Positions 1-64,000 of a DNA stretch of 64,000 nt are shown one piece after another. The DNA comes from Rufibacter roseolus (GTDB taxonomy: Bacteria; Bacteroidota; Bacteroidia; Cytophagales; Hymenobacteraceae). The translations under genes were made by a program, and so were the position numbers. Position 1 is the first letter of the stretch, and each line of letters starts with the position of its first letter. The notes beneath the pieces were generated by a model. It worked only from the letters and a program-made list of their open reading frames with translations. It was not told the DNA's origin and made no database searches. Location of the stretch: assembly GCF_017916365.1 (NCBI RefSeq), contig NZ_JAFMSU010000001.1, forward strand, positions 806,001 through 870,000, in the 5' to 3' direction.

Positions 1-1442
1 AAGAATTCCTGGAGTTAACTCCAAGGGGAACAGAGTTAGAAGGTAATTTCTACCAGAACGAAACTCAGGTGATGCAGGGCTTGGTAGCCGTGTATGATGT
101 AATGCAGTGGGGTAACAGCGGTGGCTATACCATGAAGCAACCCTTGCTTACCGTTGCCTCTGACGAAGCCCACGCGGGGGGAGGCAGTGCCACAGACCAG
201 GTGAGCTGGGTGGCCTGGGATAATTTCACAGTAGATCCTTTCATCAGCCCCTCTACTGGCTTATGGCAAAAGAACTTTACCGGGGTTTATCGGGCTAACC
301 TGATATTAACTAAAATTGAAGAAGCACCTGCGTTAAGTCAAGCTTTTAAAACCAGAGCTATTGCTGAGGCAAAAACTCTGCGCGCTTATTTCTATTTTGA
401 TCTGGTTCGCTTTTTTGGACGGGTTCCGTTGATCACGGGCGCCATTCCTACCAGTGATTTATATTCACAGAAACAAGCTACACCGGCAGAAATCTATGCT
501 CAGATAGAGAAAGACCTGAAGGAAGCCCGTGTTGATTTGCCAAGTTCTGTTCCTGCAACTGAAAAAGGTAGGTTAACGAAATATGCCGCTACTGCCCTCT
601 TAGGCAAAGCCATCATGCACCAGAATGATAATGGCCGTATGGCTGAAGCTGCCGCCCTTTTTAAAGAAGTGAACACGGCAAGCAATTATCAGCTGTTGCA
701 GAACTATGGTGATATCTTCAAACCAGACAACCAATTTAATGCGGAGTCCATCTTAGAGATTCCTCATTCTACTAAAGGTGTTTGGGGTGACTGGGGTTGG
801 GTGAACGGAGGAGAAGGCAACGTAGCCCCTCAGTTTGTTGGCCCAGAAAATTACAATGGACCTTTATATTCTGGAGGTTGGGGTTTTGCTCCTATCTCGT
901 TGGATTTGGTTGCGGCCATGACAAATGCGGACATGACAAGAGATCCGCGTTTTGAACACACTATCATTGATGGTAAAGCTTTGAAAGCACAGGGAGCCTC
1001 TTACAATCCACGGTATCAGAATACTGATTATTTCATTAAGAAATATGCCCCGTATGCAAGTGCTAAGTCTCCTGTAGGTACGCCGGAATTAAACTGGCCA
1101 ATCAATGAGATTGAAATCCGTTTGGCAGATACTTATTTGCTGGAGGCAGAAGCATTGGTTCGCAGTGGCGGAGATGCAACCAGAGCCAAAATGCTTTTAG
1201 ATGCCGTGCGTGCCCGTGTTGGTTTGCCGTCTGTACCGGCTACGTTGGATAACATCTACCGTGAACGTCAACTGGAATTAGCCACTGAAGGGCACCGCTT
1301 CTTTGATTTGGTACGCACCGGTAGAGCAGCCGCTGTTTTGGGGCCACTTGGGTTCAAAGCCAACAGAAACGAGTTTTTGCCTATTCCACAGCAGGAGATT
1401 GATATTACTAACAGTACTATCACGCAAAACCCAGGCTATTAA
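1..1442 (+). CDS. RagB/SusD family outer-membrane nutrient-binding lipoprotein (5' end outside window)
   Basis: SusD-type proteins sit on the cell surface as a lid over a SusC TonB-dependent transporter and bind glycans for import. The reading frame is open from base 3 with no start, so the signal peptide and N-terminus lie upstream of the window; 479 residues are visible. Family hallmarks are clear near the C-terminus: an ERQLELATEGHRFFDLVR block, then FLPIPQQEI and a final NPGY, plus a helical TPR-like stretch with YLLEAEAL. The partner susC should lie just upstream, off the window. The genes that follow (PKD lipoprotein, GH16 enzyme) make beta-glucan such as laminarin the likely ligand; that substrate is inferred from the neighbours only. 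The first internal start (GTG at 69) is not the real start. Confidence 0.95.
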   Translation, partial: EFLELTPRGTELEGNFYQNETQVMQGLVAVYDVMQWGNSGGYTMKQPLLTVASDEAHAGGGSATDQVSWVAWDNFTVDPFISPSTGLWQKNFTGVYRANLILTKIEEAPALSQAFKTRAIAEAKTLRAYFYFDLVRFFGRVPLITGAIPTSDLYSQKQATPAEIYAQIEKDLKEARVDLPSSVPATEKGRLTKYAATALLGKAIMHQNDNGRMAEAAALFKEVNTASNYQLLQNYGDIFKPDNQFNAESILEIPHSTKGVWGDWGWVNGGEGNVAPQFVGPENYNGPLYSGGWGFAPISLDLVAAMTNADMTRDPRFEHTIIDGKALKAQGASYNPRYQNTDYFIKKYAPYASAKSPVGTPELNWPINEIEIRLADTYLLEAEALVRSGGDATRAKMLLDAVRARVGLPSVPATLDNIYRERQLELATEGHRFFDLVRTGRAAAVLGPLGFKANRNEFLPIPQQEIDITNSTITQNPGY

Positions 1443-1463
1443 TTGTATTTAAATATACTAACC

Positions 1464-2909
1464 ATGAAATCAATATTTAAAACATACAAGGTTTGTTTAT
1501 ACCTGGCATTAACACTGTTAGGAGGCTCTTTTACAGCCTGTACCCCTGAGGATTTTGAAGGAGAGTTGGCGGCTGCGCCTACCTCTGAGCAGGTAATGTT
1601 TTCTGCGACACCTACAGCCAGCAATCCCAACATCATAACTTTCAAAAACGAGACCCCCGGGACTCTGAAAGCTATATGGGATTTTGGAAATGGGGCTACA
1701 GGAGTAGGTAACGATGCATCTGGTTCTTATCCGGTGGCAGGTACCTATAATGTGAAGCTTACCGTGTTCACAAGTGGTGGTTTTGCAACCAAAACCCAGG
1801 CGGTAACCATTGCTAGGACGAATGTCTCTATGTTGAATCGGGAAGATTACAACATGTTAACCGGCGGTGCGGCAAATGCTACTGGCAAAACCTGGGTGAT
1901 TGACAAAACGCTGGCTGGGCACATGGGAGTGGGGCCAATTGGGGCAGGTACGCCAGAATGGTGGCAGGCCGGAGCCAATGAGAAAGCATCTGAAGGACTT
2001 TACGACGACGAAATGACGTTTAACCTGAATGGATTCGCTTACACCTACAAAAACAATGGCTCTACTTTCGTGAACGGCTCAAACGGCAGTGGCCTGGGTG
2101 GTGCAAACCAAAGTTCTGACTACACTACGCCTTACACGCCGCCTACTAACATGACCTGGAGTATTGTAGAAGAAGGTGGTAAAAAGTACCTGACCTTCTC
2201 AGGTGGAGGCTTCCTGGGCTATTATACCGGTGCTACCCGCTATGAGATTCTGAAGTTAACCGAAAACGAACTCTATGTAAAAGGCAACGATGCGTCAAAC
2301 GCAGCCAATGCCTGGTGGTTGCGCCTGGTGCCAAAAGGATACACCCGGCCAGTGCAGGAAAAGCCATACAAGATCGAAGACATCAAGGATAACTTTGATG
2401 AACCAGGGAATGTAGTTTGGAAAACCGAAGCGCTGACCCTGAACGAGAGCTACGACAATCCGGCACCGTCTGCAGCATCAGGAAATGCTTCGCCAAAGGT
2501 GGCATTGTACGTGAAACAAGATGGCCAGCCCTTTGAGTTTGCCAACATGTTCGCTGATTTTACCTACAAGTTTGATTTAACAACACGCCACGTATTCAAG
2601 CTGAAAGTATTTATCCCAAGCTATAATGACTTCACCAAAGCTGCTGGTGAGTCTTGGGCAGATCCGCATTTATTGAAGCAAGTTTCAGTAAAACTTCAGG
2701 ATGGTACCTCCGCACAGCCTTGGGGAAATCAAGTTGAGATCAAACAACCGGTAACGCAACTGGATAAATGGGTAGAGTTAACGTTTGATTTTGGTGCAGC
2801 CAATATCATCAGCCGCAAAGACCTGGACCGCATTGTGATTCAGGTGGGTGGAGAAGGTAACTTTATCCCGGGTGTGTTCTTCCTGGATGATTTCAGATTA
2901 GAGAAGTAA
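1464..2909 (+). CDS. PKD-domain surface lipoprotein, probable glycan-binding protein of the locus
   Basis: 481 residues. I chose ATG 1464 because it gives a lipoprotein signal: MKSIFKTYK, a hydrophobic stretch, then a lipobox ending in FTAC at about residue 26. Residues ~50-120 form a PKD-like beta-sandwich (IWDFGNGATGVG, then YNVKLTVFTSGG), and the C-terminal part is beta-rich with aromatic-rich patches (WWLRLVPKG) and ends in FFLDDFRLEK, as in carbohydrate-binding modules. It starts 21 bp after the susD stop, so it is probably co-transcribed. It occupies the place of SusE/SusF-type surface glycan-binding proteins, and binding of the same polysaccharide as SusD is the most likely role. No catalytic motif was recognised. 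Confidence 0.8.
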   Translation: MKSIFKTYKVCLYLALTLLGGSFTACTPEDFEGELAAAPTSEQVMFSATPTASNPNIITFKNETPGTLKAIWDFGNGATGVGNDASGSYPVAGTYNVKLTVFTSGGFATKTQAVTIARTNVSMLNREDYNMLTGGAANATGKTWVIDKTLAGHMGVGPIGAGTPEWWQAGANEKASEGLYDDEMTFNLNGFAYTYKNNGSTFVNGSNGSGLGGANQSSDYTTPYTPPTNMTWSIVEEGGKKYLTFSGGGFLGYYTGATRYEILKLTENELYVKGNDASNAANAWWLRLVPKGYTRPVQEKPYKIEDIKDNFDEPGNVVWKTEALTLNESYDNPAPSAASGNASPKVALYVKQDGQPFEFANMFADFTYKFDLTTRHVFKLKVFIPSYNDFTKAAGESWADPHLLKQVSVKLQDGTSAQPWGNQVEIKQPVTQLDKWVELTFDFGAANIISRKDLDRIVIQVGGEGNFIPGVFFLDDFRLEK

Positions 2910-2930
2910 AATCTTTTTAGAATGCCAGGT

Positions 2931-2957
2931 TCAGTTTCTGCACCTGGCATTTTTTTG
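2931..2957 (+). terminator. Intrinsic terminator after the SusD/PKD pair
   Basis: A 10-bp stem (AATGCCAGGT pairing with ACCTGGCATT, 2931-2940 and 2942-2951 region) is followed by a run of seven T. It separates the susD-PKD unit from the GH16 gene, which may therefore have its own promoter. Confidence 0.8.
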
Positions 2958-3039
2958 TCTTTTTATTTTTGGATGGGTAACATCCTGCGTTTTCTGGTGG
3001 TTGTATATGGAAACTACAATCCCCCAAAGTGAAGTCATT

Positions 3040-3924
3040 ATGTTTATACTTAAAACAAGAAAATTCTTTCAAATGCCTCTTAGTTCAATTGGCTATTTCT
3101 GTTTTGCCTGGGCTATGGCAGCCTGTGGCGGCGAGAAGGATATCCCCAGACCAGTCATCACGCAGCCTACCGGGCCAGTAGACAAGAATTGGAGCTTTGA
3201 AACCACTCCGGTCTGGGCCGATGAGTTTGATTATTCTGGCAAGCCAAACAGTGCTAAATGGGGCTACGATATTGGCGGTAACGGTTGGGGTAACAATGAA
3301 CTGCAGTATTACTCTGATAACATCAGCAATGCCAGTGTAGCCGATGGCAAACTGACCATAACTGCCCGAAAGGAAAGTGTAGGAGGGAAAGAGTACTCCT
3401 CGGCTCGTTTGGTAACCAAAGATAAAGGCGACTGGACTTACGGCCGTTTCGAAATCAAAGCGAAGTTACCCACCGGCAAGGGAACCTGGCCGGCTATCTG
3501 GATGCTGCCAACGGACTGGTCTTACGGGAACTGGCCGAAATCCGGGGAAATTGATATCATGGAGCACGTAGGGTATGACCAGGACCGCGTACACGTAACC
3601 GTTCATACAGAAGCTTATAACCACGGTATTGGAACCCAGAAAGGCGCCAGTAAGGTGGTGCCAAATGCAAGTACCGAATATCACTTATACAGAATTGATT
3701 GGACACCGTTTGCCATACGGGGCTATATTGATAACCAAATGATGTATGAATTTATCAATGAAGGCAAAGGATACGCCGCCTGGCCATTTGATAAACGCTT
3801 CCATTTGCTACTGAATATTGCCGTAGGTGGTAACTGGGGAGGTGCCCAGGGAGTGGATGCATCGGTTTACCCACAGACGATGGAGATAGATTATGTCCGG
3901 GTTTATAAAATGGTGGAAAAATAG
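3040..3924 (+). CDS. Glycoside hydrolase family 16 lipoprotein (laminarinase/beta-glucanase-like)
   Basis: 294 residues from ATG 3040, an endo-acting beta-glucanase of the GH16 fold. The N-terminus is a lipoprotein signal (lipobox AMAAC near residue 29), so the enzyme is probably membrane-anchored. The catalytic signature GEIDIMEHVG is intact: nucleophile E170, assisting D172 and acid/base E175. Other GH16 landmarks are ADEFDY, WGNNELQYY, the aromatic-rich WPAIWMLP and the terminal MEIDYVRVYK. GH16 members with this signature mostly cut beta-1,3- or beta-1,3-1,4-glucans, which fits a laminarin locus; the exact bond is not readable from sequence. In-frame starts exist upstream (TTG 3001, ATG 3007), but they would put about 11-13 polar residues ahead of the signal peptide. 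Confidence 0.92.
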   Translation: MFILKTRKFFQMPLSSIGYFCFAWAMAACGGEKDIPRPVITQPTGPVDKNWSFETTPVWADEFDYSGKPNSAKWGYDIGGNGWGNNELQYYSDNISNASVADGKLTITARKESVGGKEYSSARLVTKDKGDWTYGRFEIKAKLPTGKGTWPAIWMLPTDWSYGNWPKSGEIDIMEHVGYDQDRVHVTVHTEAYNHGIGTQKGASKVVPNASTEYHLYRIDWTPFAIRGYIDNQMMYEFINEGKGYAAWPFDKRFHLLLNIAVGGNWGGAQGVDASVYPQTMEIDYVRVYKMVEK

Positions 3925-3985
3925 ACCTGTGTACAGGAAGCTTTTGTTAGATAGCACAAAAGTTGCCCTGTATTCCTTCATAAAC

Positions 3986-4042
3986 CAATAAATAAGGGGA
4001 CGTTCCTTCTGTTAAAAGAAAGGAACGTCCCCTTATTTATTG
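3986..4042. terminator. Long hairpin, bidirectional terminator between convergent glycanase genes
   Basis: About 23 bp of essentially perfect stem (arms 3986-4008 and 4020-4042) close a 11-nt A-rich loop. It lies about 60 bp past the GH16 stop and faces the convergent gene ending at 4247. Confidence 0.8.
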
Positions 4043-4131
4043 CTGAGTATTCCTTTTCAAACGGCACCGTTTTATGCTCCATTTTGTAAAAACAGGGCTG
4101 AAGCGTAGCACATATATGAAACCTTAGATTC

Positions 4132-4185
4132 AGCCTAAAACAAAACGCCCGCAGGTATCCTCCTGCGGGCGTTTTGTTTTAGGCT
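4132..4185. terminator. Second long hairpin in the same convergent gap
   Basis: Arms 4132-4155 and 4162-4185 are a perfect 24-bp inverted repeat with a 6-nt loop; the G+C-rich core GCCCGCAGG is flanked by A/T-rich ends, so it can act as a terminator in either direction. It runs directly into a copy of the dispersed palindrome at 4176-4213. Confidence 0.8.
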
Positions 4186-4213
4186 GTTTTCATGAAAGTA
4201 CCCTTAAAACAGC
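4176..4213. repeat. Dispersed nested palindrome, copy 1
   Basis: GTTTTAGGCTGTTTTC on the left and CCCTTAAAACAGCG on the right. The left arm is shared with the right arm of the 4132-4185 hairpin. Confidence 0.6.
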
Positions 4214-4246
4214 GGGTTAGATGGGTTTTTCTGGAAGTCTAACTGG

Positions 4247-5575
4247 CTACTTCTTCACAAAGAAAGGGATGTTAGCCGTGGCTACGTTGTTCTTGCCGTC
4301 ATAAGCGTACACGAATAGGCGGTAGGCACCTTCTTTTTCTGGGGCTTTCACTTGAGCCTGTCCTTTGCCTTGGTCTTGCACAATGCCGGGGATTGCACCC
4401 GGGCGGCTTTCAGCGTCGCCGCCTTCTTTGAGGTCTGTGCTTTCAGAGAGGAGTTCCCAGCGGTAGGTGAGCGCATCACGGTCTGGATCCGTTACCTCGG
4501 TCTGGATGAGGTAGCTTTGGTTAGGCTTCAGGTAGATGTTATCAGTGGCTTTTTTGCCGTCAAGGTGTACGTAGGTAAGGTGCGGAGCACGATTTTGGGG
4601 CCATTTCCCTGACCAGAGATGGTGCATCACATCCACAACTTCAGATTCTTCTCCCTGTTCCGTGAAAAGACCATACCAGGTGGGGGTCCTTTCCTGTTTC
4701 TGTCCCCACAGGAAAACATAGGAGCCAAGGCAGCGCTCAGTGTCTTTCCCCATGGTGGCCTCATAGCGGCTGCGGTAAACGGCGGCTTTCTCAGAACTGG
4801 TTTCTTCTACTGAGGCTTTCCAGGGAGTCTGCGGGCCTTCCCAGTGGCCGGTGGGTCCCCATTCGGTGATCATGTAAGCGCCTTCCCAGCCATACTCCCG
4901 GACCCGGCCCGGAATAGAAGGTAAATCACCGTAGGCATTGATGGATAAAAGGTCTATTTCAGGAGCCTGCGCCTTGATGTAGTCTACTTCCTTCTTGTTG
5001 AGGCCCGCCAGCATGGTACTGGCCGGATGGTTAGGGTCTACCTCATGGATCATCTTGGCAATGTCATTCACCGCATCCCACACCTTAGGGTTGGAATAGC
5101 TTAAGTTCAACTCATTCCCGATACCCCATACCAGCAAGGCCGGGTGGTCTTTGTACTTCATGACCTCTTCACGGAGTTTGGCCAGTTGTTTGGCTACGGC
5201 CTCCGCGTTGTTGTAGTCAAACCCGTGCCGCTCGCGCGCCACATCCAACCCCATGGTCACAGTTAAGCCATGCTTGTGGGCCTCATCCAGAATTTGCTGG
5301 GCATTATGGGTGCTCCAGGTCCGGATGGAGTTGCCACCGTAGGCGGCTAGTTGGTCCAGGTAACGGCCGCCGCCCGCTCCTTTGATAAAGTAGGGCTTCC
5401 CTCCGCGGTATAGTTGAAACCGACCGTTCTTTTTCCTTACTTCTACTTTTACAGCCTTCTGCGAAGCCGCAGGAGTTTGGACTGTGGCGGAAGTTGGGGC
5501 GACATTCTGGGCACATGAGAGGGGGAAAGCAGCAACAGAAAGGAAAAGCAGGCTTTTGAAAAGAGGTAGCTTCAC
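4247..5575 (-). CDS. GH2-like TIM-barrel glycosidase lipoprotein
   Basis: 442 residues. The signal MKLPLFKSLLFLSVAAFPLSC is a lipoprotein type. The barrel resembles the catalytic domain of glycoside hydrolase family 2 (clan GH-A, like GH5): GNSIRTWS, VWGIGNELNLSY with the acid/base E155, and ITEWGPTGHWEG with the probable nucleophile E238. The N-terminal jelly-roll and sandwich domains of full GH2 enzymes are missing, so this is a short single-barrel form. Residues ~340-440 look like a C-terminal Ig-like domain (YRLFVYAYDGKNNVATANIPFF). It is convergent with the GH16 gene and probably takes part in the same glucan breakdown. The precise activity is unknown; a transglycosylase or a GH5-type enzyme is possible. 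Confidence 0.8.
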   Translation of the reverse strand: MKLPLFKSLLFLSVAAFPLSCAQNVAPTSATVQTPAASQKAVKVEVRKKNGRFQLYRGGKPYFIKGAGGGRYLDQLAAYGGNSIRTWSTHNAQQILDEAHKHGLTVTMGLDVARERHGFDYNNAEAVAKQLAKLREEVMKYKDHPALLVWGIGNELNLSYSNPKVWDAVNDIAKMIHEVDPNHPASTMLAGLNKKEVDYIKAQAPEIDLLSINAYGDLPSIPGRVREYGWEGAYMITEWGPTGHWEGPQTPWKASVEETSSEKAAVYRSRYEATMGKDTERCLGSYVFLWGQKQERTPTWYGLFTEQGEESEVVDVMHHLWSGKWPQNRAPHLTYVHLDGKKATDNIYLKPNQSYLIQTEVTDPDRDALTYRWELLSESTDLKEGGDAESRPGAIPGIVQDQGKGQAQVKAPEKEGAYRLFVYAYDGKNNVATANIPFFVKK

Positions 5576-5864
5576 GAGAAAAGTATAGTTTTAGCGGCTG
5601 GATATAGCTTGTATGCCTCTAAAATACTTGAAATTTACGTCAATACCCGTAAATGCCTCCCATAAACTTTTACTAAGGAGACAAGCCACGCTAATGCTTT
5701 GCTACCCTCATGATTTGCCCCTGTGAAGCAGAAAGCCGGTTTGCTGCTTTAGCGCCGTTTTAGGAAAAATGCTCTGTAAAAGGAAGGCCTTTTCTCCTGC
5801 AAAGTAAACCACTATTCTATCAGAAACTTAAATTTCTGGTGCCTCCCCACGCAGGTGACATTAC

Positions 5865-6320
5865 TTACAATGCTGTCACCGATAGTTTGGCGGTTTTCTC
5901 AGCCGGGTTGGGGTCTGCCGTGTTGGGGAAAGGCAGAACTTCGGTTAAAATCAGGCGGTAAGTTTTGCTGCCCAGAGTGGCGTTGAGCGTATCCGCGGTG
6001 CGAAAGCCGCGGTTATCTGGCGCCGTGAGCGGGTCTCCCAGGTATAGAACTTTGGTGGTACTGTTGCCCTGGGCATCCTGCAACTGCACATACGTGATGG
6101 CTGATCCCGCTCTTACGCAGTTGGCATTGATGGGGCAGCGGCTCTCGTCTACCTTCTGCAGGTTCAGGGTGAGGTCACCGGCGGCCACGGGCTTTTGCAG
6201 CTTCAGCGTAAGGTTGGCTCCCTGGGTGAAGACGGCTCCCTCGGTAGAGGTCAGGTTTTCTGTTTGGGCGCAGCCCGTGATCAGAAGGCTTACCAATGTG
6301 AAATACCAAGTGCTTTTCAT
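5865..6320 (-). CDS. Small lipoprotein of unknown function with a DESRCP...C motif
   Basis: 151 residues from the ATG at 6320 (MKSTWYFTLVSLLITGC, a clear lipoprotein signal); an upstream in-frame start at 6365 would bury the signal. The mature part is all-beta in appearance, with repeated LTLKLQKPV / LTLNLQKVDES strands and the motif DESRCPINANCVRAG, which carries two Cys likely to form a disulfide. Similar DSRCP....C..AG motifs occur in many short secreted Bacteroidota proteins whose function is not established. It stands alone between two genes on the same strand. No enzyme family recognised. Confidence 0.65.
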   Translation of the reverse strand: MKSTWYFTLVSLLITGCAQTENLTSTEGAVFTQGANLTLKLQKPVAAGDLTLNLQKVDESRCPINANCVRAGSAITYVQLQDAQGNSTTKVLYLGDPLTAPDNRGFRTADTLNATLGSKTYRLILTEVLPFPNTADPNPAEKTAKLSVTAL

Positions 6321-6406
6321 AGGTCTGTTCAATGGGAAAGGCTCCGTTGCCTTATCTATAGACAAGAGCCAAAAACAGGGCCAAAGGTTGCATGGCTTTC
6401 TCCTGG

Positions 6407-7312
6407 TCAGGCAGAGACTGGCACTTCTTTTTTCTTCCCGATGGGCAGGTTGTACAAAATCACCGAGGCGAAGATCACCAGGTAAGCCAATATCTTCTGC
6501 TGGCTCGTGACCTCCCCAAAATACAGGAACGCCATGGTGAAGTTGATGATGGGGTTGAGGTACATGAGCACGCCCACCGTGGCAGATTTCAGTTCCTTAA
6601 GCGCGTACAGGTTCAAAAACAAAGGCAATACTGTGAAAAGCCAGCTTAGCAGCACAATCTGCCCCACAAAATGGCCCGTGATAGGCTGCGCCTCCTGCCC
6701 CACAAACCACGGATAGGTGGGCCCGATGAACGTGAATGCCAGCAGTAATTGCAGCGTGAGTAGCACAATTTTGTCGTAATCCTTGAGCAGACGCTGGGTA
6801 ATGAGGTAGAAGGCGTAAGAGAAGGCAATGAGCAGACTGAACAACAGGTTGTAAATAGAATCTGTACCCACCAGAAGGCAGCTCATAAGGCTCAGTCCCA
6901 CGGAAACCCACTGGTGAACCCGCAGGTGCTCATGCAGAATCAAAAAGCCTAGCGTGGCGGTGAGAATAGGGCAGAGCAGATAGGAGAAAGAGCCCGTCTG
7001 GATGTCTACGTGATTTACCACGTAGATGAAGGCCAGCCAATTGATGGTGAGCAGCGCCCCGCCCAGCAACGTGTACAGAACGAATCTCCGCTTTTCTATT
7101 GGGCCATTTTCCTTGAACCTGGTGAAAGTCTGGCGCCACTGCTCGCGGCGGGTAGTGCCGGAGATGAGCAACAGCGTTAGCACCGAGACCAGGATGCGGA
7201 AGTAAAGGATTTGGCTGCTGGGGAACCCGGATAAAGCTTTAAGCGGAAATGGGATAAATCCCCAAATAAGAAAGGCGCTGACGGCAGCTATGTGATAACG
7301 GTTTAATTTCAC
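6407..7312 (-). CDS. rarD: EamA-family inner-membrane transporter, RarD type
   Basis: About 301 residues, ten predicted membrane helices in two EamA repeats (first with AFLIWGFIPFPLKAL, second with LLFSLLIAFSYAFYLITQRLL and the closing YLNPIINFTMAFLYFGE). The WGFIPFPLK and YLNPI blocks are typical of RarD-like members of the drug/metabolite transporter superfamily; the substrate is unknown. I place the start at GTG 7312. The longer frame from GTG 7333 would begin inside a good -7 promoter element (7333-7340), so it would probably not be in the transcript. It is divergent from the MurF-Alr gene. The name is by similarity. Confidence 0.82.
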   Translation of the reverse strand: MKLNRYHIAAVSAFLIWGFIPFPLKALSGFPSSQILYFRILVSVLTLLLISGTTRREQWRQTFTRFKENGPIEKRRFVLYTLLGGALLTINWLAFIYVVNHVDIQTGSFSYLLCPILTATLGFLILHEHLRVHQWVSVGLSLMSCLLVGTDSIYNLLFSLLIAFSYAFYLITQRLLKDYDKIVLLTLQLLLAFTFIGPTYPWFVGQEAQPITGHFVGQIVLLSWLFTVLPLFLNLYALKELKSATVGVLMYLNPIINFTMAFLYFGEVTSQQKILAYLVIFASVILYNLPIGKKKEVPVSA

Positions 7313-7332
7313 GGTAATTTTTTTCAGGAGCA

Positions 7333-7340
7333 CAAAGGTA
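7333..7340 (-). promoter_or_regulatory. Bacteroidota -7 element for the RarD-like gene
   Basis: Read on the minus strand it is TACCTTTG, a full match to TAnnTTTG. No clear TTTG partner is seen 19-21 bp upstream. Confidence 0.45.
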
Positions 7341-7433
7341 GCCGTTGCCCCGCTTACTGCCTAATAAGCACCTATTTCTGACCAAAAACACCCTTGTGTT
7401 TCGCCAAAAAGAACGTCTGAGCCGGGTTGTTGC

Positions 7434-7471
7434 CGTTTTTGCGCCCTTTTTCAGAAAACGCCCTTAAAATG
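7434..7471. repeat. Dispersed nested palindrome, copy 2
   Basis: CGTTTTTGCGCCCTTTTTC then GAAAACGCCCTTAAAATG. It sits in the divergent gap between the RarD-like gene and murF-alr, just upstream of both promoters. Confidence 0.75.
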
Positions 7472-7508
7472 GATTCTTTGCGCGGCAGGAAGCGGGCGGA
7501 AGAGAGTG

Positions 7509-7538
7509 TTTGGCGGTATTCCTTCTGTTGTATATTTG
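7509..7538 (+). promoter_or_regulatory. Promoter of murF-alr
   Basis: TTTG (7509-7512), 18 bp, TATATTTG (7531-7538): close to the Bacteroidota sigma-A consensus TTTG-N19-21-TAnnTTTG. It fixes the start codon downstream at 7558. Confidence 0.65.
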
Positions 7539-7557
7539 GATAACAGATAACCGCATC

Positions 7558-10029
7558 ATGTTTACTTTCAAAGAAATTGCCCAGGTGGTGGGCGGCATGT
7601 TGGTGCAGTGTAACGGCACCTATCCCGTGCAGCACCTGCTCACCGATAGCCGGAAAATAGCCAATGCCGTATCCTCGGTGTTCTTCGCCATCAGGGGAGA
7701 ATTCCACGACGGGCACCAGTACCTGCCCGAGCTGTATGCCGCTGGCGTAAGGCAGTTTGTGGTGGAGGATGCCTCGGGGCTCATGGATCTGTCTACTTTC
7801 CCGGAGGCTAACGTGCTGCTGGTGAGCAACAGCGTGCACGCCTTGCAGCGGCTGGCGGCCTACCATCGGCGCAAATTTAATATACCTGTCATCGGGATCA
7901 CGGGCAGCAACGGCAAAACCATTGTCAAGGAGTGGCTGGCGCAGCTGTTGAGCGTTTCTGAGCGGGTGGTGAAAAGCCCCCGTAGTTACAATTCGCAGAT
8001 CGGGGTGCCGCTCTCGGTGTGGCAGATCAACGAGAGCCATACCATAGGCGTGTTTGAGGCCGGTATTTCCCTCCCAGGAGAAATGGAACACCTGGCCAGC
8101 GTGCTGCAGCCCACTATCGGTATGTTCACCAATCTGGGCCCGGCGCACGATGAAGGCTTTTCCTCCTCGGATCAGAAACTGCAGGAGAAACTCAAACTTT
8201 TCGCCCATGTAGAGAAGCTTGTCTTCTGTGCCGATCAGCCCTTCGTCTATGAGGCTATTCAAGAGGCCGGTCTGCCAACTTTTGCCTGGAGCACCCACGA
8301 GCATCCGGCGGCGCAGGTGCAGCTGAAAGTGCTGGAGATGCACCACGGCAAAACCAAAGTCCGGTTCCGCTACGATGGCAAAGGCCAGGACCTCACACTG
8401 CCTTTCTCTGACGAAGCCTCGCTAGAAAATGCGCTCCACTGCCTGGCGGTGCTTCTGTACGTGGGCGTGAAGCCTGAGGAACTGGCGGGTCAATTTGAGC
8501 GCCTGCACCCCGTGGCCATGCGCCTGGAGCGCAAGGAGGCCATCAACGGCTGCTACGTCATTGACGATACTTATAATAACGATTTAGCCGGTCTACGCAT
8601 CGCCTTGGATGTGCTGGGGCAGCAGGCCCGCCGCGGCCGCAAAACGCTCATTGTCTCTGATCTGCTGGAGGCCGGGGTGGAGGAGCATGCGCTTTACCAG
8701 CAGGTGGCACAGGAAATCAAAACCCGCGGCGTGGACCGCGTCATCGGCATTGGGGACATCATTACCCGTCACCAGGACCTGTTTCCCGTCGGCAGCGAGT
8801 TCTACCTGGGCACTGATTCCTTCCTGGGGCAGCTCCGCTCCGAGACCTTCCGGCAGGAGACTATTCTGGTGAAAGGCGCGCGCGTGTTCCAGTTTGAAAA
8901 GATTGTAGCCGCCCTGCAGCAGCAGATTCACGGTACCAAGCTGGAGGTGAACCTGGATGCGCTGGTGCACAACCTTAACTTCTACCGCGCCAAACTGCCG
9001 GCTCAGGTCAAGATCATGGTCATGGTAAAAGCCTTCGCCTACGGCGCGGGCGCCTACGAGATCGCCAATCTGCTACAGTTCCACCGCGTGGATTACCTGG
9101 CCGTGGCGTACGCCGATGAAGGCATTGCCCTGCGGGAGCACGGCATCACGTTGCCCATCATGGTCATGAACCCTAGCCCCGACAGTTTCTTGAAAATGCA
9201 GCAGTACAGCCTGGAACCCGAGATCTACTCCCCGGACCTGCTACACCGATTTCTGGACTATTTCCCCAAAAACAGCCGCAAAACACCCCGCATCCACCTC
9301 AAGCTGGACACTGGCATGCACCGCCTAGGCTTTGACCCCGCAGAGTTGGAGGAAGCCTTGGAAGTGCTGGACCAGATGCCGCACGTGCGCGTGCAGAGCG
9401 TGTTCAGCCACCTGGCTGGCGCCGATGAAGCCTTGTACAATGATTTCTCCCGCGAGCAGATTTTCAGGTTCCGGCAGATGGCCGCCACTGTGGAAAAGGG
9501 GCTAGGCTACGCTGTTACGAAACACATCCTCAACTCCGCCGGCATCGTGCGTTTTGGGGAGGAGGCCGCTTTTGATATGGTGCGCCTGGGCATCGGGTTG
9601 TACGGCGTGGAGTCCGCGGGCCAGGAGCAAAGCAGTCTGCAGACCGTGGGGCAGCTCAAGACCACCGTTTCGCAGGTGAAATCCATCAAAGCCGGCGAAA
9701 CCGTGGGCTACAGCCGCCGGGGCATCGCCGAAGCCGATAAACAGACCGCCACCATCGCCATCGGCTACGCCGACGGATACGACCGCCGCTTCGGAAACGG
9801 TGTGGGCGAGGTGCTCATCAACGGGCAGCGTGCGCCTATCATCGGGAACGTGTGCATGGACATGTGCATGGTAGACGTCACCGGCCTAGACGTGCGCGCC
9901 GGCGATGAAGTGTTGATTTTTGGTGCGGAATTGCCGCTCACAGAACTGTCTGCCCGCATCGGGACTATCCCTTATGAACTTTTGACTAACGTGAGCACGC
10001 GGGTGAAGCGGGTGTTTTTCAATGAATAG
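7558..10029 (+). CDS. murF-alr: Bifunctional UDP-MurNAc-tripeptide:D-Ala-D-Ala ligase / alanine racemase
   Basis: 823 residues joining two cytoplasmic enzymes of peptidoglycan synthesis. Residues ~1-455 are MurF: Mur ligase N-terminal domain, ATP-binding GSNGKT at 116-121, central domain with NALHCLAVLL, and the C-terminal DDTYNNDLAGL region; it adds D-Ala-D-Ala to UDP-MurNAc-tripeptide. Residues ~460-823 are a PLP-dependent alanine racemase: MVKAFAYGAG with PLP lysine K491, LKLDTGMHRLGF, GIGLYGV, GYSRRG and the Tyr-bearing IAIGYADGYDRRFG. It makes the D-Ala that the first half needs after Ddl. This fusion is a known Bacteroidota arrangement. Start ATG 7558 agrees with the promoter; an earlier frame start at 7510 overlaps it. 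Confidence 0.95.
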   Translation: MFTFKEIAQVVGGMLVQCNGTYPVQHLLTDSRKIANAVSSVFFAIRGEFHDGHQYLPELYAAGVRQFVVEDASGLMDLSTFPEANVLLVSNSVHALQRLAAYHRRKFNIPVIGITGSNGKTIVKEWLAQLLSVSERVVKSPRSYNSQIGVPLSVWQINESHTIGVFEAGISLPGEMEHLASVLQPTIGMFTNLGPAHDEGFSSSDQKLQEKLKLFAHVEKLVFCADQPFVYEAIQEAGLPTFAWSTHEHPAAQVQLKVLEMHHGKTKVRFRYDGKGQDLTLPFSDEASLENALHCLAVLLYVGVKPEELAGQFERLHPVAMRLERKEAINGCYVIDDTYNNDLAGLRIALDVLGQQARRGRKTLIVSDLLEAGVEEHALYQQVAQEIKTRGVDRVIGIGDIITRHQDLFPVGSEFYLGTDSFLGQLRSETFRQETILVKGARVFQFEKIVAALQQQIHGTKLEVNLDALVHNLNFYRAKLPAQVKIMVMVKAFAYGAGAYEIANLLQFHRVDYLAVAYADEGIALREHGITLPIMVMNPSPDSFLKMQQYSLEPEIYSPDLLHRFLDYFPKNSRKTPRIHLKLDTGMHRLGFDPAELEEALEVLDQMPHVRVQSVFSHLAGADEALYNDFSREQIFRFRQMAATVEKGLGYAVTKHILNSAGIVRFGEEAAFDMVRLGIGLYGVESAGQEQSSLQTVGQLKTTVSQVKSIKAGETVGYSRRGIAEADKQTATIAIGYADGYDRRFGNGVGEVLINGQRAPIIGNVCMDMCMVDVTGLDVRAGDEVLIFGAELPLTELSARIGTIPYELLTNVSTRVKRVFFNE

Positions 10030-10046
10030 CCGTTGAGGATGTGATT

Positions 10047-10439
10047 ATGCATCAGGCGAAAATTATGATTCTGGCTTTAATGATTGTAACTACTGTTTGT
10101 AGCTGCAGTCATAATGTAACTCGTGCCAAAAAAGACAATTCTATTATGGAAATAAAGAGAATTGGAGTGATGGATACTTTAATAGTGAATGTATCCGGCA
10201 AATTGCTTTCACTATATGGGAAATTTGGATTGCCAGGTGCTAAAGTGAAATTTATTAATAAAGAAAACTCCTTTTCTAAAATCTGTAATGAAGATGGTGG
10301 TTTTGAATTTCGGCATATACCTTCAGGAAAGTATCAAATAACAAGTTCCTATATTGGTTATTATAGTTTGACAGATTCAGTGGAGTTTAAGACCGGAGAT
10401 ATAGTTGAAATAAAGGTTAGGCTCTGGGCCGACTATTAA
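10047..10439 (+). CDS. Small A+T-rich lipoprotein with a carboxypeptidase-regulatory-like domain
   Basis: About 130 residues. N-terminal signal MHQAKIMILALMIVTTVCSC looks lipoprotein-like. Residues ~48-130 follow the pattern of CarboxypepD_reg-like domains (VSGKLLSLYG, PGAKVKFINKE, GGFEFRHIPSGKYQITSSYIGY), a beta-sandwich often found at the N-terminus of SusC proteins but here alone. Base composition is clearly richer in A+T than murF-alr and codon use differs, which suggests recent acquisition. It starts 17 bp after the murF-alr stop, so it could be co-transcribed, but no functional link is apparent. GTG 10041 and ATG 10065 are alternative starts. Confidence 0.65.
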   Translation: MHQAKIMILALMIVTTVCSCSHNVTRAKKDNSIMEIKRIGVMDTLIVNVSGKLLSLYGKFGLPGAKVKFINKENSFSKICNEDGGFEFRHIPSGKYQITSSYIGYYSLTDSVEFKTGDIVEIKVRLWADY

Positions 10440-10443
10440 AACA

Positions 10444-10473
10444 AAAACGCCACTGATATCTCAGTGGCGTTTT
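10444..10473. terminator. Bidirectional terminator between convergent genes
   Basis: AAAACGCCACTGA pairs with TCAGTGGCGTTTT around a 4-nt loop; A-run on one side and T-run on the other. Serves the lipoprotein gene ending at 10439 and the mini-gene ending at 10487. Confidence 0.85.
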
Positions 10474-10486
10474 CTATGTTAAAGGG

Positions 10487-10603
10487 TTAGTCTTTCTTTA
10501 TGCAGTTAGGCACCTTTTTGCCTTCCTTGTCTTTCATGCCGGCCTGTTCATAGCCTTTCCAGCATGGGTCTTCTTTCTTCTGGTCTTTCTTTGTCTTCGG
10601 CAT
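10487..10603 (-). CDS. 38-residue conserved-looking mini-protein (PCWKGY...VPNC motif)
   Basis: A complete short frame from ATG 10603 to TAA at 10487, encoding 38 residues. It starts with a lysine-rich stretch (MPKTKKDQKKED), followed by PCWKGYEQAGMKDKEGKK and VPNCIKKD. The arrangement DPCW-x-GY...GMK-x-KxGKxVPNC recurs, to my knowledge, in tiny Bacteroidota proteins and in segments of phage structural proteins; I know of no established function. Two Cys 19 residues apart could bind metal or form a disulfide. It lies between two genes, with the bidirectional hairpin 10444-10473 just past its stop. Very basic and charged, without signal peptide or membrane segment. Confidence 0.65.
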   Translation of the reverse strand: MPKTKKDQKKEDPCWKGYEQAGMKDKEGKKVPNCIKKD

Positions 10604-10659
10604 AATTGTACAAAGTTGATATACAGGTATGTACGGCCGTGAAAGACGCGGGTTGTGTA

Positions 10660-11409
10660 TTAGTTGCGGCTGTTCAATTTAGAAAGCAGTCGCAGGATCT
10701 CAATGTACAGCCAGATCAGGGTGACAGCCAACCCGAAGGCAGCGTACCACTCCATGTTCTTGGGGGCGCCATAGGTCACGCCTTGCTCAATGGTGTCAAA
10801 ATCCAGGATCAGGTTCATGGCCGCGATGATCACCACCAGAACACTGAAGATAATACCAGCCGTGCCGGTGCTATGGATCAGGGCCATCTCCACCCCGAAG
10901 AACTGCAGCACAAAAGAGATCATGTAGTAGCAGAAAATCCCGAAGGTGGCCGTAATGATAATAGACTTAAAACGCTCAGTCGCTCTGATGACACCAGTGC
11001 TGTACAGCAGCAGCATACCCCCGAACACGGTAAAGGTGAGTAGCATGGCCTGGTTCGCGATGCCAGGAAACTTCATTTCCAGAATACCGGAGACGCCACC
11101 CAGGAACAATCCCTGCAGCGCGCAGTAGATGGGGGCAATGTAAGCCGCCCAGTGTTTTTTGAAGACAATCAGGAAGGCCAGCCCTACGCCCACCAGCGGA
11201 ATGGACACCAGGAACGGCAGGGGAACGCCCATCACGGAGAACAGATCCCAGGAGAAAACAGCGAACGCCAGTACAATGCCCAGCAGCAGCGCCGATTTTG
11301 CAATGGTGCCGTTCAGGGTCATGACCGGACCTTCAACGGCTTGCGGAACTGCCGCCTGCATAAACGCTTCTTCTTTTAATGCGGGGTTGTTAGAAGAGAA
11401 AAGTGACAT
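10660..11409 (-). CDS. Bax inhibitor-1/YccA family membrane protein
   Basis: 249 residues, with about seven membrane helices after a ~35-residue cytoplasmic N-terminus (MSLFSSNNPALKEEAF, then MTLNGTIAKSALLLG). The last helices carry the BI-1-type region: LILDFDTIEQGV, where the acidic residues line the pore in characterised BI-1 homologues, and WYAAFGLAVTLIWLYIEILRLL. BI-1 proteins are pH-sensitive calcium leak channels in studied cases; a role here is inferred from the family only. Monocistronic by context. Confidence 0.9.
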   Translation of the reverse strand: MSLFSSNNPALKEEAFMQAAVPQAVEGPVMTLNGTIAKSALLLGIVLAFAVFSWDLFSVMGVPLPFLVSIPLVGVGLAFLIVFKKHWAAYIAPIYCALQGLFLGGVSGILEMKFPGIANQAMLLTFTVFGGMLLLYSTGVIRATERFKSIIITATFGIFCYYMISFVLQFFGVEMALIHSTGTAGIIFSVLVVIIAAMNLILDFDTIEQGVTYGAPKNMEWYAAFGLAVTLIWLYIEILRLLSKLNSRN

Positions 11410-11507
11410 GTTTTTAGCTTGTTTTCACGAAAAGTAGACAAAAATCAGTAGAAATACAAGCTAAAATCGGGCCGATAAAGGCCTGAAGCGCAAAACATCC
11501 GCTTCTT

Positions 11508-11539
11508 TTTGGATTCAAAAGGAACACCTTGTACCTTGC
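11508..11539 (+). promoter_or_regulatory. Promoter of feoAB
   Basis: TTTG (11508-11511), 20 bp, TACCTTGC (11532-11539), one T short of the ideal -7 box. It argues for the GTG start of feoA at 11575. I see no clear Fur box. Confidence 0.5.
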
Positions 11540-11574
11540 GGCTGTTTATAACAAGTCTAAATAAGAGAAGCAAG

Positions 11575-11808
11575 GTGCAAAGAGAGCAAAAGAGTGTGCG
11601 GGATTTGAAGATTGGGGAGAAGGGGGTGATCTGTTGCTTAACCGACCCCGAAATGTCTTTGAAACTGCTGGAGATGGGCTGTATTCCCGGCGAGGAGGTA
11701 AAACTCAACAGCCGTGCCCCCCTTGGCGACCCCATTACCATCATTGTGAACGATTACACCCTTTCCTTGCGTTTAGACGAAGCTGCTACCATCAAGTTAA
11801 AGGCTTAG
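11575..11808 (+). CDS. feoA: Ferrous iron transport protein A (FeoA, SH3-like)
   Basis: 77 residues from GTG 11575. FeoA is a small cytoplasmic SH3-fold protein needed with FeoB for Fe(II) uptake. Hallmarks: VRDLKIGEKGVI, LKLLEMGCIPGEEV and a closing LSLRLDEAATIKL. Length fits the family (75-90). The frame is open further up to 11509 but that part overlaps the promoter. Stop is 3 bp before feoB, so the two are translated together. No feoC is seen after feoB. Confidence 0.9.
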   Translation: MQREQKSVRDLKIGEKGVICCLTDPEMSLKLLEMGCIPGEEVKLNSRAPLGDPITIIVNDYTLSLRLDEAATIKLKA

Positions 11809-11811
11809 TCT

Positions 11812-13971
11812 ATGTCTGAAGTTCTTGCGCCGGCCCCCGCCTCCGTTCCGCATACCACTGTTCCCACCGCCCGTAAGGTGGCCAAGATTGCCCTGATCGG
11901 TAATCCCAACTCCGGGAAATCTTCGTTGTTCAACCATTTAACCGGTCTGAACCAGAAGGTGGGCAACTTCCCGGGCGTTACCGTTGACAAGAAAACCGGT
12001 ATCAGCCAGCTTACCCCAAACCTCAAGGCGCAGGTCATTGACTTGCCAGGTACCTATAGCCTCTACCCCAAGTCGCTGGATGAGAAGGTGATCATTGACC
12101 TGCTCCACGACAAAAAAGCCGCCTCTTACCCGGATGTGCTCATCATCACCGCCGATGCCTCTAACCTGAAGCGTAACCTGTTGCTCTTCACCCAGCTCGC
12201 CGACCTGAAGATTCCGGCGGTGCTGGCCCTGAACATGATGGACGTGGCCGAGAAGCACGGTGTGAAGATTGATGTGGCCGAGTTGCAGGCAGAACTGGGT
12301 GTGCCGGTGATTCCGGTGAACGCCCGTACCGGCAGCGGTCTGGCGGCTCTCAAGATTCTGCTCTCGCAAGAATTGGAGGCGCCTAAAACCACTTTCTTCC
12401 CAATTCCAGATGACTTGCTGGTGATGGTGCGCCAGATCCGCTACTACTTTGAGCTCAGCAATGATTACTTGGCCTGGCACTACGCCCACCAATACCACAA
12501 ACTGTCTTTCCTCTCCGATGATGACAAAGAGTACATAGGCGAGCTGGTGAAGAAATACGGCTTTCATTCCAACGCGCTGCAGGCTAGTGAGACGGTAGAC
12601 CGATACACCCGCATCAACGGTCTGCTGCTGGATGCCATGCGCGTGACCAAAGCCGAGAACAACGAGCAGTTCAGCAACAAACTGGACCAGGTGCTCACGC
12701 ACAAAATCTTTGGCTACCTCATTTTCTTTGGGGTGCTGTTCATGATCTTCCAGGCCATCTTCGCGTGGGCCGCTTACCCCATGGATTTGATTGACTCCGG
12801 GGTGGCTACCCTCAATGCCTGGATCCATACCCAAGCCGATGGTCCTTTGGTAGATTTGCTCACCGATGGCATCTTGGCCGGATTGGGCGGCGTGCTCATC
12901 TTCATTCCCCAGATTGCCCTGCTGTTCGCCTTCATCGCGGTGTTGGAGGAAACTGGTTACATGGCCCGCGTGACTTTCCTGATGGACAAAATCATGCGCA
13001 AATTCGGGCTGAACGGGAAAAGCGTGGTTCCGCTCATCTCGGGCGTGGCCTGCGCGGTGCCGGCGATCATGGCCACCCGCACCATTGACAACTGGAAAGA
13101 CCGCATGATCACCATCTTTGTGACGCCGCTCATGAGCTGCTCGGCGCGTCTGCCCATTTACACGGTGATGATCGCACTGGTAGTGCCAGAGAAGTATTTC
13201 CTGGGCTTCATGAGCCTGCAGGGATTGGTCTTGATGGGCTTGTACCTGATCGGGTTTGTGGCGGCCATTCTTTCGGCGGCTTTATTGAAATGGGTGCTCA
13301 AAACGAAAGAGCGCAGCTACTTCATCATGGAGTTCCCTACCTACAAAATGCCGCGCTGGAAAAACGTGGGCCTCACCATTGTAGAGAAAGTAAAAGCGTT
13401 TGTGTTTCAGGCAGGTAAGGTGATTCTGGCCATCTCGGTGGTGCTTTGGGTCCTGTCTTCCTACGGTCCTGGCAATGCCATTGTGCAGGCCGAAAAACAG
13501 GCTTCCACCGAACTCACCACTATGAATTTGAGCGAAGCTGATGCCGAGGCGCACATCGCCGGGCAGAAGCTGGAGGCGTCTTATGCCGGGCAGTTCGGGA
13601 AGTTCATAGAGCCGGCCATCCGTCCGCTGGGCTATGACTGGAAAGTTGGCATTGCGTTGCTCACTTCCTTTGCGGCGCGCGAGGTGTTTGTGGGCACCAT
13701 CTCCACCATCTACAGCGTGGGTGACTCAGAGAACATCTCTACCGTGAAAGAAAAACTGATGGCCGAGAAAGACGAGTTTGGACAGCCGTTCTTCACGCCG
13801 GCCCGTGCCTTCTCGCTGCTCATTTTCTACGTCTTTGCTATGCAGTGTATGAGCACCATTGCGGTGGTGTATCGGGAGACGAAAGGCTGGAAATGGCCTA
13901 TCCTGCAAATGCTGTATATGACCGGTCTGGCGTATGCCTCGGCCTTCCTGGTGTTCCGGTTGTTCTCCTGA
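11812..13971 (+). CDS. feoB: Ferrous iron transporter FeoB
   Basis: 719 residues. The cytoplasmic N-terminus is a G-protein domain: G1 GNPNSGKS (30-37), G3 DLPG, G4 NMMD, and G5-like VNARTGSG, followed by the helical GDI-like region (~residues 200-290). The membrane part has the two Gate repeats, with GVLIFIPQIALLF and LEETGYMARVTFLMDK, then PLISGVACAVPAIMATRTI carrying the conserved Cys, and PLMSCSARLPIY with the second. It imports Fe(II) across the inner membrane. The length is near the shorter end for the family; the C-terminal helices are present and end in FRLFS. Confidence 0.96.
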   Translation: MSEVLAPAPASVPHTTVPTARKVAKIALIGNPNSGKSSLFNHLTGLNQKVGNFPGVTVDKKTGISQLTPNLKAQVIDLPGTYSLYPKSLDEKVIIDLLHDKKAASYPDVLIITADASNLKRNLLLFTQLADLKIPAVLALNMMDVAEKHGVKIDVAELQAELGVPVIPVNARTGSGLAALKILLSQELEAPKTTFFPIPDDLLVMVRQIRYYFELSNDYLAWHYAHQYHKLSFLSDDDKEYIGELVKKYGFHSNALQASETVDRYTRINGLLLDAMRVTKAENNEQFSNKLDQVLTHKIFGYLIFFGVLFMIFQAIFAWAAYPMDLIDSGVATLNAWIHTQADGPLVDLLTDGILAGLGGVLIFIPQIALLFAFIAVLEETGYMARVTFLMDKIMRKFGLNGKSVVPLISGVACAVPAIMATRTIDNWKDRMITIFVTPLMSCSARLPIYTVMIALVVPEKYFLGFMSLQGLVLMGLYLIGFVAAILSAALLKWVLKTKERSYFIMEFPTYKMPRWKNVGLTIVEKVKAFVFQAGKVILAISVVLWVLSSYGPGNAIVQAEKQASTELTTMNLSEADAEAHIAGQKLEASYAGQFGKFIEPAIRPLGYDWKVGIALLTSFAAREVFVGTISTIYSVGDSENISTVKEKLMAEKDEFGQPFFTPARAFSLLIFYVFAMQCMSTIAVVYRETKGWKWPILQMLYMTGLAYASAFLVFRLFS

Positions 13972-13979
13972 GTTTCTTG

Positions 13980-14017
13980 CGTTTTGGGACCTCTTTCTTG
14001 AAAACAGACCCAAAGCG
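13980..14017. repeat. Dispersed nested palindrome, copy 3
   Basis: CGTTTTGGGACCTCTTTC then GAAAACAGACCCAAAGCG, nine bases after the feoB stop. Confidence 0.75.
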
Positions 14018-14019
14018 GT

Positions 14020-14072
14020 ATGTACTTTGAAAAAAGGCAATCTCTTCAGGGTTGCCTTTTTTCAAAGTACAT
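14020..14072 (+). terminator. Terminator of feoAB
   Basis: Arms 14020-14040 and 14052-14072 form a 21-bp perfect stem (ATGTACTTTG outer part, AAAAAAGGCAA inner part) with an 11-nt loop. Confidence 0.75.
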
Positions 14073-14137
14073 GTTTCCTGGGCCTTGCCTCAGATATGAT
14101 TCTGCACCAGGGGGGCAACAGAATTTATTTGCGTCTG

Positions 14138-14174
14138 CGCTTTGGGGCTGTTTCCCTGAAAAGGGCCATAAAAC
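14138..14174. repeat. Dispersed nested palindrome, copy 4
   Basis: CGCTTTGGGGCTGTTTCC then TGAAAAGGGCCATAAAACC; second copy in the 450-bp feoB-rimP gap. The rest of that gap up to the promoter shows no gene. Confidence 0.65.
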
Positions 14175-14330
14175 CATCTTTATCCATTTTGAACTATATA
14201 GGCATGTTCTTGGTTAATTCCTAGGTGAGCAGCCTCGGTTTTCTGGTCAACAGAAGACTGAAAAAAAGCGGTTCTTCCCGGCGCTGATTTTCTTTTACAT
14301 GATCTTAAAGCGTACATAATGCCCTGTTGC

Positions 14331-14361
14331 TTGTGTTTCAGTGGATTTGTTTGTACATTTG
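14331..14361 (+). promoter_or_regulatory. Promoter of rimP-nusA-infB
   Basis: TTG (14331-14333), 20 bp, TACATTTG (14354-14361), a full -7 match. Transcription should begin near 14366-14368, just before the leader hairpin. Confidence 0.65.
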
Positions 14362-14381
14362 TGCGATTAAAGTGAATTGGA

Positions 14382-14405
14382 GGGGACGAGAGAGTCCCCC
14401 TTTTT
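14382..14405 (+). promoter_or_regulatory. Leader hairpin with U-run before rimP, possible attenuator
   Basis: GGGGAC (14382-14387), loop GAGAGA, GTCCCC (14394-14399), then five T and an A/T-rich stretch. It has the form of an intrinsic terminator but lies inside the leader, about 15 nt after the likely transcription start and 20 nt before the rimP start. Since NusA, encoded by the operon, acts at such hairpins, feedback control is plausible; this is inference. Confidence 0.5.
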
Positions 14406-14425
14406 ATTTGTTATCCAGATTGCGA

Positions 14426-14899
14426 ATGGCCCTAGAGGAAAAAACGATTGAGGAATTTGCGCAGGCAGCTTTGCCAGAGCCGGACCTGTTCATTGTGAGC
14501 GTGAAGGTCTCTGATACGCCCGTGCGGCCCAAGGTGACCATCCTCGCCGACGGTGACCAAGGCATCAGCATTGACCAGTGCGCGCAGATCAGCCGCCGGG
14601 TGTCTAAGCGCATTGAAGAGGCCATGGGTGAGGAATTCAGCTACGTGATAGAGGTGTCCTCTCCGGGCGTGGATTTTCCGCTTACCACAGAACGGCACTA
14701 TAGAAAAAATATTGGCCGCACCGTGAAGCTGACCTTTGCGGGTGGCGTAGAGAAAACCGGTGAGATCAGGGATGTGCTGGAAGACGGCATCCTGCTGGCC
14801 GAGGAAGTGAAACAGAAACATAAGAAAGCGTTGCTGGAGCCCGTGCACGTGGCCTTCAGTGATATTGTGAAAGCGCAGATTGTAATCTCTTTTAAATAA
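14426..14899 (+). CDS. rimP: Ribosome maturation factor RimP
   Basis: 157 residues from ATG 14426; upstream in-frame codons overlap the promoter and leader hairpin. RimP helps assemble the 30S subunit. The N-terminal alpha/beta domain has ISIDQCAQISRRVSKRIEE and the diagnostic YVIEVSSPGVDFPL; the C-terminal SH3-like domain has GRTVKLTF and ILLAEEVKQK...VHVAFSDIVKAQI. First gene of the rimP-nusA-infB operon, 7 bp before nusA. Confidence 0.93.
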   Translation: MALEEKTIEEFAQAALPEPDLFIVSVKVSDTPVRPKVTILADGDQGISIDQCAQISRRVSKRIEEAMGEEFSYVIEVSSPGVDFPLTTERHYRKNIGRTVKLTFAGGVEKTGEIRDVLEDGILLAEEVKQKHKKALLEPVHVAFSDIVKAQIVISFK

Positions 14900-14906
14900 G
14901 AAAGAC

Positions 14907-16163
14907 ATGGATAGTTCAGTATTGATCGAGTCGTTTGCGGAGTTCGCTAAATTCAAGAACATTGACCGCCCTACCATGATGCGGATCTTGGAAGACGTGT
15001 TCCGCACCATGATCCGGAAGAAATGGTCTACTGATGAGAATTTTGACATCATCCTGAACGTAGAGAAAGGCGATCTTGAAATTTGGCGTAACCGCGAGAT
15101 TGTGGACGATAACTCAGAGGACATCTGGGATGATGATAAGATAAGCCTTTCTGAGGCCCGCAAGATTGAGCCTGACTTTGAGGTGGGCGAAGAAGTTTCT
15201 GAGCTGATCAAGCTGGAGGACTTCGGTCGCCGCGCCGTATTGACTGCCCGCCAGACCCTTATCCAACGGGTGAAAGACCTGGAGAAAGACCTGCTGTACC
15301 AGAAATACAAAGACCAGGTAGGGGAGATCATCTCCGGCGAGGTCTACCAGGTATGGAACCGCGAGGTGTTGATCCTTGACTCTGAGGACAATGAACTCTT
15401 GATTCCTAAGTCTGAGCAGATCCCCAAAGACCGTTACCGCAAAGGTGACGTGGTGCGGGCGGTGGTTCAGCGCGTGGAGATCATCAACGGTAACCCAAAA
15501 ATCATTCTTTCCCGTACTTCTCCGCAGTTCCTGGAGCGTCTGTTTGAAGGCGAAGTGCCTGAGATTTTTGACGGCCTCATCACCATCAAGAAGATTGTGC
15601 GGGAGCCAGGCGAGCGTGCCAAGGTAGCCGTGGAGTCTTACGATGACCGCATTGACCCGGTAGGTGCCTGCGTGGGCATGAAAGGTTCGCGTATCCATAC
15701 CATCGTGCGTGAGCTGGAGAACGAGAACATTGACGTGATCAACTACACAGACAACATGGAGCTGTACATCCAGCGGGCCTTGAGCCCTGCCAAGATCAGC
15801 AGCATCAAAATAAACGAAGAAACCGGACGCGCCTCTGTGTTCCTGAAACCAGACCAGGTTTCCCTAGCCATTGGTAAAGGCGGGCAGAACATCAAACTCG
15901 CCAGCAAACTGGTGGGTCTAGAGATTGACGTGTTCCGTGAAACCGAAGGGTTTGAAGAAGATATTAACCTGGAAGAATTCTCTGACGAGATTGAAAGCTG
16001 GGTAATTGACGAGCTGAAGCGTATTGGTCTGGACACAGCCCGCAGCGTGATGGCCGTCAGCAAGGAAGATCTGGTGCGCAGAACGGAGCTTGAAGAAGAG
16101 ACCGTGGAAGACCTGCTCAACATCATCCGCCAAGAGTTTGATTCAGAAGAAAGCAACAACTAG
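14907..16163 (+). CDS. nusA: Transcription termination/antitermination factor NusA
   Basis: 418 residues. Domains in order: N-terminal RNA-polymerase-binding domain (~1-125), S1 (~130-200, GEIISGEVYQVWNREVLIL), KH1 and KH2 (~205-345, with RAKVAVESYDDRIDPVGACVGMKGSRI and FLKPDQVSLAIGKGGQNIKLAS), then a short helix-hairpin-helix-like tail (ELEEETVEDLLNIIRQEF). It lacks the two full acidic C-terminal repeats of E. coli NusA, which is usual outside Proteobacteria. It controls pausing and termination and lies, as elsewhere, between rimP and infB. Confidence 0.95.
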   Translation: MDSSVLIESFAEFAKFKNIDRPTMMRILEDVFRTMIRKKWSTDENFDIILNVEKGDLEIWRNREIVDDNSEDIWDDDKISLSEARKIEPDFEVGEEVSELIKLEDFGRRAVLTARQTLIQRVKDLEKDLLYQKYKDQVGEIISGEVYQVWNREVLILDSEDNELLIPKSEQIPKDRYRKGDVVRAVVQRVEIINGNPKIILSRTSPQFLERLFEGEVPEIFDGLITIKKIVREPGERAKVAVESYDDRIDPVGACVGMKGSRIHTIVRELENENIDVINYTDNMELYIQRALSPAKISSIKINEETGRASVFLKPDQVSLAIGKGGQNIKLASKLVGLEIDVFRETEGFEEDINLEEFSDEIESWVIDELKRIGLDTARSVMAVSKEDLVRRTELEEETVEDLLNIIRQEFDSEESNN

Positions 16164-16211
16164 TGGTGCGCTTTATGTGCCGGGTTATTTGACCTTACTG
16201 GAGGGTGGGTG

Positions 16212-16250
16212 CCATTTTTGGCCTATTTTCCGGGAAACAGGGCAAAAACG
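16212..16250. repeat. Dispersed nested palindrome, copy 5
   Basis: CCATTTTTGGCCTATTTTC then GGGAAACAGGGCAAAAACG, in the 170-bp nusA-infB gap, i.e. inside an operon, where a strong terminator would not be expected. Confidence 0.75.
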
Positions 16251-16333
16251 CGAAGTCGTCATGGCCACCCATCCTTTTTAATGAGTAAGAAACAAGTAAC
16301 TACTAAAAGTAAATTATAACAGCATATTTGAAC

Positions 16334-19300
16334 ATGTCAGAAGAAAGATCGATGAGGCTTAAGCAGGTAGCAACCACCTTAAACATCAGCCTTGCCACGG
16401 TAGTAGAATTCCTGGGCAAGAAAGGGGTTGAGATCGAGAATAAACCTACTTCAAAAATTACCCCGGAGCAGTTCAATATGCTGTCGAAAGAATTTGCTTC
16501 CTCCATGCAGGCCAAGGCCGAGGCAGCAGAACTGAACATCGGGAAAAAGCCGGCTGAGCATGAGCACCGGCCTGAGCCTAAAAAGCAGCACGAGCCTGAG
16601 CCGGAGATGTTTATCAAATCCAATCAGGTGAGAACGCAGCCCGCAGAGCAGCCAAGACCGGCCGCTCCGGCGCCGCAGGCTCCCGCGCAAGCACCAGCCC
16701 CTGCTCCGGCCACAGCCGCCGCAGGGGGTTCTGCTTTGCCAGGAATCAAGATCCTGGGCAAGATTGACCTGGATGCCAAAGGCAGACCAATCCCCAAACC
16801 AGCACCAGTTGCGGCCCCAGCACCTGCTCCGGCCCCGGTAGCGCAGGCTCCGGCACCAGCTGCCGCCGCGCCAGCCAGACCAGCAGAAACACCAGCCGTA
16901 ACCGAAAGGCCGGCCGCTCCGGCGCCAACCCCTGCACCAGCGCCAGCTCCTACTCCGGTAGCTGAGGCCCCTAAGCCCGCTGCAGTGGCACCTGCTGCTC
17001 CGGCAGCACAAGCCCCGGTTGAAGCCAAAGCCCCGGAAGCTCCGGCTGCAGTTGAAAGACCTGCTGCTCCAGCGCCAACTACAACACCGGCTCCAGTAGC
17101 CGAAACGCCAAGACCGGCTGCGCCTGCACCTGCACCACAGGAAGCAAGACCAGAAACTCCGGCAGCTACTCCAACGCCAGCTCCCGCTTCCACGCCGGTA
17201 GCAGCAACTCTTGCACCTGCCGCAGCAGACAAGCCTGCTGAGCCAAGCGCACCAGAGGCACCACAGTCTACCATCAAAGCACAGGCAGACCAGCTGAAAG
17301 GCTTGACCGTACTTGGTAAGATTGAGCTTCCGGTAAGCGGAGGCCGTGGCAAAGGCGGTAAACCAGTGGCGTCATCAGATGAGCGCCGCCGCGGAAACCA
17401 GCCGGGTGCCCCAGGTCAGCAAGGCCAGGGTGGCGGAGACAAGAAGAAACGCAAACGCATTGAAGTACCTAAAACCGGTGCACAAGGTGGTGGCAACAAT
17501 GCCCCGCAACAGCAAGGACATCGCGCCGGTGACAGAGCAACCAGTACCCGTCCGTTGGGAACAGGCCAGGCGGCTAACCGCCAGGGCAACGCCGGCGGAC
17601 CAGGTCAGGGACAACGTCCGGGTGGCGGTGGAGGATACCAAGGGAATCGCCCAGCGGGCGGAGGCCCAGGTCAGCGCCCAGGAGGCGGTGGCGGTAATCG
17701 TCCGGCCCCGGCTGCTCCACGTGCTGAACTGACAGATAAAGAAATCCAGGATCAGATCAAGGCTACTCTGGCCCGTCTGAGCGGTGGTAAAGGCGGTAAC
17801 CAAGGAAACCGTGCCAAGTACCGCCGTGAAAAACGCTCTGCCGTGGCAGATGCCGCCGATGAGCGCAGAATGCAGGAGCAGCTGGAATCTAAGATTCTAC
17901 GCGTAACTGAGTTCGTGTCTGCGAATGACCTGGCGGCCTTGATGGACGTGAGCGTGAACGAGGTGATCAAGACCTGTATGAACCTGGGTATGTTCGTATC
18001 CATCAACCAGCGCCTTGATGCTGAAGCTATCACCATCATCGCTGATGAGTTTGGCTACGAGATCCAGTTCGCTACCACCGAGGACGAAGAAAACCTAGGA
18101 GCCGAGGAGGAAGATGCAGAAGAAGATCTGCAGCCGCGCGCGCCAATTGTGACCATTATGGGTCACGTTGACCACGGTAAAACCTCTTTGCTGGATTATA
18201 TCAGAAGAACCAAAGTAACCGCCGGTGAGGCAGGGGGTATTACCCAGCACATTGGCGCCTACCAGGTAACCACCGATGCCGGAAAAGACATCACGTTCCT
18301 GGATACGCCGGGTCACGAGGCCTTTACCGCCATGCGTGCCCGTGGTGCCAAAGTAACCGACGTGGTAATCATTGTGGTAGCTGCTGACGACAGCGTGATG
18401 CCGCAAACGAAAGAGGCCTTGAACCACGCGCAGGCGGCCGGTTCACCTATCGTGATTGCCATTAACAAAGTGGATAAACCAACCGCTAACCCAGACAAGA
18501 TCCGTGAGGAATTGGCCCAGTTGAACGTACTGGTAGAAGAGTGGGGCGGTAAATACCAAAGCCAGGAGATCTCGGCCAAGACTGGACAAGGTATTGACGA
18601 ACTGTTGGAGAAAGTATTGCTGGAAGCTGAGTTATTAGAACTAAGAGCCAACCCAGACCGCCGTGCCGTAGGTACTGTGATTGAAGCTGCCCTGGATAAA
18701 GGCCGCGGATACGTGGCCACCGTATTGGTACAAACCGGTACTCTTAAAATTGGGGACATTCTGGTAGCTGGTTCGCACTACGGCCGCGTGAAAGCGATGA
18801 CGGACGTTTTAGGACGTCGTCATAAAGCTGCGGGTCCATCCATGCCTATCCAGGTGTTGGGTATTGACGGAGCGCCGCAGGCCGGTGACAAGTTTGTGGT
18901 AATGGAAACTGAGCGTGAAGCCCGTGAGATTGCCGTAAGCCGTCAGCAATTGCAGCGTGAGCAGAATATGCGCACGAAGAAACACATCACCCTGGATGAG
19001 ATCGGTCGCCGTCTGGCCATCGGTACTTTCAAGGAGTTGAATGTGATTGTGCGTGGTGACGTGGATGGTTCAGTAGAGGCCCTTTCTGACTCATTATTGA
19101 AACTGTCTACCGAAGAGGTGCAGGTGAACATCCTGTCCAAAGGGGTGGGCCAGATCTCCGAGTCAGACGTTCTGTTGGCTTCCGCCTCAGATGCGATCAT
19201 CATTGGTTTCCAGGTTCGTCCGTCGGCCAATGCCCGCAAGCTGGCAGAGCAGGAGCAGATAGACATCCGCCTGTACTCTATCATCTACAACGCCATCAAT

Positions 19301-19642
19301 GAGGTGAAAGACGCCATGGAAGGTATGTTGGCGCCAACCGTACAGGAAGTGGTAGTTGCCAATGTAGAGGTACGCGAGGTGTTCAAGATCACCAAGGTGG
19401 GCACTATTGCAGGTTGTATGGTTACCGATGGTACCATCACCCGGAACTCGAAGATACGTCTGGTGCGCGATGGTATCGTGGTTCACTCCGGCGAGATCCT
19501 GGCCCTGAAACGCTTCAAAGACGATGCGGCCGAGGTACGTCAAGGGTACGAGTGCGGTATCAGTATCAAGAACTTCAACGATCTGCAGCAAGGCGACATC
19601 ATTGAAGCCTACGAAGAGCGCGAAGTTAAACGGACGCTGTAA
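16334..19642 (+). CDS. infB: Translation initiation factor IF-2
   Basis: 1102 residues, a long form. N-terminal IF2_N helical domain ([21 protein letters not shown]), then residues ~100-320 are a low-complexity Pro/Ala linker of repeating PAPAPAP and ERPAAPAP units, then Gly/Arg/Gln-rich runs (~340-465), a second IF2_N-like domain (~530-590), and the GTPase with G1 GHVDHGKT from residue 610, G3 DTPGHE and G4 NKVDK, followed by domains II-IV. It brings initiator tRNA to the 30S subunit. The start at ATG 16334 precedes the usual MSEE/MRL N-terminus; TTG 16328 is in frame just before. The linker causes long spurious frames on the other strand. Confidence 0.96.
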
Positions 19643-19679
19643 TCCACGGATAAGTCACAAGTTGATTTCAGATAAAGAG

Positions 19680-19706
19680 AGCCCCACCCAAAAGGTGGGG
19701 CTTTTT
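19680..19706 (+). terminator. Terminator of the rimP-nusA-infB operon
   Basis: AGCCCCACC pairs with GGTGGGGCT around a 5-nt loop, followed by TTTT and G/T. Confidence 0.9.
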
Positions 19707-19828
19707 GTTTCTGCCCTGTTTTCTGATTGTTTTTTGGAAAGTAAAGTGATTGTGGTTCGTAGGGGAATTTGCGTAGGCAAAGCCTTCAGCAGGTCCTACG
19801 AGTGCCTCTGCCAATCATAGGAACTCAC

Positions 19829-19866
19829 GTTTTAGCCCTGACTTCAGCAAAATGCCTTTAAAAAAA
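19829..19866. repeat. Dispersed nested palindrome, copy 6
   Basis: CGTTTTAGCCCTGACTTC then GCAAAATGCCTTTAAAAA, in the infB / convergent-gene gap. Confidence 0.6.
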
Positions 19867-19867
19867 G

Positions 19868-19900
19868 AAAGCCCCTTCCACACAGGTGAAAGGGGCTTTT
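19868..19900 (-). terminator. Terminator of the minus-strand gene ending at 19920
   Basis: On the minus strand AAAAGCCCCTTTCAC pairs with GTGGAAGGGGCTTT, followed by CTTTTTT. Confidence 0.8.
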
Positions 19901-19919
19901 GATATGGGTGGTGAACCGG

Positions 19920-20342
19920 TTAAAAGAACAGGAACTTGCGGTTACGCTTGTTCAGGCTCTGCTGATACATTTTCCCGTTGGGGTTGTCCTTGTCAATAAG
20001 CCTTTTAGATTTCCGCTGCTTTACCTTCTTCGCCTTGTTTTTATAGGTTCCTATAGAAAAGGCACCCTTGCCAGTGTCATACTTGTTGTCTGGCATGGAG
20101 TAACGCGGTCCGGAGTACATACCGCCGCTGGTCTTGGCAGAGGCTACTGCTTTCTGCCGGTCCAGGAGCATCTCCCGGTCCACGTTGCTGGAGCCAGACT
20201 GGCCCTTCTTGATGCCTTCAGGACCGCGCCGACTGGCTTCGCGCTTTGATTTTCTGGGCTTCTGGGCCGAGGCTTGCGTAGCATTAGCGCCTAGGAGTAC
20301 CAGCGCCATGGCAAACACAACGTATCTAAAAAATGTGGTCAT
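19920..20342 (-). CDS. Secreted basic protein of unknown function
   Basis: 140 residues from ATG 20342, giving a signal peptide MTTFFRYVVFAMALVLLG...TQASAQ cleaved around residue 27. The mature protein is very basic and low in hydrophobics: KPRKSKREASRRGPEG, then VDREMLLDRQK, YSGPRYSMPDNKYDTGKG and KKVKQRKSKRLIDKDN, ending RNRKFLFF. It looks disordered and may bind an acidic partner (LPS, nucleic acid or cell-wall polymer). No family recognised. The upstream start at 20396 would place 18 residues before the signal. Confidence 0.65.
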   Translation of the reverse strand: MTTFFRYVVFAMALVLLGANATQASAQKPRKSKREASRRGPEGIKKGQSGSSNVDREMLLDRQKAVASAKTSGGMYSGPRYSMPDNKYDTGKGAFSIGTYKNKAKKVKQRKSKRLIDKDNPNGKMYQQSLNKRNRKFLFF

Positions 20343-20529
20343 ATAGCGTAGATGCGAAGAGAGGTGGAAATATGCCGTGTAACGCGAAGGGCGCAAAAAC
20401 TGTTCCAGATATTCACACTTAAGTTAAGCACAAATATTATACTTTCCTAAGCGTTATAACTGAAAAAGTAGGCATTAAGAGTATTTTTAATGGGTGGTGG
20501 GCAAGCACCGTAATCTGTGTGGATTTCTT

Positions 20530-20537
20530 TATATTTG
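20530..20537 (+). promoter_or_regulatory. -7 element for the enoyl-CoA hydratase gene
   Basis: TATATTTG, a full TAnnTTTG match, 43 bp before the start codon; no matching TTTG box seen upstream. Confidence 0.5.
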
Positions 20538-20580
20538 CGCCTCTTATTTAGAGGAGAAACATACGTTTAGAAGATAGAAC

Positions 20581-21363
20581 ATGGTCCAATACAACAACCT
20601 TCTGCTGGAGAACAAAGGCGGCATTTTGTTTATCACGGTCAACAGGCCCAACAAGATGAATGCCCTCAACATTGAGACGGTAAAGGAGATCAACAACGCC
20701 ATGCAGGAAGTGTATGATGACCCAGAGGTGCGGGGCGTGATCCTTACGGGAAGCGGGGAGAAGGCGTTTGTGGCCGGGGCCGATATCTCTGAGATTGCTG
20801 AGTTGAACGAGGTGAACGGTCGCCGTTTCGCGGAGCGGGGGCAGGATGTCTTTTCCATGATTGAAGAGAGCCCTAAGCCTGTGATTGCCGCGGTGAATGG
20901 TTTCGCCTTGGGCGGAGGCTGTGAACTGGCAATGGCTTGCCACATCAGGGTAGCCAGCGAGAACGCCCGTTTTGGGCAGCCTGAGGTGAACCTGGGTATT
21001 ATCCCGGGCTACGGTGGCACGCAGCGCCTGACCCAGTTGGTAGGCAAAGGCAAAGCCATGGAGCTCATGATGACCGGTGACATGATCTCGGCCGCCGAGG
21101 CCAAAGAAGTGGGGCTGGTGAATCATGTGACTACCCCCGAAGGGTTGATGGACAAGTGCCTGGAGATCATGCAGAAGATTGTGGCCAAAGCGCCGCTGGC
21201 AGTGGGCATGATTGTGGACTGCGTGAATGCCTGGTACGATAAAGAAGAAAACGGCTACCAAACCGAGGCCAATTCCTTCAGCCGGTGCTGCGGATCAGAA
21301 GACTTCAAAGAAGGCACCTCGGCGTTTCTGGAGAAGCGCAAGCCTGCGTTCAAAGGCGAATAA
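20581..21363 (+). CDS. Enoyl-CoA hydratase/isomerase (crotonase) family protein
   Basis: 260 residues. Crotonase-fold enzyme that adds water across the double bond of short-chain enoyl-CoA esters. The oxyanion-hole and active-site segments are intact: AFVAGADISE, GFALGGGCELAMAC with Glu115, and FGQPEVNLGIIPGYGGTQRL with Glu135, the two catalytic Glu residues of true hydratases. Length matches the ~260-residue family. It stands alone, with the long hairpin at 21406-21459 after it. Substrate chain length cannot be told from the sequence. Confidence 0.92.
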   Translation: MVQYNNLLLENKGGILFITVNRPNKMNALNIETVKEINNAMQEVYDDPEVRGVILTGSGEKAFVAGADISEIAELNEVNGRRFAERGQDVFSMIEESPKPVIAAVNGFALGGGCELAMACHIRVASENARFGQPEVNLGIIPGYGGTQRLTQLVGKGKAMELMMTGDMISAAEAKEVGLVNHVTTPEGLMDKCLEIMQKIVAKAPLAVGMIVDCVNAWYDKEENGYQTEANSFSRCCGSEDFKEGTSAFLEKRKPAFKGE

Positions 21364-21405
21364 ATTTTCCCGCACGCGTTAAAGCTAACTTATCATTGAA
21401 TTCTG

Positions 21406-21459
21406 CCTACTCCCGTTCTGGGTCTGTTTTACAGAAAACAGACTCAGAACGGGAGTAGG
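21406..21459 (+). terminator. Long hairpin built around a dispersed palindrome
   Basis: Arms 21406-21430 and 21435-21459 pair over 25 bp with a single G:T and a 4-nt loop ACAG. The inner part is copy 7 of the dispersed palindrome; the outer CCTACTCCCG arms are specific to this site. Confidence 0.7.
21414..21451. repeat. Dispersed nested palindrome, copy 7
   Basis: CGTTCTGGGTCTGTTTT then AAAACAGACTCAGAACG, one of the most symmetric copies. Confidence 0.8.
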
Positions 21460-21518
21460 TGTACATAAGGAAAAATGAACGCGCTTTATCAACCTCATTT
21501 TCCTGCCATTCCCCAGAT

Positions 21519-23030
21519 ATGAGTATTGCTAAAAAACTGGTAGGGCAAACAGCGGCGTACGGTCTCAGCAGCATTGTGGGCCGGGCCCTGAATTATTTGC
21601 TGGTGCCCTTGTACACGGGCGTGTTCGCGCCCGCCGAGTACGGGGTAGTCACCAAGTTGTACGCCATAGTGGCTTTCCTCAACATTGTGTATACCTACGG
21701 CATGGAGACGGCCTTCTTCAGGTATGCAAACAAACCCGGCGTAGATCGGCGGGAACTCTACCACAAGGTCCAGACGCTGATCCTTACTTCTAGTCTGCTG
21801 TTTACGGCGGTTCTTGTGCTGTTTTCCTCATCCATCGCGGCGGAGTTGGGTTACCCGGGCCGGGAAAAGTACATCATCTGGCTGGCTATCACCATGGCCG
21901 TAGATGCTATCTCAGCTATTCCGTTCGCCCGCCTGCGGTTGGAAAACCAAGCGGTGCGCTTTGCCATTATCAGGCTCTCTAATATCTTTCTGGTCATTGC
22001 CGGCAACCTGTTCTTCCTTATTTTTTGCCGCCAAGTGTACGAAGGCAAATATTTGGTGGGGTTGCGCCCTTTCATTGACACCATTTATGACCCCAACTTG
22101 GGGGTGGGCTACATTTTCCTGGTGAACATGGTGGCTAACCTGCTCTTCATTCCCATGCTCTGGCGCGAGTTTGTTGATTTCCGTTTCAGGCTCAGTTTTA
22201 AGGAAATGTCCCCAATGCTGGTATACGCTTTCCCTATCCTGGTGATGGGGCTGGCCGGTGCCACAAACGAAATGCTCTCCCGCCTCATGCTGGAGGACTG
22301 GTTGCCTGAAGGGTTTTATAAAGGCGTGACAAACGAGGATGCCCTCGGAATCTTCGGGGCCAATTACAAGCTGGCCATCATGATGAGCCTCATGATTCAG
22401 GCGTTCCGGTATTCGGCAGAGCCGTTCTTTTTCTCGCAGTCGCAGGAAAAGAACTCGCCGGCTACTTTTGCGGTAGTCATGCGGTGGTTTGTGATTGTAT
22501 GCGCCCTGGCCTACCTGGGCATCAGCGCCAACCTGGACCTTTTCCAGTATTTCCTGGGGCAGAAAGCGTACCGCACAGGTATGGAGGTGGTGCCGGTGCT
22601 GTTGCTGGCCTACTTGTTCAACGGCGTCTACTACAACCTCACGGTCTGGTTCAAACTCACCGATAAAACTCATTACGGCACCTATATCACCATCTTCGGG
22701 GCCATTGTTACCGTAGTGGCGAATTTCATGCTGATTCCAGTTTTGGGCTATATGGGCAGCGCCATTGCGGCGTTCCTTTGCTACTTCACCATGTCAGTGG
22801 TATGCTATGCCATCGGGCAGAAGTATTTCCCGGTGCCGTATCCCATTAAGGCCATCTTTGGGTACCTGTTATTGGCCTCAGGCCTTATTTGGCTGGCGTA
22901 CGCGTGGGGCATTGAGAACTTCTGGCTCCGGCAGGCCTACCACTTGGCTTTGTGCGCCGTGTTCCTGGCCGTGGTGTGGGTGGTGGAGAAGCCCCTGCAG
23001 CGAAATGCCCCCGTAACAGCCGTTAAATAG
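21519..23030 (+). CDS. Oligosaccharide flippase family protein (Wzx/MATE-like)
   Basis: 503 residues, about 14 membrane helices, starting with MSIAKKLVGQTAAYGLSSIVGRALNYLLVPLYTGVF, the classic opening of the polysaccharide-transporter family in which lipid-linked sugars are flipped to the periplasmic side. Later segments include YGMETAFFRYA and a middle with AFPILVMGLAGATNEMLSRL. ATG 21519 is preferred; the frame is open to 21459, but that part overlaps the 3' edge of the hairpin. It precedes dut by 23 bp, and a sugar nucleotidyltransferase follows, so a role in surface polysaccharide or peptidoglycan-linked export is likely. Confidence 0.88.
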   Translation: MSIAKKLVGQTAAYGLSSIVGRALNYLLVPLYTGVFAPAEYGVVTKLYAIVAFLNIVYTYGMETAFFRYANKPGVDRRELYHKVQTLILTSSLLFTAVLVLFSSSIAAELGYPGREKYIIWLAITMAVDAISAIPFARLRLENQAVRFAIIRLSNIFLVIAGNLFFLIFCRQVYEGKYLVGLRPFIDTIYDPNLGVGYIFLVNMVANLLFIPMLWREFVDFRFRLSFKEMSPMLVYAFPILVMGLAGATNEMLSRLMLEDWLPEGFYKGVTNEDALGIFGANYKLAIMMSLMIQAFRYSAEPFFFSQSQEKNSPATFAVVMRWFVIVCALAYLGISANLDLFQYFLGQKAYRTGMEVVPVLLLAYLFNGVYYNLTVWFKLTDKTHYGTYITIFGAIVTVVANFMLIPVLGYMGSAIAAFLCYFTMSVVCYAIGQKYFPVPYPIKAIFGYLLLASGLIWLAYAWGIENFWLRQAYHLALCAVFLAVVWVVEKPLQRNAPVTAVK

Positions 23031-23053
23031 ATAAATTCGTATATTAGCTTTCT

Positions 23054-23500
23054 ATGAGTACCACTCTTCCCGTTAAAGTCATCAACCTGGGTAAGCATCC
23101 GCTGCCCGCATACGCCACGGAGCATTCTGCCGGGCTGGACCTGCATGCCAACCTGAACGCTCCCGTAACGCTTAAACCCTTGCAGCGCACGCTTATCCCC
23201 ACGGGGCTTTCCATTGAGCTGCCCGAGGGGCACGAGGCCCAGATCAGACCCCGCAGCGGGCTGGCCTTCAAGCACGGCATCTCCATTGTGAACAGCCCCG
23301 GCACCATTGACGCCGATTACCGCGGTGAGATCAAAGTGCTGCTGGTAAATCTCTCCGATGTAGATTTTGTGGTGGAAGACGGCGAGCGCATCGCGCAGAT
23401 GGTAGTGGCCCGGTATGAGCGCGTGGCCTGGCAAGCCGTGGAGGAACTCTCTGACACAGAGCGCGGCGTCGGCGGCTACGGCAGCACCGGAAAGCACTAG
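23054..23500 (+). CDS. dut: dUTP diphosphatase
   Basis: 148 residues, homotrimeric dUTPase that hydrolyses dUTP to dUMP. All five motifs are visible: AGLDLHAN (I), [10 protein letters not shown] (II), [13 protein letters not shown] (III, with the catalytic Asp), ERIAQMV (IV), and the glycine-rich C-terminal [10 protein letters not shown] (V) that closes over the substrate. Length is normal. Likely in one transcript with the flippase before it. Confidence 0.96.
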
Positions 23501-23551
23501 AAGACAACCCGATTTTTTTGAATTCAGGCTACCTGCTGGATTGGATGTCTT

Positions 23552-23590
23552 CGGTTTTTGCTATATTTTAGAAGAAATAGCCAGAAAACG
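23552..23590. repeat. Dispersed nested palindrome, copy 8
   Basis: CGGTTTTTGCTATATTTT then GAAATAGCCAGAAAACG, in the dut-nucleotidyltransferase gap. Confidence 0.7.
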
Positions 23591-23661
23591 AAAATTTGTA
23601 TATCCAAAACCCAAAAAGCCCGTAGGTAGGCCTTACCTAAGCAACCTATATAAAAGAAACT

Positions 23662-24669
23662 ATGAGAATTATTGTACCAATGGCCGGCATGGGCAAACGT
23701 ATGCGCCCGCACACCCTTACTGTTCCTAAACCCCTTATTCCAATCGCGGGTAAGCCTATTGTGCAGCGCCTGGTGGAAGACATTGCCAAGGTGTGTCAGG
23801 AGCCTATTGAAGAAGTAGCCTTCATTATTGGTAGGTTTGGGGCTGAAGTAGAGGCGAAGTTATTGAAGATAGCGGAGTCTGTTGGCGCCGTAGGTACAAT
23901 CCATTATCAGGATCAGCCGCTGGGAACCGCCCACGCCATCCTGTGCGCCCAGAGCGCGCTTAAAGGCAATGTGGTAGTGGCTTTCGCCGATACCCTTTTC
24001 AAAGCCGACTTCAAACTGGATACCTCTGCCGAGGGCACCATCTGGGTACAGAAAGTAGAAGACCCGCGTCCGTTTGGCGTAGTGAAACTGAACGAGCAAG
24101 GCCACATCACCGAGTTTGTGGAAAAACCTCAGGAGTTCGTTTCTGACCTGGCCATCATCGGGATCTATTATTTCAAAGATGGCGAGTACCTGCGCAGCGA
24201 GTTGCAGTACTTGCTGGACAACGACATCAAAGACAAAGGCGAGTACCAGATCACCAACGCGCTGGAGAACATGAAGAGCAAAGGCTCAGTGTTCATCCCT
24301 GGCCAGATCTCTGAGTGGCTGGACTGCGGAAACAAAGACTCTACCGTGTTCACAAACCAGCGTTACCTTGAGTACATCCAAGACGAAGAAGGCCTGGTGT
24401 CTGGAACTGCGCAAGTGAACAACAGTGTTATTATTCCGCCGGTATATTTAGGGGAAAACGTAGTACTAAACAATTCTGTGGTAGGTCCGCACGTTTCAAT
24501 TGGAAACAACACCCAGGTAAGCGGGTCGGTGATCAGCAACAGCATTGTGCAGGAAAACAGCAAGGTAAACCACGCCCATATAGCTAACTCAATGGTGGGT
24601 AATTACGTTGTGTATGAAGGGATTCCGGCTGACCTGAGCTTAGGCGACTACAATACCCTGCGTGGCTAG
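23662..24669 (+). CDS. Sugar-phosphate nucleotidyltransferase
   Basis: 335 residues, RmlA/GlmU-like nucleotidyltransferase. N-terminal Rossmann-like domain: MAGMGKRMRPHTLTVPKPLIPIAGKPI (NTP-binding loop G-x-G-x-R and the KP), DQPLGTAHAI, and FADTLF with the metal-binding Asp. C-terminal part (~250-335) is a short left-handed beta-helix of hexapeptides (VNNSVIIPPVYLGENVVLNN). It joins a sugar-1-phosphate to a nucleotide; glucose-1-P with dTTP or UTP is most likely but not provable. First of a set with the TPR, DUF4292 and EnvC-like genes, an arrangement I recall from other Bacteroidota. Confidence 0.88.
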   Translation: MRIIVPMAGMGKRMRPHTLTVPKPLIPIAGKPIVQRLVEDIAKVCQEPIEEVAFIIGRFGAEVEAKLLKIAESVGAVGTIHYQDQPLGTAHAILCAQSALKGNVVVAFADTLFKADFKLDTSAEGTIWVQKVEDPRPFGVVKLNEQGHITEFVEKPQEFVSDLAIIGIYYFKDGEYLRSELQYLLDNDIKDKGEYQITNALENMKSKGSVFIPGQISEWLDCGNKDSTVFTNQRYLEYIQDEEGLVSGTAQVNNSVIIPPVYLGENVVLNNSVVGPHVSIGNNTQVSGSVISNSIVQENSKVNHAHIANSMVGNYVVYEGIPADLSLGDYNTLRG

Positions 24670-24686
24670 ACAGGAGATTTAATTTT

Positions 24687-26441
24687 ATGCTGAAAAGAGG
24701 ACTCACGATAGTGGCTGCTTTGTGCGGGTTGGTAGTGGCGTGTGAGAACAGCTACGCCCAGTCTGAGCGCAAGAAGGAGAGGAACGCAGCCCCTCAGGCA
24801 ACAACGCCCCCTCTGGTTCTTAGCCAACAAGAGCAGCAGCTAAGTGAGTCCTATTTTCTTGAAGGCATGAAGTTCTTCGTGCTGGAAGAGTATAACAAAG
24901 CCCTTGACCGTTTCCAGCGGGCGTATGCCATCAGCCCTAACAACGCGGCGGTCAACTACAAACTGGCAGAAACAGGTCTGCTGCTAGGCAACGTAAGGGG
25001 CGCCCTGCCCTTTGCCAAAGCTGCCCTGGAACTGGAACCCAAGAACCCCTATTACCATCTCCTGCTGGCCCAGATCTACACGAATCAACAGGAGTACGAC
25101 GATGCCATCAAAGTCTATGCCCGCCTCACGCAGGAACTCCCGCACACCGAGCAGTACCTTTTCAATCTAACGGACCTGTACCTAGCCAAAAACCGGCTGG
25201 ACGATGCTTTGCGCACCTTAGGTCAGATTGAGGAGAAATACGGGCTTATTGAGGAAATCTCCTTTAAAAAGCAGCAAATCTACCTGAAGCAGAACAACCT
25301 GGCCAAGGCCCTGCAGGAGGGTGAGAACCTGATCTCCTCCAAGCCCGAGGAAGTACGCTACCTGTTGGCCCAAGCCGAGATTCTGGCTGCGAACAAGAAA
25401 ATAGGCGAGGCGATCAACATGGCCCAGAAAGCCCTGGCGGTTGCCCCAGACAATGCCTACGGCCGCCTGATGCTGGCCGATCTGCTGCAACAGCAAGGCA
25501 AAACCACCGAAGCCGATGCCCAACTGGAGCTTGCCTTCGGAAATCCTTCCCTGGACATCGACTCCAAGGTGAAAATCCTGGTAGACTATATCCGGCGACT
25601 GCCCAATGACAAAGTAGCGGCCCAGGCCATCAAACTGGCGGAACTCACCACCAAAGCGCACCCGCGCGAAGCCAAAGCCCATGCCGTAGCCGGCGATGTT
25701 TTCGTGAATGCCGGCCGTAAACTGCCTGCCCGCGACAGCTACGTGAAAGCGGTAGCCTTAGACCCGGGACATTACAAAATCTGGCAGCAGATTGTGTTGC
25801 TGGACGGCGAGATGAACCAGAACGACTCCTTGGTAGTCCATTCTGAACGGGCGCTGGAGTTTTTCCCTAATCAGCCCATGTTCTGGTTCTACAACGGCAC
25901 GGCCTACCTCATCAACAAGAATTACGCTAAAGCCGCCAAATCACTGGAATACGGCCGCCGCCTAGCTGGCAATAACCGGGATCTGCAGCTGCAGTTCAAC
26001 CTGCAGTTAGGCGATGCCTACCACTCACTGGAGCAGTACGCGCTCTCAGACCAGGCCTATGAAGCCGCATTGGCTATAGAGCCCAACAATCCGCACGCGC
26101 TTAATAATTACAGTTACTTCCTTTCTGTGAGAGGGCAGAACCTGCCCAAGGCGAAAGCGCTGGCCAGTACGCTGGTGGCGCAGTACCCAGACAATCCTAC
26201 GTACTTAGACACCTACGCCTGGGTCTTGTACAAGATGAAGGATTACCAGGAAGCGAAACGGTTACTGGAAAAAGCCGTAGCTGTCTCTTCAGATGCCACC
26301 ATTATTGAACACTACGGCGATGTGCTCTACCAATTGGGCCAGCGCGATCTGGCCCTGAAACAGTGGGTACGCGCAAACCAGGTGGGCGGCGCCTCAGAGG
26401 GCATCAGCAAGAAGATTAAAGACAAAAGACTTTATGAATAA
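24687..26441 (+). CDS. Tetratricopeptide-repeat lipoprotein
   Basis: 584 residues. N-terminus MLKRGLTIVAALCGLVVAC is a lipoprotein signal with the Cys at residue 19 (alternatively cleavage after SYAQ). The rest is a solenoid of about 12 TPRs, e.g. YFLEGMKFFVLEEYNKALDRF, AVNYKLAETGLLLGN, and a final YGDVLYQLGQRDLALKQW. TPRs bind protein partners; in this place it could scaffold envelope assembly. It begins 17 bp after the nucleotidyltransferase and overlaps the DUF4292 gene by 8 bp, so they are translated together. Confidence 0.88.
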   Translation: MLKRGLTIVAALCGLVVACENSYAQSERKKERNAAPQATTPPLVLSQQEQQLSESYFLEGMKFFVLEEYNKALDRFQRAYAISPNNAAVNYKLAETGLLLGNVRGALPFAKAALELEPKNPYYHLLLAQIYTNQQEYDDAIKVYARLTQELPHTEQYLFNLTDLYLAKNRLDDALRTLGQIEEKYGLIEEISFKKQQIYLKQNNLAKALQEGENLISSKPEEVRYLLAQAEILAANKKIGEAINMAQKALAVAPDNAYGRLMLADLLQQQGKTTEADAQLELAFGNPSLDIDSKVKILVDYIRRLPNDKVAAQAIKLAELTTKAHPREAKAHAVAGDVFVNAGRKLPARDSYVKAVALDPGHYKIWQQIVLLDGEMNQNDSLVVHSERALEFFPNQPMFWFYNGTAYLINKNYAKAAKSLEYGRRLAGNNRDLQLQFNLQLGDAYHSLEQYALSDQAYEAALAIEPNNPHALNNYSYFLSVRGQNLPKAKALASTLVAQYPDNPTYLDTYAWVLYKMKDYQEAKRLLEKAVAVSSDATIIEHYGDVLYQLGQRDLALKQWVRANQVGGASEGISKKIKDKRLYE

Positions 26442-27195
26442 GAGTAACTATATCTACGCCTTAGGGTTGAGTTTGCTGGTACTGGTAGGATGTAACAAGA
26501 AAGCCGCTCCTGGTGCCTCCGGGGCCGTGGCTCCCGAGAATATCAATAAGGTAAACGTAGTCAATACAGATTACACCTTCTTCAGCGCAAAAGGCAAGGT
26601 GCAGAGTGAGAGCACCAAAATCAACGCGAACCTCACGCTGCGCATGAAGAAAAACGAGGTGATCTGGGCTTCGGTGCAGGCCTTGGGTTTTGAGGCTGCC
26701 CGCCTCAAAGTAACGCCAGACTCTGTGTATGTAGTAAATAGGCTCAAAGACGAGTACTTTGTAGGGTCTTACAACATGCTGCGCGAGCGCTACAACGTAG
26801 ACGTTGATTTTAAAACCTTGCAAGACCTGTTAATTGGAAATTTTGTGGCCGCCGAAAACGGGCGGGAAAAGCTGGAGCAGGAGGGACCGGTGCAGCACCT
26901 GCGCACCCTGCGCACGAACCTGCAGATTGACCAGTTTGTGGATACCACCAAGTTCAAGCTCAAACGCACCGAGGTACGCAACCTGCAGACCAAAGATTAC
27001 ATGACCGTGGATTACCAGGATTTTGAGGATCTGAATGGTAAACCATTTGCCATGGCCGTGCTGCTTTCCATCCAGCAGCCCGAGGGAAATGCCTCTAAGA
27101 CAACGGTGGTAGCCGTGAAGCACAGACAGGTTTCCACGTCTGAGACTTCCCTGGATTTCCCTTTTTCCGTACCTTCGAACTATGAACGTAAATAG
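26434..27195 (+). CDS. DUF4292 lipoprotein
   Basis: 253 residues. Lipoprotein signal MNKSNYIYALGLSLLVLVGC. The mature part has alternating beta strands like LolB/LolA-type lipid-binding proteins (FFSAKGKVQSESTKINANLTLRMKKNEVIWASV, AARLKVTPDSVYVVNRL). DUF4292 has no established function; a role in lipid or lipoprotein handling is an inference from the fold. Overlaps the TPR gene by 8 bp and the EnvC-like gene by 14 bp. Confidence 0.85.
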   Translation: MNKSNYIYALGLSLLVLVGCNKKAAPGASGAVAPENINKVNVVNTDYTFFSAKGKVQSESTKINANLTLRMKKNEVIWASVQALGFEAARLKVTPDSVYVVNRLKDEYFVGSYNMLRERYNVDVDFKTLQDLLIGNFVAAENGREKLEQEGPVQHLRTLRTNLQIDQFVDTTKFKLKRTEVRNLQTKDYMTVDYQDFEDLNGKPFAMAVLLSIQQPEGNASKTTVVAVKHRQVSTSETSLDFPFSVPSNYERK

Positions 27196-28582
27196 GGCGG
27201 GGCTACTTTATCTTTTTTTATTCTTTTTCTTGATCGGGTTGAATTCTGCTGAGGCTCAGCAGAAAAAGACTACCCGTTCCTCTTCCAAAACGTCCTCAAA
27301 GAAAGCGCCGGTAAAAAGCAAAGCCCAGCTGGAGCGCGAGAAAAACGCCAACCTGAAAAGGATTCAGGAAGCAAACCGTATTCTGCAGGAAACGGCTCAG
27401 AAGAAACAAGCCTCTCTGGGTCAACTGAACGTGATCAAAGAGAAGATCACCGTGCAGACAGGCGTCATCAAAAACATTTCCTCAGAAATAGTCTACCTCA
27501 ACCGCGACCTGCGCACCACCGAGGAAAAAGTGGCCGATGCCCAAACCGATCTGGAGCGTCTTAAAAAAGAATATGCCCGCCTCATCTATGCGGCTTCCAA
27601 AACGGCTAACAGCTACAACAAACTCATGTTCCTGTTCGCGTCAGATTCTTTCAACCAGATGATGCGCCGCATGAGCTATCTACGTCAGTATACCGAGGCG
27701 CGCAAAAAGCAGGCGGCCGCCATTGAGGAAGTGCAGCAGAACCTGAACCAGCAACTGAACACCCTTACCACCCAAAAGAAGCAGAAGAGAAGCCTGCTTA
27801 GCGTGCAGCTGAACGAAAACAAGAACCTGCTCTCTATGCATGACCAGCAGGACCAGGTAATCCAGCAACTGAGTCTGCAGGAGCAGTCTTTAAAGCAGGA
27901 GGTGGAACAGCGCCAGAAAGCGGTGCAGCAGTTGAACAGACTCATCGCCAACATTGTGCGGGAAGAGATTGCCCGTGCCGCCCGTGCCGCGGAAGCTGCT
28001 GCCAGAGCCAAGGCTGCCCGTGAAGCCGCTGCTGCGGCCAGAGCTGCCGCTGCGGCAGGCAAACCTGCTCCAAGTGAACCAGCTGCTACCGCCAGTGCCC
28101 CTGCCAAGACCAGAGCCTCTGTCTCCCGTACCGACCGCGTAACCCTTACCCCGGAGGCTGCTGCCTTATCCTCCAACTTCGCAGGAAACAAAGGCCGCTT
28201 CTCGTGGCCAGTGGAACGGGGGTTTATCTCCCAGCGTTTCGGGCGGCAGGCGCACCCGGTATTGAAAGGCGTAGTGGTGGAGAACCGCGGCATTGATATC
28301 CAGACCGGCGCCAACGAGCGGGTAAGAGCCATCTTCGGGGGTAAAGTGCTGGCGGTGCAGACCATCCCGGGCATGAACAACATTGTGATGGTGCAGCACG
28401 GCGAGTATTTCACCGTCTATGCCAAACTCCGCACCGTGAGCGTCTCGGAAGGTCAGGAAATCAGCACCAAACAAACCATCGGGACGGTCTACACCGATGC
28501 CGAAGGCACCTCTGAACTCCAGTTCCAGATCTGGAAAAACCAAACCAACCTCAACCCGCAAGGCTGGCTCATGCCTAAATAA
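27182..28582 (+). CDS. EnvC-like murein hydrolase activator with degenerate M23 domain
   Basis: 466 residues. Signal peptide (MNVNRAGLLYLFLFFFLIGLN...AEAQ), a long coiled coil at ~45-260 rich in Lys/Gln/Glu, an Ala/Pro linker at ~265-320, and a C-terminal peptidase M23/LytM-like domain (~335-466). The metal-binding residues of active LytM enzymes are lost: the H-x-G-x-D site is NRGIDI, the YaHL His is Lys in YAKL, and the HLHFE site is ELQFQIW. As for E. coli EnvC, it probably activates an amidase rather than cutting peptidoglycan itself. Confidence 0.88.
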   Translation: MNVNRAGLLYLFLFFFLIGLNSAEAQQKKTTRSSSKTSSKKAPVKSKAQLEREKNANLKRIQEANRILQETAQKKQASLGQLNVIKEKITVQTGVIKNISSEIVYLNRDLRTTEEKVADAQTDLERLKKEYARLIYAASKTANSYNKLMFLFASDSFNQMMRRMSYLRQYTEARKKQAAAIEEVQQNLNQQLNTLTTQKKQKRSLLSVQLNENKNLLSMHDQQDQVIQQLSLQEQSLKQEVEQRQKAVQQLNRLIANIVREEIARAARAAEAAARAKAAREAAAAARAAAAAGKPAPSEPAATASAPAKTRASVSRTDRVTLTPEAAALSSNFAGNKGRFSWPVERGFISQRFGRQAHPVLKGVVVENRGIDIQTGANERVRAIFGGKVLAVQTIPGMNNIVMVQHGEYFTVYAKLRTVSVSEGQEISTKQTIGTVYTDAEGTSELQFQIWKNQTNLNPQGWLMPK

Positions 28583-28629
28583 AAGGTGTTTAGGGCCGAT
28601 TTTTGTAAAATCCGGCCCTAAACACCTTT
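28582..28629 (+). terminator. Terminator of the dut-to-EnvC gene group
   Basis: A ~23-bp stem with one mismatch (AAAGGTGTTTAGGGCCGATTTT region against AAAATCCGGCCCTAAACACC region), overlapping the stop codon of the EnvC-like gene. Its core is a copy of the dispersed palindrome. Confidence 0.7.
28586..28625. repeat. Dispersed nested palindrome, copy 9
   Basis: GTGTTTAGGGCCGATTTT then AAAATCCGGCCCTAAACAC. Confidence 0.65.
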
Positions 28630-28648
28630 CCGCGCAATTTAATAATAT

Positions 28649-28676
28649 GTAGGGGCAATCCCTTGTGGTTGCCCTC
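28649..28676. repeat. GGGCAA...TTGCCC imperfect palindrome
   Basis: GGGCAATCCC then TTGTGG and TTGCCC, matching the widespread short palindromic repeat of the GTAGGGGCRA...TYGCCC form known from many bacterial genomes. Only one copy seen here. The rest of the gap to 28902 shows no gene. Confidence 0.45.
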
Positions 28677-28902
28677 TTCGGTTTCCAACGTAATCTCGAT
28701 TGTTGGTTAAAACACCAACAACGGCGGAGAATTTGGGGAGGGCAGACTATAAGCCAAGATATTGCCTATTGGATATCATCTGCTGGCCCTTAGCCCAATA
28801 CTTTATTTTACTATCCGCTCTCAGAAGGAAACTTCCTCCCTAATTCCTTATCTACTGTTTTAAGCCTGTTTGTCCCCAAGCGTCCCTAAAACACCTCAAG
28901 CA

Positions 28903-29622
28903 TCAGCGTCTGTAAATGAGAAAGACGGCAGGTTGTTTGTGTAGGTCAGGTACTTTGCCTTTCCAGTCGGCTACGCGCAGGGTCTTGATGAACTCGTTGG
29001 AGCCGGTGATGTTGGCCGCGATGCAGAGTTTGGTGTCTTTGCTCAGGTGCTGCAGCAGATCGTCAATCATCTGCTTGTTGCGATAGGGCGTCTCCATGAA
29101 AATCTGCGTCTGGTCTTTCTGTACCATTTCCTTCTCCAGCCCTTTCAAAGCCTGAATGCGGTCGCGCTTCTCAATAGGCAGGTAGCCGTGGAAAGCGAAC
29201 GACTGACCGTTGAACCCTGAGGCCATCAAACCCATCAGAATCGCCGAGGGTCCTACCAGCGGCACTACTTTCACGCCGTGCTGGTGCGCCAATCGCGCCA
29301 ACTCAGCCCCCGGGTCTGCCACGCCGGGACAACCTGCCTCGGAGATCACACCGGCATCCTGCCCGGCAAGAAGCGGTTTCAAAGCTGCAGTCAGCTCCGC
29401 ATCCGTAGAATTCTTGTCGATGACGGTGATCTGCAGTTCCTCTATGGTTTGGGTGGGCGCGATGGACTTGATGTAGCGACGCGCAGTGCGGGCATTCTCC
29501 ACCAGAAAGTATTTGAGCTGGGCAGTGACCTCGGCTACTTGCCGGCAAATAACTGCCGATGCCGTGTCCTCAGCCAGCACGGTAGGAATCAGGAAAAGAG
29601 TGCCTTTGGCGGGAGTGCTCAT
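28903..29622 (-). CDS. SAM-dependent methyltransferase, RsmI/tetrapyrrole-methylase family
   Basis: 239 residues, cytoplasmic. N-terminal LFLIPTVLAED is the RsmI-type opening and ISEAGCPGVADPGAELARLA is the variant of the family's glycine-rich motif; PLVGPSAILMGLMASGFNGQSFAFHGYLP follows. RsmI proper methylates the 2'-OH of C1402 in 16S rRNA. This shorter branch, with GCPGVADPG instead of GTPLISDPG, coexists in Bacteroidota with a longer RsmI, so its substrate may differ. Close to a repeat tract upstream of its start. Confidence 0.82.
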   Translation of the reverse strand: MSTPAKGTLFLIPTVLAEDTASAVICRQVAEVTAQLKYFLVENARTARRYIKSIAPTQTIEELQITVIDKNSTDAELTAALKPLLAGQDAGVISEAGCPGVADPGAELARLAHQHGVKVVPLVGPSAILMGLMASGFNGQSFAFHGYLPIEKRDRIQALKGLEKEMVQKDQTQIFMETPYRNKQMIDDLLQHLSKDTKLCIAANITGSNEFIKTLRVADWKGKVPDLHKQPAVFLIYRR

Positions 29623-29675
29623 GTTTCTTCGGTGTTTTATCTAAAAGTGGCTCAAAACAGGCGAAGGGTCTTATT

Positions 29676-29802
29676 CCTCTTTTATCATCTGAATTATTCC
29701 TTTTGCCATTCTGATTAATTCTCTTGTCATCTGGGTTATTTCCCTTTGTCCTCCTGCTTCTTTCCCTTTGTCCTCCTGCTTCTTCCTCTTTTGTCATCCT
29801 GG
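29676..29802. repeat. Degenerate tandem array of a ~22-bp unit
   Basis: Six units of 21-23 bp in a row: 29676, 29699, 29721, 29742, 29764 and 29785. Unit form is CCYTTTGTCATCCTG plus a T/A-rich tail. Units 4 and 5 (CCCTTTGTCCTCCTGCTTCTT) are identical; units 1-3 are more diverged; unit 6 continues into the dispersed 38-bp repeat. The opposite-strand frame here encodes only low-complexity charged sequence and is not a gene. Confidence 0.7.
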
Positions 29803-29822
29803 AAGGATCTTGTGAGCGAACT
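29785..29822. repeat. 38-bp dispersed repeat, copy A
   Basis: CCTCTTTTGTCATCCTGG then AAGGATCTTGTGAGCGAACT; identical to 61878-61915 except one base. It has the form of the GTCATCCTG...AGGATCT repeats found in many bacteria. Confidence 0.8.
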
Positions 29823-29849
29823 AGATAGACCTTGGCTCAGGCACTATTA

Positions 29850-29886
29850 TCGTTTTGAGTTCAGAATTCTCAAAATGGCCTGAAAG
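29850..29886. repeat. Dispersed nested palindrome, copy 10
   Basis: CGTTTTGAGTTCAGAATTC then TCAAAATGGCCTGAAAG, next to the end of the hydrolase gene at 29893. A half copy (GTGTTTTAT... CTCAAAACAG) lies at 29632-29660. Confidence 0.5.
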
Positions 29887-29892
29887 TAAGCT

Positions 29893-30660
29893 CTAGCTCT
29901 GCAGGAATTCCATGGTCAGGCGGTAGAACTCCTGGGGCTGCTCGGCGTGGAGCCAGTGGCCGGCATTCTCAATGGTCTGGATGGTAGCGTTGGGGAACAG
30001 GCTCTGGATCTGAGGCAAATCCTGCTCCGGTTTGATGTAGCGGGAGTTGCCGCCGCGCAAAAACAGGGTGGGTTTGGTGAAAGGCGTCTCGGATTCAATG
30101 TTGCCCAGGATCTTGTCCAGGTTCTGCTCAATGGCATCCAGGTTCAGCCGCCAGCCGAAGGTGTTGTCTTCTTTGCGGTACAGGTTCTTGAGCAGGAACA
30201 TGCGGGTCCCGAAATCGTCTACCTTCTGCGCCAGCTGGTCATCAGCTTCCTGGCGGTTCTGGATGGCGTTCAAATCAATGGACCGGAAACCGGCGATGAT
30301 GTCATCGTGGTGCGGCGGGTAGGCTTTGGGTGCGATATCAGCGACCAGCAATTTCGAGAGTCTTTCCGGGTGCTGCAGCGCAAAGTTCATGGCCACTTTG
30401 CCGCCCATGGAGTGCCCGATGATGAAAGCATTCTGCAGTTGGTGCTGGTCAAAGAACTCCACCAGGTCATCGGTCATAAGCTGGTAGCTAAACTCTGGGG
30501 TGTGCGGCGACCGGCCGTGGTTGCGCAGGTCCACCAAGTACACTTTATAAGTTTTGGAGAACTCCCGACCCAGCGTCTGCCAGTTATCCAGGGTACCGAA
30601 GAGTCCGTGCAGAATAAGAAGGGGTTGGCCTTCGCCTGATACTTTATAATTTAATTCCAT
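29893..30660 (-). CDS. Alpha/beta-fold hydrolase, YbfF-like
   Basis: 255 residues. Opening LLILHGLFGTLDNWQTLGREF, nucleophile elbow GHSMGGK, and the C-terminal His in NAGHWLHAEQPQEF mark a soluble esterase of the YbfF branch; the acid residue is probably within FLRGGNSRYI, where the usual Asp is less clear. YbfF cleaves short acyl esters such as acyl-CoA; the substrate here is unknown. It ends about 40 bp before the minus-strand gene at 30703 and a palindrome separates them. Confidence 0.85.
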   Translation of the reverse strand: MELNYKVSGEGQPLLILHGLFGTLDNWQTLGREFSKTYKVYLVDLRNHGRSPHTPEFSYQLMTDDLVEFFDQHQLQNAFIIGHSMGGKVAMNFALQHPERLSKLLVADIAPKAYPPHHDDIIAGFRSIDLNAIQNRQEADDQLAQKVDDFGTRMFLLKNLYRKEDNTFGWRLNLDAIEQNLDKILGNIESETPFTKPTLFLRGGNSRYIKPEQDLPQIQSLFPNATIQTIENAGHWLHAEQPQEFYRLTMEFLQS

Positions 30661-30687
30661 GTTCTGGAGAGGTAAGGTGCGAGGTTG

Positions 30688-30725
30688 GGTTTCTGGCCTG
30701 TTTTACAGAAAACAGACCCATTTCG
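30688..30725. repeat. Dispersed nested palindrome, copy 11, overlapping a gene end
   Basis: GGTTTCTGGCCTGTTTT then GAAAACAGACCCATTTCG. The stop codon and last residues of the 30703-31281 gene lie inside it. Confidence 0.8.
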
Positions 30726-31281
30726 TTTTGGTTTGGTACGGCAAGCGCGGCCAAAACGCCTTGAGTTGCTCTAGATCAATAAGCAGCGAAGTGATTTTTA
30801 CCTGTTGCCCACTGGTGAGGGTAATGACCAAGTACCGGTAAGAACTCCAGAAGAAGCGCTTGCTAGGGCAATTGACCTCGGTGATCTCTCTGATGTGCTG
30901 TTGATTGAGCAGGTACCGGCCGCCGGGCTGCAGGAGCAAAGCGCTGTTAGTCTCCTTCTCCAGTTCCAGGGCATTTTCCCGCTCGTGGCGCCAGTACTGG
31001 AAATGCACCAGCAGCGTGGGCAGCGCGAACAGGAAAAGCACAGTGCCCAACCCCACGGCGATGGCGGTTTCCATCGGTGTCACGTTGGGGTCGCGCAGGA
31101 GCGTGCCCAGCATGGTACCGCCCAGCCAGAAACTGAGCAATGACCAGAACACCATCTTGAACTGGCGCATGGGCGAGAGATAGTACACGCGCTGCTGTTT
31201 CCTGAATAGCCAGGAAAAGAACCGCACGCCGTAATTCGCCGCTATCGCCAGGGCCGCTATCTTCAGCAGCAACCCTAACAT
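30703..31281 (-). CDS. Membrane protein of unknown function
   Basis: 192 residues. One N-terminal helix (MLGLLLKIAALAIAANYGVRFFSWL) and a pair of helices at ~45-95 (FWSLLSFWLGGTMLG, AIAVGLGTVLFLFALPTLLVHF), then a soluble C-terminal part of beta strands resembling a PH-like fold (SSYRYLVITLTSGQQVKITSLLIDLEQLKAFWPRL). The last residues, WVCFL and the stop, are encoded by a dispersed palindrome, so the protein end has probably been altered by the insertion. No family recognised. Confidence 0.65.
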   Translation of the reverse strand: MLGLLLKIAALAIAANYGVRFFSWLFRKQQRVYYLSPMRQFKMVFWSLLSFWLGGTMLGTLLRDPNVTPMETAIAVGLGTVLFLFALPTLLVHFQYWRHERENALELEKETNSALLLQPGGRYLLNQQHIREITEVNCPSKRFFWSSYRYLVITLTSGQQVKITSLLIDLEQLKAFWPRLPYQTKTKWVCFL

Positions 31282-31301
31282 AGACTTGGTGTACTAGACT
31301 T

Positions 31302-31339
31302 CGTTTTGAAGCTGTTTTCTGGAAATAGGGCCGTAAACG
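31302..31339. repeat. Dispersed nested palindrome, copy 12
   Basis: CGTTTTGAAGCTGTTTTC then GGAAATAGGGCCGTAAACG, between the pdxJ stop and the start of the gene at 31281. Confidence 0.75.
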
Positions 31340-31351
31340 GGGAATGTGGCA

Positions 31352-32068
31352 TTAGTAGTTGAGTTGGCGCAGGTACAGTTGAATGGTGTTCTCCAGGCCG
31401 TAGTACAAGGCATCGCAGATGAGCGCGTGACCGATGGAGACCTCGTCCAGGTTGGGCAGTTGTTCTCTGAGGTAGCGCAGGTTATCTAGGTCTAGGTCAT
31501 GGCCAGCGTTCAGTCCCAGGCCCACCTGCTGGGCCACGCGGGCAGCCTCGGCGTAGGGTTTCACAGCGGCCTCGCGGCCGGAGTGGTACTGGTGAGCGTA
31601 GGCCTCGGTGTAGAGTTCTATGCGGTCGGTGCCGGTGAAGGCGGCGCCTTCTACCTGCGCGTTCACGGGGTCTACGAAGATGGAGGTCCGGATGCCTTCG
31701 GCTTTGAACTGCCTGATAACGTCAATGAGAAAATCCTTGTGCTTGAGCGTGTCCCAACCGGCGTTGGAGGTGATGGCATTGGGGGCATCGGGCACCAGGG
31801 TCACCTGCTCGGGCTTCACGGCCAGCACCAGTTTGATGAAATCGGGGGTGGGGTTGCCTTCTATGTTGAACTCGGTGGTCACAACGGCTTTCAGGTCGTA
31901 TACATCCTGGAACCGGATGTGCCGCTCATCGGGCCTTGGGTGCACCGTGATGCCCTGCGCCCCGAAGCGCTCACAGTCCAGCGCGGTTTGCACTACATTT
32001 GGCCGGTTGCCGCCGCGCGCGTTCCGTAGCGTGGCTATTTTATTTATATTTACGCTCAGTTTCGTCAT
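31352..32068 (-). CDS. pdxJ: Pyridoxine 5'-phosphate synthase
   Basis: 238 residues, TIM-barrel enzyme that condenses 1-deoxyxylulose 5-phosphate with 3-amino-2-oxopropyl phosphate in DXP-dependent vitamin B6 synthesis. Clear motifs: [29 protein letters not shown] with the active-site His, a PDFI...[11 protein letters not shown] loop, [16 protein letters not shown] and the final [17 protein letters not shown]. Full length. A -7 element lies about 40 bp upstream; divergent from the YqeY gene. Confidence 0.96.
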
Positions 32069-32105
32069 GTTGGTCTTACGTTAGCGTTCCTTTCTTTGGA
32101 TGGGG

Positions 32106-32113
32106 CAAAGATA
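32106..32113 (-). promoter_or_regulatory. -7 element for pdxJ
   Basis: TATCTTTG on the minus strand, a full match, in the 120-bp divergent gap with the YqeY gene. Confidence 0.5.
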
Positions 32114-32192
32114 AAAGAAACTTGGCGTGCCGTATCTAAATGATTTCCCAACGGGTGCCATGGCACCAGACACTATTTATACCTATAAAACT

Positions 32193-32654
32193 ATGAGCCT
32201 GAAAGAAAAAGTTGAAGCCGGCATCAAGCAAGCCATGTTGGCCAAAGATAAGACCCGTCTGCAAGCCCTGCGCGCCATCAAATCCCAGATTCTGCTGGCC
32301 GAGACCGAGAAAGGCGGGGTGCAGGCCCTTACCCCAGACACCGAACTGAAACTTTTGACCAAAGCCGCCAAGCAGCGCCGCGAGTCCGCCGATGTGTACC
32401 GCGCCCAGAACCGTACCGACCTGGAGGAGGTGGAAATGGCTGAGCTGGCCGTGATTGAGGAATTCCTGCCCCAGCAACTGGATGAGGGAGACCTGCGCGA
32501 GCGTCTGTTGGAAATCATCCAGCGTGTAGGCGCCTTGGGACCTTCTGATATGGGCAAAGTAATGGGTGTGGCTTCCCGTGAGTTGGCCGGCCAAGCCGAT
32601 GGCCGCGCGATCTCCAATGCTGTGAACGCGCTGCTGAACAACACCAACGCCTAA
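32193..32654 (+). CDS. GatB/YqeY-domain protein
   Basis: 153 residues from ATG 32193 (MSLKEKVEAGIKQAMLAKDKTRLQALRAIKSQI), helical throughout. The YqeY domain also forms the tRNA-binding tail of the GatB subunit of tRNA amidotransferase; the free-standing version has no settled function. The motif EFLPQQLDEGDLRERL and DMGKVMGVASRELAGQADGR are typical. In-frame codons back to 32127 are not needed. Followed 12 bp later by the cvpA-like gene. Confidence 0.88.
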   Translation: MSLKEKVEAGIKQAMLAKDKTRLQALRAIKSQILLAETEKGGVQALTPDTELKLLTKAAKQRRESADVYRAQNRTDLEEVEMAELAVIEEFLPQQLDEGDLRERLLEIIQRVGALGPSDMGKVMGVASRELAGQADGRAISNAVNALLNNTNA

Positions 32655-32666
32655 GAAGAACCCCGC

Positions 32667-33176
32667 GTGAGTACATTTGACCTTTTCCTGTTGCTTCCGG
32701 TAGCCTACGGCGCTTTCAAAGGTTTTTTCAAGGGACTGGTGCTGGAGATTGCGTCTTTGGCGACTCTGATCATCCTTACTGTTTTCGGGATGAAGCTTGT
32801 GGGCGTGTTAACGCCGCCCATCCATGAGTGGCTGGGCGACAACGCCGGGTTCCTGCCCTTTCTGCCGTACCTGGTGGTGTTCATCGGGATTGGGTATGCG
32901 GTAAGGGCCATTGGCATGGTCATCAAGAAAGCCGTGCACCTCACACCGCTCGGTCTCATGGACAATGTTATCGGAGCTCTCATCGGGGCCTTGAAGTGGG
33001 GTTTCTGTATATGCCTTCTGGTATACTTTGCCCACGCCACCGGGCTGGACCTTACGTTTCAATCTGTGCGGGACTCTGAGGTGTACCCCTATTACCTGGA
33101 TGCCGCGCCCAGCGCCTGGTCCTTCGTGCAGTGGATCATCCCGTTCGGGCGCGAGGCGCTGGAGTCTTTCGGTTAA
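32667..33176 (+). CDS. CvpA family membrane protein
   Basis: 169 residues from GTG 32667. Four predicted membrane helices, the first reading FDLFLLLPVAYGAFKGFFKGLVLEIASLA, typical of CvpA/DedE, proteins named for colicin V production in E. coli whose general role in bacteria is unknown. Probably co-transcribed with the YqeY gene. Confidence 0.85.
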   Translation: MSTFDLFLLLPVAYGAFKGFFKGLVLEIASLATLIILTVFGMKLVGVLTPPIHEWLGDNAGFLPFLPYLVVFIGIGYAVRAIGMVIKKAVHLTPLGLMDNVIGALIGALKWGFCICLLVYFAHATGLDLTFQSVRDSEVYPYYLDAAPSAWSFVQWIIPFGREALESFG

Positions 33177-33189
33177 AAACCAGCTTTCC

Positions 33190-33230
33190 CGTTTTTAGGG
33201 CAGCTTTGCTAAAAACACCGTTGAAACGGG
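33190..33230. repeat. Dispersed nested palindrome, copy 13
   Basis: CGTTTTTAGGGCAGCTTT then GCTAAAAACACCGTTGAAACG, fourteen bases after the cvpA-like stop. Confidence 0.6.
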
Positions 33231-33281
33231 GGCAATATTTTATAAAAGCACCCGGTAATCGGATAAATTGAATTGTTTTTC

Positions 33282-33329
33282 GTTCCTGTTTTAGACCTGT
33301 TTTATAGATAACGGGCCTAAAACAGGAAC
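33282..33329. terminator. Hairpin with dispersed palindrome core
   Basis: GTTCCTGTTTTAG and its complement CTAAAACAGGAAC form a perfect 13-bp outer stem around an imperfect inner dyad with copy 14 at 33285-33326. It could end the yqeY-cvpA transcript. Confidence 0.5.
33285..33326. repeat. Dispersed nested palindrome, copy 14
   Basis: CCTGTTTTAGACCTGTTTT then ATAACGGGCCTAAAACAGG; second copy in one 185-bp gap. Confidence 0.75.
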
Positions 33330-33361
33330 ATCTTTTTTCATTTCCCTGCGTTTTCTTCTCT

Positions 33362-33934
33362 GTGCTGCTGCTTTTAGACAACTTTGATTCTTTCACCTAT
33401 AACCTCTATGATTATTTCCGGCAGTTGGGCGTGGTGGTAGAGGTGCGCCGCAACGATGTGCCGCTTGAGGAACTCAAGGCTATGCCGCTGGAGGGGATTG
33501 TGCTGTCACCGGGGCCGGGTACGCCTGAGCGGGCCGGCGTAATGCCCGCTGTCATAGACTATTACCATGATCGGTTGCCCATGCTGGGGATTTGTTTGGG
33601 GCACCAAGCGCTGGGGCAGTTCTTCGGGGCCAAAGTGGTGAAAGGCTTGCGGCCGATGCACGGGAAGATCTCGGAAATATACTGCGAGCCGGACCCCATC
33701 TTTGCGGGGCTTCCTTTCAGGATACCGGTGGTACGCTACCATTCGCTGGTGGTGCAAGAGTCTCCGGCAGACCTGGTGCCGCTGGCGCAAACCGCTGAGG
33801 GCGAGCTTATGGCGTTCAGGCACGCGCACTTACCTTTATATGCTTTGCAATTCCACCCAGAGGCCGCCCTTACCCAACACGGACTGGAAATGCTCAGAAA
33901 TTGGGTGAATATTGCTAATATTACATCCCTATAA
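33362..33934 (+). CDS. Anthranilate/aminodeoxychorismate synthase glutamine amidotransferase
   Basis: 190 residues, class I glutamine amidotransferase (PabA/TrpG). LLLDNFDSFTYNLYDYF opening, GIVLSPGPGTPE, the nucleophile Cys in MLGICLGHQALGQFFGA, and the catalytic His-Glu in LQFHPEAAL. It supplies ammonia to chorismate-converting enzymes; with no component I nearby it may serve both anthranilate and aminodeoxychorismate synthases. Start GTG 33362 gives the normal N-terminus MLLLLDNFDS. Confidence 0.92.
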   Translation: MLLLLDNFDSFTYNLYDYFRQLGVVVEVRRNDVPLEELKAMPLEGIVLSPGPGTPERAGVMPAVIDYYHDRLPMLGICLGHQALGQFFGAKVVKGLRPMHGKISEIYCEPDPIFAGLPFRIPVVRYHSLVVQESPADLVPLAQTAEGELMAFRHAHLPLYALQFHPEAALTQHGLEMLRNWVNIANITSL

Positions 33935-33972
33935 TTGTTTCTACTTACTATCAATACAAGCGATTTTCTCAC

Positions 33973-34743
33973 ATGGACTTGGAAATCAAGAAGGAAGGCG
34001 GGTTTGAGTACATAGACGAAGGCGAAGGCGAAGTGCTTTTGCTCTTGCACGGGCTGTTTGGCGCGTTGAGTAACTGGCAGGGGGTGGTTTCTTATTTCCA
34101 TAAGAACTACCGCGTGGTTATTCCGCTCATGCCGCTGTACGAGATGCCTTTGCCGCAGGCCAGCGTTCCCGGCTTGGTGGAGTTCGTAGAGGATTTCATC
34201 TCCTACAAAAAACTGACTGACCTTACTTTGCTGGGAAACTCGCTAGGCGGCCACGTGGCCCTTGAGTTTGCCCTTAAACGCCCCGAGCATGTGAAACGCT
34301 TGGTGCTCACCGGTAGCTCAGGCTTGTTTGAGGATTCCATGGGTGGTTCGTTCCCTAAGCGCGGTAACTATGAGTTTGTGAAGGAGCGCATAGAGTACAC
34401 GTTCTATGACCCGGCCGTGGCTACCCCGGAGCTGGTAGATGAGGTTTTTGACATCACCAACAGCAATCCCAAAGTGCTTCGGATCATCTCCATCGCCAAA
34501 TCGGCGCAGCGCAATAACCTGGGCAAGGACTTGGGTGGGATCAAGGCGCCTACCTTGCTTATCTGGGGTCTCAATGACACCATCACGCCGCCTATGGTGG
34601 CCCATGAATTTAACAGATTGATCCAGAAATCAGAGCTTCGTTTTATAGACCATTGCTGCCACGCACCTATGATGGAACATCCGGAGGCCTTTAACAGTAT
34701 CTTAGAGGAATTCCTGTTAAAGACTGCTGCCTATGATAGCTGA
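33973..34743 (+). CDS. Alpha/beta-fold hydrolase
   Basis: 256 residues. LLLLHGLFGALSNWQGVVSYF opening, nucleophile Ser in GNSLGGH, acid Asp in GLNDTITPP, and His in CCHAPMMEHPEAF: a complete triad. Broadly of the MenH/BioH/lipase type, with a helical cap; substrate unknown. A different protein from the YbfF-like one at 29893. Its last 11 bp overlap the CBS gene. Confidence 0.87.
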   Translation: MDLEIKKEGGFEYIDEGEGEVLLLLHGLFGALSNWQGVVSYFHKNYRVVIPLMPLYEMPLPQASVPGLVEFVEDFISYKKLTDLTLLGNSLGGHVALEFALKRPEHVKRLVLTGSSGLFEDSMGGSFPKRGNYEFVKERIEYTFYDPAVATPELVDEVFDITNSNPKVLRIISIAKSAQRNNLGKDLGGIKAPTLLIWGLNDTITPPMVAHEFNRLIQKSELRFIDHCCHAPMMEHPEAFNSILEEFLLKTAAYDS

Positions 34744-35398
34744 AGAATTGATAAACCAGATGGTTCCGCCCCTCAAACTCTCCGACACCGGTGAGAAAGC
34801 GGTACGTTGGATGGATGAGTTCCGGCTGAACCAACTGCCTGTGGTGAAGAACCGGAAGTACCTGGGTCTGGTCACCGAAGAAAACGTCCTAGAGGCCAAG
34901 AACCCCGAGGCGGTTTTAGAGAACATTCCATTTGATTTTGAGCACGTGCACGTGCAACAGAATCAGCACTTTTACAACGTGATGGAATTGGCCATCAAGA
35001 ACAAAGTGCAGGTGGTGCCGGTGCTGGATGACCTGCAGGAGTACCTGGGGGTTATCACGGTGAGTGACACCATTTCGGCGTTCGGGCAGATGTCCGCTAT
35101 CCAGGGGCAGGGCGGTATTCTGGTGCTCTGCATGGCAGAACGAGATTACTCTTTGAGTGAGATCAGTCGTCTGGTAGAGTCTAACAACGCCAAAATTCTG
35201 AGCGCCAACGTCTCGCCAGACGAGGTGGATATCTTCAAGATAAAGCTCACTCTAAAGATAAATACCGGCGACCTTACCCGTATTGTTGCTACCCTGGAGC
35301 GGTTTGGATATAAGATTACCGCGCAGTTCCAGGATACTTCCAGCGCCCCGCAAGACCAGGACAGGCTGGACATGCTTTTACGGTATTTGAATATTTAA
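34733..35398 (+). CDS. CBS-domain protein, possibly with ACT-like C-terminus
   Basis: 221 residues. A CBS pair at ~5-125 (LINQMVPPLKLSDTGEKAVRWMDEF; FYNVMELAIKNKVQVVPVLDD) and a C-terminal beta/alpha region at ~130-205 (LVLCMAERDYSLSEISRLVESNNAKIL) like an ACT domain. CBS pairs bind adenosine nucleotides and regulate partners; its partner is unknown. The 11-bp overlap with the hydrolase gene argues for co-translation. It precedes nadK by about 80 bp, a conserved arrangement in my recollection of Bacteroidota genomes. Confidence 0.82.
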   Translation: MIAEELINQMVPPLKLSDTGEKAVRWMDEFRLNQLPVVKNRKYLGLVTEENVLEAKNPEAVLENIPFDFEHVHVQQNQHFYNVMELAIKNKVQVVPVLDDLQEYLGVITVSDTISAFGQMSAIQGQGGILVLCMAERDYSLSEISRLVESNNAKILSANVSPDEVDIFKIKLTLKINTGDLTRIVATLERFGYKITAQFQDTSSAPQDQDRLDMLLRYLNI

Positions 35399-35423
35399 AT
35401 TTCCTATATAAGCAAACACCCTA

Positions 35424-35431
35424 TATATTTG
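35424..35431 (+). promoter_or_regulatory. -7 element for nadK
   Basis: TATATTTG, 45 bp before the start codon, with no clear TTTG partner. Confidence 0.5.
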
Positions 35432-35476
35432 TCTTGATATTGAATGTGTTGCAATATCTTTTGATCTGAGTACACC

Positions 35477-36355
35477 ATGAAAATAGCAATAGTCGGGAAG
35501 CCAGTAAAAGAGGAAGTGATTCCTTTTGTGCGCCGGCTAATGGATATTCTGGTGCAGCAGGGCATTGAACTTACGGTGGCAGATCATTTTGTGGAGTCGT
35601 TGGCTCCCTTCACTTCTGTGCCCAGCCAAGCTGATGTTTTTACCCGTGATACCAGTCTGCAGGACGTGACTTACATGCTCAGTCTGGGCGGTGACGGGAC
35701 CTTGCTGGATGCGGTTACCTACGTAGGGGCTTTGCAAATTCCTATTATGGGCATTAATATGGGAAGGTTGGGTTTTCTGGCCTCAGTCCCTTATGCTCAG
35801 TTGGAAATGGCCCTGGATGCCTTGCTCAAAGGGCATTTTACCCTGGAAGATAGGTCTCTCATTCACCTGGACAGTGATCAGGAGGTATTTGAGGGCAAGA
35901 ACTTTGGGTTGAATGAGTTCTCGATCTTGAAGCGGGATACGTCCTCCATGATCGCCGTGCATACGTACATCGACGGGGAATATTTAAATTCTTATTGGGC
36001 AGACGGCCTGATAGTGGCAACTCCAACCGGTTCCACCGGATACTCGCTTTCCTGTGGAGGTCCTGTGATGATGCCGCAGACAAACAATTTTGTAATCTCT
36101 CCCGTATGCCCTCATAACTTGAACGTACGGCCTTTGGTGGTCTCAGACAAAAGTGTAATTTCTTTTGAGATTGAGGGCAGAAGCACCCGGTATCTGGTTT
36201 CTCTGGATTCTAGGTCCAAACCAGTGGATGCTTCCATCCAGTTAGCGGTACGGAGAGAGGACTTCAATGCAAGGCTGGTGAAGTTAAATCAAGTCAATTT
36301 TCTGACTACTCTTAGAACCAAGATGCACTGGGGGCTTGATCAAAGGAATGGTTAA
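35477..36355 (+). CDS. nadK: NAD kinase
   Basis: 292 residues. Phosphorylates NAD to NADP with ATP. The GGDGTLLDA motif, the NEFSILKRD segment and ADGLIVATPTGSTGYSLSCGGPV are the three classical blocks. Length is typical. The next gene has its own promoter at 36391-36420, so the transcript may end in the A/T-rich gap after it. Confidence 0.96.
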   Translation: MKIAIVGKPVKEEVIPFVRRLMDILVQQGIELTVADHFVESLAPFTSVPSQADVFTRDTSLQDVTYMLSLGGDGTLLDAVTYVGALQIPIMGINMGRLGFLASVPYAQLEMALDALLKGHFTLEDRSLIHLDSDQEVFEGKNFGLNEFSILKRDTSSMIAVHTYIDGEYLNSYWADGLIVATPTGSTGYSLSCGGPVMMPQTNNFVISPVCPHNLNVRPLVVSDKSVISFEIEGRSTRYLVSLDSRSKPVDASIQLAVRREDFNARLVKLNQVNFLTTLRTKMHWGLDQRNG

Positions 36356-36390
36356 ATAAAATTAAAATATAAAAAAATCCTATATACCTG

Positions 36391-36420
36391 TTTGAGGTAT
36401 AAAAAAAAGGTATAATTTTG
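36391..36420 (+). promoter_or_regulatory. Promoter of the first DUF6089 gene
   Basis: TTTG (36391-36394), 18 bp, TAATTTTG (36413-36420) in a very A/T-rich gap. Confidence 0.6.
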
Positions 36421-36500
36421 TTCGTTGCGAAGCAATCATTGTTTTGCAAATTAAATAGTAAACCGGTAATAAGTTGATGAAATCAGTAACAGTTGATGGC

Positions 36501-37451
36501 ATGAAGAAATTTTTCTCTACTTCTTTAATTTTATTTGTTCTCTTTATAGCTGCTCTTCCGGAGGCGGAAGCCCAGCGTTTTAGTAGAAGAAATCTTTACA
36601 ATAGTGTAGGGGTTAGCTTAAACGCCATGAATTATTTTGGCGATGTTACCCCTGAGTCTGATTTTACCAGCTTACGCCTTAGCTCTACCCGTCCAAGCAT
36701 TTCGGTGAACTTTACCCGCAAATTCACTCCCAGAATCTATGGCCGCGCTGCTCTTTCCTGGGGTAGAATCACCGGTGATGATAGCAAAAGCGCTGATTTC
36801 TCAGAACCAGAGAACGAGCCAAGATTCAAGCGTAACCTTAGCTTCAGAAATGACATAAAGGAGTTGAGCGTGCAAGGTATTGTTGACCTGTTTGAGAACC
36901 GCAGAACCTTCATGCGCCGTCCTGACTTTACACCATATGCCTTCCTGGGAGTAGCTGTGTTCCACCACAACCCTAAAGCTTATTATGACGGAACAGATCC
37001 ACGTCTGCCTGCTGGTTGGTATGAACTGCAGCCTTTGGGCACTGAAGGTCAGTACGCCAATGGAGAAGGTTATCCAGAGCCATACAAAAAGATTCAATTT
37101 GCTATTCCTTTTGGTTTAGGGGTGAAATACAAGCTTGCCAGATACTGGGATCTTGGCTTTGAGATCACCTGGCGCAAAACCTTCACTGACTACCTGGATG
37201 ACGTAAGTACCGTTTACGCTGATAAGAGTGACCTGAGTACTGCGGCCGCTATCTTGTCTGACAGAAGTGCCGATAACTCCAGAGCCAGCCAGTACCCAAT
37301 CATTACTGAGAATGGTTATAGAAGAATAAATGGATATGGTGCTAAAGGTGACCAAAGAGGTGACGTGTCTGATGACGACTGGTACATCACTACCGGATTT
37401 TCTTTAAATTATATTCTGACTCCTGCACGAAGAGGACCGAAATTCCGTTAA
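36501..37451 (+). CDS. DUF6089 outer-membrane beta-barrel-like protein
   Basis: 316 residues from ATG 36501, preceded by an in-frame ATG at 36477 that would extend the signal by 8 residues. Signal peptide MKKFFSTSLILFVLFIAALPEAEA, then alternating beta strands with aromatic ends, e.g. NSVGVSLNAMNYFGDV, RAALSWGRITGD and LGFEITWRKTFTDYLDDV. DUF6089 proteins lie next to bamA in many Bacteroidota; function unknown, probably an envelope protein. Confidence 0.82.
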   Translation: MKKFFSTSLILFVLFIAALPEAEAQRFSRRNLYNSVGVSLNAMNYFGDVTPESDFTSLRLSSTRPSISVNFTRKFTPRIYGRAALSWGRITGDDSKSADFSEPENEPRFKRNLSFRNDIKELSVQGIVDLFENRRTFMRRPDFTPYAFLGVAVFHHNPKAYYDGTDPRLPAGWYELQPLGTEGQYANGEGYPEPYKKIQFAIPFGLGVKYKLARYWDLGFEITWRKTFTDYLDDVSTVYADKSDLSTAAAILSDRSADNSRASQYPIITENGYRRINGYGAKGDQRGDVSDDDWYITTGFSLNYILTPARRGPKFR

Positions 37452-37479
37452 TACGGAAACACCTTCTGATTTTGAGTAA

Positions 37480-38253
37480 ATGATTTTAAAAACAGTACGC
37501 ACACTCCTTGTTTGCACCTTGGTACAAATAGGGAGTGTTTTTTTTGCCTTGCCTGCAACAGCGCAGCAACAGACGGGACAGCCCAGAACTACCAGTGAGC
37601 TAGGGATAGGTATAGGCGGAGTTGTCTATAAAGGTGATATAGCGCCCAGATATCGCTTAAAGAGTAACCGGCCGGCGCTTAACATTTTCTACAAGAAAGA
37701 TATTACCAATGCCGTAGCCTGGAAAGTAGGTTTGCTCCTTGGTAAGATAAAGGCTAAGGATGAGGATTTTACAGATAACCCTTCTTTCCTGGCCAGGGAA
37801 CTGCCTCTGTCTATGTACAGGCAAGCAACTGTGACTACCAGTATTCTTGAGCTGAGTGGCGGGATTGACTATAAGTTTCTGGACTACTATGATTTCAGGC
37901 GGCCTATCAGGTGGACTCCTTACTTCACTATAAGCGTAGCCGGTATAGTATACAACAACAAAACAATAGCCCAGAACCCTGCCATTATATATCCAACAGA
38001 TACAGACAAGCAGCAGGCGTATAGAACCGGTTTCGCTTTGGCTGTTCCGGTGGGGGCAGGGGTGAAGTATGCCCTTTCTGAGCGTTGGAACCTTGGGTTT
38101 GAAGCTGGCGTGAGGGTTCTCTTCACAGATGCCTTTGATAATCTCACCGATCAGAATGAGCAGGTCATGAACCCTAACAGCAGAGACTTGTATTTCTACA
38201 ATGGGGTTAGTATCTCATACACCTTCTATAAGATCAACTGCCCCGTTAAGTAA
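37480..38253 (+). CDS. Second DUF6089-like outer-membrane protein
   Basis: 257 residues, signal peptide ending in ALPATAQQ. Same overall build as the preceding protein: ELGIGIGGVVYKGDIA, ISVAGIVYNNK and LGFEAGVRVLFTDAFDNL, the last clearly parallel to LGFEITWRKTFTDYLDDV in its neighbour. The two are tandem paralogues, 28 bp apart, and probably arose by duplication. Function unknown. Confidence 0.75.
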   Translation: MILKTVRTLLVCTLVQIGSVFFALPATAQQQTGQPRTTSELGIGIGGVVYKGDIAPRYRLKSNRPALNIFYKKDITNAVAWKVGLLLGKIKAKDEDFTDNPSFLARELPLSMYRQATVTTSILELSGGIDYKFLDYYDFRRPIRWTPYFTISVAGIVYNNKTIAQNPAIIYPTDTDKQQAYRTGFALAVPVGAGVKYALSERWNLGFEAGVRVLFTDAFDNLTDQNEQVMNPNSRDLYFYNGVSISYTFYKINCPVK

Positions 38254-38325
38254 AAGAAGACAGGGGTGTGGATAATAAGTAAAAAGTGCTAAGCTTTTCC
38301 TAAATTGCATTGAAATTTCTTTTTA

Positions 38326-39078
38326 ATGAGCCTGAAGGAAAAGATAGACATAGGCAATTTGCCCCAACATATTGCCGTTATCATGGATGGAAACGGTAGA
38401 TGGGCAAAGAAAAAGGGGAACCTTAGGATTTTTGGCCATCAAAATGCCATCACTGCCGTGCGCGAAACGGTGGAGGCGGCGGCAGAACTGGGAGTTCACT
38501 ATTTAACGCTCTACGCATTCTCCACAGAAAACTGGTCAAGGCCTAAATATGAAGTAGAAGCCCTGATGCAGTTGTTGGTGAGCACCATCCGCAAGGAAAC
38601 CGAGACCTTGAATAAAAACAATATCCGGCTGCAGTCTATTGGCGATTTGGCAGCCTTGCCTCAGGCTTGCCGCAAGCAGTTAGAAGAGGCAATCCAGATT
38701 ACCAGCCAAAACACCCGGATGACCCTGGTCTTAGCCTTGAGCTACAGCGGCCGTTGGGAGTTGGTAAATGCCATGCAGAGGATGGCTTCTTTGGTTAAAG
38801 CCGGGGAACTGGAACCTGAGGCTATCAATGAGCGCACAGTACAGGATTATCTGAATACCTCTGGTATGCCAGACCCGGAGCTTTTAATCAGAACCAGCGG
38901 GGAGCAGAGAATTAGTAACTTTTTGCTTTGGCAGCTTGCCTATACAGAATTGTATATTACAGATCTTCTCTGGCCAGATTTCAGGAAAGAGCATCTTTAT
39001 GAAGCCATACTTGCTTTTCAGCAGCGCGAACGCCGCTTTGGGAAGACAAGCGAACAATTACAAAAAGCACATTCTTAA
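38326..39078 (+). CDS. uppS: Isoprenyl transferase (undecaprenyl diphosphate synthase)
   Basis: 250 residues. cis-prenyltransferase that makes the undecaprenyl lipid carrier for cell-wall and polysaccharide building. Catalytic Asp in IAVIMDGNGRWAKKKG, the FSTENW motif, and the C-terminal IRTSGEQRISNFLLWQLAYTEL. Its stop overlaps the bamA start (TAATG), so they are translationally coupled. Confidence 0.96.
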   Translation: MSLKEKIDIGNLPQHIAVIMDGNGRWAKKKGNLRIFGHQNAITAVRETVEAAAELGVHYLTLYAFSTENWSRPKYEVEALMQLLVSTIRKETETLNKNNIRLQSIGDLAALPQACRKQLEEAIQITSQNTRMTLVLALSYSGRWELVNAMQRMASLVKAGELEPEAINERTVQDYLNTSGMPDPELLIRTSGEQRISNFLLWQLAYTELYITDLLWPDFRKEHLYEAILAFQQRERRFGKTSEQLQKAHS

Positions 39079-41654
39079 TGAGTAAGTATTTTTGGCTGTT
39101 ATGCCTTTTAGTAATGTCTGGTGTAACTGCTAATGCGCAGATCAGACTAGGGGTTGGCAGCAGCAATGCCGCTACCATTGATTACGCAAATCCCCGGAAA
39201 TATAAGATTGGCGGCATCACGGTGAGTGGGGCCAAGTTCCTTGACCCTACTACGTTGATTTCTCTTACCGGGTTAAGGATAGGGGATGAGATTGATGTGC
39301 CGGGTGATGCTATCAGCAGAGCGATCCAAAAGCTTTGGGACCAGGGAATCCTGGGCGGGGTAGATGTGCGCGCCACTAAAATTGAGGGAGACAATATTTT
39401 CCTTGACTTCTTCCTGACTGAGCGCCCCCGGTTATCCCGTTTTGATTTTTCCGGTGCTACCAAATCCCAGGCTGAGGATCTGCAGAAATCAATTTCCTTG
39501 AACAAGGGCAGGGTAGTGACAGACGCACTGTTGAACTCTACCCGCACCACGGTGCAGAAGTTCTTCCAGGACAAAGGATACCTGAATGCCCAGGTGGTAA
39601 TCAGACAAACCCCAGACTCAGTTATCGCGAACAGCGTGGCGCTTGAGATAAGAGTAGATAAAGGAGAGAAGGTACGTATTGGGGAGCTGGACATTGAGAG
39701 AATCAACGCCGCTACCGGTGAGAGCAGAAAAGAAGGTTTAGGAGGCTTTATCTCGGGTATCTGGAGTGACGAGGACGAAATGTTCAGTGAGTCACAACTG
39801 AAGCGGAAGCTGAAGAAGACCAAGGAAAAGAAATTCTACAAGATTTTCACCGGCGCCAAATTCAACAAAACCGAGTTTGAAGCGGATAAGAAGCTCCTGC
39901 TTGACTTCTATAACTCAGAAGGTTTCCGTGATGCAGCCATCGTATCAGATTCTATTTACAAGATCAGCGATGACCGCATAGGCATCAAGATTGTGGTGGA
40001 TGAAGGCCGCAGGTATTATTACCGCAACATTACCTGGAGCGGAAACTACCTATACGATGACGCCATGCTGGCCAGGGTACTGGGGCTGAACAAAGGTGAT
40101 GTTTACAACAGAGAAGAACTGGACAAGCGCCTGAACTACAATCCTAACGGAAACGACATCACCTCTTTGTACATGGATGACGGTTACCTGTTCTTCCAGA
40201 TTGAGCCGGTAGAGGTTGCCGTAGAAGGAGATTCCATTGACATTGAGATGCGTCTGAGCGAAGGTTCTCAAGCCACTATCAACAGTATTTCAGTAACTGG
40301 TAACACCAAAACCAGTGACCATGTGATTCTTCGGGAATTGCGTACGTTGCCTGGCCAGAACTTCAGCAGATCTGCCTTGATTCGTTCGCAGCGTGAACTT
40401 TCCAACCTTGGTTATTTTGACCCAGAGAAAATTGGAATGGAGCCAGTTCCAAATCCTGAGAACGGAACGGTAGATATCCGCTACACCGTTGAGGAACGGC
40501 CTAATGACCAGATTACACTTTCTGGTGGTTGGGGTGGTGGCCTTGGTGCGGTAGGTACCGTGGGCTTGGTGTTGAACAACTTCTCTTTGCGCAAAGCTAC
40601 AGACTGGAAGCAGTGGAGACCGGTTCCGTCCGGAGACGGGCAGCGTCTGGCTTTGAACATTCAGGCAAATGGTAAGCGTTACCAGTCTTACTCACTTTCC
40701 TTCACTGAGCCTTGGTTAGGCGGCCGCCGTCCTAACTCTCTAACGGTAAGTTTGAGCAAATCCATCCAGCGCTATACACAACAGGATGAGTTTGGCCAGG
40801 CAGAGAATGCTTTCATTGATATCTCGGGGGCAAGCGTGAACTTGGGTAGAAGATTGCGTTGGCCAGATGACTATTTCACCTTAAGTAATTCAATTTCTTA
40901 CTTCAGGTATAATATGAGCAACGGCTCTACCATCTTCAGAGGGTACGCCGAGGCAGACCAGATCAGAGATGCGAATAACATCTCGTTTATCACGTCTTTC
41001 GCCCGCTCAAGTATTGACAACCCAACTTATACCCGTTCCGGTTCTTCCATTGGCCTGAACGTGACATTCACTCCGCCTTACTCTTTGTTTAGGAGCAGCG
41101 TGAATAACTTCCAGTGGATTGAGTTCCACAAATGGATGTTTGATGCCTCTTGGTTCCATTCATTAAGCGGCGATGGCAAACTAGTACTGAATACCCGTGC
41201 TCACTTTGGCTTCATCGGGACGTACAGTTCTAAAGGAGTAATAGGGCCGTTTGAGCGCTTCAAGCTGGGTGGCTCTGGTTTAGGCGGTGGTTCATTCATT
41301 GTGGCCACAGATTACATTGGCTTGAGAGGTTATGAAGATGAAAGTATCACACCTAATGCGGCCGGTGGTATCGCCTTTAACAAATACGTAGCAGAACTGC
41401 GCTACCCGGTTTCATTGAACCCAGCAGCAACGGTGTTTGTCCTTGGATTTGCTGAAGCTGGTAATAACTTTGGTACTTACCGTGAATACGATCCTTTCAA
41501 ACTATATCGTTCTGTAGGGGTAGGCGCCAGGGTGTTTATGGCGGCCTTCGGTTTGCTAGGCTTTGACTACGGTTGGGGACTTGACACCGTGCCAGGGCGC
41601 CCAGGTGCTAACGGCGGTCAATTCCACTTTATCATAGGTCAGCAAATCAGATAA
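39078..41654 (+). CDS. bamA: Outer-membrane assembly factor BamA
   Basis: 858 residues. Signal peptide (MSKYFWLLCLLVMSGVTANA), POTRA repeats over about 40-440 (IGGITVSGAKFLDPTTLI; FLTERPRLSRFDFSGATKS; INSISVTGNTKTSDHVILR), and a C-terminal Omp85 barrel from ~450 with a closing FGLLGFDYGWGLDTVPG and FHFIIGQQIR. It folds outer-membrane proteins. The Skp/OmpH chaperone genes follow directly, as is usual. Confidence 0.95.
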   Translation: MSKYFWLLCLLVMSGVTANAQIRLGVGSSNAATIDYANPRKYKIGGITVSGAKFLDPTTLISLTGLRIGDEIDVPGDAISRAIQKLWDQGILGGVDVRATKIEGDNIFLDFFLTERPRLSRFDFSGATKSQAEDLQKSISLNKGRVVTDALLNSTRTTVQKFFQDKGYLNAQVVIRQTPDSVIANSVALEIRVDKGEKVRIGELDIERINAATGESRKEGLGGFISGIWSDEDEMFSESQLKRKLKKTKEKKFYKIFTGAKFNKTEFEADKKLLLDFYNSEGFRDAAIVSDSIYKISDDRIGIKIVVDEGRRYYYRNITWSGNYLYDDAMLARVLGLNKGDVYNREELDKRLNYNPNGNDITSLYMDDGYLFFQIEPVEVAVEGDSIDIEMRLSEGSQATINSISVTGNTKTSDHVILRELRTLPGQNFSRSALIRSQRELSNLGYFDPEKIGMEPVPNPENGTVDIRYTVEERPNDQITLSGGWGGGLGAVGTVGLVLNNFSLRKATDWKQWRPVPSGDGQRLALNIQANGKRYQSYSLSFTEPWLGGRRPNSLTVSLSKSIQRYTQQDEFGQAENAFIDISGASVNLGRRLRWPDDYFTLSNSISYFRYNMSNGSTIFRGYAEADQIRDANNISFITSFARSSIDNPTYTRSGSSIGLNVTFTPPYSLFRSSVNNFQWIEFHKWMFDASWFHSLSGDGKLVLNTRAHFGFIGTYSSKGVIGPFERFKLGGSGLGGGSFIVATDYIGLRGYEDESITPNAAGGIAFNKYVAELRYPVSLNPAATVFVLGFAEAGNNFGTYREYDPFKLYRSVGVGARVFMAAFGLLGFDYGWGLDTVPGRPGANGGQFHFIIGQQIR

Positions 41655-41683
41655 TTGGAACAGAATTTGTTAAGATAGAAGTA

Positions 41684-42373
41684 ATGAAGAAGTTAAAGTG
41701 CTTTTTGGTGATGGGTTTGTTCCTTCTGTTTGGGAAGGAGGTAAATGCGCAGCGCTTTGGCTATATTGATTCTGGTTTTATCTTGCAGAAAATGCCCGCT
41801 TACGCCAATGCCCAGGCCGAGGTGGAAAAGCTATCTCAGTCTTGGCAGAAGGAAATAGAGGGTATGCGGGCGGAACTTGAAAAGCTCCAAAAGAGTTATC
41901 AGGCTGAGGAGATTCTTTTAACGCCTGACATGAAAGTGAAGCGGCAAGAGGAGATCAACCGCAAGGAAACAGAACTTCGGGAATTCCAACGGAAGATGTT
42001 CGGTTTTGAGGGCTCTTTGTTTAAAAGACGTCAGGAACTGATAAAACCAGCGCAGGACCAGTTGTTTGAAGCGGTGGAGAAAATTGTGAGGCAACGCGGC
42101 CTCAACTTCATGTTTGACAAGTCTGGTGATATGGTGATGCTGTACACAGATCCCCGGCATGATTACACCGAATTTGTGCTGGAGGAGCTGGGTCTGGCAT
42201 CTAAAGAGCAGAATACCGCAGGGGCTCGCCCGGCAGATGCTTTGAAAGATGATCCGGCCGATGTACCGCCACTGCCGGAAGGGGCTGTTACCACAGAGAA
42301 TCCTACCAACTCAAACAAGAAAGCTACGCCTTCCCGCAAAGCAACAACCCCAGTTAAAAAGAAAAACAATTAA
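41684..42373 (+). CDS. OmpH/Skp family periplasmic chaperone 1
   Basis: 229 residues. Signal peptide ending in NAQRF, a FGYIDSGFILQKMPAYANAQ start as in Skp, then a long helical hairpin at ~50-120 (EGMRAELEKLQKSYQAEE; EINRKETELREFQRKMFGF) and a C-terminal tail ending in a Lys-rich KKKNN that includes Pro/Ala-rich linker sequence. Holds unfolded outer-membrane proteins for BamA. Tandem with the next gene. Confidence 0.9.
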   Translation: MKKLKCFLVMGLFLLFGKEVNAQRFGYIDSGFILQKMPAYANAQAEVEKLSQSWQKEIEGMRAELEKLQKSYQAEEILLTPDMKVKRQEEINRKETELREFQRKMFGFEGSLFKRRQELIKPAQDQLFEAVEKIVRQRGLNFMFDKSGDMVMLYTDPRHDYTEFVLEELGLASKEQNTAGARPADALKDDPADVPPLPEGAVTTENPTNSNKKATPSRKATTPVKKKNN

Positions 42374-42392
42374 ACAAACTAAGTAACTTACA

Positions 42393-43004
42393 ATGAACAA
42401 ATTGAAATCTCTGTTAGTAGCCGCTTTTCTATTGGTAAGTGTGGCTTCTTTTGCACAGACAGGAACAGTTAAAATTGGCTATACCAATGCTAACTACATC
42501 ATTAGCCAGCTGCCTGAAAGCCGCCAGATTGAGTCTGATCTGAAAGCCCATAGCGGTCAATTGGAGAAAGAGCTTCAGAACAAGTACAAAGATTATCAGA
42601 CTAAAGTAGAAGCTTATAAAAAAGGTGCCCCTACCATGACCGATGTGGTAAGAGCAGACAGAGAAAAAGAGCTTACTACCCTACAGGCTTCTATTGAAGA
42701 ATTCCAGCGTAACGCAGATGCTTCTTTGCAGAAAAAAGAGCAAGCTGCTTTAGAGCCAGTGATGAACAAAATCCAAAAGTCAATTGACAAAGTGGCTAAA
42801 GAAAACGGTTACACCCACATCTTTACCGCCGAGGCTTTGTTGTACGGACCAGAGGATGGAAACAGCTTCACTGACCTAGTGTTGAAAGATCTTGGTGTAA
42901 CGCCAGCTCCTAAAGGTTCTCCAGCTGCTTCTGCTGCTACCCCAGGTGCTTCTTCTCCTAAGCCTGCCGTGAACAACGCTGCTCCCGTGAAAAAGAAAAA
43001 ATAA
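42393..43004 (+). CDS. OmpH/Skp family periplasmic chaperone 2
   Basis: 203 residues. Signal peptide MNKLKSLLVAAFLLVSVASFAQ, then VKIGYTNANYIISQLPESRQIE, a coiled-coil helix (LKAHSGQLEKELQNKYKD; RADREKELTTLQASIEEFQ) and a Ser/Pro/Ala-rich tail ending KKKK. A paralogue of the gene before it (same build and tail style), 19 bp apart. Confidence 0.9.
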   Translation: MNKLKSLLVAAFLLVSVASFAQTGTVKIGYTNANYIISQLPESRQIESDLKAHSGQLEKELQNKYKDYQTKVEAYKKGAPTMTDVVRADREKELTTLQASIEEFQRNADASLQKKEQAALEPVMNKIQKSIDKVAKENGYTHIFTAEALLYGPEDGNSFTDLVLKDLGVTPAPKGSPAASAATPGASSPKPAVNNAAPVKKKK

Positions 43005-43024
43005 GGTTAATCCTTTCTAATACT

Positions 43025-43066
43025 CAAGAGCCGGTGACGATTATCGTTACCGGCTCTTTATTTTTG
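43025..43066 (+). terminator. Terminator after the second ompH
   Basis: AAGAGCCGGT pairs with ACCGGCTCTT (43025-43059), followed by TATTTTTG. Confidence 0.85.
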
Positions 43067-43097
43067 TGCTATATTTTAGAAAACAGGCTTAAAACGC
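43061..43097. repeat. Dispersed nested palindrome, copy 15, abutting a start codon
   Basis: TTTTTGTGCTATATTTTA then GAAAACAGGCTTAAAACGC. It ends at the base before the ATG of the RluD-type gene, so it forms that gene's upstream region. Confidence 0.75.
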
Positions 43098-44168
43098 ATG
43101 CAACTACCTGACGCCCCAGAAGACGAGATTGAAGATTTGGCCTCCGCCGATTCGGATGAGTTATATGAGCATCACCGGATACAGGTAGACAAAGGCCAGG
43201 CCCTGTTACGGGTAGACAAGTTCCTGATGGACCGTTTGCCTAACGTAACCCGTAACAAATTGCAGGATGCCATCAAAGCAGAGTCTGTACGCGTGAACGG
43301 AAAACCCACCAAGGCCAGCTATAAAGTAAAGCCTTTGGATGTGATTACCGTTACGCTGGCCAACCCTCCCCGCGACACAGATGTGGTGCCGGAGAATATT
43401 CCGCTCAACATTGTGTACGAAGACGAGGAGCTGATGATGATCAACAAGCCCGCCGGTATGGTGGTGCACCCCGCGTATAACAATTGGTCTGGTACGTTGG
43501 TGAACGGATTGGTGTATTACCTGCAGAATCTTCCCACCTCCAGAAACGGGGACATCAGGCCTGGCTTAGTCCACCGGATTGACAAAGATACCTCCGGCTT
43601 ACTGGTAATTGCGAAGTCAGAGTTTGCCATGACCTACCTGGCCAAGCAGTTCTTTGACCATACAATTGAAAGAACTTATTATGCCATTGTCTGGGGCGTT
43701 CCCGCCCAAGCAAAGGGTACAATTGTAGGGCACATCGGGCGCAGTGTAAAGGATAGGAAAGTAATGGCCGTTTACCCCGAGGGCGATTTCGGGAAGCCCG
43801 CCGTTACGCATTACCAGGTCTTGGAAAGCTTTACTTACTGCAGTCTTATCAAATGCAACCTAGAGACCGGCCGCACGCACCAGATTAGGGCCCATATGAA
43901 GTACCTAGGGCACCCGCTGTTCAATGATGCCACCTATGGAGGGGATAAGATTCTGAAAGGGCAGCAAACGGGTTCGTACAAGGCCTTTGTGCAGAATACC
44001 TTTGATCTGTTACCAAGGCAGGCCCTGCATGCCAAATCATTGGGCTTTATTCACCCAACAACCCAGCAATTTGTTTTCTTCGAATCAGAATTACCTTCAG
44101 ATTTCGTGGCAGCTTTAGAGAGATGGAGACAATACGGGGAAGTGCTTCAGAACCGAATTCAAAGTTAG
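43098..44168 (+). CDS. RluD-type 23S rRNA pseudouridine synthase
   Basis: 356 residues. N-terminal acidic extension (~1-30), an S4 RNA-binding domain (~35-90, LRVDKFLMDRLPNVTRNKLQDAI), and the RluA-family catalytic domain with HRIDKDTSGLLVIAKS carrying the catalytic Asp, plus LETGRTHQIRAHMKYLGHPL. It isomerises uridines in 23S rRNA (RluD sites 1911/1915/1917 in E. coli). Transcription signals come from a repeat, not from a clear promoter. Confidence 0.93.
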   Translation: MQLPDAPEDEIEDLASADSDELYEHHRIQVDKGQALLRVDKFLMDRLPNVTRNKLQDAIKAESVRVNGKPTKASYKVKPLDVITVTLANPPRDTDVVPENIPLNIVYEDEELMMINKPAGMVVHPAYNNWSGTLVNGLVYYLQNLPTSRNGDIRPGLVHRIDKDTSGLLVIAKSEFAMTYLAKQFFDHTIERTYYAIVWGVPAQAKGTIVGHIGRSVKDRKVMAVYPEGDFGKPAVTHYQVLESFTYCSLIKCNLETGRTHQIRAHMKYLGHPLFNDATYGGDKILKGQQTGSYKAFVQNTFDLLPRQALHAKSLGFIHPTTQQFVFFESELPSDFVAALERWRQYGEVLQNRIQS

Positions 44169-44259
44169 GAACAGGCTTTTATACCAATCGCCTTTTATGT
44201 GGCTTATTAAAGCCTTTTGGCTACGAATTTAACTTATGTGGATAGAGGAAGTAAGACGC

Positions 44260-44300
44260 CGTTTTATGTCTGTTTTTGGGAAAAGAGGGATAAAACAGGG
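44260..44300. repeat. Dispersed nested palindrome, copy 16
   Basis: CGTTTTATGTCTGTTTTTG then GGAAAAGAGGGATAAAACAG, in the 430-bp gap between convergent genes. Confidence 0.65.
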
Positions 44301-44545
44301 GAGAAAGAAGTTGCCAGAGTAGCACCAAAATGGTCTTAAAATAGGTTTGTCTATTTTAGTGGAAGCAACTCCATCTCATCTATTTAGCTTCCTATAAGAT
44401 AATAGAGTCTTTACTTGCGGAAAGTATTAGTAATTGATTTCTCCGGAGCAAGTAGGTATTGGTTAGCTGTATTAGGTGCAATAATTCCTAATGATCTAAT
44501 CTCTTTTCTATAGAAGCAGCAATTATGAGGCAGTCATCATTGACA
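44301..44545. other. Intergenic stretch without a recognisable gene
   Basis: Contains a small dyad (TAAAATAG 44337-44344 against CTATTTTA 44351-44358) and A/T-rich sequence, nothing else that I can interpret. Confidence 0.4.
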
Positions 44546-44584
44546 TAAAAAAAGCGCCTCTCGTAGTAAGAGGCGCTTTTTTTA
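44546..44584. terminator. Bidirectional terminator after the TPR gene
   Basis: AAAAAAAGCGCCTCT pairs with AGAGGCGCTTTTTTT around a loop of about nine bases; T-runs both ways. It ends the minus-strand TPR gene and perhaps the RluD-type transcript. Confidence 0.9.
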
Positions 44585-44599
44585 TGTTGTTAAAGAAGA

Positions 44600-46099
44600 T
44601 TACTTCATGGCTTTCAATCCATTCAAACCATTGGTGGCATCTGCATTTGCCGGATCCAATGTTTTCACTTCTTGCCAGTGCTTCATGGCATTGGCTTTAT
44701 CTTTTTTCAGATAATAGTAGTAGCCAAGATAGTTGTTAGCAGTGATTAGGTCTTTCTTGTACTTCTCTTTGTCGCCGGAAGTCAGCTTGATGAATTCCTC
44801 GTAGTGCGGTTTGGCCAGACCTGCTTTTGTTTCAGGGTCTAAGCTATAGTTTACACGGGCTCTCCAAAAGTGACCGTACGCATAGGTAGGGTTCTTTGTG
44901 GTAATAATGGTGTATACACTATCCGCGGTTTTGAAGTCATCATTCAACTCATGGGCATAGCCGTAGTAGAACAGATCTGTGTTGTTGGGAGGCGTGGTCG
45001 CGAACTTTGATTTGTAGGCCTGAATCGCTTTAGGATAATTCTTAAGAGCCAGGTATTGCTTGGCTAAAAGATCATCGTAGAGCGGGTTTTTAGGATCAAG
45101 TTGTTTCGCTTTCTCAATGACAGCAACTGCCTCCTGTGGTTTCTTGTTCTCTACCAGAATGTTGGCATAGTACTCGTAGTCAGAAGGAATGCGCTTAGAC
45201 TCATCATACTTATTGAAGTAAGCGGTAATGGCTTCTAAGGCTTTGTCATACTGTTTGGTGTCATAGTAGTTGTATGCCAACAAACGGTTCATGGCAATGT
45301 TGTTAGGATCGCTCTTCAGAACAGATTGGATCTCTGTCATGGCATTAGCGTAATCCTTGGTCAGGTAAAGGATAGAAGCATACTTGGCACGGGTCTCTGG
45401 TGTGTTCTCAGCCATTGACACGTACTTCTTGATATACTCAGAGCTTTTCGCATACTGCTCGGCACGGTAGTACAACTCGGCTAACTCAAGGTAGGTAGGA
45501 GCATAGTTTGGATCTGCGGCTACGGCAGCATCCAAGGCTTCTTTGGCTTGGGTAAAGTTACGAGACTGTACGTACAGCTGTCCTTTGCGTAAATGGGCTT
45601 TGGCAAATTTGCCGTCTGCAGCTAGGGCTTTATCATAGCTGGCCATCGCCTTACCGCCATCTACGGTTTTGTTGTGCAGGTAAGCATCACCAAGCAACAC
45701 AAACGCATTTGCGTTTTTAGTGTCTTTGCTGGTGGCCTCTTCCAGAAGTTTTATAGCCGGAGACAAATCCTTCACGCCTGATGTCACATACGCTTCACCA
45801 ATCATGATTTTGACGTTGTTGTCTTTTGATTTGCTCAAGGCCAACGCTTTGTCAAAAAACTGCTGCGCTTCTGCTAGTTTGTTCTGCTCAAGGGCTGCTT
45901 TCCCTTGTTTCACCAAGCCGGCAGCAGAATTATCTTGTACAGCGTAAGAAGCGAATACCAATTGATCCTGGGGGGATTGTATTGATGTTAGTTGTTTTTC
46001 AATCTTACCAGAACGCAGCCCATCATTATGTGCTGAGGCTCCAGCGGCAGTGAAGAAAGCAGCCGCCAAAACTCCATACGTCTTCCAGTTCTTAATCAT
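44600..46099 (-). CDS. Periplasmic TPR protein of the TonB module
   Basis: 499 residues. Signal peptide MIKNWKTYGVLAAAFFTAAGASA, then about 10-12 TPRs from ~55 to ~490 (e.g. AAGLVKQGKAALEQNKLAEAQQF, VLLGDAYLHNKTVDGGKAM, LGYYYYLKKDKANAMKHWQ). It follows the PstS-like gene on the same strand after 40 bp. In Bacteroidota the order TonB system, PstS-like protein, TPR protein is recurrent to my knowledge. A scaffold role is an inference. Confidence 0.85.
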   Translation of the reverse strand: MIKNWKTYGVLAAAFFTAAGASAHNDGLRSGKIEKQLTSIQSPQDQLVFASYAVQDNSAAGLVKQGKAALEQNKLAEAQQFFDKALALSKSKDNNVKIMIGEAYVTSGVKDLSPAIKLLEEATSKDTKNANAFVLLGDAYLHNKTVDGGKAMASYDKALAADGKFAKAHLRKGQLYVQSRNFTQAKEALDAAVAADPNYAPTYLELAELYYRAEQYAKSSEYIKKYVSMAENTPETRAKYASILYLTKDYANAMTEIQSVLKSDPNNIAMNRLLAYNYYDTKQYDKALEAITAYFNKYDESKRIPSDYEYYANILVENKKPQEAVAVIEKAKQLDPKNPLYDDLLAKQYLALKNYPKAIQAYKSKFATTPPNNTDLFYYGYAHELNDDFKTADSVYTIITTKNPTYAYGHFWRARVNYSLDPETKAGLAKPHYEEFIKLTSGDKEKYKKDLITANNYLGYYYYLKKDKANAMKHWQEVKTLDPANADATNGLNGLKAMK

Positions 46100-46139
46100 T
46101 TGTCTTGGTTGTTAGTGTTAGTGAAACTCTGGTTAATTA

Positions 46140-47087
46140 TTACTGTCTAAACCCTACTATCCGAACTGGCATAGAGGCTGGGACTAAGCCCGATTTTAAA
46201 ATTATTCTTTGGCCCCGATCTCCTGATATGAAGGATGCAAAACCTGTGCCAAGTCCTGCGCGGGCCTCTTTGCTTACTATAAAAACCTCTCTGCGTAGTG
46301 GATAAGTTCCTTGGGCCAAATATCCTTGGTAAGGTTGGATGAAATCATCTTCAGAGGTGGGGTTCTCGTTTCTGCTGATACCCACTACATTCACTTTTTT
46401 GAGAAAAGAGATAGCTGTGCTGTCGCGGCGGTCACTGATCCAGTTCACGCCTATGACGCCAATTGCATTTCTGTTCTGTGCTACATAGTCCACCAGGTTA
46501 GCATTGGAGGTAGATGCGTAGGTATTTGGCGGCAGAGGCTGCTTCAAGTTGATAGAGTCCAGGATGAAGCGGGCCGTGCTTGAGTTACTGTTGTCAAACA
46601 CAATGGTGATCTTGCCATCCTGGGCCTTGGGATCCAGTTGGCGCCAGGAGGTTGTCTTGCCCGTGAATATGCTTCTAACCTGTTGTAAGGTAAGCGTAGT
46701 GTCTGTGTTTTCCTTGTTTATGATGAGCGCTATCCCGTCTACTGCAATCTTGTTCATCCGAGGCGTAAGCTTGAGCTTCTCAAACTCTGCCTTCTCACGG
46801 TCGTTCAACTGACGGGCCATGATGGCAAACCTGATGGTATCAGTAAGAAGGTCATGCACTACCTGGGCTTCCGGCTTATACACGGCTTGTACTTTAGCAT
46901 ATTTGTACAAGCCCTGGAACGTCTGGATCTGCGAGTCTATGATAGGTGCATAAGATTCATCTGCGCTTATCTTGATACTTCCTGACGTTGGGGTGTCTGT
47001 ATTCTTGTTCCCAGACTGACCGCACGAGAAAGTAGCAAGGGCCACACCTGCAGTGAATAGAAAAGTTAAAAGATTAATCTTCTTCAT
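46140..47087 (-). CDS. PstS-like substrate-binding lipoprotein
   Basis: 315 residues. Lipoprotein signal MKKINLLTFLFTAGVALATFSC. The mature part is of the phosphate-ABC-transporter PstS type: ISADESYAPIIDSQIQTFQ, LDPKAQDGKITIVFDNSNSSTARF, AIGVIGVNWISDRRDSTAISF. No PstCAB or regulator genes are near, so it may bind its ligand for another purpose, perhaps sensing for the TonB module beside it. The phosphate-loop residues were not checked by alignment. Overlaps the small membrane-protein gene by 14 bp. Confidence 0.83.
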   Translation of the reverse strand: MKKINLLTFLFTAGVALATFSCGQSGNKNTDTPTSGSIKISADESYAPIIDSQIQTFQGLYKYAKVQAVYKPEAQVVHDLLTDTIRFAIMARQLNDREKAEFEKLKLTPRMNKIAVDGIALIINKENTDTTLTLQQVRSIFTGKTTSWRQLDPKAQDGKITIVFDNSNSSTARFILDSINLKQPLPPNTYASTSNANLVDYVAQNRNAIGVIGVNWISDRRDSTAISFLKKVNVVGISRNENPTSEDDFIQPYQGYLAQGTYPLRREVFIVSKEARAGLGTGFASFISGDRGQRIILKSGLVPASMPVRIVGFRQ

Positions 47088-47331
47088 TTCGTCTGGTTTT
47101 TTTGAAGTACTGTTGGTACGCTCTCACAAATCTAATCAAACCGTAGAAAAGGAGGAGCCCTCCTAGTATATATTTATAATCCCTTGGGAAGGGGATTTGC
47201 CTTTCGGTAGAAAATAAAACGTACAAGCCAAAGCCAAAGTATAGAAGCACCATAAGCAGAGACACATATTTCATGATGCCTCCGTAGGCGCTTCCCCGGT
47301 CTTCTTGCTGGGGTCTTCTGGAATAATTCAT
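47074..47331 (-). CDS. Small two-helix membrane protein
   Basis: 85 residues, with Arg-rich N-terminus (MNYSRRPQQEDRG), two helices (~20-40 YVSLLMVLLYFGFGLYVLF; ~53-70 KYILGGLLLFYGLIRFV) and a charged tail ending KKTRRNEED. First gene of the unit with the PstS-like and TPR proteins; overlaps the former by 14 bp. No family name; the location suggests it anchors or links to the TonB complex. Confidence 0.75.
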   Translation of the reverse strand: MNYSRRPQQEDRGSAYGGIMKYVSLLMVLLYFGFGLYVLFSTERQIPFPRDYKYILGGLLLFYGLIRFVRAYQQYFKKTRRNEED

Positions 47332-47353
47332 GTTGCTGCTTTTGGGCTTATTT

Positions 47354-47361
47354 CAAGTATA
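47354..47361 (-). promoter_or_regulatory. -7-like element before the small membrane-protein gene
   Basis: Minus-strand TATACTTG, one base off TAnnTTTG, 22 bp before the start; it lies between the tonB terminator and this gene. Confidence 0.4.
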
Positions 47362-47386
47362 ATACGTGATTTTGGGCATGTTGGTA

Positions 47387-47447
47387 AAAAAGAACTCCGA
47401 AGACAAAACCATTCTTTTAAGAAGGTCTGTCTCCGGAGTTTTTTTTA
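47387..47447 (-). terminator. Terminator of the exbB-exbD-exbD-tonB operon
   Basis: Outer stem ACTCCG/CGGAGT with extended imperfect pairing and T-runs on both sides, about 25 bp after the tonB stop. Confidence 0.75.
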
Positions 47448-47469
47448 AAGTACCAGTGAAGGTATTTGG

Positions 47470-48294
47470 TTACTTGATCACGATGCGGTAAGGAACTGTA
47501 TATTTTACAGACACTTTACGGCCGTTCTGCTCTCCTGGGCTCCACTTAGGCATGCCCTTGATCACGCGTACGGCTTCTTCATCCAGACCATAACCAAGGC
47601 CTTTTAGAACTTCAATGTTGGTGATTTCCCCGGTTGGGCCTACTACGAAAGAGAGTACCACGTTACCTTCTGCACCAGCACGCTGGGCGGCTGATGGGAT
47701 ACGGAATTTCTCACCCATGTATTTCATCATGGCTGCCATCCCGCCTGGGAACTCAGGCATTTTCTCTACCGCAATGTAAACCTTGTCTTCAAAGACTTCC
47801 TGTACCGGACCGGTTGGGCCTGTACCGTTCTCAATCCCTTCAAGGGTTGGTGGCGCAGTTGGGTCACCTTTCACGGTTTCAGTACCGGCGTCTGTCTTTT
47901 GAAGTTCCTTTACATCCGGAATCTCCTCTTTCTGTACTTCTTCGTCTTTCTTCACTACCGGAGGAGTGAATTTAACGGTTGAACGTACGGGTGGTGGTGG
48001 TGGTGGGGCATCTGGTGGTGGTGGCGGTGGTGGCACTACCTTCTCAACGGAAGGCGGCGCAGCTAGGTCCACTACTTTTACTACCGGTGCCTTAGTCACT
48101 GCATCCTCGTCTTTGAACATTGACTGAATCAAAGGAATACTCAAAAAGAGTACGAACAGGATAATGGCAATGACAATTGCCCGGTTTACGTGCTTCGTGT
48201 AAAGCTTACGAAGCATGTACGCACCATACTCTTTGTTACGGCCTTCAAAGACCATATCATCAAGAGAGGCGGTTGCTAAACGTTGATTATCCAT
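47470..48294 (-). CDS. tonB: Energy transducer TonB
   Basis: 274 residues. Cytoplasmic N-terminus ~1-35 (EYGAYMLRKLYTKHVNRA), one membrane helix (IVIAIILFVLFLSIPLIQ), a Pro-rich spacer (KVVPPPPPPPDAPPPPPPV, ~80-105) spanning the periplasm, and the C-terminal TonB domain (~180-274, MPEFPGGMAAMMKYMGEKFRIP; VVLSFVVGPTGEITNIEVLKGLG; VSVKYTVPYRIVIK). It carries energy from the proton motive force to outer-membrane transporters such as the SusC/D pair. Overlaps the exbD gene by 1 bp. Confidence 0.95.
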   Translation of the reverse strand: MDNQRLATASLDDMVFEGRNKEYGAYMLRKLYTKHVNRAIVIAIILFVLFLSIPLIQSMFKDEDAVTKAPVVKVVDLAAPPSVEKVVPPPPPPPDAPPPPPPVRSTVKFTPPVVKKDEEVQKEEIPDVKELQKTDAGTETVKGDPTAPPTLEGIENGTGPTGPVQEVFEDKVYIAVEKMPEFPGGMAAMMKYMGEKFRIPSAAQRAGAEGNVVLSFVVGPTGEITNIEVLKGLGYGLDEEAVRVIKGMPKWSPGEQNGRKVSVKYTVPYRIVIK

Positions 48295-48833
48295 TATTGC
48301 GCTCCTCCTCCTTTTTCTGCGTTTCTAAGCAAAGTGGCATCTGCGTTGTCCAATTCCACTACGGCGTACTTCTGGGTGTTGGTGATACTCATCTCATCCA
48401 AGATATCCACAAGATTCTTGTAAGAAGAGGTCTCATCAGCTTTAATTAGCACTACCAGATTAGGATTGGCGCGGGTTGCATCCAGAACTACTTGTCTGAT
48501 ACCTTTACCAGACCAGTTGCTCTCCTCAACTTGCGGGATGATGTTCATGTTTGGCTGGTGAAGACCGCGGTAATAGAAGATTCTATTATCGCCGCCAAGG
48601 AGAACGGTGAAGGCGTTAGACGCTTTCAATTCATTCTGCTCTTGTCTGTCTTTGGGTTTCACCGGCATGTTGATCTCCATGATCTGCGGCTTGGCCAGGG
48701 TAGTGGTCATAACGAAGAATGTGAGCAACAGGAAGCCTAGGTCTACCATTGGGGTCATGTCCACCTTGGTAGAGCCTTTCTTGGCCCGTTTCTTACCACC
48801 TTCGTCGCCGCCTTGCTGTTGTATTTCTGCCAT
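48294..48833 (-). CDS. exbD: ExbD/TolR family protein (second of two)
   Basis: 179 residues. Cytoplasmic N-terminus (MAEIQQQGGDEGGKKRAKKGS), one membrane helix with the essential Asp (VDMTPMVDLGFLLLTFFVMTTTL), and a periplasmic domain (~90-179). It forms the proton-driven motor with ExbB. It overlaps tonB, supporting co-translation. Confidence 0.92.
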   Translation of the reverse strand: MAEIQQQGGDEGGKKRAKKGSTKVDMTPMVDLGFLLLTFFVMTTTLAKPQIMEINMPVKPKDRQEQNELKASNAFTVLLGGDNRIFYYRGLHQPNMNIIPQVEESNWSGKGIRQVVLDATRANPNLVVLIKADETSSYKNLVDILDEMSITNTQKYAVVELDNADATLLRNAEKGGGAQ

Positions 48834-48848
48834 GTCGTTTCCCTTTCG

Positions 48849-49454
48849 TTATTTGATAACAGGTTTAACTTCCATATCTGTTACAAGGTTGAAACGGTTC
48901 ACGTTCTTCTCCTGCAAGATCTCAATCACACGACCAGCAACTGGGTAACCTGCTTTTTGGTCTCCTTTGATGGCTACAATAGACTGGGGATTAGAATAAC
49001 GGGCCAATTGAACCCAGTCACCTAACTCATTTCTGGTAGAATCAATAGGAATACCTGGCTGGTTCACCTTTTTCTGATCTTCGGGTTTCAGAGCCAGATA
49101 AGATTTAAGCTGAGAGATGGGAACTCCAAATGAAGACAGAGAAGCAAAAACCTCTTTCTCTGGTTGGGTGAAGCCTACTCCGTATTTCTCACTTATTTTA
49201 TCTATCAGTCTCAGTTTAGTGTTTTTGTCATCTACTCCAAAGAAAACCCGCTCATCGTTACCAATACTGATGGTGATCACGTTGGCGTCCGGGGCTTTGA
49301 TTTCTGTTGTCGCAGAAGGCGTATCCACTACCAGCGCTTCCTCTGGTGCGAACTTCGAAATAAGCATGAAGAACGTTACCAGAAGGAATGCCAAGTCCAC
49401 CATGGGCGTCATGTCCAGGGATGGAGAGGTTCTATGTACTTTTACTTTAGGCAT
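48849..49454 (-). CDS. exbD: ExbD/TolR family protein (first of two)
   Basis: 201 residues. LDMTPMVDLAFLLVTFFMLISKF holds the essential Asp in the single membrane helix. The periplasmic part is longer than that of its neighbour. Two different ExbD proteins in one operon with one ExbB and one TonB is usual in Bacteroidota; how they share the motor is not known from sequence. Confidence 0.92.
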   Translation of the reverse strand: MPKVKVHRTSPSLDMTPMVDLAFLLVTFFMLISKFAPEEALVVDTPSATTEIKAPDANVITISIGNDERVFFGVDDKNTKLRLIDKISEKYGVGFTQPEKEVFASLSSFGVPISQLKSYLALKPEDQKKVNQPGIPIDSTRNELGDWVQLARYSNPQSIVAIKGDQKAGYPVAGRVIEILQEKNVNRFNLVTDMEVKPVIK

Positions 49455-49481
49455 TTTTTCCTTCTAAGCGAGAAGTTCTAA

Positions 49482-50333
49482 TTAGATTCTGTTGTTTTCA
49501 GTGTGCTGCGCAGCATACGTCTGGATAATGCTGTAAGAAGCCTCATCAATGCTGTAAGTCAACTCATCAATTTTGCTGGTGAAGAAGTTGTAAGCAACGA
49601 TGGCGATAGCAGAACCAGTGATACCAAGGGCTGTGTTGATCAAAGCCTCAGAGATACCGTTTGCCAGCTGGGTAGCGTCTGGTGCACCACTTGCAGTTGC
49701 AAGAGCCGCGAACGCTTTAATCATACCCAATACCGTTCCAATAAGACCTACCAGAGTAGAGATAGAGGCGATGGTAGAGATGATTACCAGGTTTTTCTCC
49801 AGGATTGGCAACTCAAGAGCGGTAGCTTCTTCAATTTCCTTCTGGATAGCCAGGATACGCTGATCTTTGGTCATACCGTGCTCGTTGTGCATTTCTTGGT
49901 ATTTCAGCAAACCGGCTTTCACCACGTTTCCTACTGAACCTTTCTGTTGGTCACAGATAGCGATAGCGCCATTGATATCGTTGGCGTTCATTTTCTGACG
50001 CACGCTTCTCACGAAAGACTCCAGGCCTTTACCGCCTTTTGCTTTGTTGATTGTTAAGAAACGCTCAATTGAGAAAGTGATTACCAGAATGTTAATCGCA
50101 ATCAGGATTGGCACGATGAATCCACCTTTGTACACCTGGCCCAGCATGTTGCCTGGAAGTGGGTGATTGGCGTTGTCGCCGCCTTCAAAGTTAGCTCCGT
50201 TACCAAGGATAAACAGATAAATACAAACAGCAGCAATGATGGCTACCGGAATTACGATGCTTGCGAACATTGAGCCTGCTTTGCCTTCTTGTTTTGCTGG
50301 TTTTGCAGTTGCAGGTGCACTCTTTTTTTCCAT
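49482..50333 (-). CDS. exbB: MotA/TolQ/ExbB family proton channel
   Basis: 283 residues, longer at the N-terminus than E. coli ExbB: a charged stretch (MEKKSAPATAKPAKQEGKAG), a first helix (IVIPVAIIAAVCIYLFILG) and then the core with three further helices (~85, ~175-200, ~215-250), the last pair reading STLVGLIGTVLGMIKAFAALA and GISEALINTALGITGSAIAIVAYNFF. First gene of the minus-strand operon to tonB. Confidence 0.94.
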   Translation of the reverse strand: MEKKSAPATAKPAKQEGKAGSMFASIVIPVAIIAAVCIYLFILGNGANFEGGDNANHPLPGNMLGQVYKGGFIVPILIAINILVITFSIERFLTINKAKGGKGLESFVRSVRQKMNANDINGAIAICDQQKGSVGNVVKAGLLKYQEMHNEHGMTKDQRILAIQKEIEEATALELPILEKNLVIISTIASISTLVGLIGTVLGMIKAFAALATASGAPDATQLANGISEALINTALGITGSAIAIVAYNFFTSKIDELTYSIDEASYSIIQTYAAQHTENNRI

Positions 50334-50542
50334 TGTTTCTAAAAATTTAGGTTTAGTTGTTTGTGTTACTGTGTTAGTTGTTGATAATGAATTGGTTGTT
50401 AAAAAGTTTAATGCTCTTTATACGTTAATAATTCCCTTTTAACTGCTAAATCAGCGAGAGAGTTACTTCTGTTTGGGAGCAACCTAAATACAAGCCTAGG
50501 GATTTAAACGCAATTTATCAAATAATACCTGAAAATTTATTG

Positions 50543-50550
50543 CAAAAGTA
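50543..50550 (-). promoter_or_regulatory. Possible -7 element for exbB
   Basis: TACTTTTG on the minus strand, 210 bp before the ExbB start and just after the mazG stop, so the leader would be long. The gap otherwise holds only A/T-rich sequence. Confidence 0.3.
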
Positions 50551-50569
50551 CAATCTATTTAAGGTATTC

Positions 50570-51406
50570 TTAAGTATTTGGTTTCTCTCCCGGGTTGGCT
50601 TTTTGTTTTGCTTCGTTCCAATATACATCCATTTCGGCCAGCGTCATCTCACTTAGTTTTTTCCCTTGCGTAGCGGCCGCTTTCTCAAGGTACTGGAACC
50701 GGTGAATGAACTTCTGGTTGGTTTTGGCCAGGGCTTCTTCTGGGTTAAGGTCCAGGAAACGGGCAAAGTTGATCAGGGAAAAAAAGACGTCACCCAGTTC
50801 ATCGGTGGCTTTGGCCTTGTCTTCTTCGCTGAGTTGCGGTTTGTCAAACTCAGCCTTGAACTCAGCCATTTCTTCCTCTACCTTCTCCCAAACTTTGGAA
50901 GGTTTATCCCAATCAAATCCAACACCGCGGGCCTTCTCCTGGATGCGCATGGCTTTCACCATGGACGGAAGCGAGGAAGGAACGCCCGACAAAACAGATT
51001 TATTGCCTTCTTTCAGTTTTAAACTCTCCCAGTTCTTCTTTACCTCTTCCTCTGTATCTGCCTTGGTGTCACCGTAGATATGGGGGTGCCGGAAAACCAA
51101 TTTGTCGCATTGGGCGTTGAGCACCGCCGCGATGTCAAAGGCCCCTTGTTCAGAAGCGATCTTCGCATAGAAAACCAGGTGCAGTAGTACGTCGCCTAAC
51201 TCTTTCTTGATTTCCGGGAGGTCCTGGGTGAGAATGGCCTCAGAGAGCTCGTAGGTTTCCTCAATGGTGAGGTGCCGCAGGCTTTCCATGGTTTGTTTCC
51301 TGTCCCAGGGGCATTTTTCACGTAAATCATCTAAAATATCCAGCAGGCGGTTAAAAGCATCTAACTGGGCTTGGCGGGGGTAAGCGGGTACTACCGGGGT
51401 TTCCAT
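50570..51406 (-). CDS. mazG: Nucleoside triphosphate pyrophosphohydrolase MazG
   Basis: 278 residues. Two MazG domains: the first at ~15-110 with LTIEETYELSEAIL (the EExxE metal site) and ELGDVLLHLVFYAKIA, the second at ~150-245 with EEEMAEFKAEF and KATDELGDVFFSLINFAR. It hydrolyses NTPs to NMP and PPi, as a house-cleaning enzyme. Confidence 0.94.
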   Translation of the reverse strand: METPVVPAYPRQAQLDAFNRLLDILDDLREKCPWDRKQTMESLRHLTIEETYELSEAILTQDLPEIKKELGDVLLHLVFYAKIASEQGAFDIAAVLNAQCDKLVFRHPHIYGDTKADTEEEVKKNWESLKLKEGNKSVLSGVPSSLPSMVKAMRIQEKARGVGFDWDKPSKVWEKVEEEMAEFKAEFDKPQLSEEDKAKATDELGDVFFSLINFARFLDLNPEEALAKTNQKFIHRFQYLEKAAATQGKKLSEMTLAEMDVYWNEAKQKANPGEKPNT

Positions 51407-51410
51407 TTAA

Positions 51411-51418
51411 CAAAGATA
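51411..51418 (-). promoter_or_regulatory. -7 element for mazG
   Basis: TATCTTTG on the minus strand, only 5 bp from the start codon, so the transcript would begin at or very near the ATG. Confidence 0.4.
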
Positions 51419-51732
51419 AACGTATTGTTAACAATTCATGAGCTATGCGGGATTTCTTAATGAAACAATAACACAACAAACCATAAACTTTACCGGTGAG
51501 GGTGAATCAACCGAACTTGCTTTGGGGCTAAAATCAGGATTTCGGCCTTGAAACAGGTTACGTTCTCTCCAAGACCTGGTCCCGGGCAAGAACGATTTAT
51601 TTACTACCATGATGCATGTTTCATAAGGATTCCATAACCGGTGAAGAAAAAAAGTAAAGTTTTTTCTTCGGGCGTTGCTCACAGGCGTTTAAAGCCGCCA
51701 ACTGCCATAAAAAGTGGGTGTATTTGAGAGAA
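51419..51732. other. Intergenic stretch without a recognisable gene
   Basis: A small open frame on the minus strand (51443-51682, 79 codons) has no start context, signal or known motif. I see nothing else before the palindrome at 51733. Confidence 0.4.
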
Positions 51733-51774
51733 CGCCTAAAACTGAGTTAGGTTTTTAGAATTTGCACTAAAACG
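51733..51774. repeat. Dispersed nested palindrome, copy 17
   Basis: CGCCTAAAACTGAGTTAGG then TTTTTAGAATTTGCACTAAAACG, with the core less symmetric than in most copies. Confidence 0.5.
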
Positions 51775-51834
51775 CTGTTTGCTTTTAAAAGATATCTGCT
51801 TGCCTAAAAAGAGGCCGTCTTGGTTGCTGTTTGT

Positions 51835-51865
51835 CATCTAATTCTGAGAAAGTAGGCTCAAAACG
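51835..51865. repeat. Dispersed nested palindrome, copy 18, truncated
   Basis: Right half is clear (GAGAAAGTAGGCTCAAAACG), the left half diverged. Confidence 0.45.
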
Positions 51866-52065
51866 CAAGATTCTTAAGAGAAAAACCTTTTTTGGTGTTG
51901 AGTTAAACAAGCGGCTATTTACCTCTATTGTTTACTAATGAGTGCTTTAATAGAAGGTTTTGCTTCCCTCATATTTCTCCTTGCCAAGCCAGATGCAAGC
52001 GCCAGCAAGGTAGCCGGGCTGGGACCTTTGTTACCTTTCCTTGCGTTGAATCATTTCTATTTTAC

Positions 52066-52073
52066 TACTTTTG
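52066..52073 (+). promoter_or_regulatory. -7 element for glmM
   Basis: TACTTTTG, full match, placing the transcription start near 52080 and so favouring GTG 52095 as the start codon. Confidence 0.55.
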
Positions 52074-52094
52074 CGTGTTCAAAATTTGGAATCA

Positions 52095-53486
52095 GTGGCA
52101 CTTATAAAATCAATTTCAGGAATAAGAGGAACAATTGGAGGTCAGGTAGGAGACGCCCTTACACCGGTTGATGTAGTGAAATTTGCGGCGGCTTTTGGTA
52201 CCTGGGTACTGCAGACCACCAACAATGATACAATAATAATTGGGCGTGACGCCCGCCTTTCTGGCGAAATGGTGAACCGCTTGGTGGCCGCTACGCTGCA
52301 GGGATTAGGCATTAACGTCATTGATCTGGGCTTGTCTACCACCCCAACGGTGGAGATGGCAGTGCCTGCCAAGAATGCCGGCGGCGGAATCATTCTTACT
52401 GCCAGCCATAACCCAAAGCAATGGAACGCCCTGAAACTCCTGAACCAGAAAGGTGAGTTCATTAACGATGCCGAAGGTAAGTTGGTGTTGGAATTGGCCG
52501 AGCAGGAAGCGTTTGAGTTTGCCGAGGTAACCAAGCTAGGCGGATACTCCCAGGACGACCAATTTCTGCAGGAGCATATCAAAACCATTCTTGATTTGCC
52601 GCTGGTAGATGTAGAGGCGATCAGAGCTAAAAACTTCAGCGTGGTGGTAGATGCCGTGAACTCCAGCGGAGGATTTGCCGTGCCTATGCTGTTAGAGGCT
52701 TTAGGGGTGCAGCAGATTGAGAAACTGCACTGCGAGCCCACCGGGCACTTTGCCCATAACCCAGAGCCGCTCCCGGAGAACTTGGGCGAGATTGCCCGTC
52801 TCATGGAGAAAGGCAAGTTTGATCTGGGTATTGTGGTTGATCCAGACGTTGACCGTTTAGCCTTGGTGAACGAAGACGGCAGCATGTTTGGCGAGGAATA
52901 TACCCTGGTAGCCGTTTCTGATTACGTTCTGCAAAACCAGGTAGGAAACACTGTCTCCAATTTGTCTTCTACCCGCGCCCTGCGCGATGTCACTGAGAAA
53001 GCCGGAGGCCACTACTTTGCCGCAGCCGTAGGCGAGGTGAATGTGGTGAACATGATGAAAGCCCAGAACGCCATCATTGGGGGAGAGGGTAACGGAGGGA
53101 TTATCTACCCAGAACTGCACTACGGTCGCGATGCCTTAGTAGGGATTGCCTTGTTTTTAAGTCATTTGGCTAAAACTGGCCTCACTATGACCCAACTGCG
53201 TGCCACCTACCCTAACTATTACATCTCTAAAAACAAGATAGAGCTCACCAAAGACATTGATGTAGACGCGGTGCTAGGCAAAGTGCAGAAGCATTACGCC
53301 AAGCAACCCATCAACACCATTGACGGCGTTAAGATTGAGTTCAACAAAGAGTGGGTGCACCTGCGTAAATCTAACACGGAGCCTATCATCCGGATTTACG
53401 CCGAGTCTGACAGCCTCTCCACCGCTGACCATCTGGCCAATAAAATCATTGGCGATATCAAAGAGATTATCTCTGTTAAATCGTAG
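52095..53486 (+). CDS. glmM: Phosphoglucosamine mutase
   Basis: 463 residues from GTG 52095 (MALIKSISGIRGTIG; the upstream frame from 52071 lies in the transcription-start area). Converts glucosamine-6-phosphate to glucosamine-1-phosphate for peptidoglycan and LPS. Phosphoserine loop TASHNP with Ser104, metal loop DPDVDRLALVNEDG, sugar-binding GEGNGGIIYPEL, and phosphate-binding RKSNTEPIIRIYAES. The family also contains phosphomannomutases, but the GEGNGG form fits this assignment best. Confidence 0.88.
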   Translation: MALIKSISGIRGTIGGQVGDALTPVDVVKFAAAFGTWVLQTTNNDTIIIGRDARLSGEMVNRLVAATLQGLGINVIDLGLSTTPTVEMAVPAKNAGGGIILTASHNPKQWNALKLLNQKGEFINDAEGKLVLELAEQEAFEFAEVTKLGGYSQDDQFLQEHIKTILDLPLVDVEAIRAKNFSVVVDAVNSSGGFAVPMLLEALGVQQIEKLHCEPTGHFAHNPEPLPENLGEIARLMEKGKFDLGIVVDPDVDRLALVNEDGSMFGEEYTLVAVSDYVLQNQVGNTVSNLSSTRALRDVTEKAGGHYFAAAVGEVNVVNMMKAQNAIIGGEGNGGIIYPELHYGRDALVGIALFLSHLAKTGLTMTQLRATYPNYYISKNKIELTKDIDVDAVLGKVQKHYAKQPINTIDGVKIEFNKEWVHLRKSNTEPIIRIYAESDSLSTADHLANKIIGDIKEIISVKS

Positions 53487-53580
53487 TTGAATATAAATAC
53501 ATAGCTTTTATTTTTTCTAAGAAGGCTTCCTATGAACCGGACCTGTTTCACCTGTTGTTGTTGTAAAAAGTAAGTTCCCC

Positions 53581-54723
53581 ATGCGTGTATATTTAGATAA
53601 TGCGGCTACCACGCCCATAGACAAAGAAGTTTTTGATGTAATGGCTCCCTTCATGCTGGAGCACTACGGAAATCCATCGTCCATACACGCACACGGGAGA
53701 CAGGTGCGGGCCGCCATTGAAGGCGCCCGAAAGACAGTAGCCGGTTTGATCAACGCGTCGCCGTCTGAGATTTTCTTTACCTCCGGAGGTACCGAGGCCG
53801 ATAACCTGGCTATTATCTGTTCTATCCGCAGTCTGGGGATCAACCATGCCATCTCTTCGCCGCTGGAGCACCACGCGGTGCTGCACTCGCTGGAGGCGCT
53901 GGAGAAAACCGGTGAGGTGGAGTTGACCATGCTCAAGGTAGACGGCAACGGTGTGCTGGACCTGGAGCATCTGGAGCAGACGCTGGCTTCACAGCCCCGC
54001 ACGTTGGTGTCCATCATGCACGCTAACAATGAACTGGGTAACCTCAACGACATCCAGGCCATTTCCCAAATCTGCAAGAAGTATGACGCCATCTTCCACT
54101 CAGATACGGTGCAGACCATGGGTCATTACCGCCACGATGTGCAGGCCCTGGGCTTGAATTTTCTGGTGGGCTCGGGCCATAAATTCCACGGACCAAAAGG
54201 CGTAGGCTTTATCTATGTAGATTCTGGAGTGAAGATCAATCCGTTGATCCAGGGTGGATCGCAGGAGCGCAACATGCGCGGCGGCACCGAGAACGTGTAC
54301 GGCATCATCGGGCTGGCCAAAGCCCTGGAGATCGCGTATCGCGACATGGACCAGCACCACCGGCACATCCAAAACCTGAAAGACCGTATGATTGTGAAGC
54401 TGCGCGAGCAGATTGAAGACGTGCAGTTCAACGGTCTTTCCGCCGATGGAGATAAAAGTCTTTACACGGTCCTGAATGTGAGTCTGCCGGTATCTGAGAT
54501 GAACGAGATGCTTCTCTTCAACCTGGACATCAACAAGATCTCCGCCTCGGGCGGAAGTGCCTGCACCAGCGGGGTTGACCTGGGTTCGCACGTGCTGCGG
54601 GCCATCGGTTCTGATATGGAGCGCGGCAACGTGCGGTTCTCGTTCAGCAAGTACAACACCATTGAAGAGATTGACTACGCCGTGGCTACCCTGGCCAAAC
54701 TGTACCAGAAAGAAACGGTGTAA
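53581..54723 (+). CDS. Cysteine desulfurase (NifS/IscS family)
   Basis: 380 residues, PLP enzyme releasing sulfur from cysteine. YLDNAATTPID opening, TSGGTEADNLAI, HSDTVQTMGHY, the PLP Lys201 in GSGHKFHGPKGVG, and the sulfur-carrying Cys328 in SGGSACTSGVDLGSHVL. The SACTSG loop is that of the IscS/NifS group I. It may serve Fe-S assembly and tRNA thiolation; no isc genes nearby. Starts 94 bp after glmM. Confidence 0.93.
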   Translation: MRVYLDNAATTPIDKEVFDVMAPFMLEHYGNPSSIHAHGRQVRAAIEGARKTVAGLINASPSEIFFTSGGTEADNLAIICSIRSLGINHAISSPLEHHAVLHSLEALEKTGEVELTMLKVDGNGVLDLEHLEQTLASQPRTLVSIMHANNELGNLNDIQAISQICKKYDAIFHSDTVQTMGHYRHDVQALGLNFLVGSGHKFHGPKGVGFIYVDSGVKINPLIQGGSQERNMRGGTENVYGIIGLAKALEIAYRDMDQHHRHIQNLKDRMIVKLREQIEDVQFNGLSADGDKSLYTVLNVSLPVSEMNEMLLFNLDINKISASGGSACTSGVDLGSHVLRAIGSDMERGNVRFSFSKYNTIEEIDYAVATLAKLYQKETV

Positions 54724-54750
54724 TCACCAAGGAGACTTCCCTTATAAAGC

Positions 54751-54783
54751 AAAACGCCTCACCCATAAAGTGAGGCGTTTCTT
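54751..54783 (+). terminator. Terminator of the cysteine desulfurase gene
   Basis: AAAACGCCTCA pairs with TGAGGCGTTT around a short loop, with CTTTTTG after it. Confidence 0.85.
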
Positions 54784-54819
54784 TTTGGGTCGATTTTTTG
54801 GAAACAGGCTCAAAACACG
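54782..54819. repeat. Dispersed nested palindrome, copy 19
   Basis: TTTTTGGGTCGATTTTTT then GGAAACAGGCTCAAAACACG. Confidence 0.65.
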
Positions 54820-54869
54820 GTGAAGGTTTTCCGATTAACAGGAAGGAAGGCCAGCCAAAAGGAAGAAAG

Positions 54870-54909
54870 CTGTTTAGCGGCCATTTTCAGAAAAACAGGC
54901 ACTTAACAG
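54870..54909. repeat. Dispersed nested palindrome, copy 20
   Basis: CTGTTTAGCGGCCATTTTC then AGAAAAACAGGCACTTAACAG, 50 bp after copy 19. Confidence 0.65.
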
Positions 54910-54951
54910 AAAGATAAAAGGGGAGTAGCTGAATTTCAGCCGGTATCGTAG

Positions 54952-54959
54952 TAGCTTTG
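54952..54959 (+). promoter_or_regulatory. -7 element for the Sua5 gene
   Basis: TAGCTTTG, a full match, giving a start near 54966 and an ATG at 54978. Confidence 0.55.
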
Positions 54960-54977
54960 CAGGATTATTGTACAGAC

Positions 54978-55940
54978 ATGGCAGACATCGGCAGAGATTT
55001 ACAGCGAGCCGCTTCTTATCTTACCCAAGGCGAATTGGTCGCCATCCCCACCGAAACCGTTTACGGGCTCGCCGCCAACGCCTTTGACGAGGCCGCGGTG
55101 GTGAAAATCTTCGAGGCCAAGAACCGGCCCGCCTTCGATCCGCTCATCGTGCACACGCATTCGGTTTCAGAGATAAGCAACATTGTCCGCGAGGTTCCGG
55201 ATGCCGCTTTTATGCTAGCAGAACGGTTCTGGCCCGGCCCTTTAACGCTCATCTTGCCTAAAGCCGAGCAGGTTCCGCTTTTGGTGACGTCTGATCATGA
55301 TTCCGTAGGCGTACGTATCCCCAACCATCCACTCACGCTAGAGCTGCTGCGGCAGTTGCCCTTCCCAGTGGCGGCGCCCAGCGCCAATCCGTTCGGGTAC
55401 GTGAGCCCCACCACCGCCCAGCACGTGCAGGACCAACTGGGAGACCGCATTCCTTATATTCTGGATGGAGGTGACTGCGCCGTAGGGATAGAATCTACCA
55501 TCATCCGGCTCAATGGAAACGAGGTGGAAGTGCTTCGGTTAGGCGGGCTGGCCTTGGAGGAACTGGAAGAAGTAGTGCAAATCTCAAAGGCGAAGGTAAA
55601 AACCTCGTCGTCCAACCCCGCTGCACCCGGGATGCTCAGTAGCCATTACTCGCCCCGCAAAAAGGTGCTTTTAGGTTCAATTGCCGAAAACCTGCTAAAA
55701 ACAGATCCTACCCGCGTAGGGGTGATTTCCCTACAGCAAATTTTTTCCGAGGTTCCACGTGAACAGCAAATCCTACTATCCGCTTCCGGCGATCTAAGCG
55801 AAGCCGCTCGTAGCCTTTTCTCCGCCCTGCGCATCTTGGACGCCCAACCCGTTGACGTGATTCTGGCAGAGCCCATGCCCGAGCAAGGCCTGGGCCGCGC
55901 CATCAATGACCGGCTGCAACGCGCCAGTTTCAGAGGATAA
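54978..55940 (+). CDS. L-threonylcarbamoyladenylate synthase (Sua5/TsaC)
   Basis: 320 residues from ATG 54978 (the frame from 54957 starts inside the promoter). YrdC/TsaC domain first (~1-200): VAIPTETVYGLAANAF, AKNRPAFDPLIVHTH, VAAPSANPFGYVSPT; then a C-terminal Sua5 domain (~205-320, RKKVLLGSIAENLL; LLSASGDLSEAARSLF). It makes threonylcarbamoyl-AMP for t6A in ANN-decoding tRNAs. Confidence 0.93.
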   Translation: MADIGRDLQRAASYLTQGELVAIPTETVYGLAANAFDEAAVVKIFEAKNRPAFDPLIVHTHSVSEISNIVREVPDAAFMLAERFWPGPLTLILPKAEQVPLLVTSDHDSVGVRIPNHPLTLELLRQLPFPVAAPSANPFGYVSPTTAQHVQDQLGDRIPYILDGGDCAVGIESTIIRLNGNEVEVLRLGGLALEELEEVVQISKAKVKTSSSNPAAPGMLSSHYSPRKKVLLGSIAENLLKTDPTRVGVISLQQIFSEVPREQQILLSASGDLSEAARSLFSALRILDAQPVDVILAEPMPEQGLGRAINDRLQRASFRG

Positions 55941-55948
55941 AGGTGGGG

Positions 55949-55985
55949 CATTTAGAGCCCGTTTTTTCAAAAATAGGCTTAAAAC
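55949..55985. repeat. Dispersed nested palindrome, copy 21
   Basis: CATTTAGAGCCCGTTTTTTC then AAAAATAGGCTTAAAAC, eight bases after the Sua5 stop. Confidence 0.7.
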
Positions 55986-55987
55986 AA

Positions 55988-56020
55988 AAAACGCCAGCCC
56001 TTCAAAAGGCTGGCGTTTTC
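55988..56020. terminator. Bidirectional terminator between convergent genes
   Basis: AAAACGCCAGCC pairs with GGCTGGCGTTTT around an 8-nt loop; A- and T-runs on the two sides. Confidence 0.9.
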
Positions 56021-56040
56021 TATTCTAAGGTAAATTCAGA

Positions 56041-58239
56041 CTACAAATTCCGCAGCACGAACTCGGTCATTTTAGTGAACAAGTGGATGCTGGTGTTGCC
56101 GCCGCTAATGCCATGGTTCCGGTTAGGGTAGTAGGCGCTCTCGAACGGGATGTTGGCTTTCACCAGGGCATTTACCATCTCAATGGAGTTCTGGAAATGC
56201 ACATTGTCATCGCCGGTGCCATGGATGAGCAGGTACTTGCCGCGCAGCTTGTTGGCGTGGGTGATAGGGGAGTTGTCATCGTAGCCTTTGGCGTTGTCCT
56301 GCGGCAATTTCAGGAAGCGCTCGGTGTAGATGGAGTCATAGAAACGCCAGTTGATCACCGGAGCCACCGCGATGGCCGCTTTGAACACATCGGCGCCTTT
56401 GGTGATGGCCAGCGAGCTCATGTAGCCCCCGAAGCTCCAGCCCCAGATGCCTATGCGGCTCTTGTCCACATAGGGCAGGTTGCCTAAATGCTTCGCGCCT
56501 TCAATTTGGTCAATGACTTCATAGTGGCCCAGGTTGCCGTATGTCATTTTCTTGAACTCCGCGCCGCGTCCGCCGGTACCCCGGTTATCAATCACCGCGA
56601 TGATGTAGCCCTGTTTGGTGAGGTAGCTATGCCATAAATAGTTGCGGCCTCTCCAGCTGTCTACCACTTCCTGGCTGCCCGGACCACTGTACTGGAACAT
56701 GAGCACCGGGTACTTTTTGTTCGGGTCAAAATCAGCGGGTTTGATGGTGTAGCCGTTCAGAGTCACGTTCTCCGAGGTCTTGAACTGGAAGAACTCGGGC
56801 TTGGGCAGGTTATAAGTAGCCAGGGTGTTCTTCAGGTTCTCGTTGCTCTCCAGGACTTTGATCTGCTTTCCGTCTGAGGTGTGCAGGCTCACCACTTGCG
56901 GCGTGGTGATGGTGGAGTAGTAGTCCAGGTAGTATTTGAAGTCGCGGCTCAGGTTGATGGTGTGCGTGCCTTTGGCCGGCGTGAGGCTTTTCTTGTTCTT
57001 GCCGTTCAGCGAGATGCTGTACAAGTGACGCTCCAACGGCGATGCTTCGGTAGAGGTGAAGTACACCAGGCCGTTTTTCTCGTCCACGCCGTAGAAGCTA
57101 CTCACTTCCCACTTGCCTTTGGTGATTTGGCGCACTTGTTTGCCGTTCATGTCATATAAGTACAGGTGGTTGAAGCCATCTTTCTCTGAGCTGTGCACAA
57201 ACTGCTTGCCGTTGGCCAGATAAGTCAGGTCATCGGTGATATCGATGTAGGATTTGTCGGTCTCTTTCAGGACCACTTTGCTCTGGCCAGTCTGCGTGTT
57301 GGCGTGCAGAATCTCCAGGGTGTTCTGCAAACGGTTCATTCTCCGGATGGAAAGCAAATTAGGCGTGTTGGTCCAGTTGATGCGCGGGATGTATTGGTCG
57401 GCCTCAGCACCGGTTTCCATCTTGGTGGTTTTGCCGGAGCCCAAGTCGAAGGTGTAGATAGCCACGGTAGCGTTTTTCTCACCAGCCTTCGGGTACTTGA
57501 ATTTATAGTCCTGCGGATACAGCGGGCCCCACATCTGCATGTTGTACTCGGGCACCTGGCTCTCATCGAACTTGTAGAACGCGATCTGGTTTCCCTGCGG
57601 CGACCAGAAGAAGGCCTGCGCGAAGCCGAATTCCTCCTCGTACACCCAATCGGTGCCGCCGTTGATGATGAAGTTCCACTTACCGTCATTGGTGATCTGG
57701 CGCTCCTGCATGGTGGCCAGGTCCACGTAGAACAGGTTGTTGTCCCGCATGAAAGCCACGTACTTGTTGTCCGGCGAGAAGGTGGCGTAAGACTGTTTGC
57801 CGCCCTGGCTCAGTTTCTGGAGTTTTTTGCTCGCGCGGTCATACACGTAAAAGTGGCCTTTGCTGCTGCGGCGATAGATGGGCTCATGCTCGGTCTCGAA
57901 CAGGATTTTGGTTTCATCCGTGCTGAAGCTGTAGTCATCGTACTCCAGCGTCTTGCCGTTCACCTTGATGTCCTCACCTTCAATGATGGTACTCACCGGC
58001 TGACCGGTGGTCACGTCTACCTGCACCACATCCACGGCCTGGTTTTTCTGGTCGGCTACCTGCGATGAGTAGAACTGGCCGTTGCGCATCCAGTTCACGC
58101 CGTACACCGATTTGGCCTGGAAAGTGCCTTTTCTGAAAATGTCGTCTAAATCAAAATCACGTTTTTGTTGGGCCTGCGCGCTCATGGTCAGCACCAGGCA
58201 GGAAGCCGCCACAAACCAGCGGTTCATTCTATGTCTCAT
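56041..58239 (-). CDS. Dipeptidyl peptidase IV (S9 family)
   Basis: 732 residues from the ATG at 58239 (a closer start MNRWF at 58227 also works); a start at 58278 would precede the signal with 13 residues. Signal peptide ending AQAQ. N-terminal eight-bladed propeller (~50-490) and a C-terminal alpha/beta-hydrolase: Ser602 in GIWGWSFGGYMSS, Asp in TGDDNVHFQN, His in YYPNRNHGIS. It removes X-Pro dipeptides from peptide N-termini, in the periplasm. The Glu pair that anchors the substrate amino group (here near YEEEFGFA) is present. Confidence 0.93.
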   Translation of the reverse strand: MRHRMNRWFVAASCLVLTMSAQAQQKRDFDLDDIFRKGTFQAKSVYGVNWMRNGQFYSSQVADQKNQAVDVVQVDVTTGQPVSTIIEGEDIKVNGKTLEYDDYSFSTDETKILFETEHEPIYRRSSKGHFYVYDRASKKLQKLSQGGKQSYATFSPDNKYVAFMRDNNLFYVDLATMQERQITNDGKWNFIINGGTDWVYEEEFGFAQAFFWSPQGNQIAFYKFDESQVPEYNMQMWGPLYPQDYKFKYPKAGEKNATVAIYTFDLGSGKTTKMETGAEADQYIPRINWTNTPNLLSIRRMNRLQNTLEILHANTQTGQSKVVLKETDKSYIDITDDLTYLANGKQFVHSSEKDGFNHLYLYDMNGKQVRQITKGKWEVSSFYGVDEKNGLVYFTSTEASPLERHLYSISLNGKNKKSLTPAKGTHTINLSRDFKYYLDYYSTITTPQVVSLHTSDGKQIKVLESNENLKNTLATYNLPKPEFFQFKTSENVTLNGYTIKPADFDPNKKYPVLMFQYSGPGSQEVVDSWRGRNYLWHSYLTKQGYIIAVIDNRGTGGRGAEFKKMTYGNLGHYEVIDQIEGAKHLGNLPYVDKSRIGIWGWSFGGYMSSLAITKGADVFKAAIAVAPVINWRFYDSIYTERFLKLPQDNAKGYDDNSPITHANKLRGKYLLIHGTGDDNVHFQNSIEMVNALVKANIPFESAYYPNRNHGISGGNTSIHLFTKMTEFVLRNL

Positions 58240-58287
58240 GGGGTTTGTTAGAAAGTTCGTAGCCTTAAAAGTAGGCATTTATTGGGA

Positions 58288-58402
58288 ATGAGCGATTGAG
58301 AGATTGACTGAATGAGAGAATTAGAAGATTAAATCCTGCCACTTTTGTATTCACTCCATCACTAATTATTCATTCAATCTCTCAATCACTCAATCATTCA
58401 TT
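58288..58402. repeat. Long imperfect palindrome of GATTGA/TCAATC units
   Basis: Left arm ATGAGCGATTGAGAGATTGA... (58288-58324) faces right arm ...TCAATCTCTCAATCACTCAA (58362-58401); the two are similar reverse complements of about 37 bp with a 37-bp spacer. The right arm ends in the stop codon of the downstream minus-strand gene. Confidence 0.65.
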
Positions 58403-59843
58403 AAATTTTAATGCACACGTTCTGCGGATCGGTGAAGAAGCGCAGCGCCTCCCAGCCGCCTTCCCGGCCCACACCGCTCTGTTTCATACCGCCAAACGGA
58501 GTTCGCAGATCCCGCAAGAGCCACGTGTTCACCCACACGATGCCCGCTTGCAGTTGGTGCGCTACTCGGTGGGCGCGGGTAAGGTCCTGGGTCCAGACGG
58601 AAGCGGCTAAGCCGTATTGCGTGTAGTTGGCGTAGGTGAGCGCCTCTTCCTCAGAGTCAAACGGCAGGAGGGTGACCACCGGCCCGAAGATTTCCTCGGT
58701 GTTGGTGCGGCAGGTGTGGGGAAGGTTCTCAAAGACGGTGGGCTGCAGGAAATAGCCGTTCGCGCAGCGACCCTCCGGATGCACCCGTTCTCCGCCGAGT
58801 AGCAGGGTGCCGCCTTCTTCTTTAGCTAGGGCGATGTATTGCTGCACTTTCTGCAAATGCGACTCCGAAACTAGGGCCCCCATTCTGGAGCCTTCTTTCA
58901 TAGGGTCGCCTATGGTCAGGTTTTTGACCTTTTCCAGAAAAGCGGCCTTGAAACGGTCATACAGCGGACGCTCCACCAGAATGCGCGAGCCGCAGAGGCA
59001 AATCTGCCCCTGGTTGGAGAAAGCGGCCTGTACGGCGGTGTTCACAGTGCGCTCAAAGTCGCAATCCGCGAAGATGACGGTAGCGTTCTTGCCACCCAGT
59101 TCCAGGGAGAGCTTCTTGAACATCGGGGCTGCCGTGCGGGCGATGGTTTTGCCGGTTTGGGTGCCGCCAGTGAACGAGATGGCTTTGACCTCAGGATGTT
59201 CGCACATGGCCGCGCCTACTTTGGGGCCCGTGCCGTGCACGATGTTCAACACGCCCGCGGGCAGGCCTGCCTCCAGGCAAAGCTCCGCCAGCAGGAAAGC
59301 CGTGTACGGCGTAATCTCTGAAGGTTTGGCTACTACGCAGTTTCCGGCAGCCAGGGCCGGGGCGATCTTCCAGGTGAACAGGTAAAGCGGAAGGTTCCAC
59401 GGGGAAATGCAGGCCACCACACCCAATGGTTTGCGCACGGTGTAGTTCACGGCCACGCCTTCCATGGTGTGGGCCTCGGAGGCGAAATGCTGCACGCCCG
59501 TCCCGAAGAAGTACATATTGCTGCTAGCCCTGGGGATGTCTACGGTTCTGGAGAGCGTCAAAGGTTTGCCGTTGTCGGTGGTCTCGGCCTCAGCCAGGCG
59601 CTCCAGGTTCTGGTCAATCAGTTCGGAGAGCTTTATGAGAAAACGGCCCCGTTTCTCGGCAGGAAGCGAAGACCAGGCTGGGAATGCCGCCTGCGCCGCC
59701 TCTACCGCTGCCTGTACATCGCGTTCATCAGAATCCGGGATCTGCGAGTACACCTCGCCGGTGGCCGGGTTGATGTTGGGCAGGTATGCCTCCGAGACAG
59801 GAGCGACGAAGGTGCCGTTGATGTAGTTCTGGAGGTGTAGCAT
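58401..59843 (-). CDS. Aldehyde dehydrogenase, probable 2-aminomuconic/2-hydroxymuconic 6-semialdehyde dehydrogenase
   Basis: 480 residues, NAD-dependent ALDH fold. ISPWNLPLYLFTWKIAPALAAGN, SLELGGKN with the general-base Glu, and Cys282 in NQGQICLCGSRI. Length and the N-terminal INGTFVAP fit the muconic-semialdehyde branch. Its neighbour HAAO (61322) makes the substrate of this pathway, supporting a role in tryptophan/kynurenine degradation; that is an inference from context. A two-Cys CLC site in the active loop should be noted. Confidence 0.85.
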   Translation of the reverse strand: MLHLQNYINGTFVAPVSEAYLPNINPATGEVYSQIPDSDERDVQAAVEAAQAAFPAWSSLPAEKRGRFLIKLSELIDQNLERLAEAETTDNGKPLTLSRTVDIPRASSNMYFFGTGVQHFASEAHTMEGVAVNYTVRKPLGVVACISPWNLPLYLFTWKIAPALAAGNCVVAKPSEITPYTAFLLAELCLEAGLPAGVLNIVHGTGPKVGAAMCEHPEVKAISFTGGTQTGKTIARTAAPMFKKLSLELGGKNATVIFADCDFERTVNTAVQAAFSNQGQICLCGSRILVERPLYDRFKAAFLEKVKNLTIGDPMKEGSRMGALVSESHLQKVQQYIALAKEEGGTLLLGGERVHPEGRCANGYFLQPTVFENLPHTCRTNTEEIFGPVVTLLPFDSEEEALTYANYTQYGLAASVWTQDLTRAHRVAHQLQAGIVWVNTWLLRDLRTPFGGMKQSGVGREGGWEALRFFTDPQNVCIKI

Positions 59844-59896
59844 ACAGCTTTTGGTTATTTAAAAGCGCAGGAACGGGATGGTCTCTAAGGCAGAGC

Positions 59897-60340
59897 TCAG
59901 TTCATATAGTTGGTTACACTCCAAACGAGGTACACCAGAATCGCTGAAAGGACCAGGCCGCCCAATACATTTATGGCTAACAGTTTATGGTGCCAGTCTT
60001 TCAGAAACCATACCATTCCGGCGAAGCTCAGGCAGAACACTGAGATCAGGAGCCCGCCCAACTCAAAGAAGAAGGGCAGCGCCAAAGCGGGGATCACCAG
60101 GAAACCCAGCGCCAGGTAGATGCACAGCTTGAGGTTCTGGTTCCCGAGCAAAGGCTTAAGTAACTCTGAAATGGACAGCAACAGAAACGGCAGAAACAGT
60201 AGTGCCATGAAGAAGATAAGCAATACCGCCATTCCTCCTTCTTTTAGTAGAAGAATGGTTAATACGATAGAGGTGAGCGAAAACCCAACGGCCTGGTACA
60301 GGCTTAAGTAGAAGTTGAGTCTCTTTTGTTTCGCAGACAT
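59897..60340 (-). CDS. Membrane protein of unknown function
   Basis: 147 residues with four predicted helices (SLTSIVLTILLLKEGGMAVLL region, LIFFMALLFLPFLLLSISELL, LCIYLALGFLVIPALALPFFFELGGLL, LAINVLGGLVLSAILVYLVW). No motif recognised. It lies between the ALDH and SDR genes on the same strand and may be co-transcribed with them. Confidence 0.65.
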   Translation of the reverse strand: MSAKQKRLNFYLSLYQAVGFSLTSIVLTILLLKEGGMAVLLIFFMALLFLPFLLLSISELLKPLLGNQNLKLCIYLALGFLVIPALALPFFFELGGLLISVFCLSFAGMVWFLKDWHHKLLAINVLGGLVLSAILVYLVWSVTNYMN

Positions 60341-60366
60341 GGGGGAGAAATCTTCGTTTGTTTGGG

Positions 60367-61155
60367 TTACAGGTTGCCTAACCGTCCGCCGTCTACGGGC
60401 ACGTTGATGCCGTTGATGTAGCCCGCAGCAGGCGAGGCCAGAAACGCAGCGGCGGCGGCTATCTCAGCAGGCTCCGCAAAGCGGTTAGCCGGAATGCCCG
60501 CCAGCATTTCCTTCTCGATCTCTTCTCTTCGGAGGCCGGTTTTCTGCATGCGGGTTTCAATGAGCGAGTGATGGCGAGCGGTAAGCGTGGCCCCGGGAAG
60601 CACGTTGTTCACGGTAATGCCAAAGGGCGCGAGCTCAAAGGAGAGCGTCTTCGCCCAATTGGCCACGGCGCCCCTAATGGTGTTAGACACGCCTAAACCT
60701 TTGATAGGCTGCTTCACTGAGGTAGAGATAATGTTGATGATGCGGCCGTACTTCGCCTCCTGCATGTACGGCACTACCGCCTGTACCAGCACATGGTTAG
60801 ATAACAGGTGTGCCGCGAAGGCATTCTCAAACTCCTCCAATGCCGCATCCAAAGCCGGTCCGCCCGCCGGTCCGCCGGTGTTGTTCACCAAAATATGCGC
60901 TTGCCCTAGTTTTGCTAAATGAGCCCCTAAACGCTCCTGCACCTCCCGCGGCCGTCCCAAATCTGCTACCACGTACTGGTGCTCTTGTCCGGCCTCGGTG
61001 GAAAGTTCTTTGAGGGTTTCCTGCAGGCGTTCCTCGTTTCGGGCCACCAGCGTGACCGTGGCACCCATGAGCGCCAACTCCAGCGCTACCGCTTTACCAA
61101 TTCCTTGCGTACTGCCGCAGACCACGGCGTGCTTGTGCTGTAAATTTAAATCCAT
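60367..61155 (-). CDS. SDR-fold oxidoreductase lacking the canonical catalytic Tyr-Lys
   Basis: 262 residues. Rossmann fold with GSTQGIGKAVALELA, VNNTGGPAGG and a closing YINGINVPVDGGRLGNL. Where SDRs have Ser...Tyr-x3-Lys the sequence is STSVKQPIKGLGVSNTIRGAV: Ser is kept, but the Tyr and Lys positions are Val/Ile or Arg. This matches the subgroup described as beta-ketoacyl-reductase-like SDRs that lack the full catalytic tetrad. Role unknown; the location between the ALDH and HAAO genes suggests a link to tryptophan catabolism. Confidence 0.82.
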   Translation of the reverse strand: MDLNLQHKHAVVCGSTQGIGKAVALELALMGATVTLVARNEERLQETLKELSTEAGQEHQYVVADLGRPREVQERLGAHLAKLGQAHILVNNTGGPAGGPALDAALEEFENAFAAHLLSNHVLVQAVVPYMQEAKYGRIINIISTSVKQPIKGLGVSNTIRGAVANWAKTLSFELAPFGITVNNVLPGATLTARHHSLIETRMQKTGLRREEIEKEMLAGIPANRFAEPAEIAAAAAFLASPAAGYINGINVPVDGGRLGNL

Positions 61156-61194
61156 AGAGGTAAATGTACAGATTATTATGGAGCAGCGGAACGG

Positions 61195-61234
61195 GTGTTT
61201 TAAGGCCGCTTTTTAGAAATTGGCTTCAAAGCGG
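61195..61234. repeat. Dispersed nested palindrome, copy 22
   Basis: GTGTTTTAAGGCCGCTTTT then GAAATTGGCTTCAAAGCGG, in the divergent gap between the SDR and HAAO genes. Confidence 0.7.
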
Positions 61235-61321
61235 CGTCTATCTTTTATGCGGCAGGTTTCGTACCTTGGAGCAGTCTGGGGCATGAACCTAAGACGCATT
61301 ATTTACCCAAACACTAATGCC

Positions 61322-61849
61322 ATGGCCTTACAATCTGCCTTCAACTTCAAGAAATGGATAGAAGAACACCGCCACCTGCTTAAGCCGCCGGTGGGCAACC
61401 AACAGGTGTACAAAGACAACAAAGACTTTATTGTGATGGTGGTAGGCGGACCCAACTCGCGGAAGGATTACCACATCAACAACGGCGAGGAGTTCTTCTT
61501 CCAGCTGGAAGGCGATATCGTGCTCAAGGTCATTGACAACGGCGAGTTCAAAGACATCCACATCAACGAGGGCGATATTTTCCTGCTGCCGCCCAACGTG
61601 CCGCACTCCCCGCGCCGAGGCCCCAACACCGTGGGCCTCGTAATGGAACGCTACCGCAACGAAAGCGAGATGGACGGTTTCCAGTGGTACTGTGAGAACT
61701 GCAACACCAAACTTTACGAGGAGTTTATCCCGGTATCGGACATCGTGGGGCAGTTGCCCGTGGTGATGAACGCCTTCTGGGAATCTGAGGAGAAACGGAC
61801 CTGCTCAAACTGCGGCGAGGTGTTGGCCAAACCGGCTCCGGTGCAGTAA
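61322..61849 (+). CDS. 3-hydroxyanthranilate 3,4-dioxygenase (HAAO)
   Basis: 175 residues from ATG 61322, which gives the family N-terminus ALQSAFNFKKWIEEH; earlier in-frame codons back to 61220 do not fit. Cupin enzyme that opens the ring of 3-hydroxyanthranilate, a tryptophan breakdown product. Fe ligands His51, Glu57 and His95 (DYHINNGEEF and NVPHSPRR) agree with the bacterial enzyme; the C-terminal rubredoxin-like CENC...CSNC knuckle is complete. The product leads to the aldehyde handled by the ALDH at 58401. Confidence 0.94.
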   Translation: MALQSAFNFKKWIEEHRHLLKPPVGNQQVYKDNKDFIVMVVGGPNSRKDYHINNGEEFFFQLEGDIVLKVIDNGEFKDIHINEGDIFLLPPNVPHSPRRGPNTVGLVMERYRNESEMDGFQWYCENCNTKLYEEFIPVSDIVGQLPVVMNAFWESEEKRTCSNCGEVLAKPAPVQ

Positions 61850-61877
61850 GTGGTCAATAAAGTAATAGAGACTTCAA

Positions 61878-61915
61878 CCTCTTTTGTCATCCTGAAAGGA
61901 TCTTGTGAGCGAACT
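61878..61915. repeat. 38-bp dispersed repeat, copy B
   Basis: 37 of 38 bases match 29785-29822 (CCTCTTTTGTCATCCTGA..., ending GTGAGCGAACT). It marks the upstream border of the A+T-rich gene that follows. Confidence 0.8.
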
Positions 61916-61943
61916 GTGGGGCCTTAGTCTTAATTTATACCTT

Positions 61944-62585
61944 ATGATGCTTCTTGGAAAAATTCAGGACGAAAAGTACATAAACGATATGTACGAGAAT
62001 GAATATCTATATTTTAACAGTTTAAAATATTTCAGAAGTGATTCCAAGGATATAACTGGAAGATTAGATCCAAGAGAATTAAATACTAAGAACTTACAAT
62101 TAAAAAATCTTCTAATTAAAAAAGGAGATGTAGAAATAGAACTGAGTGAGGCTTTGTCTAATTTCAGCGGCCAATATATGGAACACCCTGATGATTCTAC
62201 GGTCAGTTGTTGTTCACTTTTTACAATTGACATTGATCTTAATGGTGTTTTATCAAATGTAAGTGACAAAGCTTTAGAGATGGGTAATAAAATGTTGCTC
62301 ATTTTTGATTGCTTAGCCTTTTTTAAGATTCTTGATGAATCAATAGTAAAGTGTGGCTATGAATATAAAAGGAGGCCAGTAATATATTATGATCCCAAAA
62401 CTTATAATGGAGATTTGACTTTACATCATAAAGATCTGGCTTTTAAGTTTCAAGAAGAATACAGGATTCTAATAGAGTCGAAAGAAAATCAACCGATAAA
62501 AATTCCTCTTCCTGGATTAAGGAACATAAGTGTAGTCATTGATTCAATGGCTGCTAAGACCCTAGAATTAAAACAAAAACAATAA
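61944..62585 (+). CDS. A+T-rich orphan gene of unknown function
   Basis: 213 residues from ATG 61944 (the frame opens at GTG 61905, inside the 38-bp repeat, which I do not believe is translated). Composition is far more A+T-rich than the flanking genes and codon use differs, as for acquired DNA. The N-terminus (MMLLGKIQDEKYINDMYENE and YLYFNSLKYFR) resembles the start of widespread small proteins of unknown role, sometimes in defence regions, that carry a K-x-x...N-x-L-x-Y-F-R pattern; I have only memory for that. No membrane helix or signal. A terminator hairpin follows. Confidence 0.6.
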   Translation: MMLLGKIQDEKYINDMYENEYLYFNSLKYFRSDSKDITGRLDPRELNTKNLQLKNLLIKKGDVEIELSEALSNFSGQYMEHPDDSTVSCCSLFTIDIDLNGVLSNVSDKALEMGNKMLLIFDCLAFFKILDESIVKCGYEYKRRPVIYYDPKTYNGDLTLHHKDLAFKFQEEYRILIESKENQPIKIPLPGLRNISVVIDSMAAKTLELKQKQ

Positions 62586-62636
62586 TATCATTACATGACT
62601 CTACTAGGATATTGCTAAATGAACTACCTGACAACA

Positions 62637-62672
62637 CAAAGGCCCGCCTTCTCCAGAGAAAGCGGGCCTTTG
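62637..62672. terminator. Bidirectional terminator between convergent genes
   Basis: CAAAGGCCCGC pairs with GCGGGCCTTTG around CTTCTCCAGAGAAA. Confidence 0.85.
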
Positions 62673-62682
62673 CTATAACTGC

Positions 62683-62721
62683 CGTTTCAGCGCCGATTTT
62701 CAGAAATCAGCCTGTAAACAG
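62683..62721. repeat. Dispersed nested palindrome, copy 23
   Basis: CGTTTCAGCGCCGATTTTC then AGAAATCAGCCTGTAAACAG, one base before the YebC-family stop codon at 62723. Confidence 0.7.
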
Positions 62722-62722
62722 A

Positions 62723-63442
62723 TTATTCTTCTTTCATGTTGTGGTACACGGCCTGTACGTCATCGTCTTCTTCCAGACGGTCTATGAGTTTTTCCATGTC
62801 TTCCTGCTGCTCCGGGGAAAGTTCTTTGAGAACGGTAGGATAGCGCTGCAACTCAGAGGTTTTCACGTGAATGCCGCGCTCTTCCAGGGCTTTCTGCATG
62901 GCCCCGAAGTCTCCGAAAGAGGTTTGGATGATGATCTCGTTTTCCTCTTCGTCTTTGTCAATGCTCTCCAGCCCGAAGTCAATCAAATCCAGTTCCAGTT
63001 CTTCCATGTCCAGGCCTTCAGCGTTCAAATGGAACACGCCTTTGCGTTCGAAGATGAAATCGAATTGGCCGGTGCGGCCCAGCTCACCGCCGGTGCGGTT
63101 GAAGTGCATGCGCACGTTGGCCACGGTGCGGTTCACGTTGTCGGTGGCGGTTTCTACCAGAACGGCCACGCCGTGCGGACCGTAGCCCTCATATACCACT
63201 TCTGAGTAATCGCTTTCTTCTTTGCCTTGGGCCCGTTTAATGGCGGCTTCCACGCGGTCTTTGGGCATGTTCACCCCTTTGGCGTTCTGGATGCACACCC
63301 GCAGACGAGCGTTGGTGTCTGGGTCGGGTCCGCCGGATTTCACGGCCATCACAATCTCTTTCCCTATGCGGGTGAACTGCTTGGACATCATGTCCCAGCG
63401 TTTCATCTTCCGGGCTTTCCGGAACTCAAATGCTCTTCCCAT
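62723..63442 (-). CDS. YebC/PmpR family protein
   Basis: 239 residues. MGRAFEFRKARKMKRWDMMSK, then FTRIGKEIVMAVKSGGPDPDTNARLR and NAKGVNMPKDRVEAAIKRA are the classic N-terminal helical block of the family, followed by the two alpha/beta domains (YEGYGPHGVAVLVETATDNVNRT). Long described as DNA-binding regulators, some members have been shown to relieve ribosome stalling at proline runs. Monocistronic here by context. Confidence 0.94.
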   Translation of the reverse strand: MGRAFEFRKARKMKRWDMMSKQFTRIGKEIVMAVKSGGPDPDTNARLRVCIQNAKGVNMPKDRVEAAIKRAQGKEESDYSEVVYEGYGPHGVAVLVETATDNVNRTVANVRMHFNRTGGELGRTGQFDFIFERKGVFHLNAEGLDMEELELDLIDFGLESIDKDEEENEIIIQTSFGDFGAMQKALEERGIHVKTSELQRYPTVLKELSPEQQEDMEKLIDRLEEDDDVQAVYHNMKEE

Positions 63443-63507
63443 GCGGTTAGTCTAAAACAAAGTACAGACAAATATCGGGAAAAACGGCGGATAGCCCAAG
63501 CGGGTTG

Positions 63508-64000
63508 CTACACATGTTCGGCTAAATAATCTTCCAGCTTCAGCTTGCCTTTGATAGGGGCCACGCAGTCTCTTTTAGTGACTTCCACAAAGAAGGCGGC
63601 CTTCTCGTAGAGCGATCGGTTCACCAGCCGCACCATGGGCAGAAACGAGTTCACCACCCAGTACGGCACCTTAGGAATGGCCTTGTTTCCCTTCCCCACG
63701 GCCTTGCCCACCAGTTGCACCAGCTCCAGACGCGAATAGGTAACAGGACCTCCCAGTTCTATCACTTTCTCCGGCGAGGTGAGCGCCTGCACACAGGCCT
63801 CGGCCACTTCCTGCTCATGGATGGGGTTGGTGATGCGCTCGCCGTCGCCAATGGAGGCCAGGCGTCCCTTGCGGGCCATGGGCAGCAGATCCAGGAAAGC
63901 CGAGAAGAGCGCCGGCGGTTTAATGATGGTAGAGGCAATGCCGCTTTGCTGCAGCGCTTGGGCGAAGTCTTCGTGCGCCCTGAAGTAGGCTACGTGCGGG
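63508..64000 (-). CDS. NAD(P)-binding atypical SDR / NmrA-like protein (N-terminus outside window)
   Basis: 164 residues are visible from the window edge to TAA at 63508; the N-terminal Rossmann core lies beyond 64000. The frame reads on without a stop through PHVAYFRAHEDFAQALQQSG, IASTIIKPPALFSAF, then NPIHEQEVAEACVQAL and FVEVTKRDCVAPIKG. The YFRAHEDF pattern has the Tyr-x3-(Lys/His) place of extended/atypical SDRs, and KPPALFSAF matches the NmrA/YesF type. No Met upstream of 63879 is required. Function unknown; the substrate region is cut off. Confidence 0.8.
   Translation of the reverse strand, partial: PHVAYFRAHEDFAQALQQSGIASTIIKPPALFSAFLDLLPMARKGRLASIGDGERITNPIHEQEVAEACVQALTSPEKVIELGGPVTYSRLELVQLVGKAVGKGNKAIPKVPYWVVNSFLPMVRLVNRSLYEKAAFFVEVTKRDCVAPIKGKLKLEDYLAEHV

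Follow-up and report, generated by a model that had tools for sequence, protein, structure and literature searches.

An A+T-rich orphan gene in a variable core-gene interval of Rufibacter roseolus, predicted to encode a protein that is probably a distant cousin of bacterial antiviral enzymes

Among described proteins, those with which the product of the gene analysed here can best be compared are the family DUF2971 (PF11185), the PADLOC candidate PDC-S31 and, at a greater distance, the ADP-ribosyltransferases (ARTs), in which the Glu motif opens a core strand, with DarT (PF14487) foremost. In the open-access literature searched, PDC-S31 was not mentioned and the term DUF2971 occurred in one paper. 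With regard to the locus, the closest description is that of integrase-less hotspots of horizontal transfer (Oliveira et al., 2017; PMC5635113). Like these hotspots, the locus is a core-gene interval whose content turns over although no mobile element adjoins the gene; unlike them, it was compared here across a genus, from a single genome of each species.

The whole stretch of DNA analysed, 64 kb of the R. roseolus genome, is referred to as the window, and the A+T-rich gene and its product as the window gene and the window protein. The features concerned are as follows, in window coordinates.

61322–61849, plus strand: HAAO-like gene (3-hydroxyanthranilate 3,4-dioxygenase-like; putative name from an earlier reading), left core flank
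61878–61915, plus strand: REP-like half element, the left arm of a REPIN-like palindrome, present after HAAO in 6/16 genus genomes
61944–62585, plus strand: orphan gene of high A+T content, product of 213 aa, family distantly resembling DUF2971
62638–62672 (about), no strand assigned: terminator hairpin usable on both strands, −19.6 kcal/mol on the plus and −31.6 kcal/mol on the minus strand
62723–63442, minus strand: yebC (YebC-like; putative name from an earlier reading), right core flank, convergent

The window gene is directly flanked, as judged by eye, by the core genes HAAO and yebC, and the sharp contrast in base composition with both, from which the initial annotation had started, was borne out by a GC content of 0.307 for the gene (61944–62585) vs 0.546 for HAAO (61326–61849) and 0.542 for yebC. 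When 642-bp windows were slid along the 64 kb in steps of 20, those lowest in GC also fell on this gene, whose product length of 213 aa is counted from the first of two ATGs. As a proof of recent arrival, however, low GC was weakened by the other loci of the family. When ORFs of at least 120 aa delivered by a simple ORF caller of our own were compared, the family gene lay below the median GC of its neighbours at 20/20 loci (barely so in L096) and was the lowest of all at 17/20. Low GC is thus weak evidence of recent arrival, and A+T-richness is a trait of the family. A Rfam scan of positions 61000–63600 yielded nothing at the gathering threshold.

HAAO adjoins yebC in all 16 genomes of the genus, with spacers of 774–5104 bp, a GC content of 0.34–0.49 and differing content; conserved core flanks around varying cargo, the hallmark of a hotspot, were found in 16/16 genomes. 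Presence of the window gene at this locus throughout the genus with the same composition, the finding proposed at the outset as speaking against acquisition, was not observed, and the gene was missing from the locus in 15/15 other genus genomes. Together with relatives of 43–51% identity outside the genus, this absence supports well the earlier reading of the gene as acquired cargo. The empty site joining the repeat to the terminator that had been predicted along with it was not found, as none of the 16 genus genomes carries an empty HAAO–yebC site.

Reading of the spacers by eye and by Pfam on 25 chosen ORFs (23 of the 36 spacer ORFs and two more) revealed a DUF433/DUF5615 pair in three of them (G003, G005 and G012), SnoaL-like proteins in G007, G014 and G015, a Mrr-type endonuclease in G007 and, in shorter form, in G014, SpoIIAA-like proteins in G001, G008, G009 and G013, and an IS1-type transposase in G013. 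By eye only, a large amylase-like protein was recognized in G002 and a membrane protein in G004, and G010 has short ORFs only. The same gene types recur in several spacers, and some contents are therefore common to several genomes. In a tree of the flanks (HAAO and yebC), the source genome groups with G012 and G002 (99/95) and then with G004 (93/92), and these four genomes have four different slot contents, placing the turnover between species, at roughly 84–95% flank identity. The interval containing the other copy of the repeat served as the control: in 13 genomes with split matches, 17–426 bp lie between the match ends, and in two other genomes besides the source genome one match spans the interval, this being a comparison with one control interval only and with one genome per species. 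The content of the slot varies among the genus genomes and its borders are resident. On a small scale, the HAAO–yebC interval offers a model for the exchange of cargo where, as with the window gene, no mobile element lies alongside.

Across the genus the HAAO–yebC spacers (L045–L059) form a small-cargo slot. Within it, the reading frame of the Mrr-type gene extends to 179 codons in G007 but to only 118 in G014 (L057:2572-2928, L058:1660-2199), and the diverging C-terminal end of the shorter gene of G014 suggests a frameshift.

Both borders of the gene are resident at the locus. At the 5′ border, alignment of the repeat (61878–61915) with the copy at 29785–29822, some 32 kb away, showed 38 bp with one mismatch, exactly as initially annotated. 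A 25-bp core of this repeat occurs in 66 copies (≤3 mismatches) in the 5.5-Mb genome, vs 0 for a reversed control pattern, and some copies form inverted pairs ∼60 bp apart whose sequences show a hairpin-type doublet. High copy number, dispersal and inverted pairing of palindromes, which characterize REPs and REPINs, were all found, and the dispersed repeat is a REP/REPIN-like element of which the window site has the left half only. A REP half begins 18–53 bases past the HAAO stop codon in 6/16 genus genomes (G000, G012, G015, G011, G003 and G014), where it outscored 200 shuffles of the same stretch; the match in G006 was borderline and more distant. In the five genomes other than the source, different genes stand behind the REP half at HAAO, and the repeat was therefore not brought by the window gene. 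At the 3′ border, the initially annotated terminator is real, with a stable hairpin on either strand, and the palindrome that follows it is weak (−5.1 kcal/mol). A similar hairpin was seen by eye before yebC in the other genus genomes. The second REP half (29785–29822) stands between rsmI-like and alpha/beta-hydrolase-like genes (names given by eye) and has no cargo.

A single-sequence search recovered the window protein in 6/98 genomes, source included, and the only other member in the genus, in G011, is 22% identical and lies at a different locus. By profile search the family was found in 16/390 genomes of the order and 3/395 of the phylum, the source being counted in both. The closest relatives (43–51% identical) come from four genomes outside the genus, namely Aquirufa, Algoriphagus, a Cyclobacteriaceae MAG and a Prolixibacteraceae MAG. 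The window gene is intact and solitary, with close relatives found only outside the genus. Plasmid-borne relatives were detected in Flammeovirga, Aquicella and Methylobacterium, and another query returned 10 plasmid records (Aquicella, Photobacterium, Acinetobacter, Methylobacterium, Pseudomonas and Shewanella), five of which were typed as conjugative, one of them 3.97 Mb long. On a Pseudomonas cerasi plasmid the relative starts 61 bp past a pair formed by an N-6 methylase and a BsuBI/PstI-type endonuclease; in Aquicella a tyrosine recombinase precedes it and an AbiJ-NTD4 protein is encoded in the vicinity; and in Methylobacterium it is adjoined by a YhaV/PrlF pair. The Flammeovirga and Acinetobacter records and most of a further set of loci showed no setting of this kind, and by eye most of 15 neighbourhoods look ordinary. 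On a conjugative plasmid of Shewanella baltica, a RES-domain gene (L215:9820-10527) lies ∼4 kb from the family gene.

Comparison of 62 chosen neighbours from 17 loci at E 1e-4 gave no conserved partner gene; the similarities between loci at this threshold comprised one short-chain dehydrogenase-like pair, one fumarase-like pair and RAYTs. In a PADLOC scan the same 62 neighbours matched 68 models, the 25 listed ones each by one member; the neighbours were the nearest ones plus some chosen as defence-like, and no defence enrichment is drawn from them. NCBIfam, applied to 10 neighbours, returned four RAYT proteins, one death-on-curing-type match just over the cut-off and MazF-type matches below the cut-off; another of the proteins drew two unrelated matches, both weak, and three drew none. 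PHROG 26561, a cluster built from viral proteins and without function, matches 16/16 members of the family (best E 4.6e-25) and the window protein nearly over its full length (residues 3–205, E 2.3e-9). In contrast, tblastn of three members against 50,697 phage records gave no match, and two IMG/VR scans with 154 and 76 candidate stretches gave no confirmed relative. The family is thus patchy, A+T-rich and single-gene, with a PHROG counterpart but no Pfam model.

Direct classification of the window protein gave little: no Pfam family matched at E values up to 10, nothing was called by NCBIfam, the DUF2971 gathering score was not reached, and the match to the PADLOC model PDC-S31 was weak (E 0.014, not significant). 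At family level, DUF2971 appeared weakly in 4/16 members (best E 0.038), and the 16 members gave one hit to each of two PDC-S31 models (best E 0.0011). One PDC-S31 model matches 10 of 11 collected DUF2971 proteins at E ≤0.1 (best 1.8e-59). Alignment of the family profile with subsets of DUF2971 by hhalign scored 70% (E 4e-5), 47% (E 1.9e-4), 36.6% and 5.7% (E 0.0066), and with DarT 0.2%. The window protein is 18–49% identical to the other 15 members; D42, K163, Q170, E172 and R174 are invariant in 16/16, position 6 is K or R in 16/16, and position 45 is E, replaced by D in 2/16. The K-x(n)-E-x-E-x-R block that DUF2971 carries on a core strand is found in the window family with Q for the first E. 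Like DUF2971 and PDC-S31, the family has a strand-helix-strand N-terminus followed by an acidic motif, a K-helix-[QE]xExR stretch and a similar order of elements; unlike DUF2971, it is shorter, lacks the W..HY...H.G.C block (by eye) and begins the E-x-E motif with Q. In our estimate, the window family quite likely belongs to the DUF2971 superfamily as one of its distant branches.

AlphaFold models of the window protein (pLDDT 88.3) and of one DUF2971 protein (86.6) have in common a strand-helix-strand, core strands and a K-short helix-strand unit with [QE]-x-E-x-R, DUF2971 having extra helices in between, according to our own reading of the printed lists of secondary-structure elements. The window-protein model had no match in PDB or BFVD at E 0.001 by Foldseek and only two rows in VIA-align (Z 2.5 and 2.0), and searches by sequence for solved relatives of A1, A2, A4 and A7 found none. 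The structure prediction and profile search proposed for the 213 residues thus point to a probable distant relation to DUF2971 and gave no useful match to a solved structure. For the DUF2971 model, Thermus DarT took ranks 1 and 2 in Foldseek (E 0.0099 and 0.049; prob 0.90 and 0.60), the better of these being the best PDB match, and none reached E 0.001. VIA-align returned 11 entries with Z ≥5 for this model, all of which we take, in part by their titles, to belong to the ART superfamily: chain A of the Mycobacterium tuberculosis DarTG complex (Z 7.3, 141 aligned, 3.6 Å), four Thermus DarT entries (6.8–7.0), yeast Tpt1 (6.7), E. coli DarT1 (5.5) and four ubiquitin-binding effector/CteC entries (5.2–6.0); the next row, unrelated, had Z 4.3. 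Profile comparison of DUF2971 with DarT failed (0.2–0.3%), and the link to ARTs is for this reason one of fold. As a VIA Z below 8 lies in the range that the tool calls common arrangement and the DarT profile was negative, an ART fold of DUF2971 is, on the model, put at likely and not higher.

Across 11 DarT proteins, the Glu in the stretch KQAEFLV, presumably the catalytic residue, is invariant, and 8/11 have Q-x-E at this Glu. E172 of the window family would be its counterpart, and Q170-x-E172, which opens a core strand, is together with K/R6 on the first strand reminiscent of how NAD-binding and catalytic residues are laid out in ADP-ribosyltransferases, DarT foremost. The likeness to DarT and other ADP-ribosyltransferases would lie in the fold of the related DUF2971 model and in the Q-x-E motif. 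Unlike DarT, the window protein has no HxxN motif (by eye) and no profile similarity, and, unlike in DarTG, no DarG-like gene was seen by eye beside the window gene, where HAAO and yebC stand. The hint of a defence function in the initial annotation receives modest support, from the distant relation to DUF2971/PDC-S31 and from the one plasmid relative that follows a restriction–modification pair.

We therefore favour, with a probability of about 0.5, the reading that the window gene is a horizontally acquired single-gene cargo in a turnover spot and encodes an ART-like conflict effector that acts alone. The product is predicted to be, probably, a distant cousin of bacterial antiviral enzymes, with a fold, an activity and a part in defence that we infer. 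On this proposal, the gene would have been acquired horizontally as a single gene, into the slot between the convergent core genes HAAO and yebC. The content of the slot may be exchanged through homologous recombination in the flanking core genes, a route suggested because no integrase or transposase lies beside the window gene. The protein, as a putative divergent branch of the DUF2971/PDC-S31 superfamily, would be inactive or little expressed in the resting state. Upon phage infection or plasmid entry it would use NAD+ to ADP-ribosylate nucleic acid or protein, and replication or translation might be blocked as a result. It would act as a solitary gene, which is proposed because no conserved partner was found beside it.

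Other explanations differ from this proposal in how the gene came to its place or in what its product does. The initial annotation had the gene ‘placed at a repeat’, and one such explanation would be that it was carried or placed by a REP/RAYT machinery, with the REP half as the mark of a RAYT-made insertion. The repeat does end 28 bp before the start codon, and RAYT genes or remnants were found within 1.2 kb of a family gene in 3/18 genomes (G282, G371 and G409) vs ∼0.06 expected from 75 RAYT matches, a limit set after seeing the data (P 0.0008 at 5 kb and 0.005 at 10 kb). In the source genome, however, the nearest RAYT match is ∼62 kb from the window gene, and the REP half precedes other cargo in the five further genomes. 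Nor were REP gaps enriched in A+T-rich genes: in a sample of 1.02 Mb, made up of 51 segments of 20 kb that surround REP copies and the locus, 0/56 REP gaps bordered an ORF of GC <0.37 vs 15/522 gaps without REP (Fisher P 0.38). The window gene is left out of this count because an alternative GTG start leaves its gap under the 60-bp minimum; its inclusion would make 1/57. Placement by REP/RAYT is accordingly very unlikely, and the part of the annotation that made the repeat the site of placement is not supported. As a cargo site, REP was rejected in view of the sister genomes and the gap test. REP gaps were convergent in 21/56 and divergent in 3/56 cases. RAYTs and family genes perhaps collect in the same kind of gap.

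An ordinary ORFan or a remnant in decay, playing no part in conflict and tolerated because strong terminators shield the gap where the convergent genes meet, would agree with the orientation of the flanks, the terminator, the patchy distribution and the failure to find a conserved partner among the chosen neighbours. Yet the ORF is full-length and retains all five invariant residues at 18–49% identity to the other members, half of the 10 plasmid records are typed as conjugative and a PHROG family exists, making this account rather improbable. About equally improbable is a mobile-element or prophage gene that serves its element, as moron or anti-defence, and not host defence. The matches of PHROG 26561 to the whole family and to the window protein argue for it, as do the plasmid relatives beside the integrase and AbiJ-NTD4, the YhaV/PrlF pair and the restriction–modification genes; the phage records and IMG/VR scans, in which no relative was matched or confirmed, and the core genes that immediately neighbour the window gene argue against it. 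The product might finally be DUF2971-like and no ADP-ribosyltransferase, the resemblance of the DUF2971 model to ARTs reflecting a common arrangement. Z values of at most 7.3, Foldseek E values no better than 0.0099, the missing profile support and the window model without a match are in keeping with this; against it, the 11 best entries come from what we take to be one superfamily before the first unrelated row, and the Q/E-x-E element opens a core strand. We regard this last account as unlikely, though to be taken seriously.

The reading as acquired cargo with a solitary ART-like effector offers a testable function for a family without one. More tentatively still, DUF2971 and the [KR]...D..E...K...QxExR family together might constitute an unrecognised DarT-fold ART clade of antitoxin-less solitary conflict effectors that move as bare A+T-rich genes among turnover spots, plasmids and prophages, a generalization we hold with clear reserve. 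Should DUF2971 and the proteins related to it be effectors with an ART fold, a mechanism would become available for many orphan genes of bacterial genomes and plasmids, and one could ask directly how an enzyme resembling a toxin stays silent when it has no antitoxin.

A few observations on individual loci may be added. The RAYT genes or remnants within 1.2 kb of a family gene lie at L161:8893-9420 and 11059-11586, L166:8770-9162 and L095:5151-5768; NCBIfam labels them REP-associated tyrosine transposases, at two of the three loci below the curated cut-off, and the match in G371 has stop codons. In L059:726-2847, four small genes of two SpoIIAA/STAS-like types (by eye) alternate in one slot. 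Lastly, two congeneric species carry the family gene beside the same fumarase-like gene (93% protein identity; L154:8285-9679, L158:8209-9645), and there the family gene seems to have been retained while staying A+T-rich.
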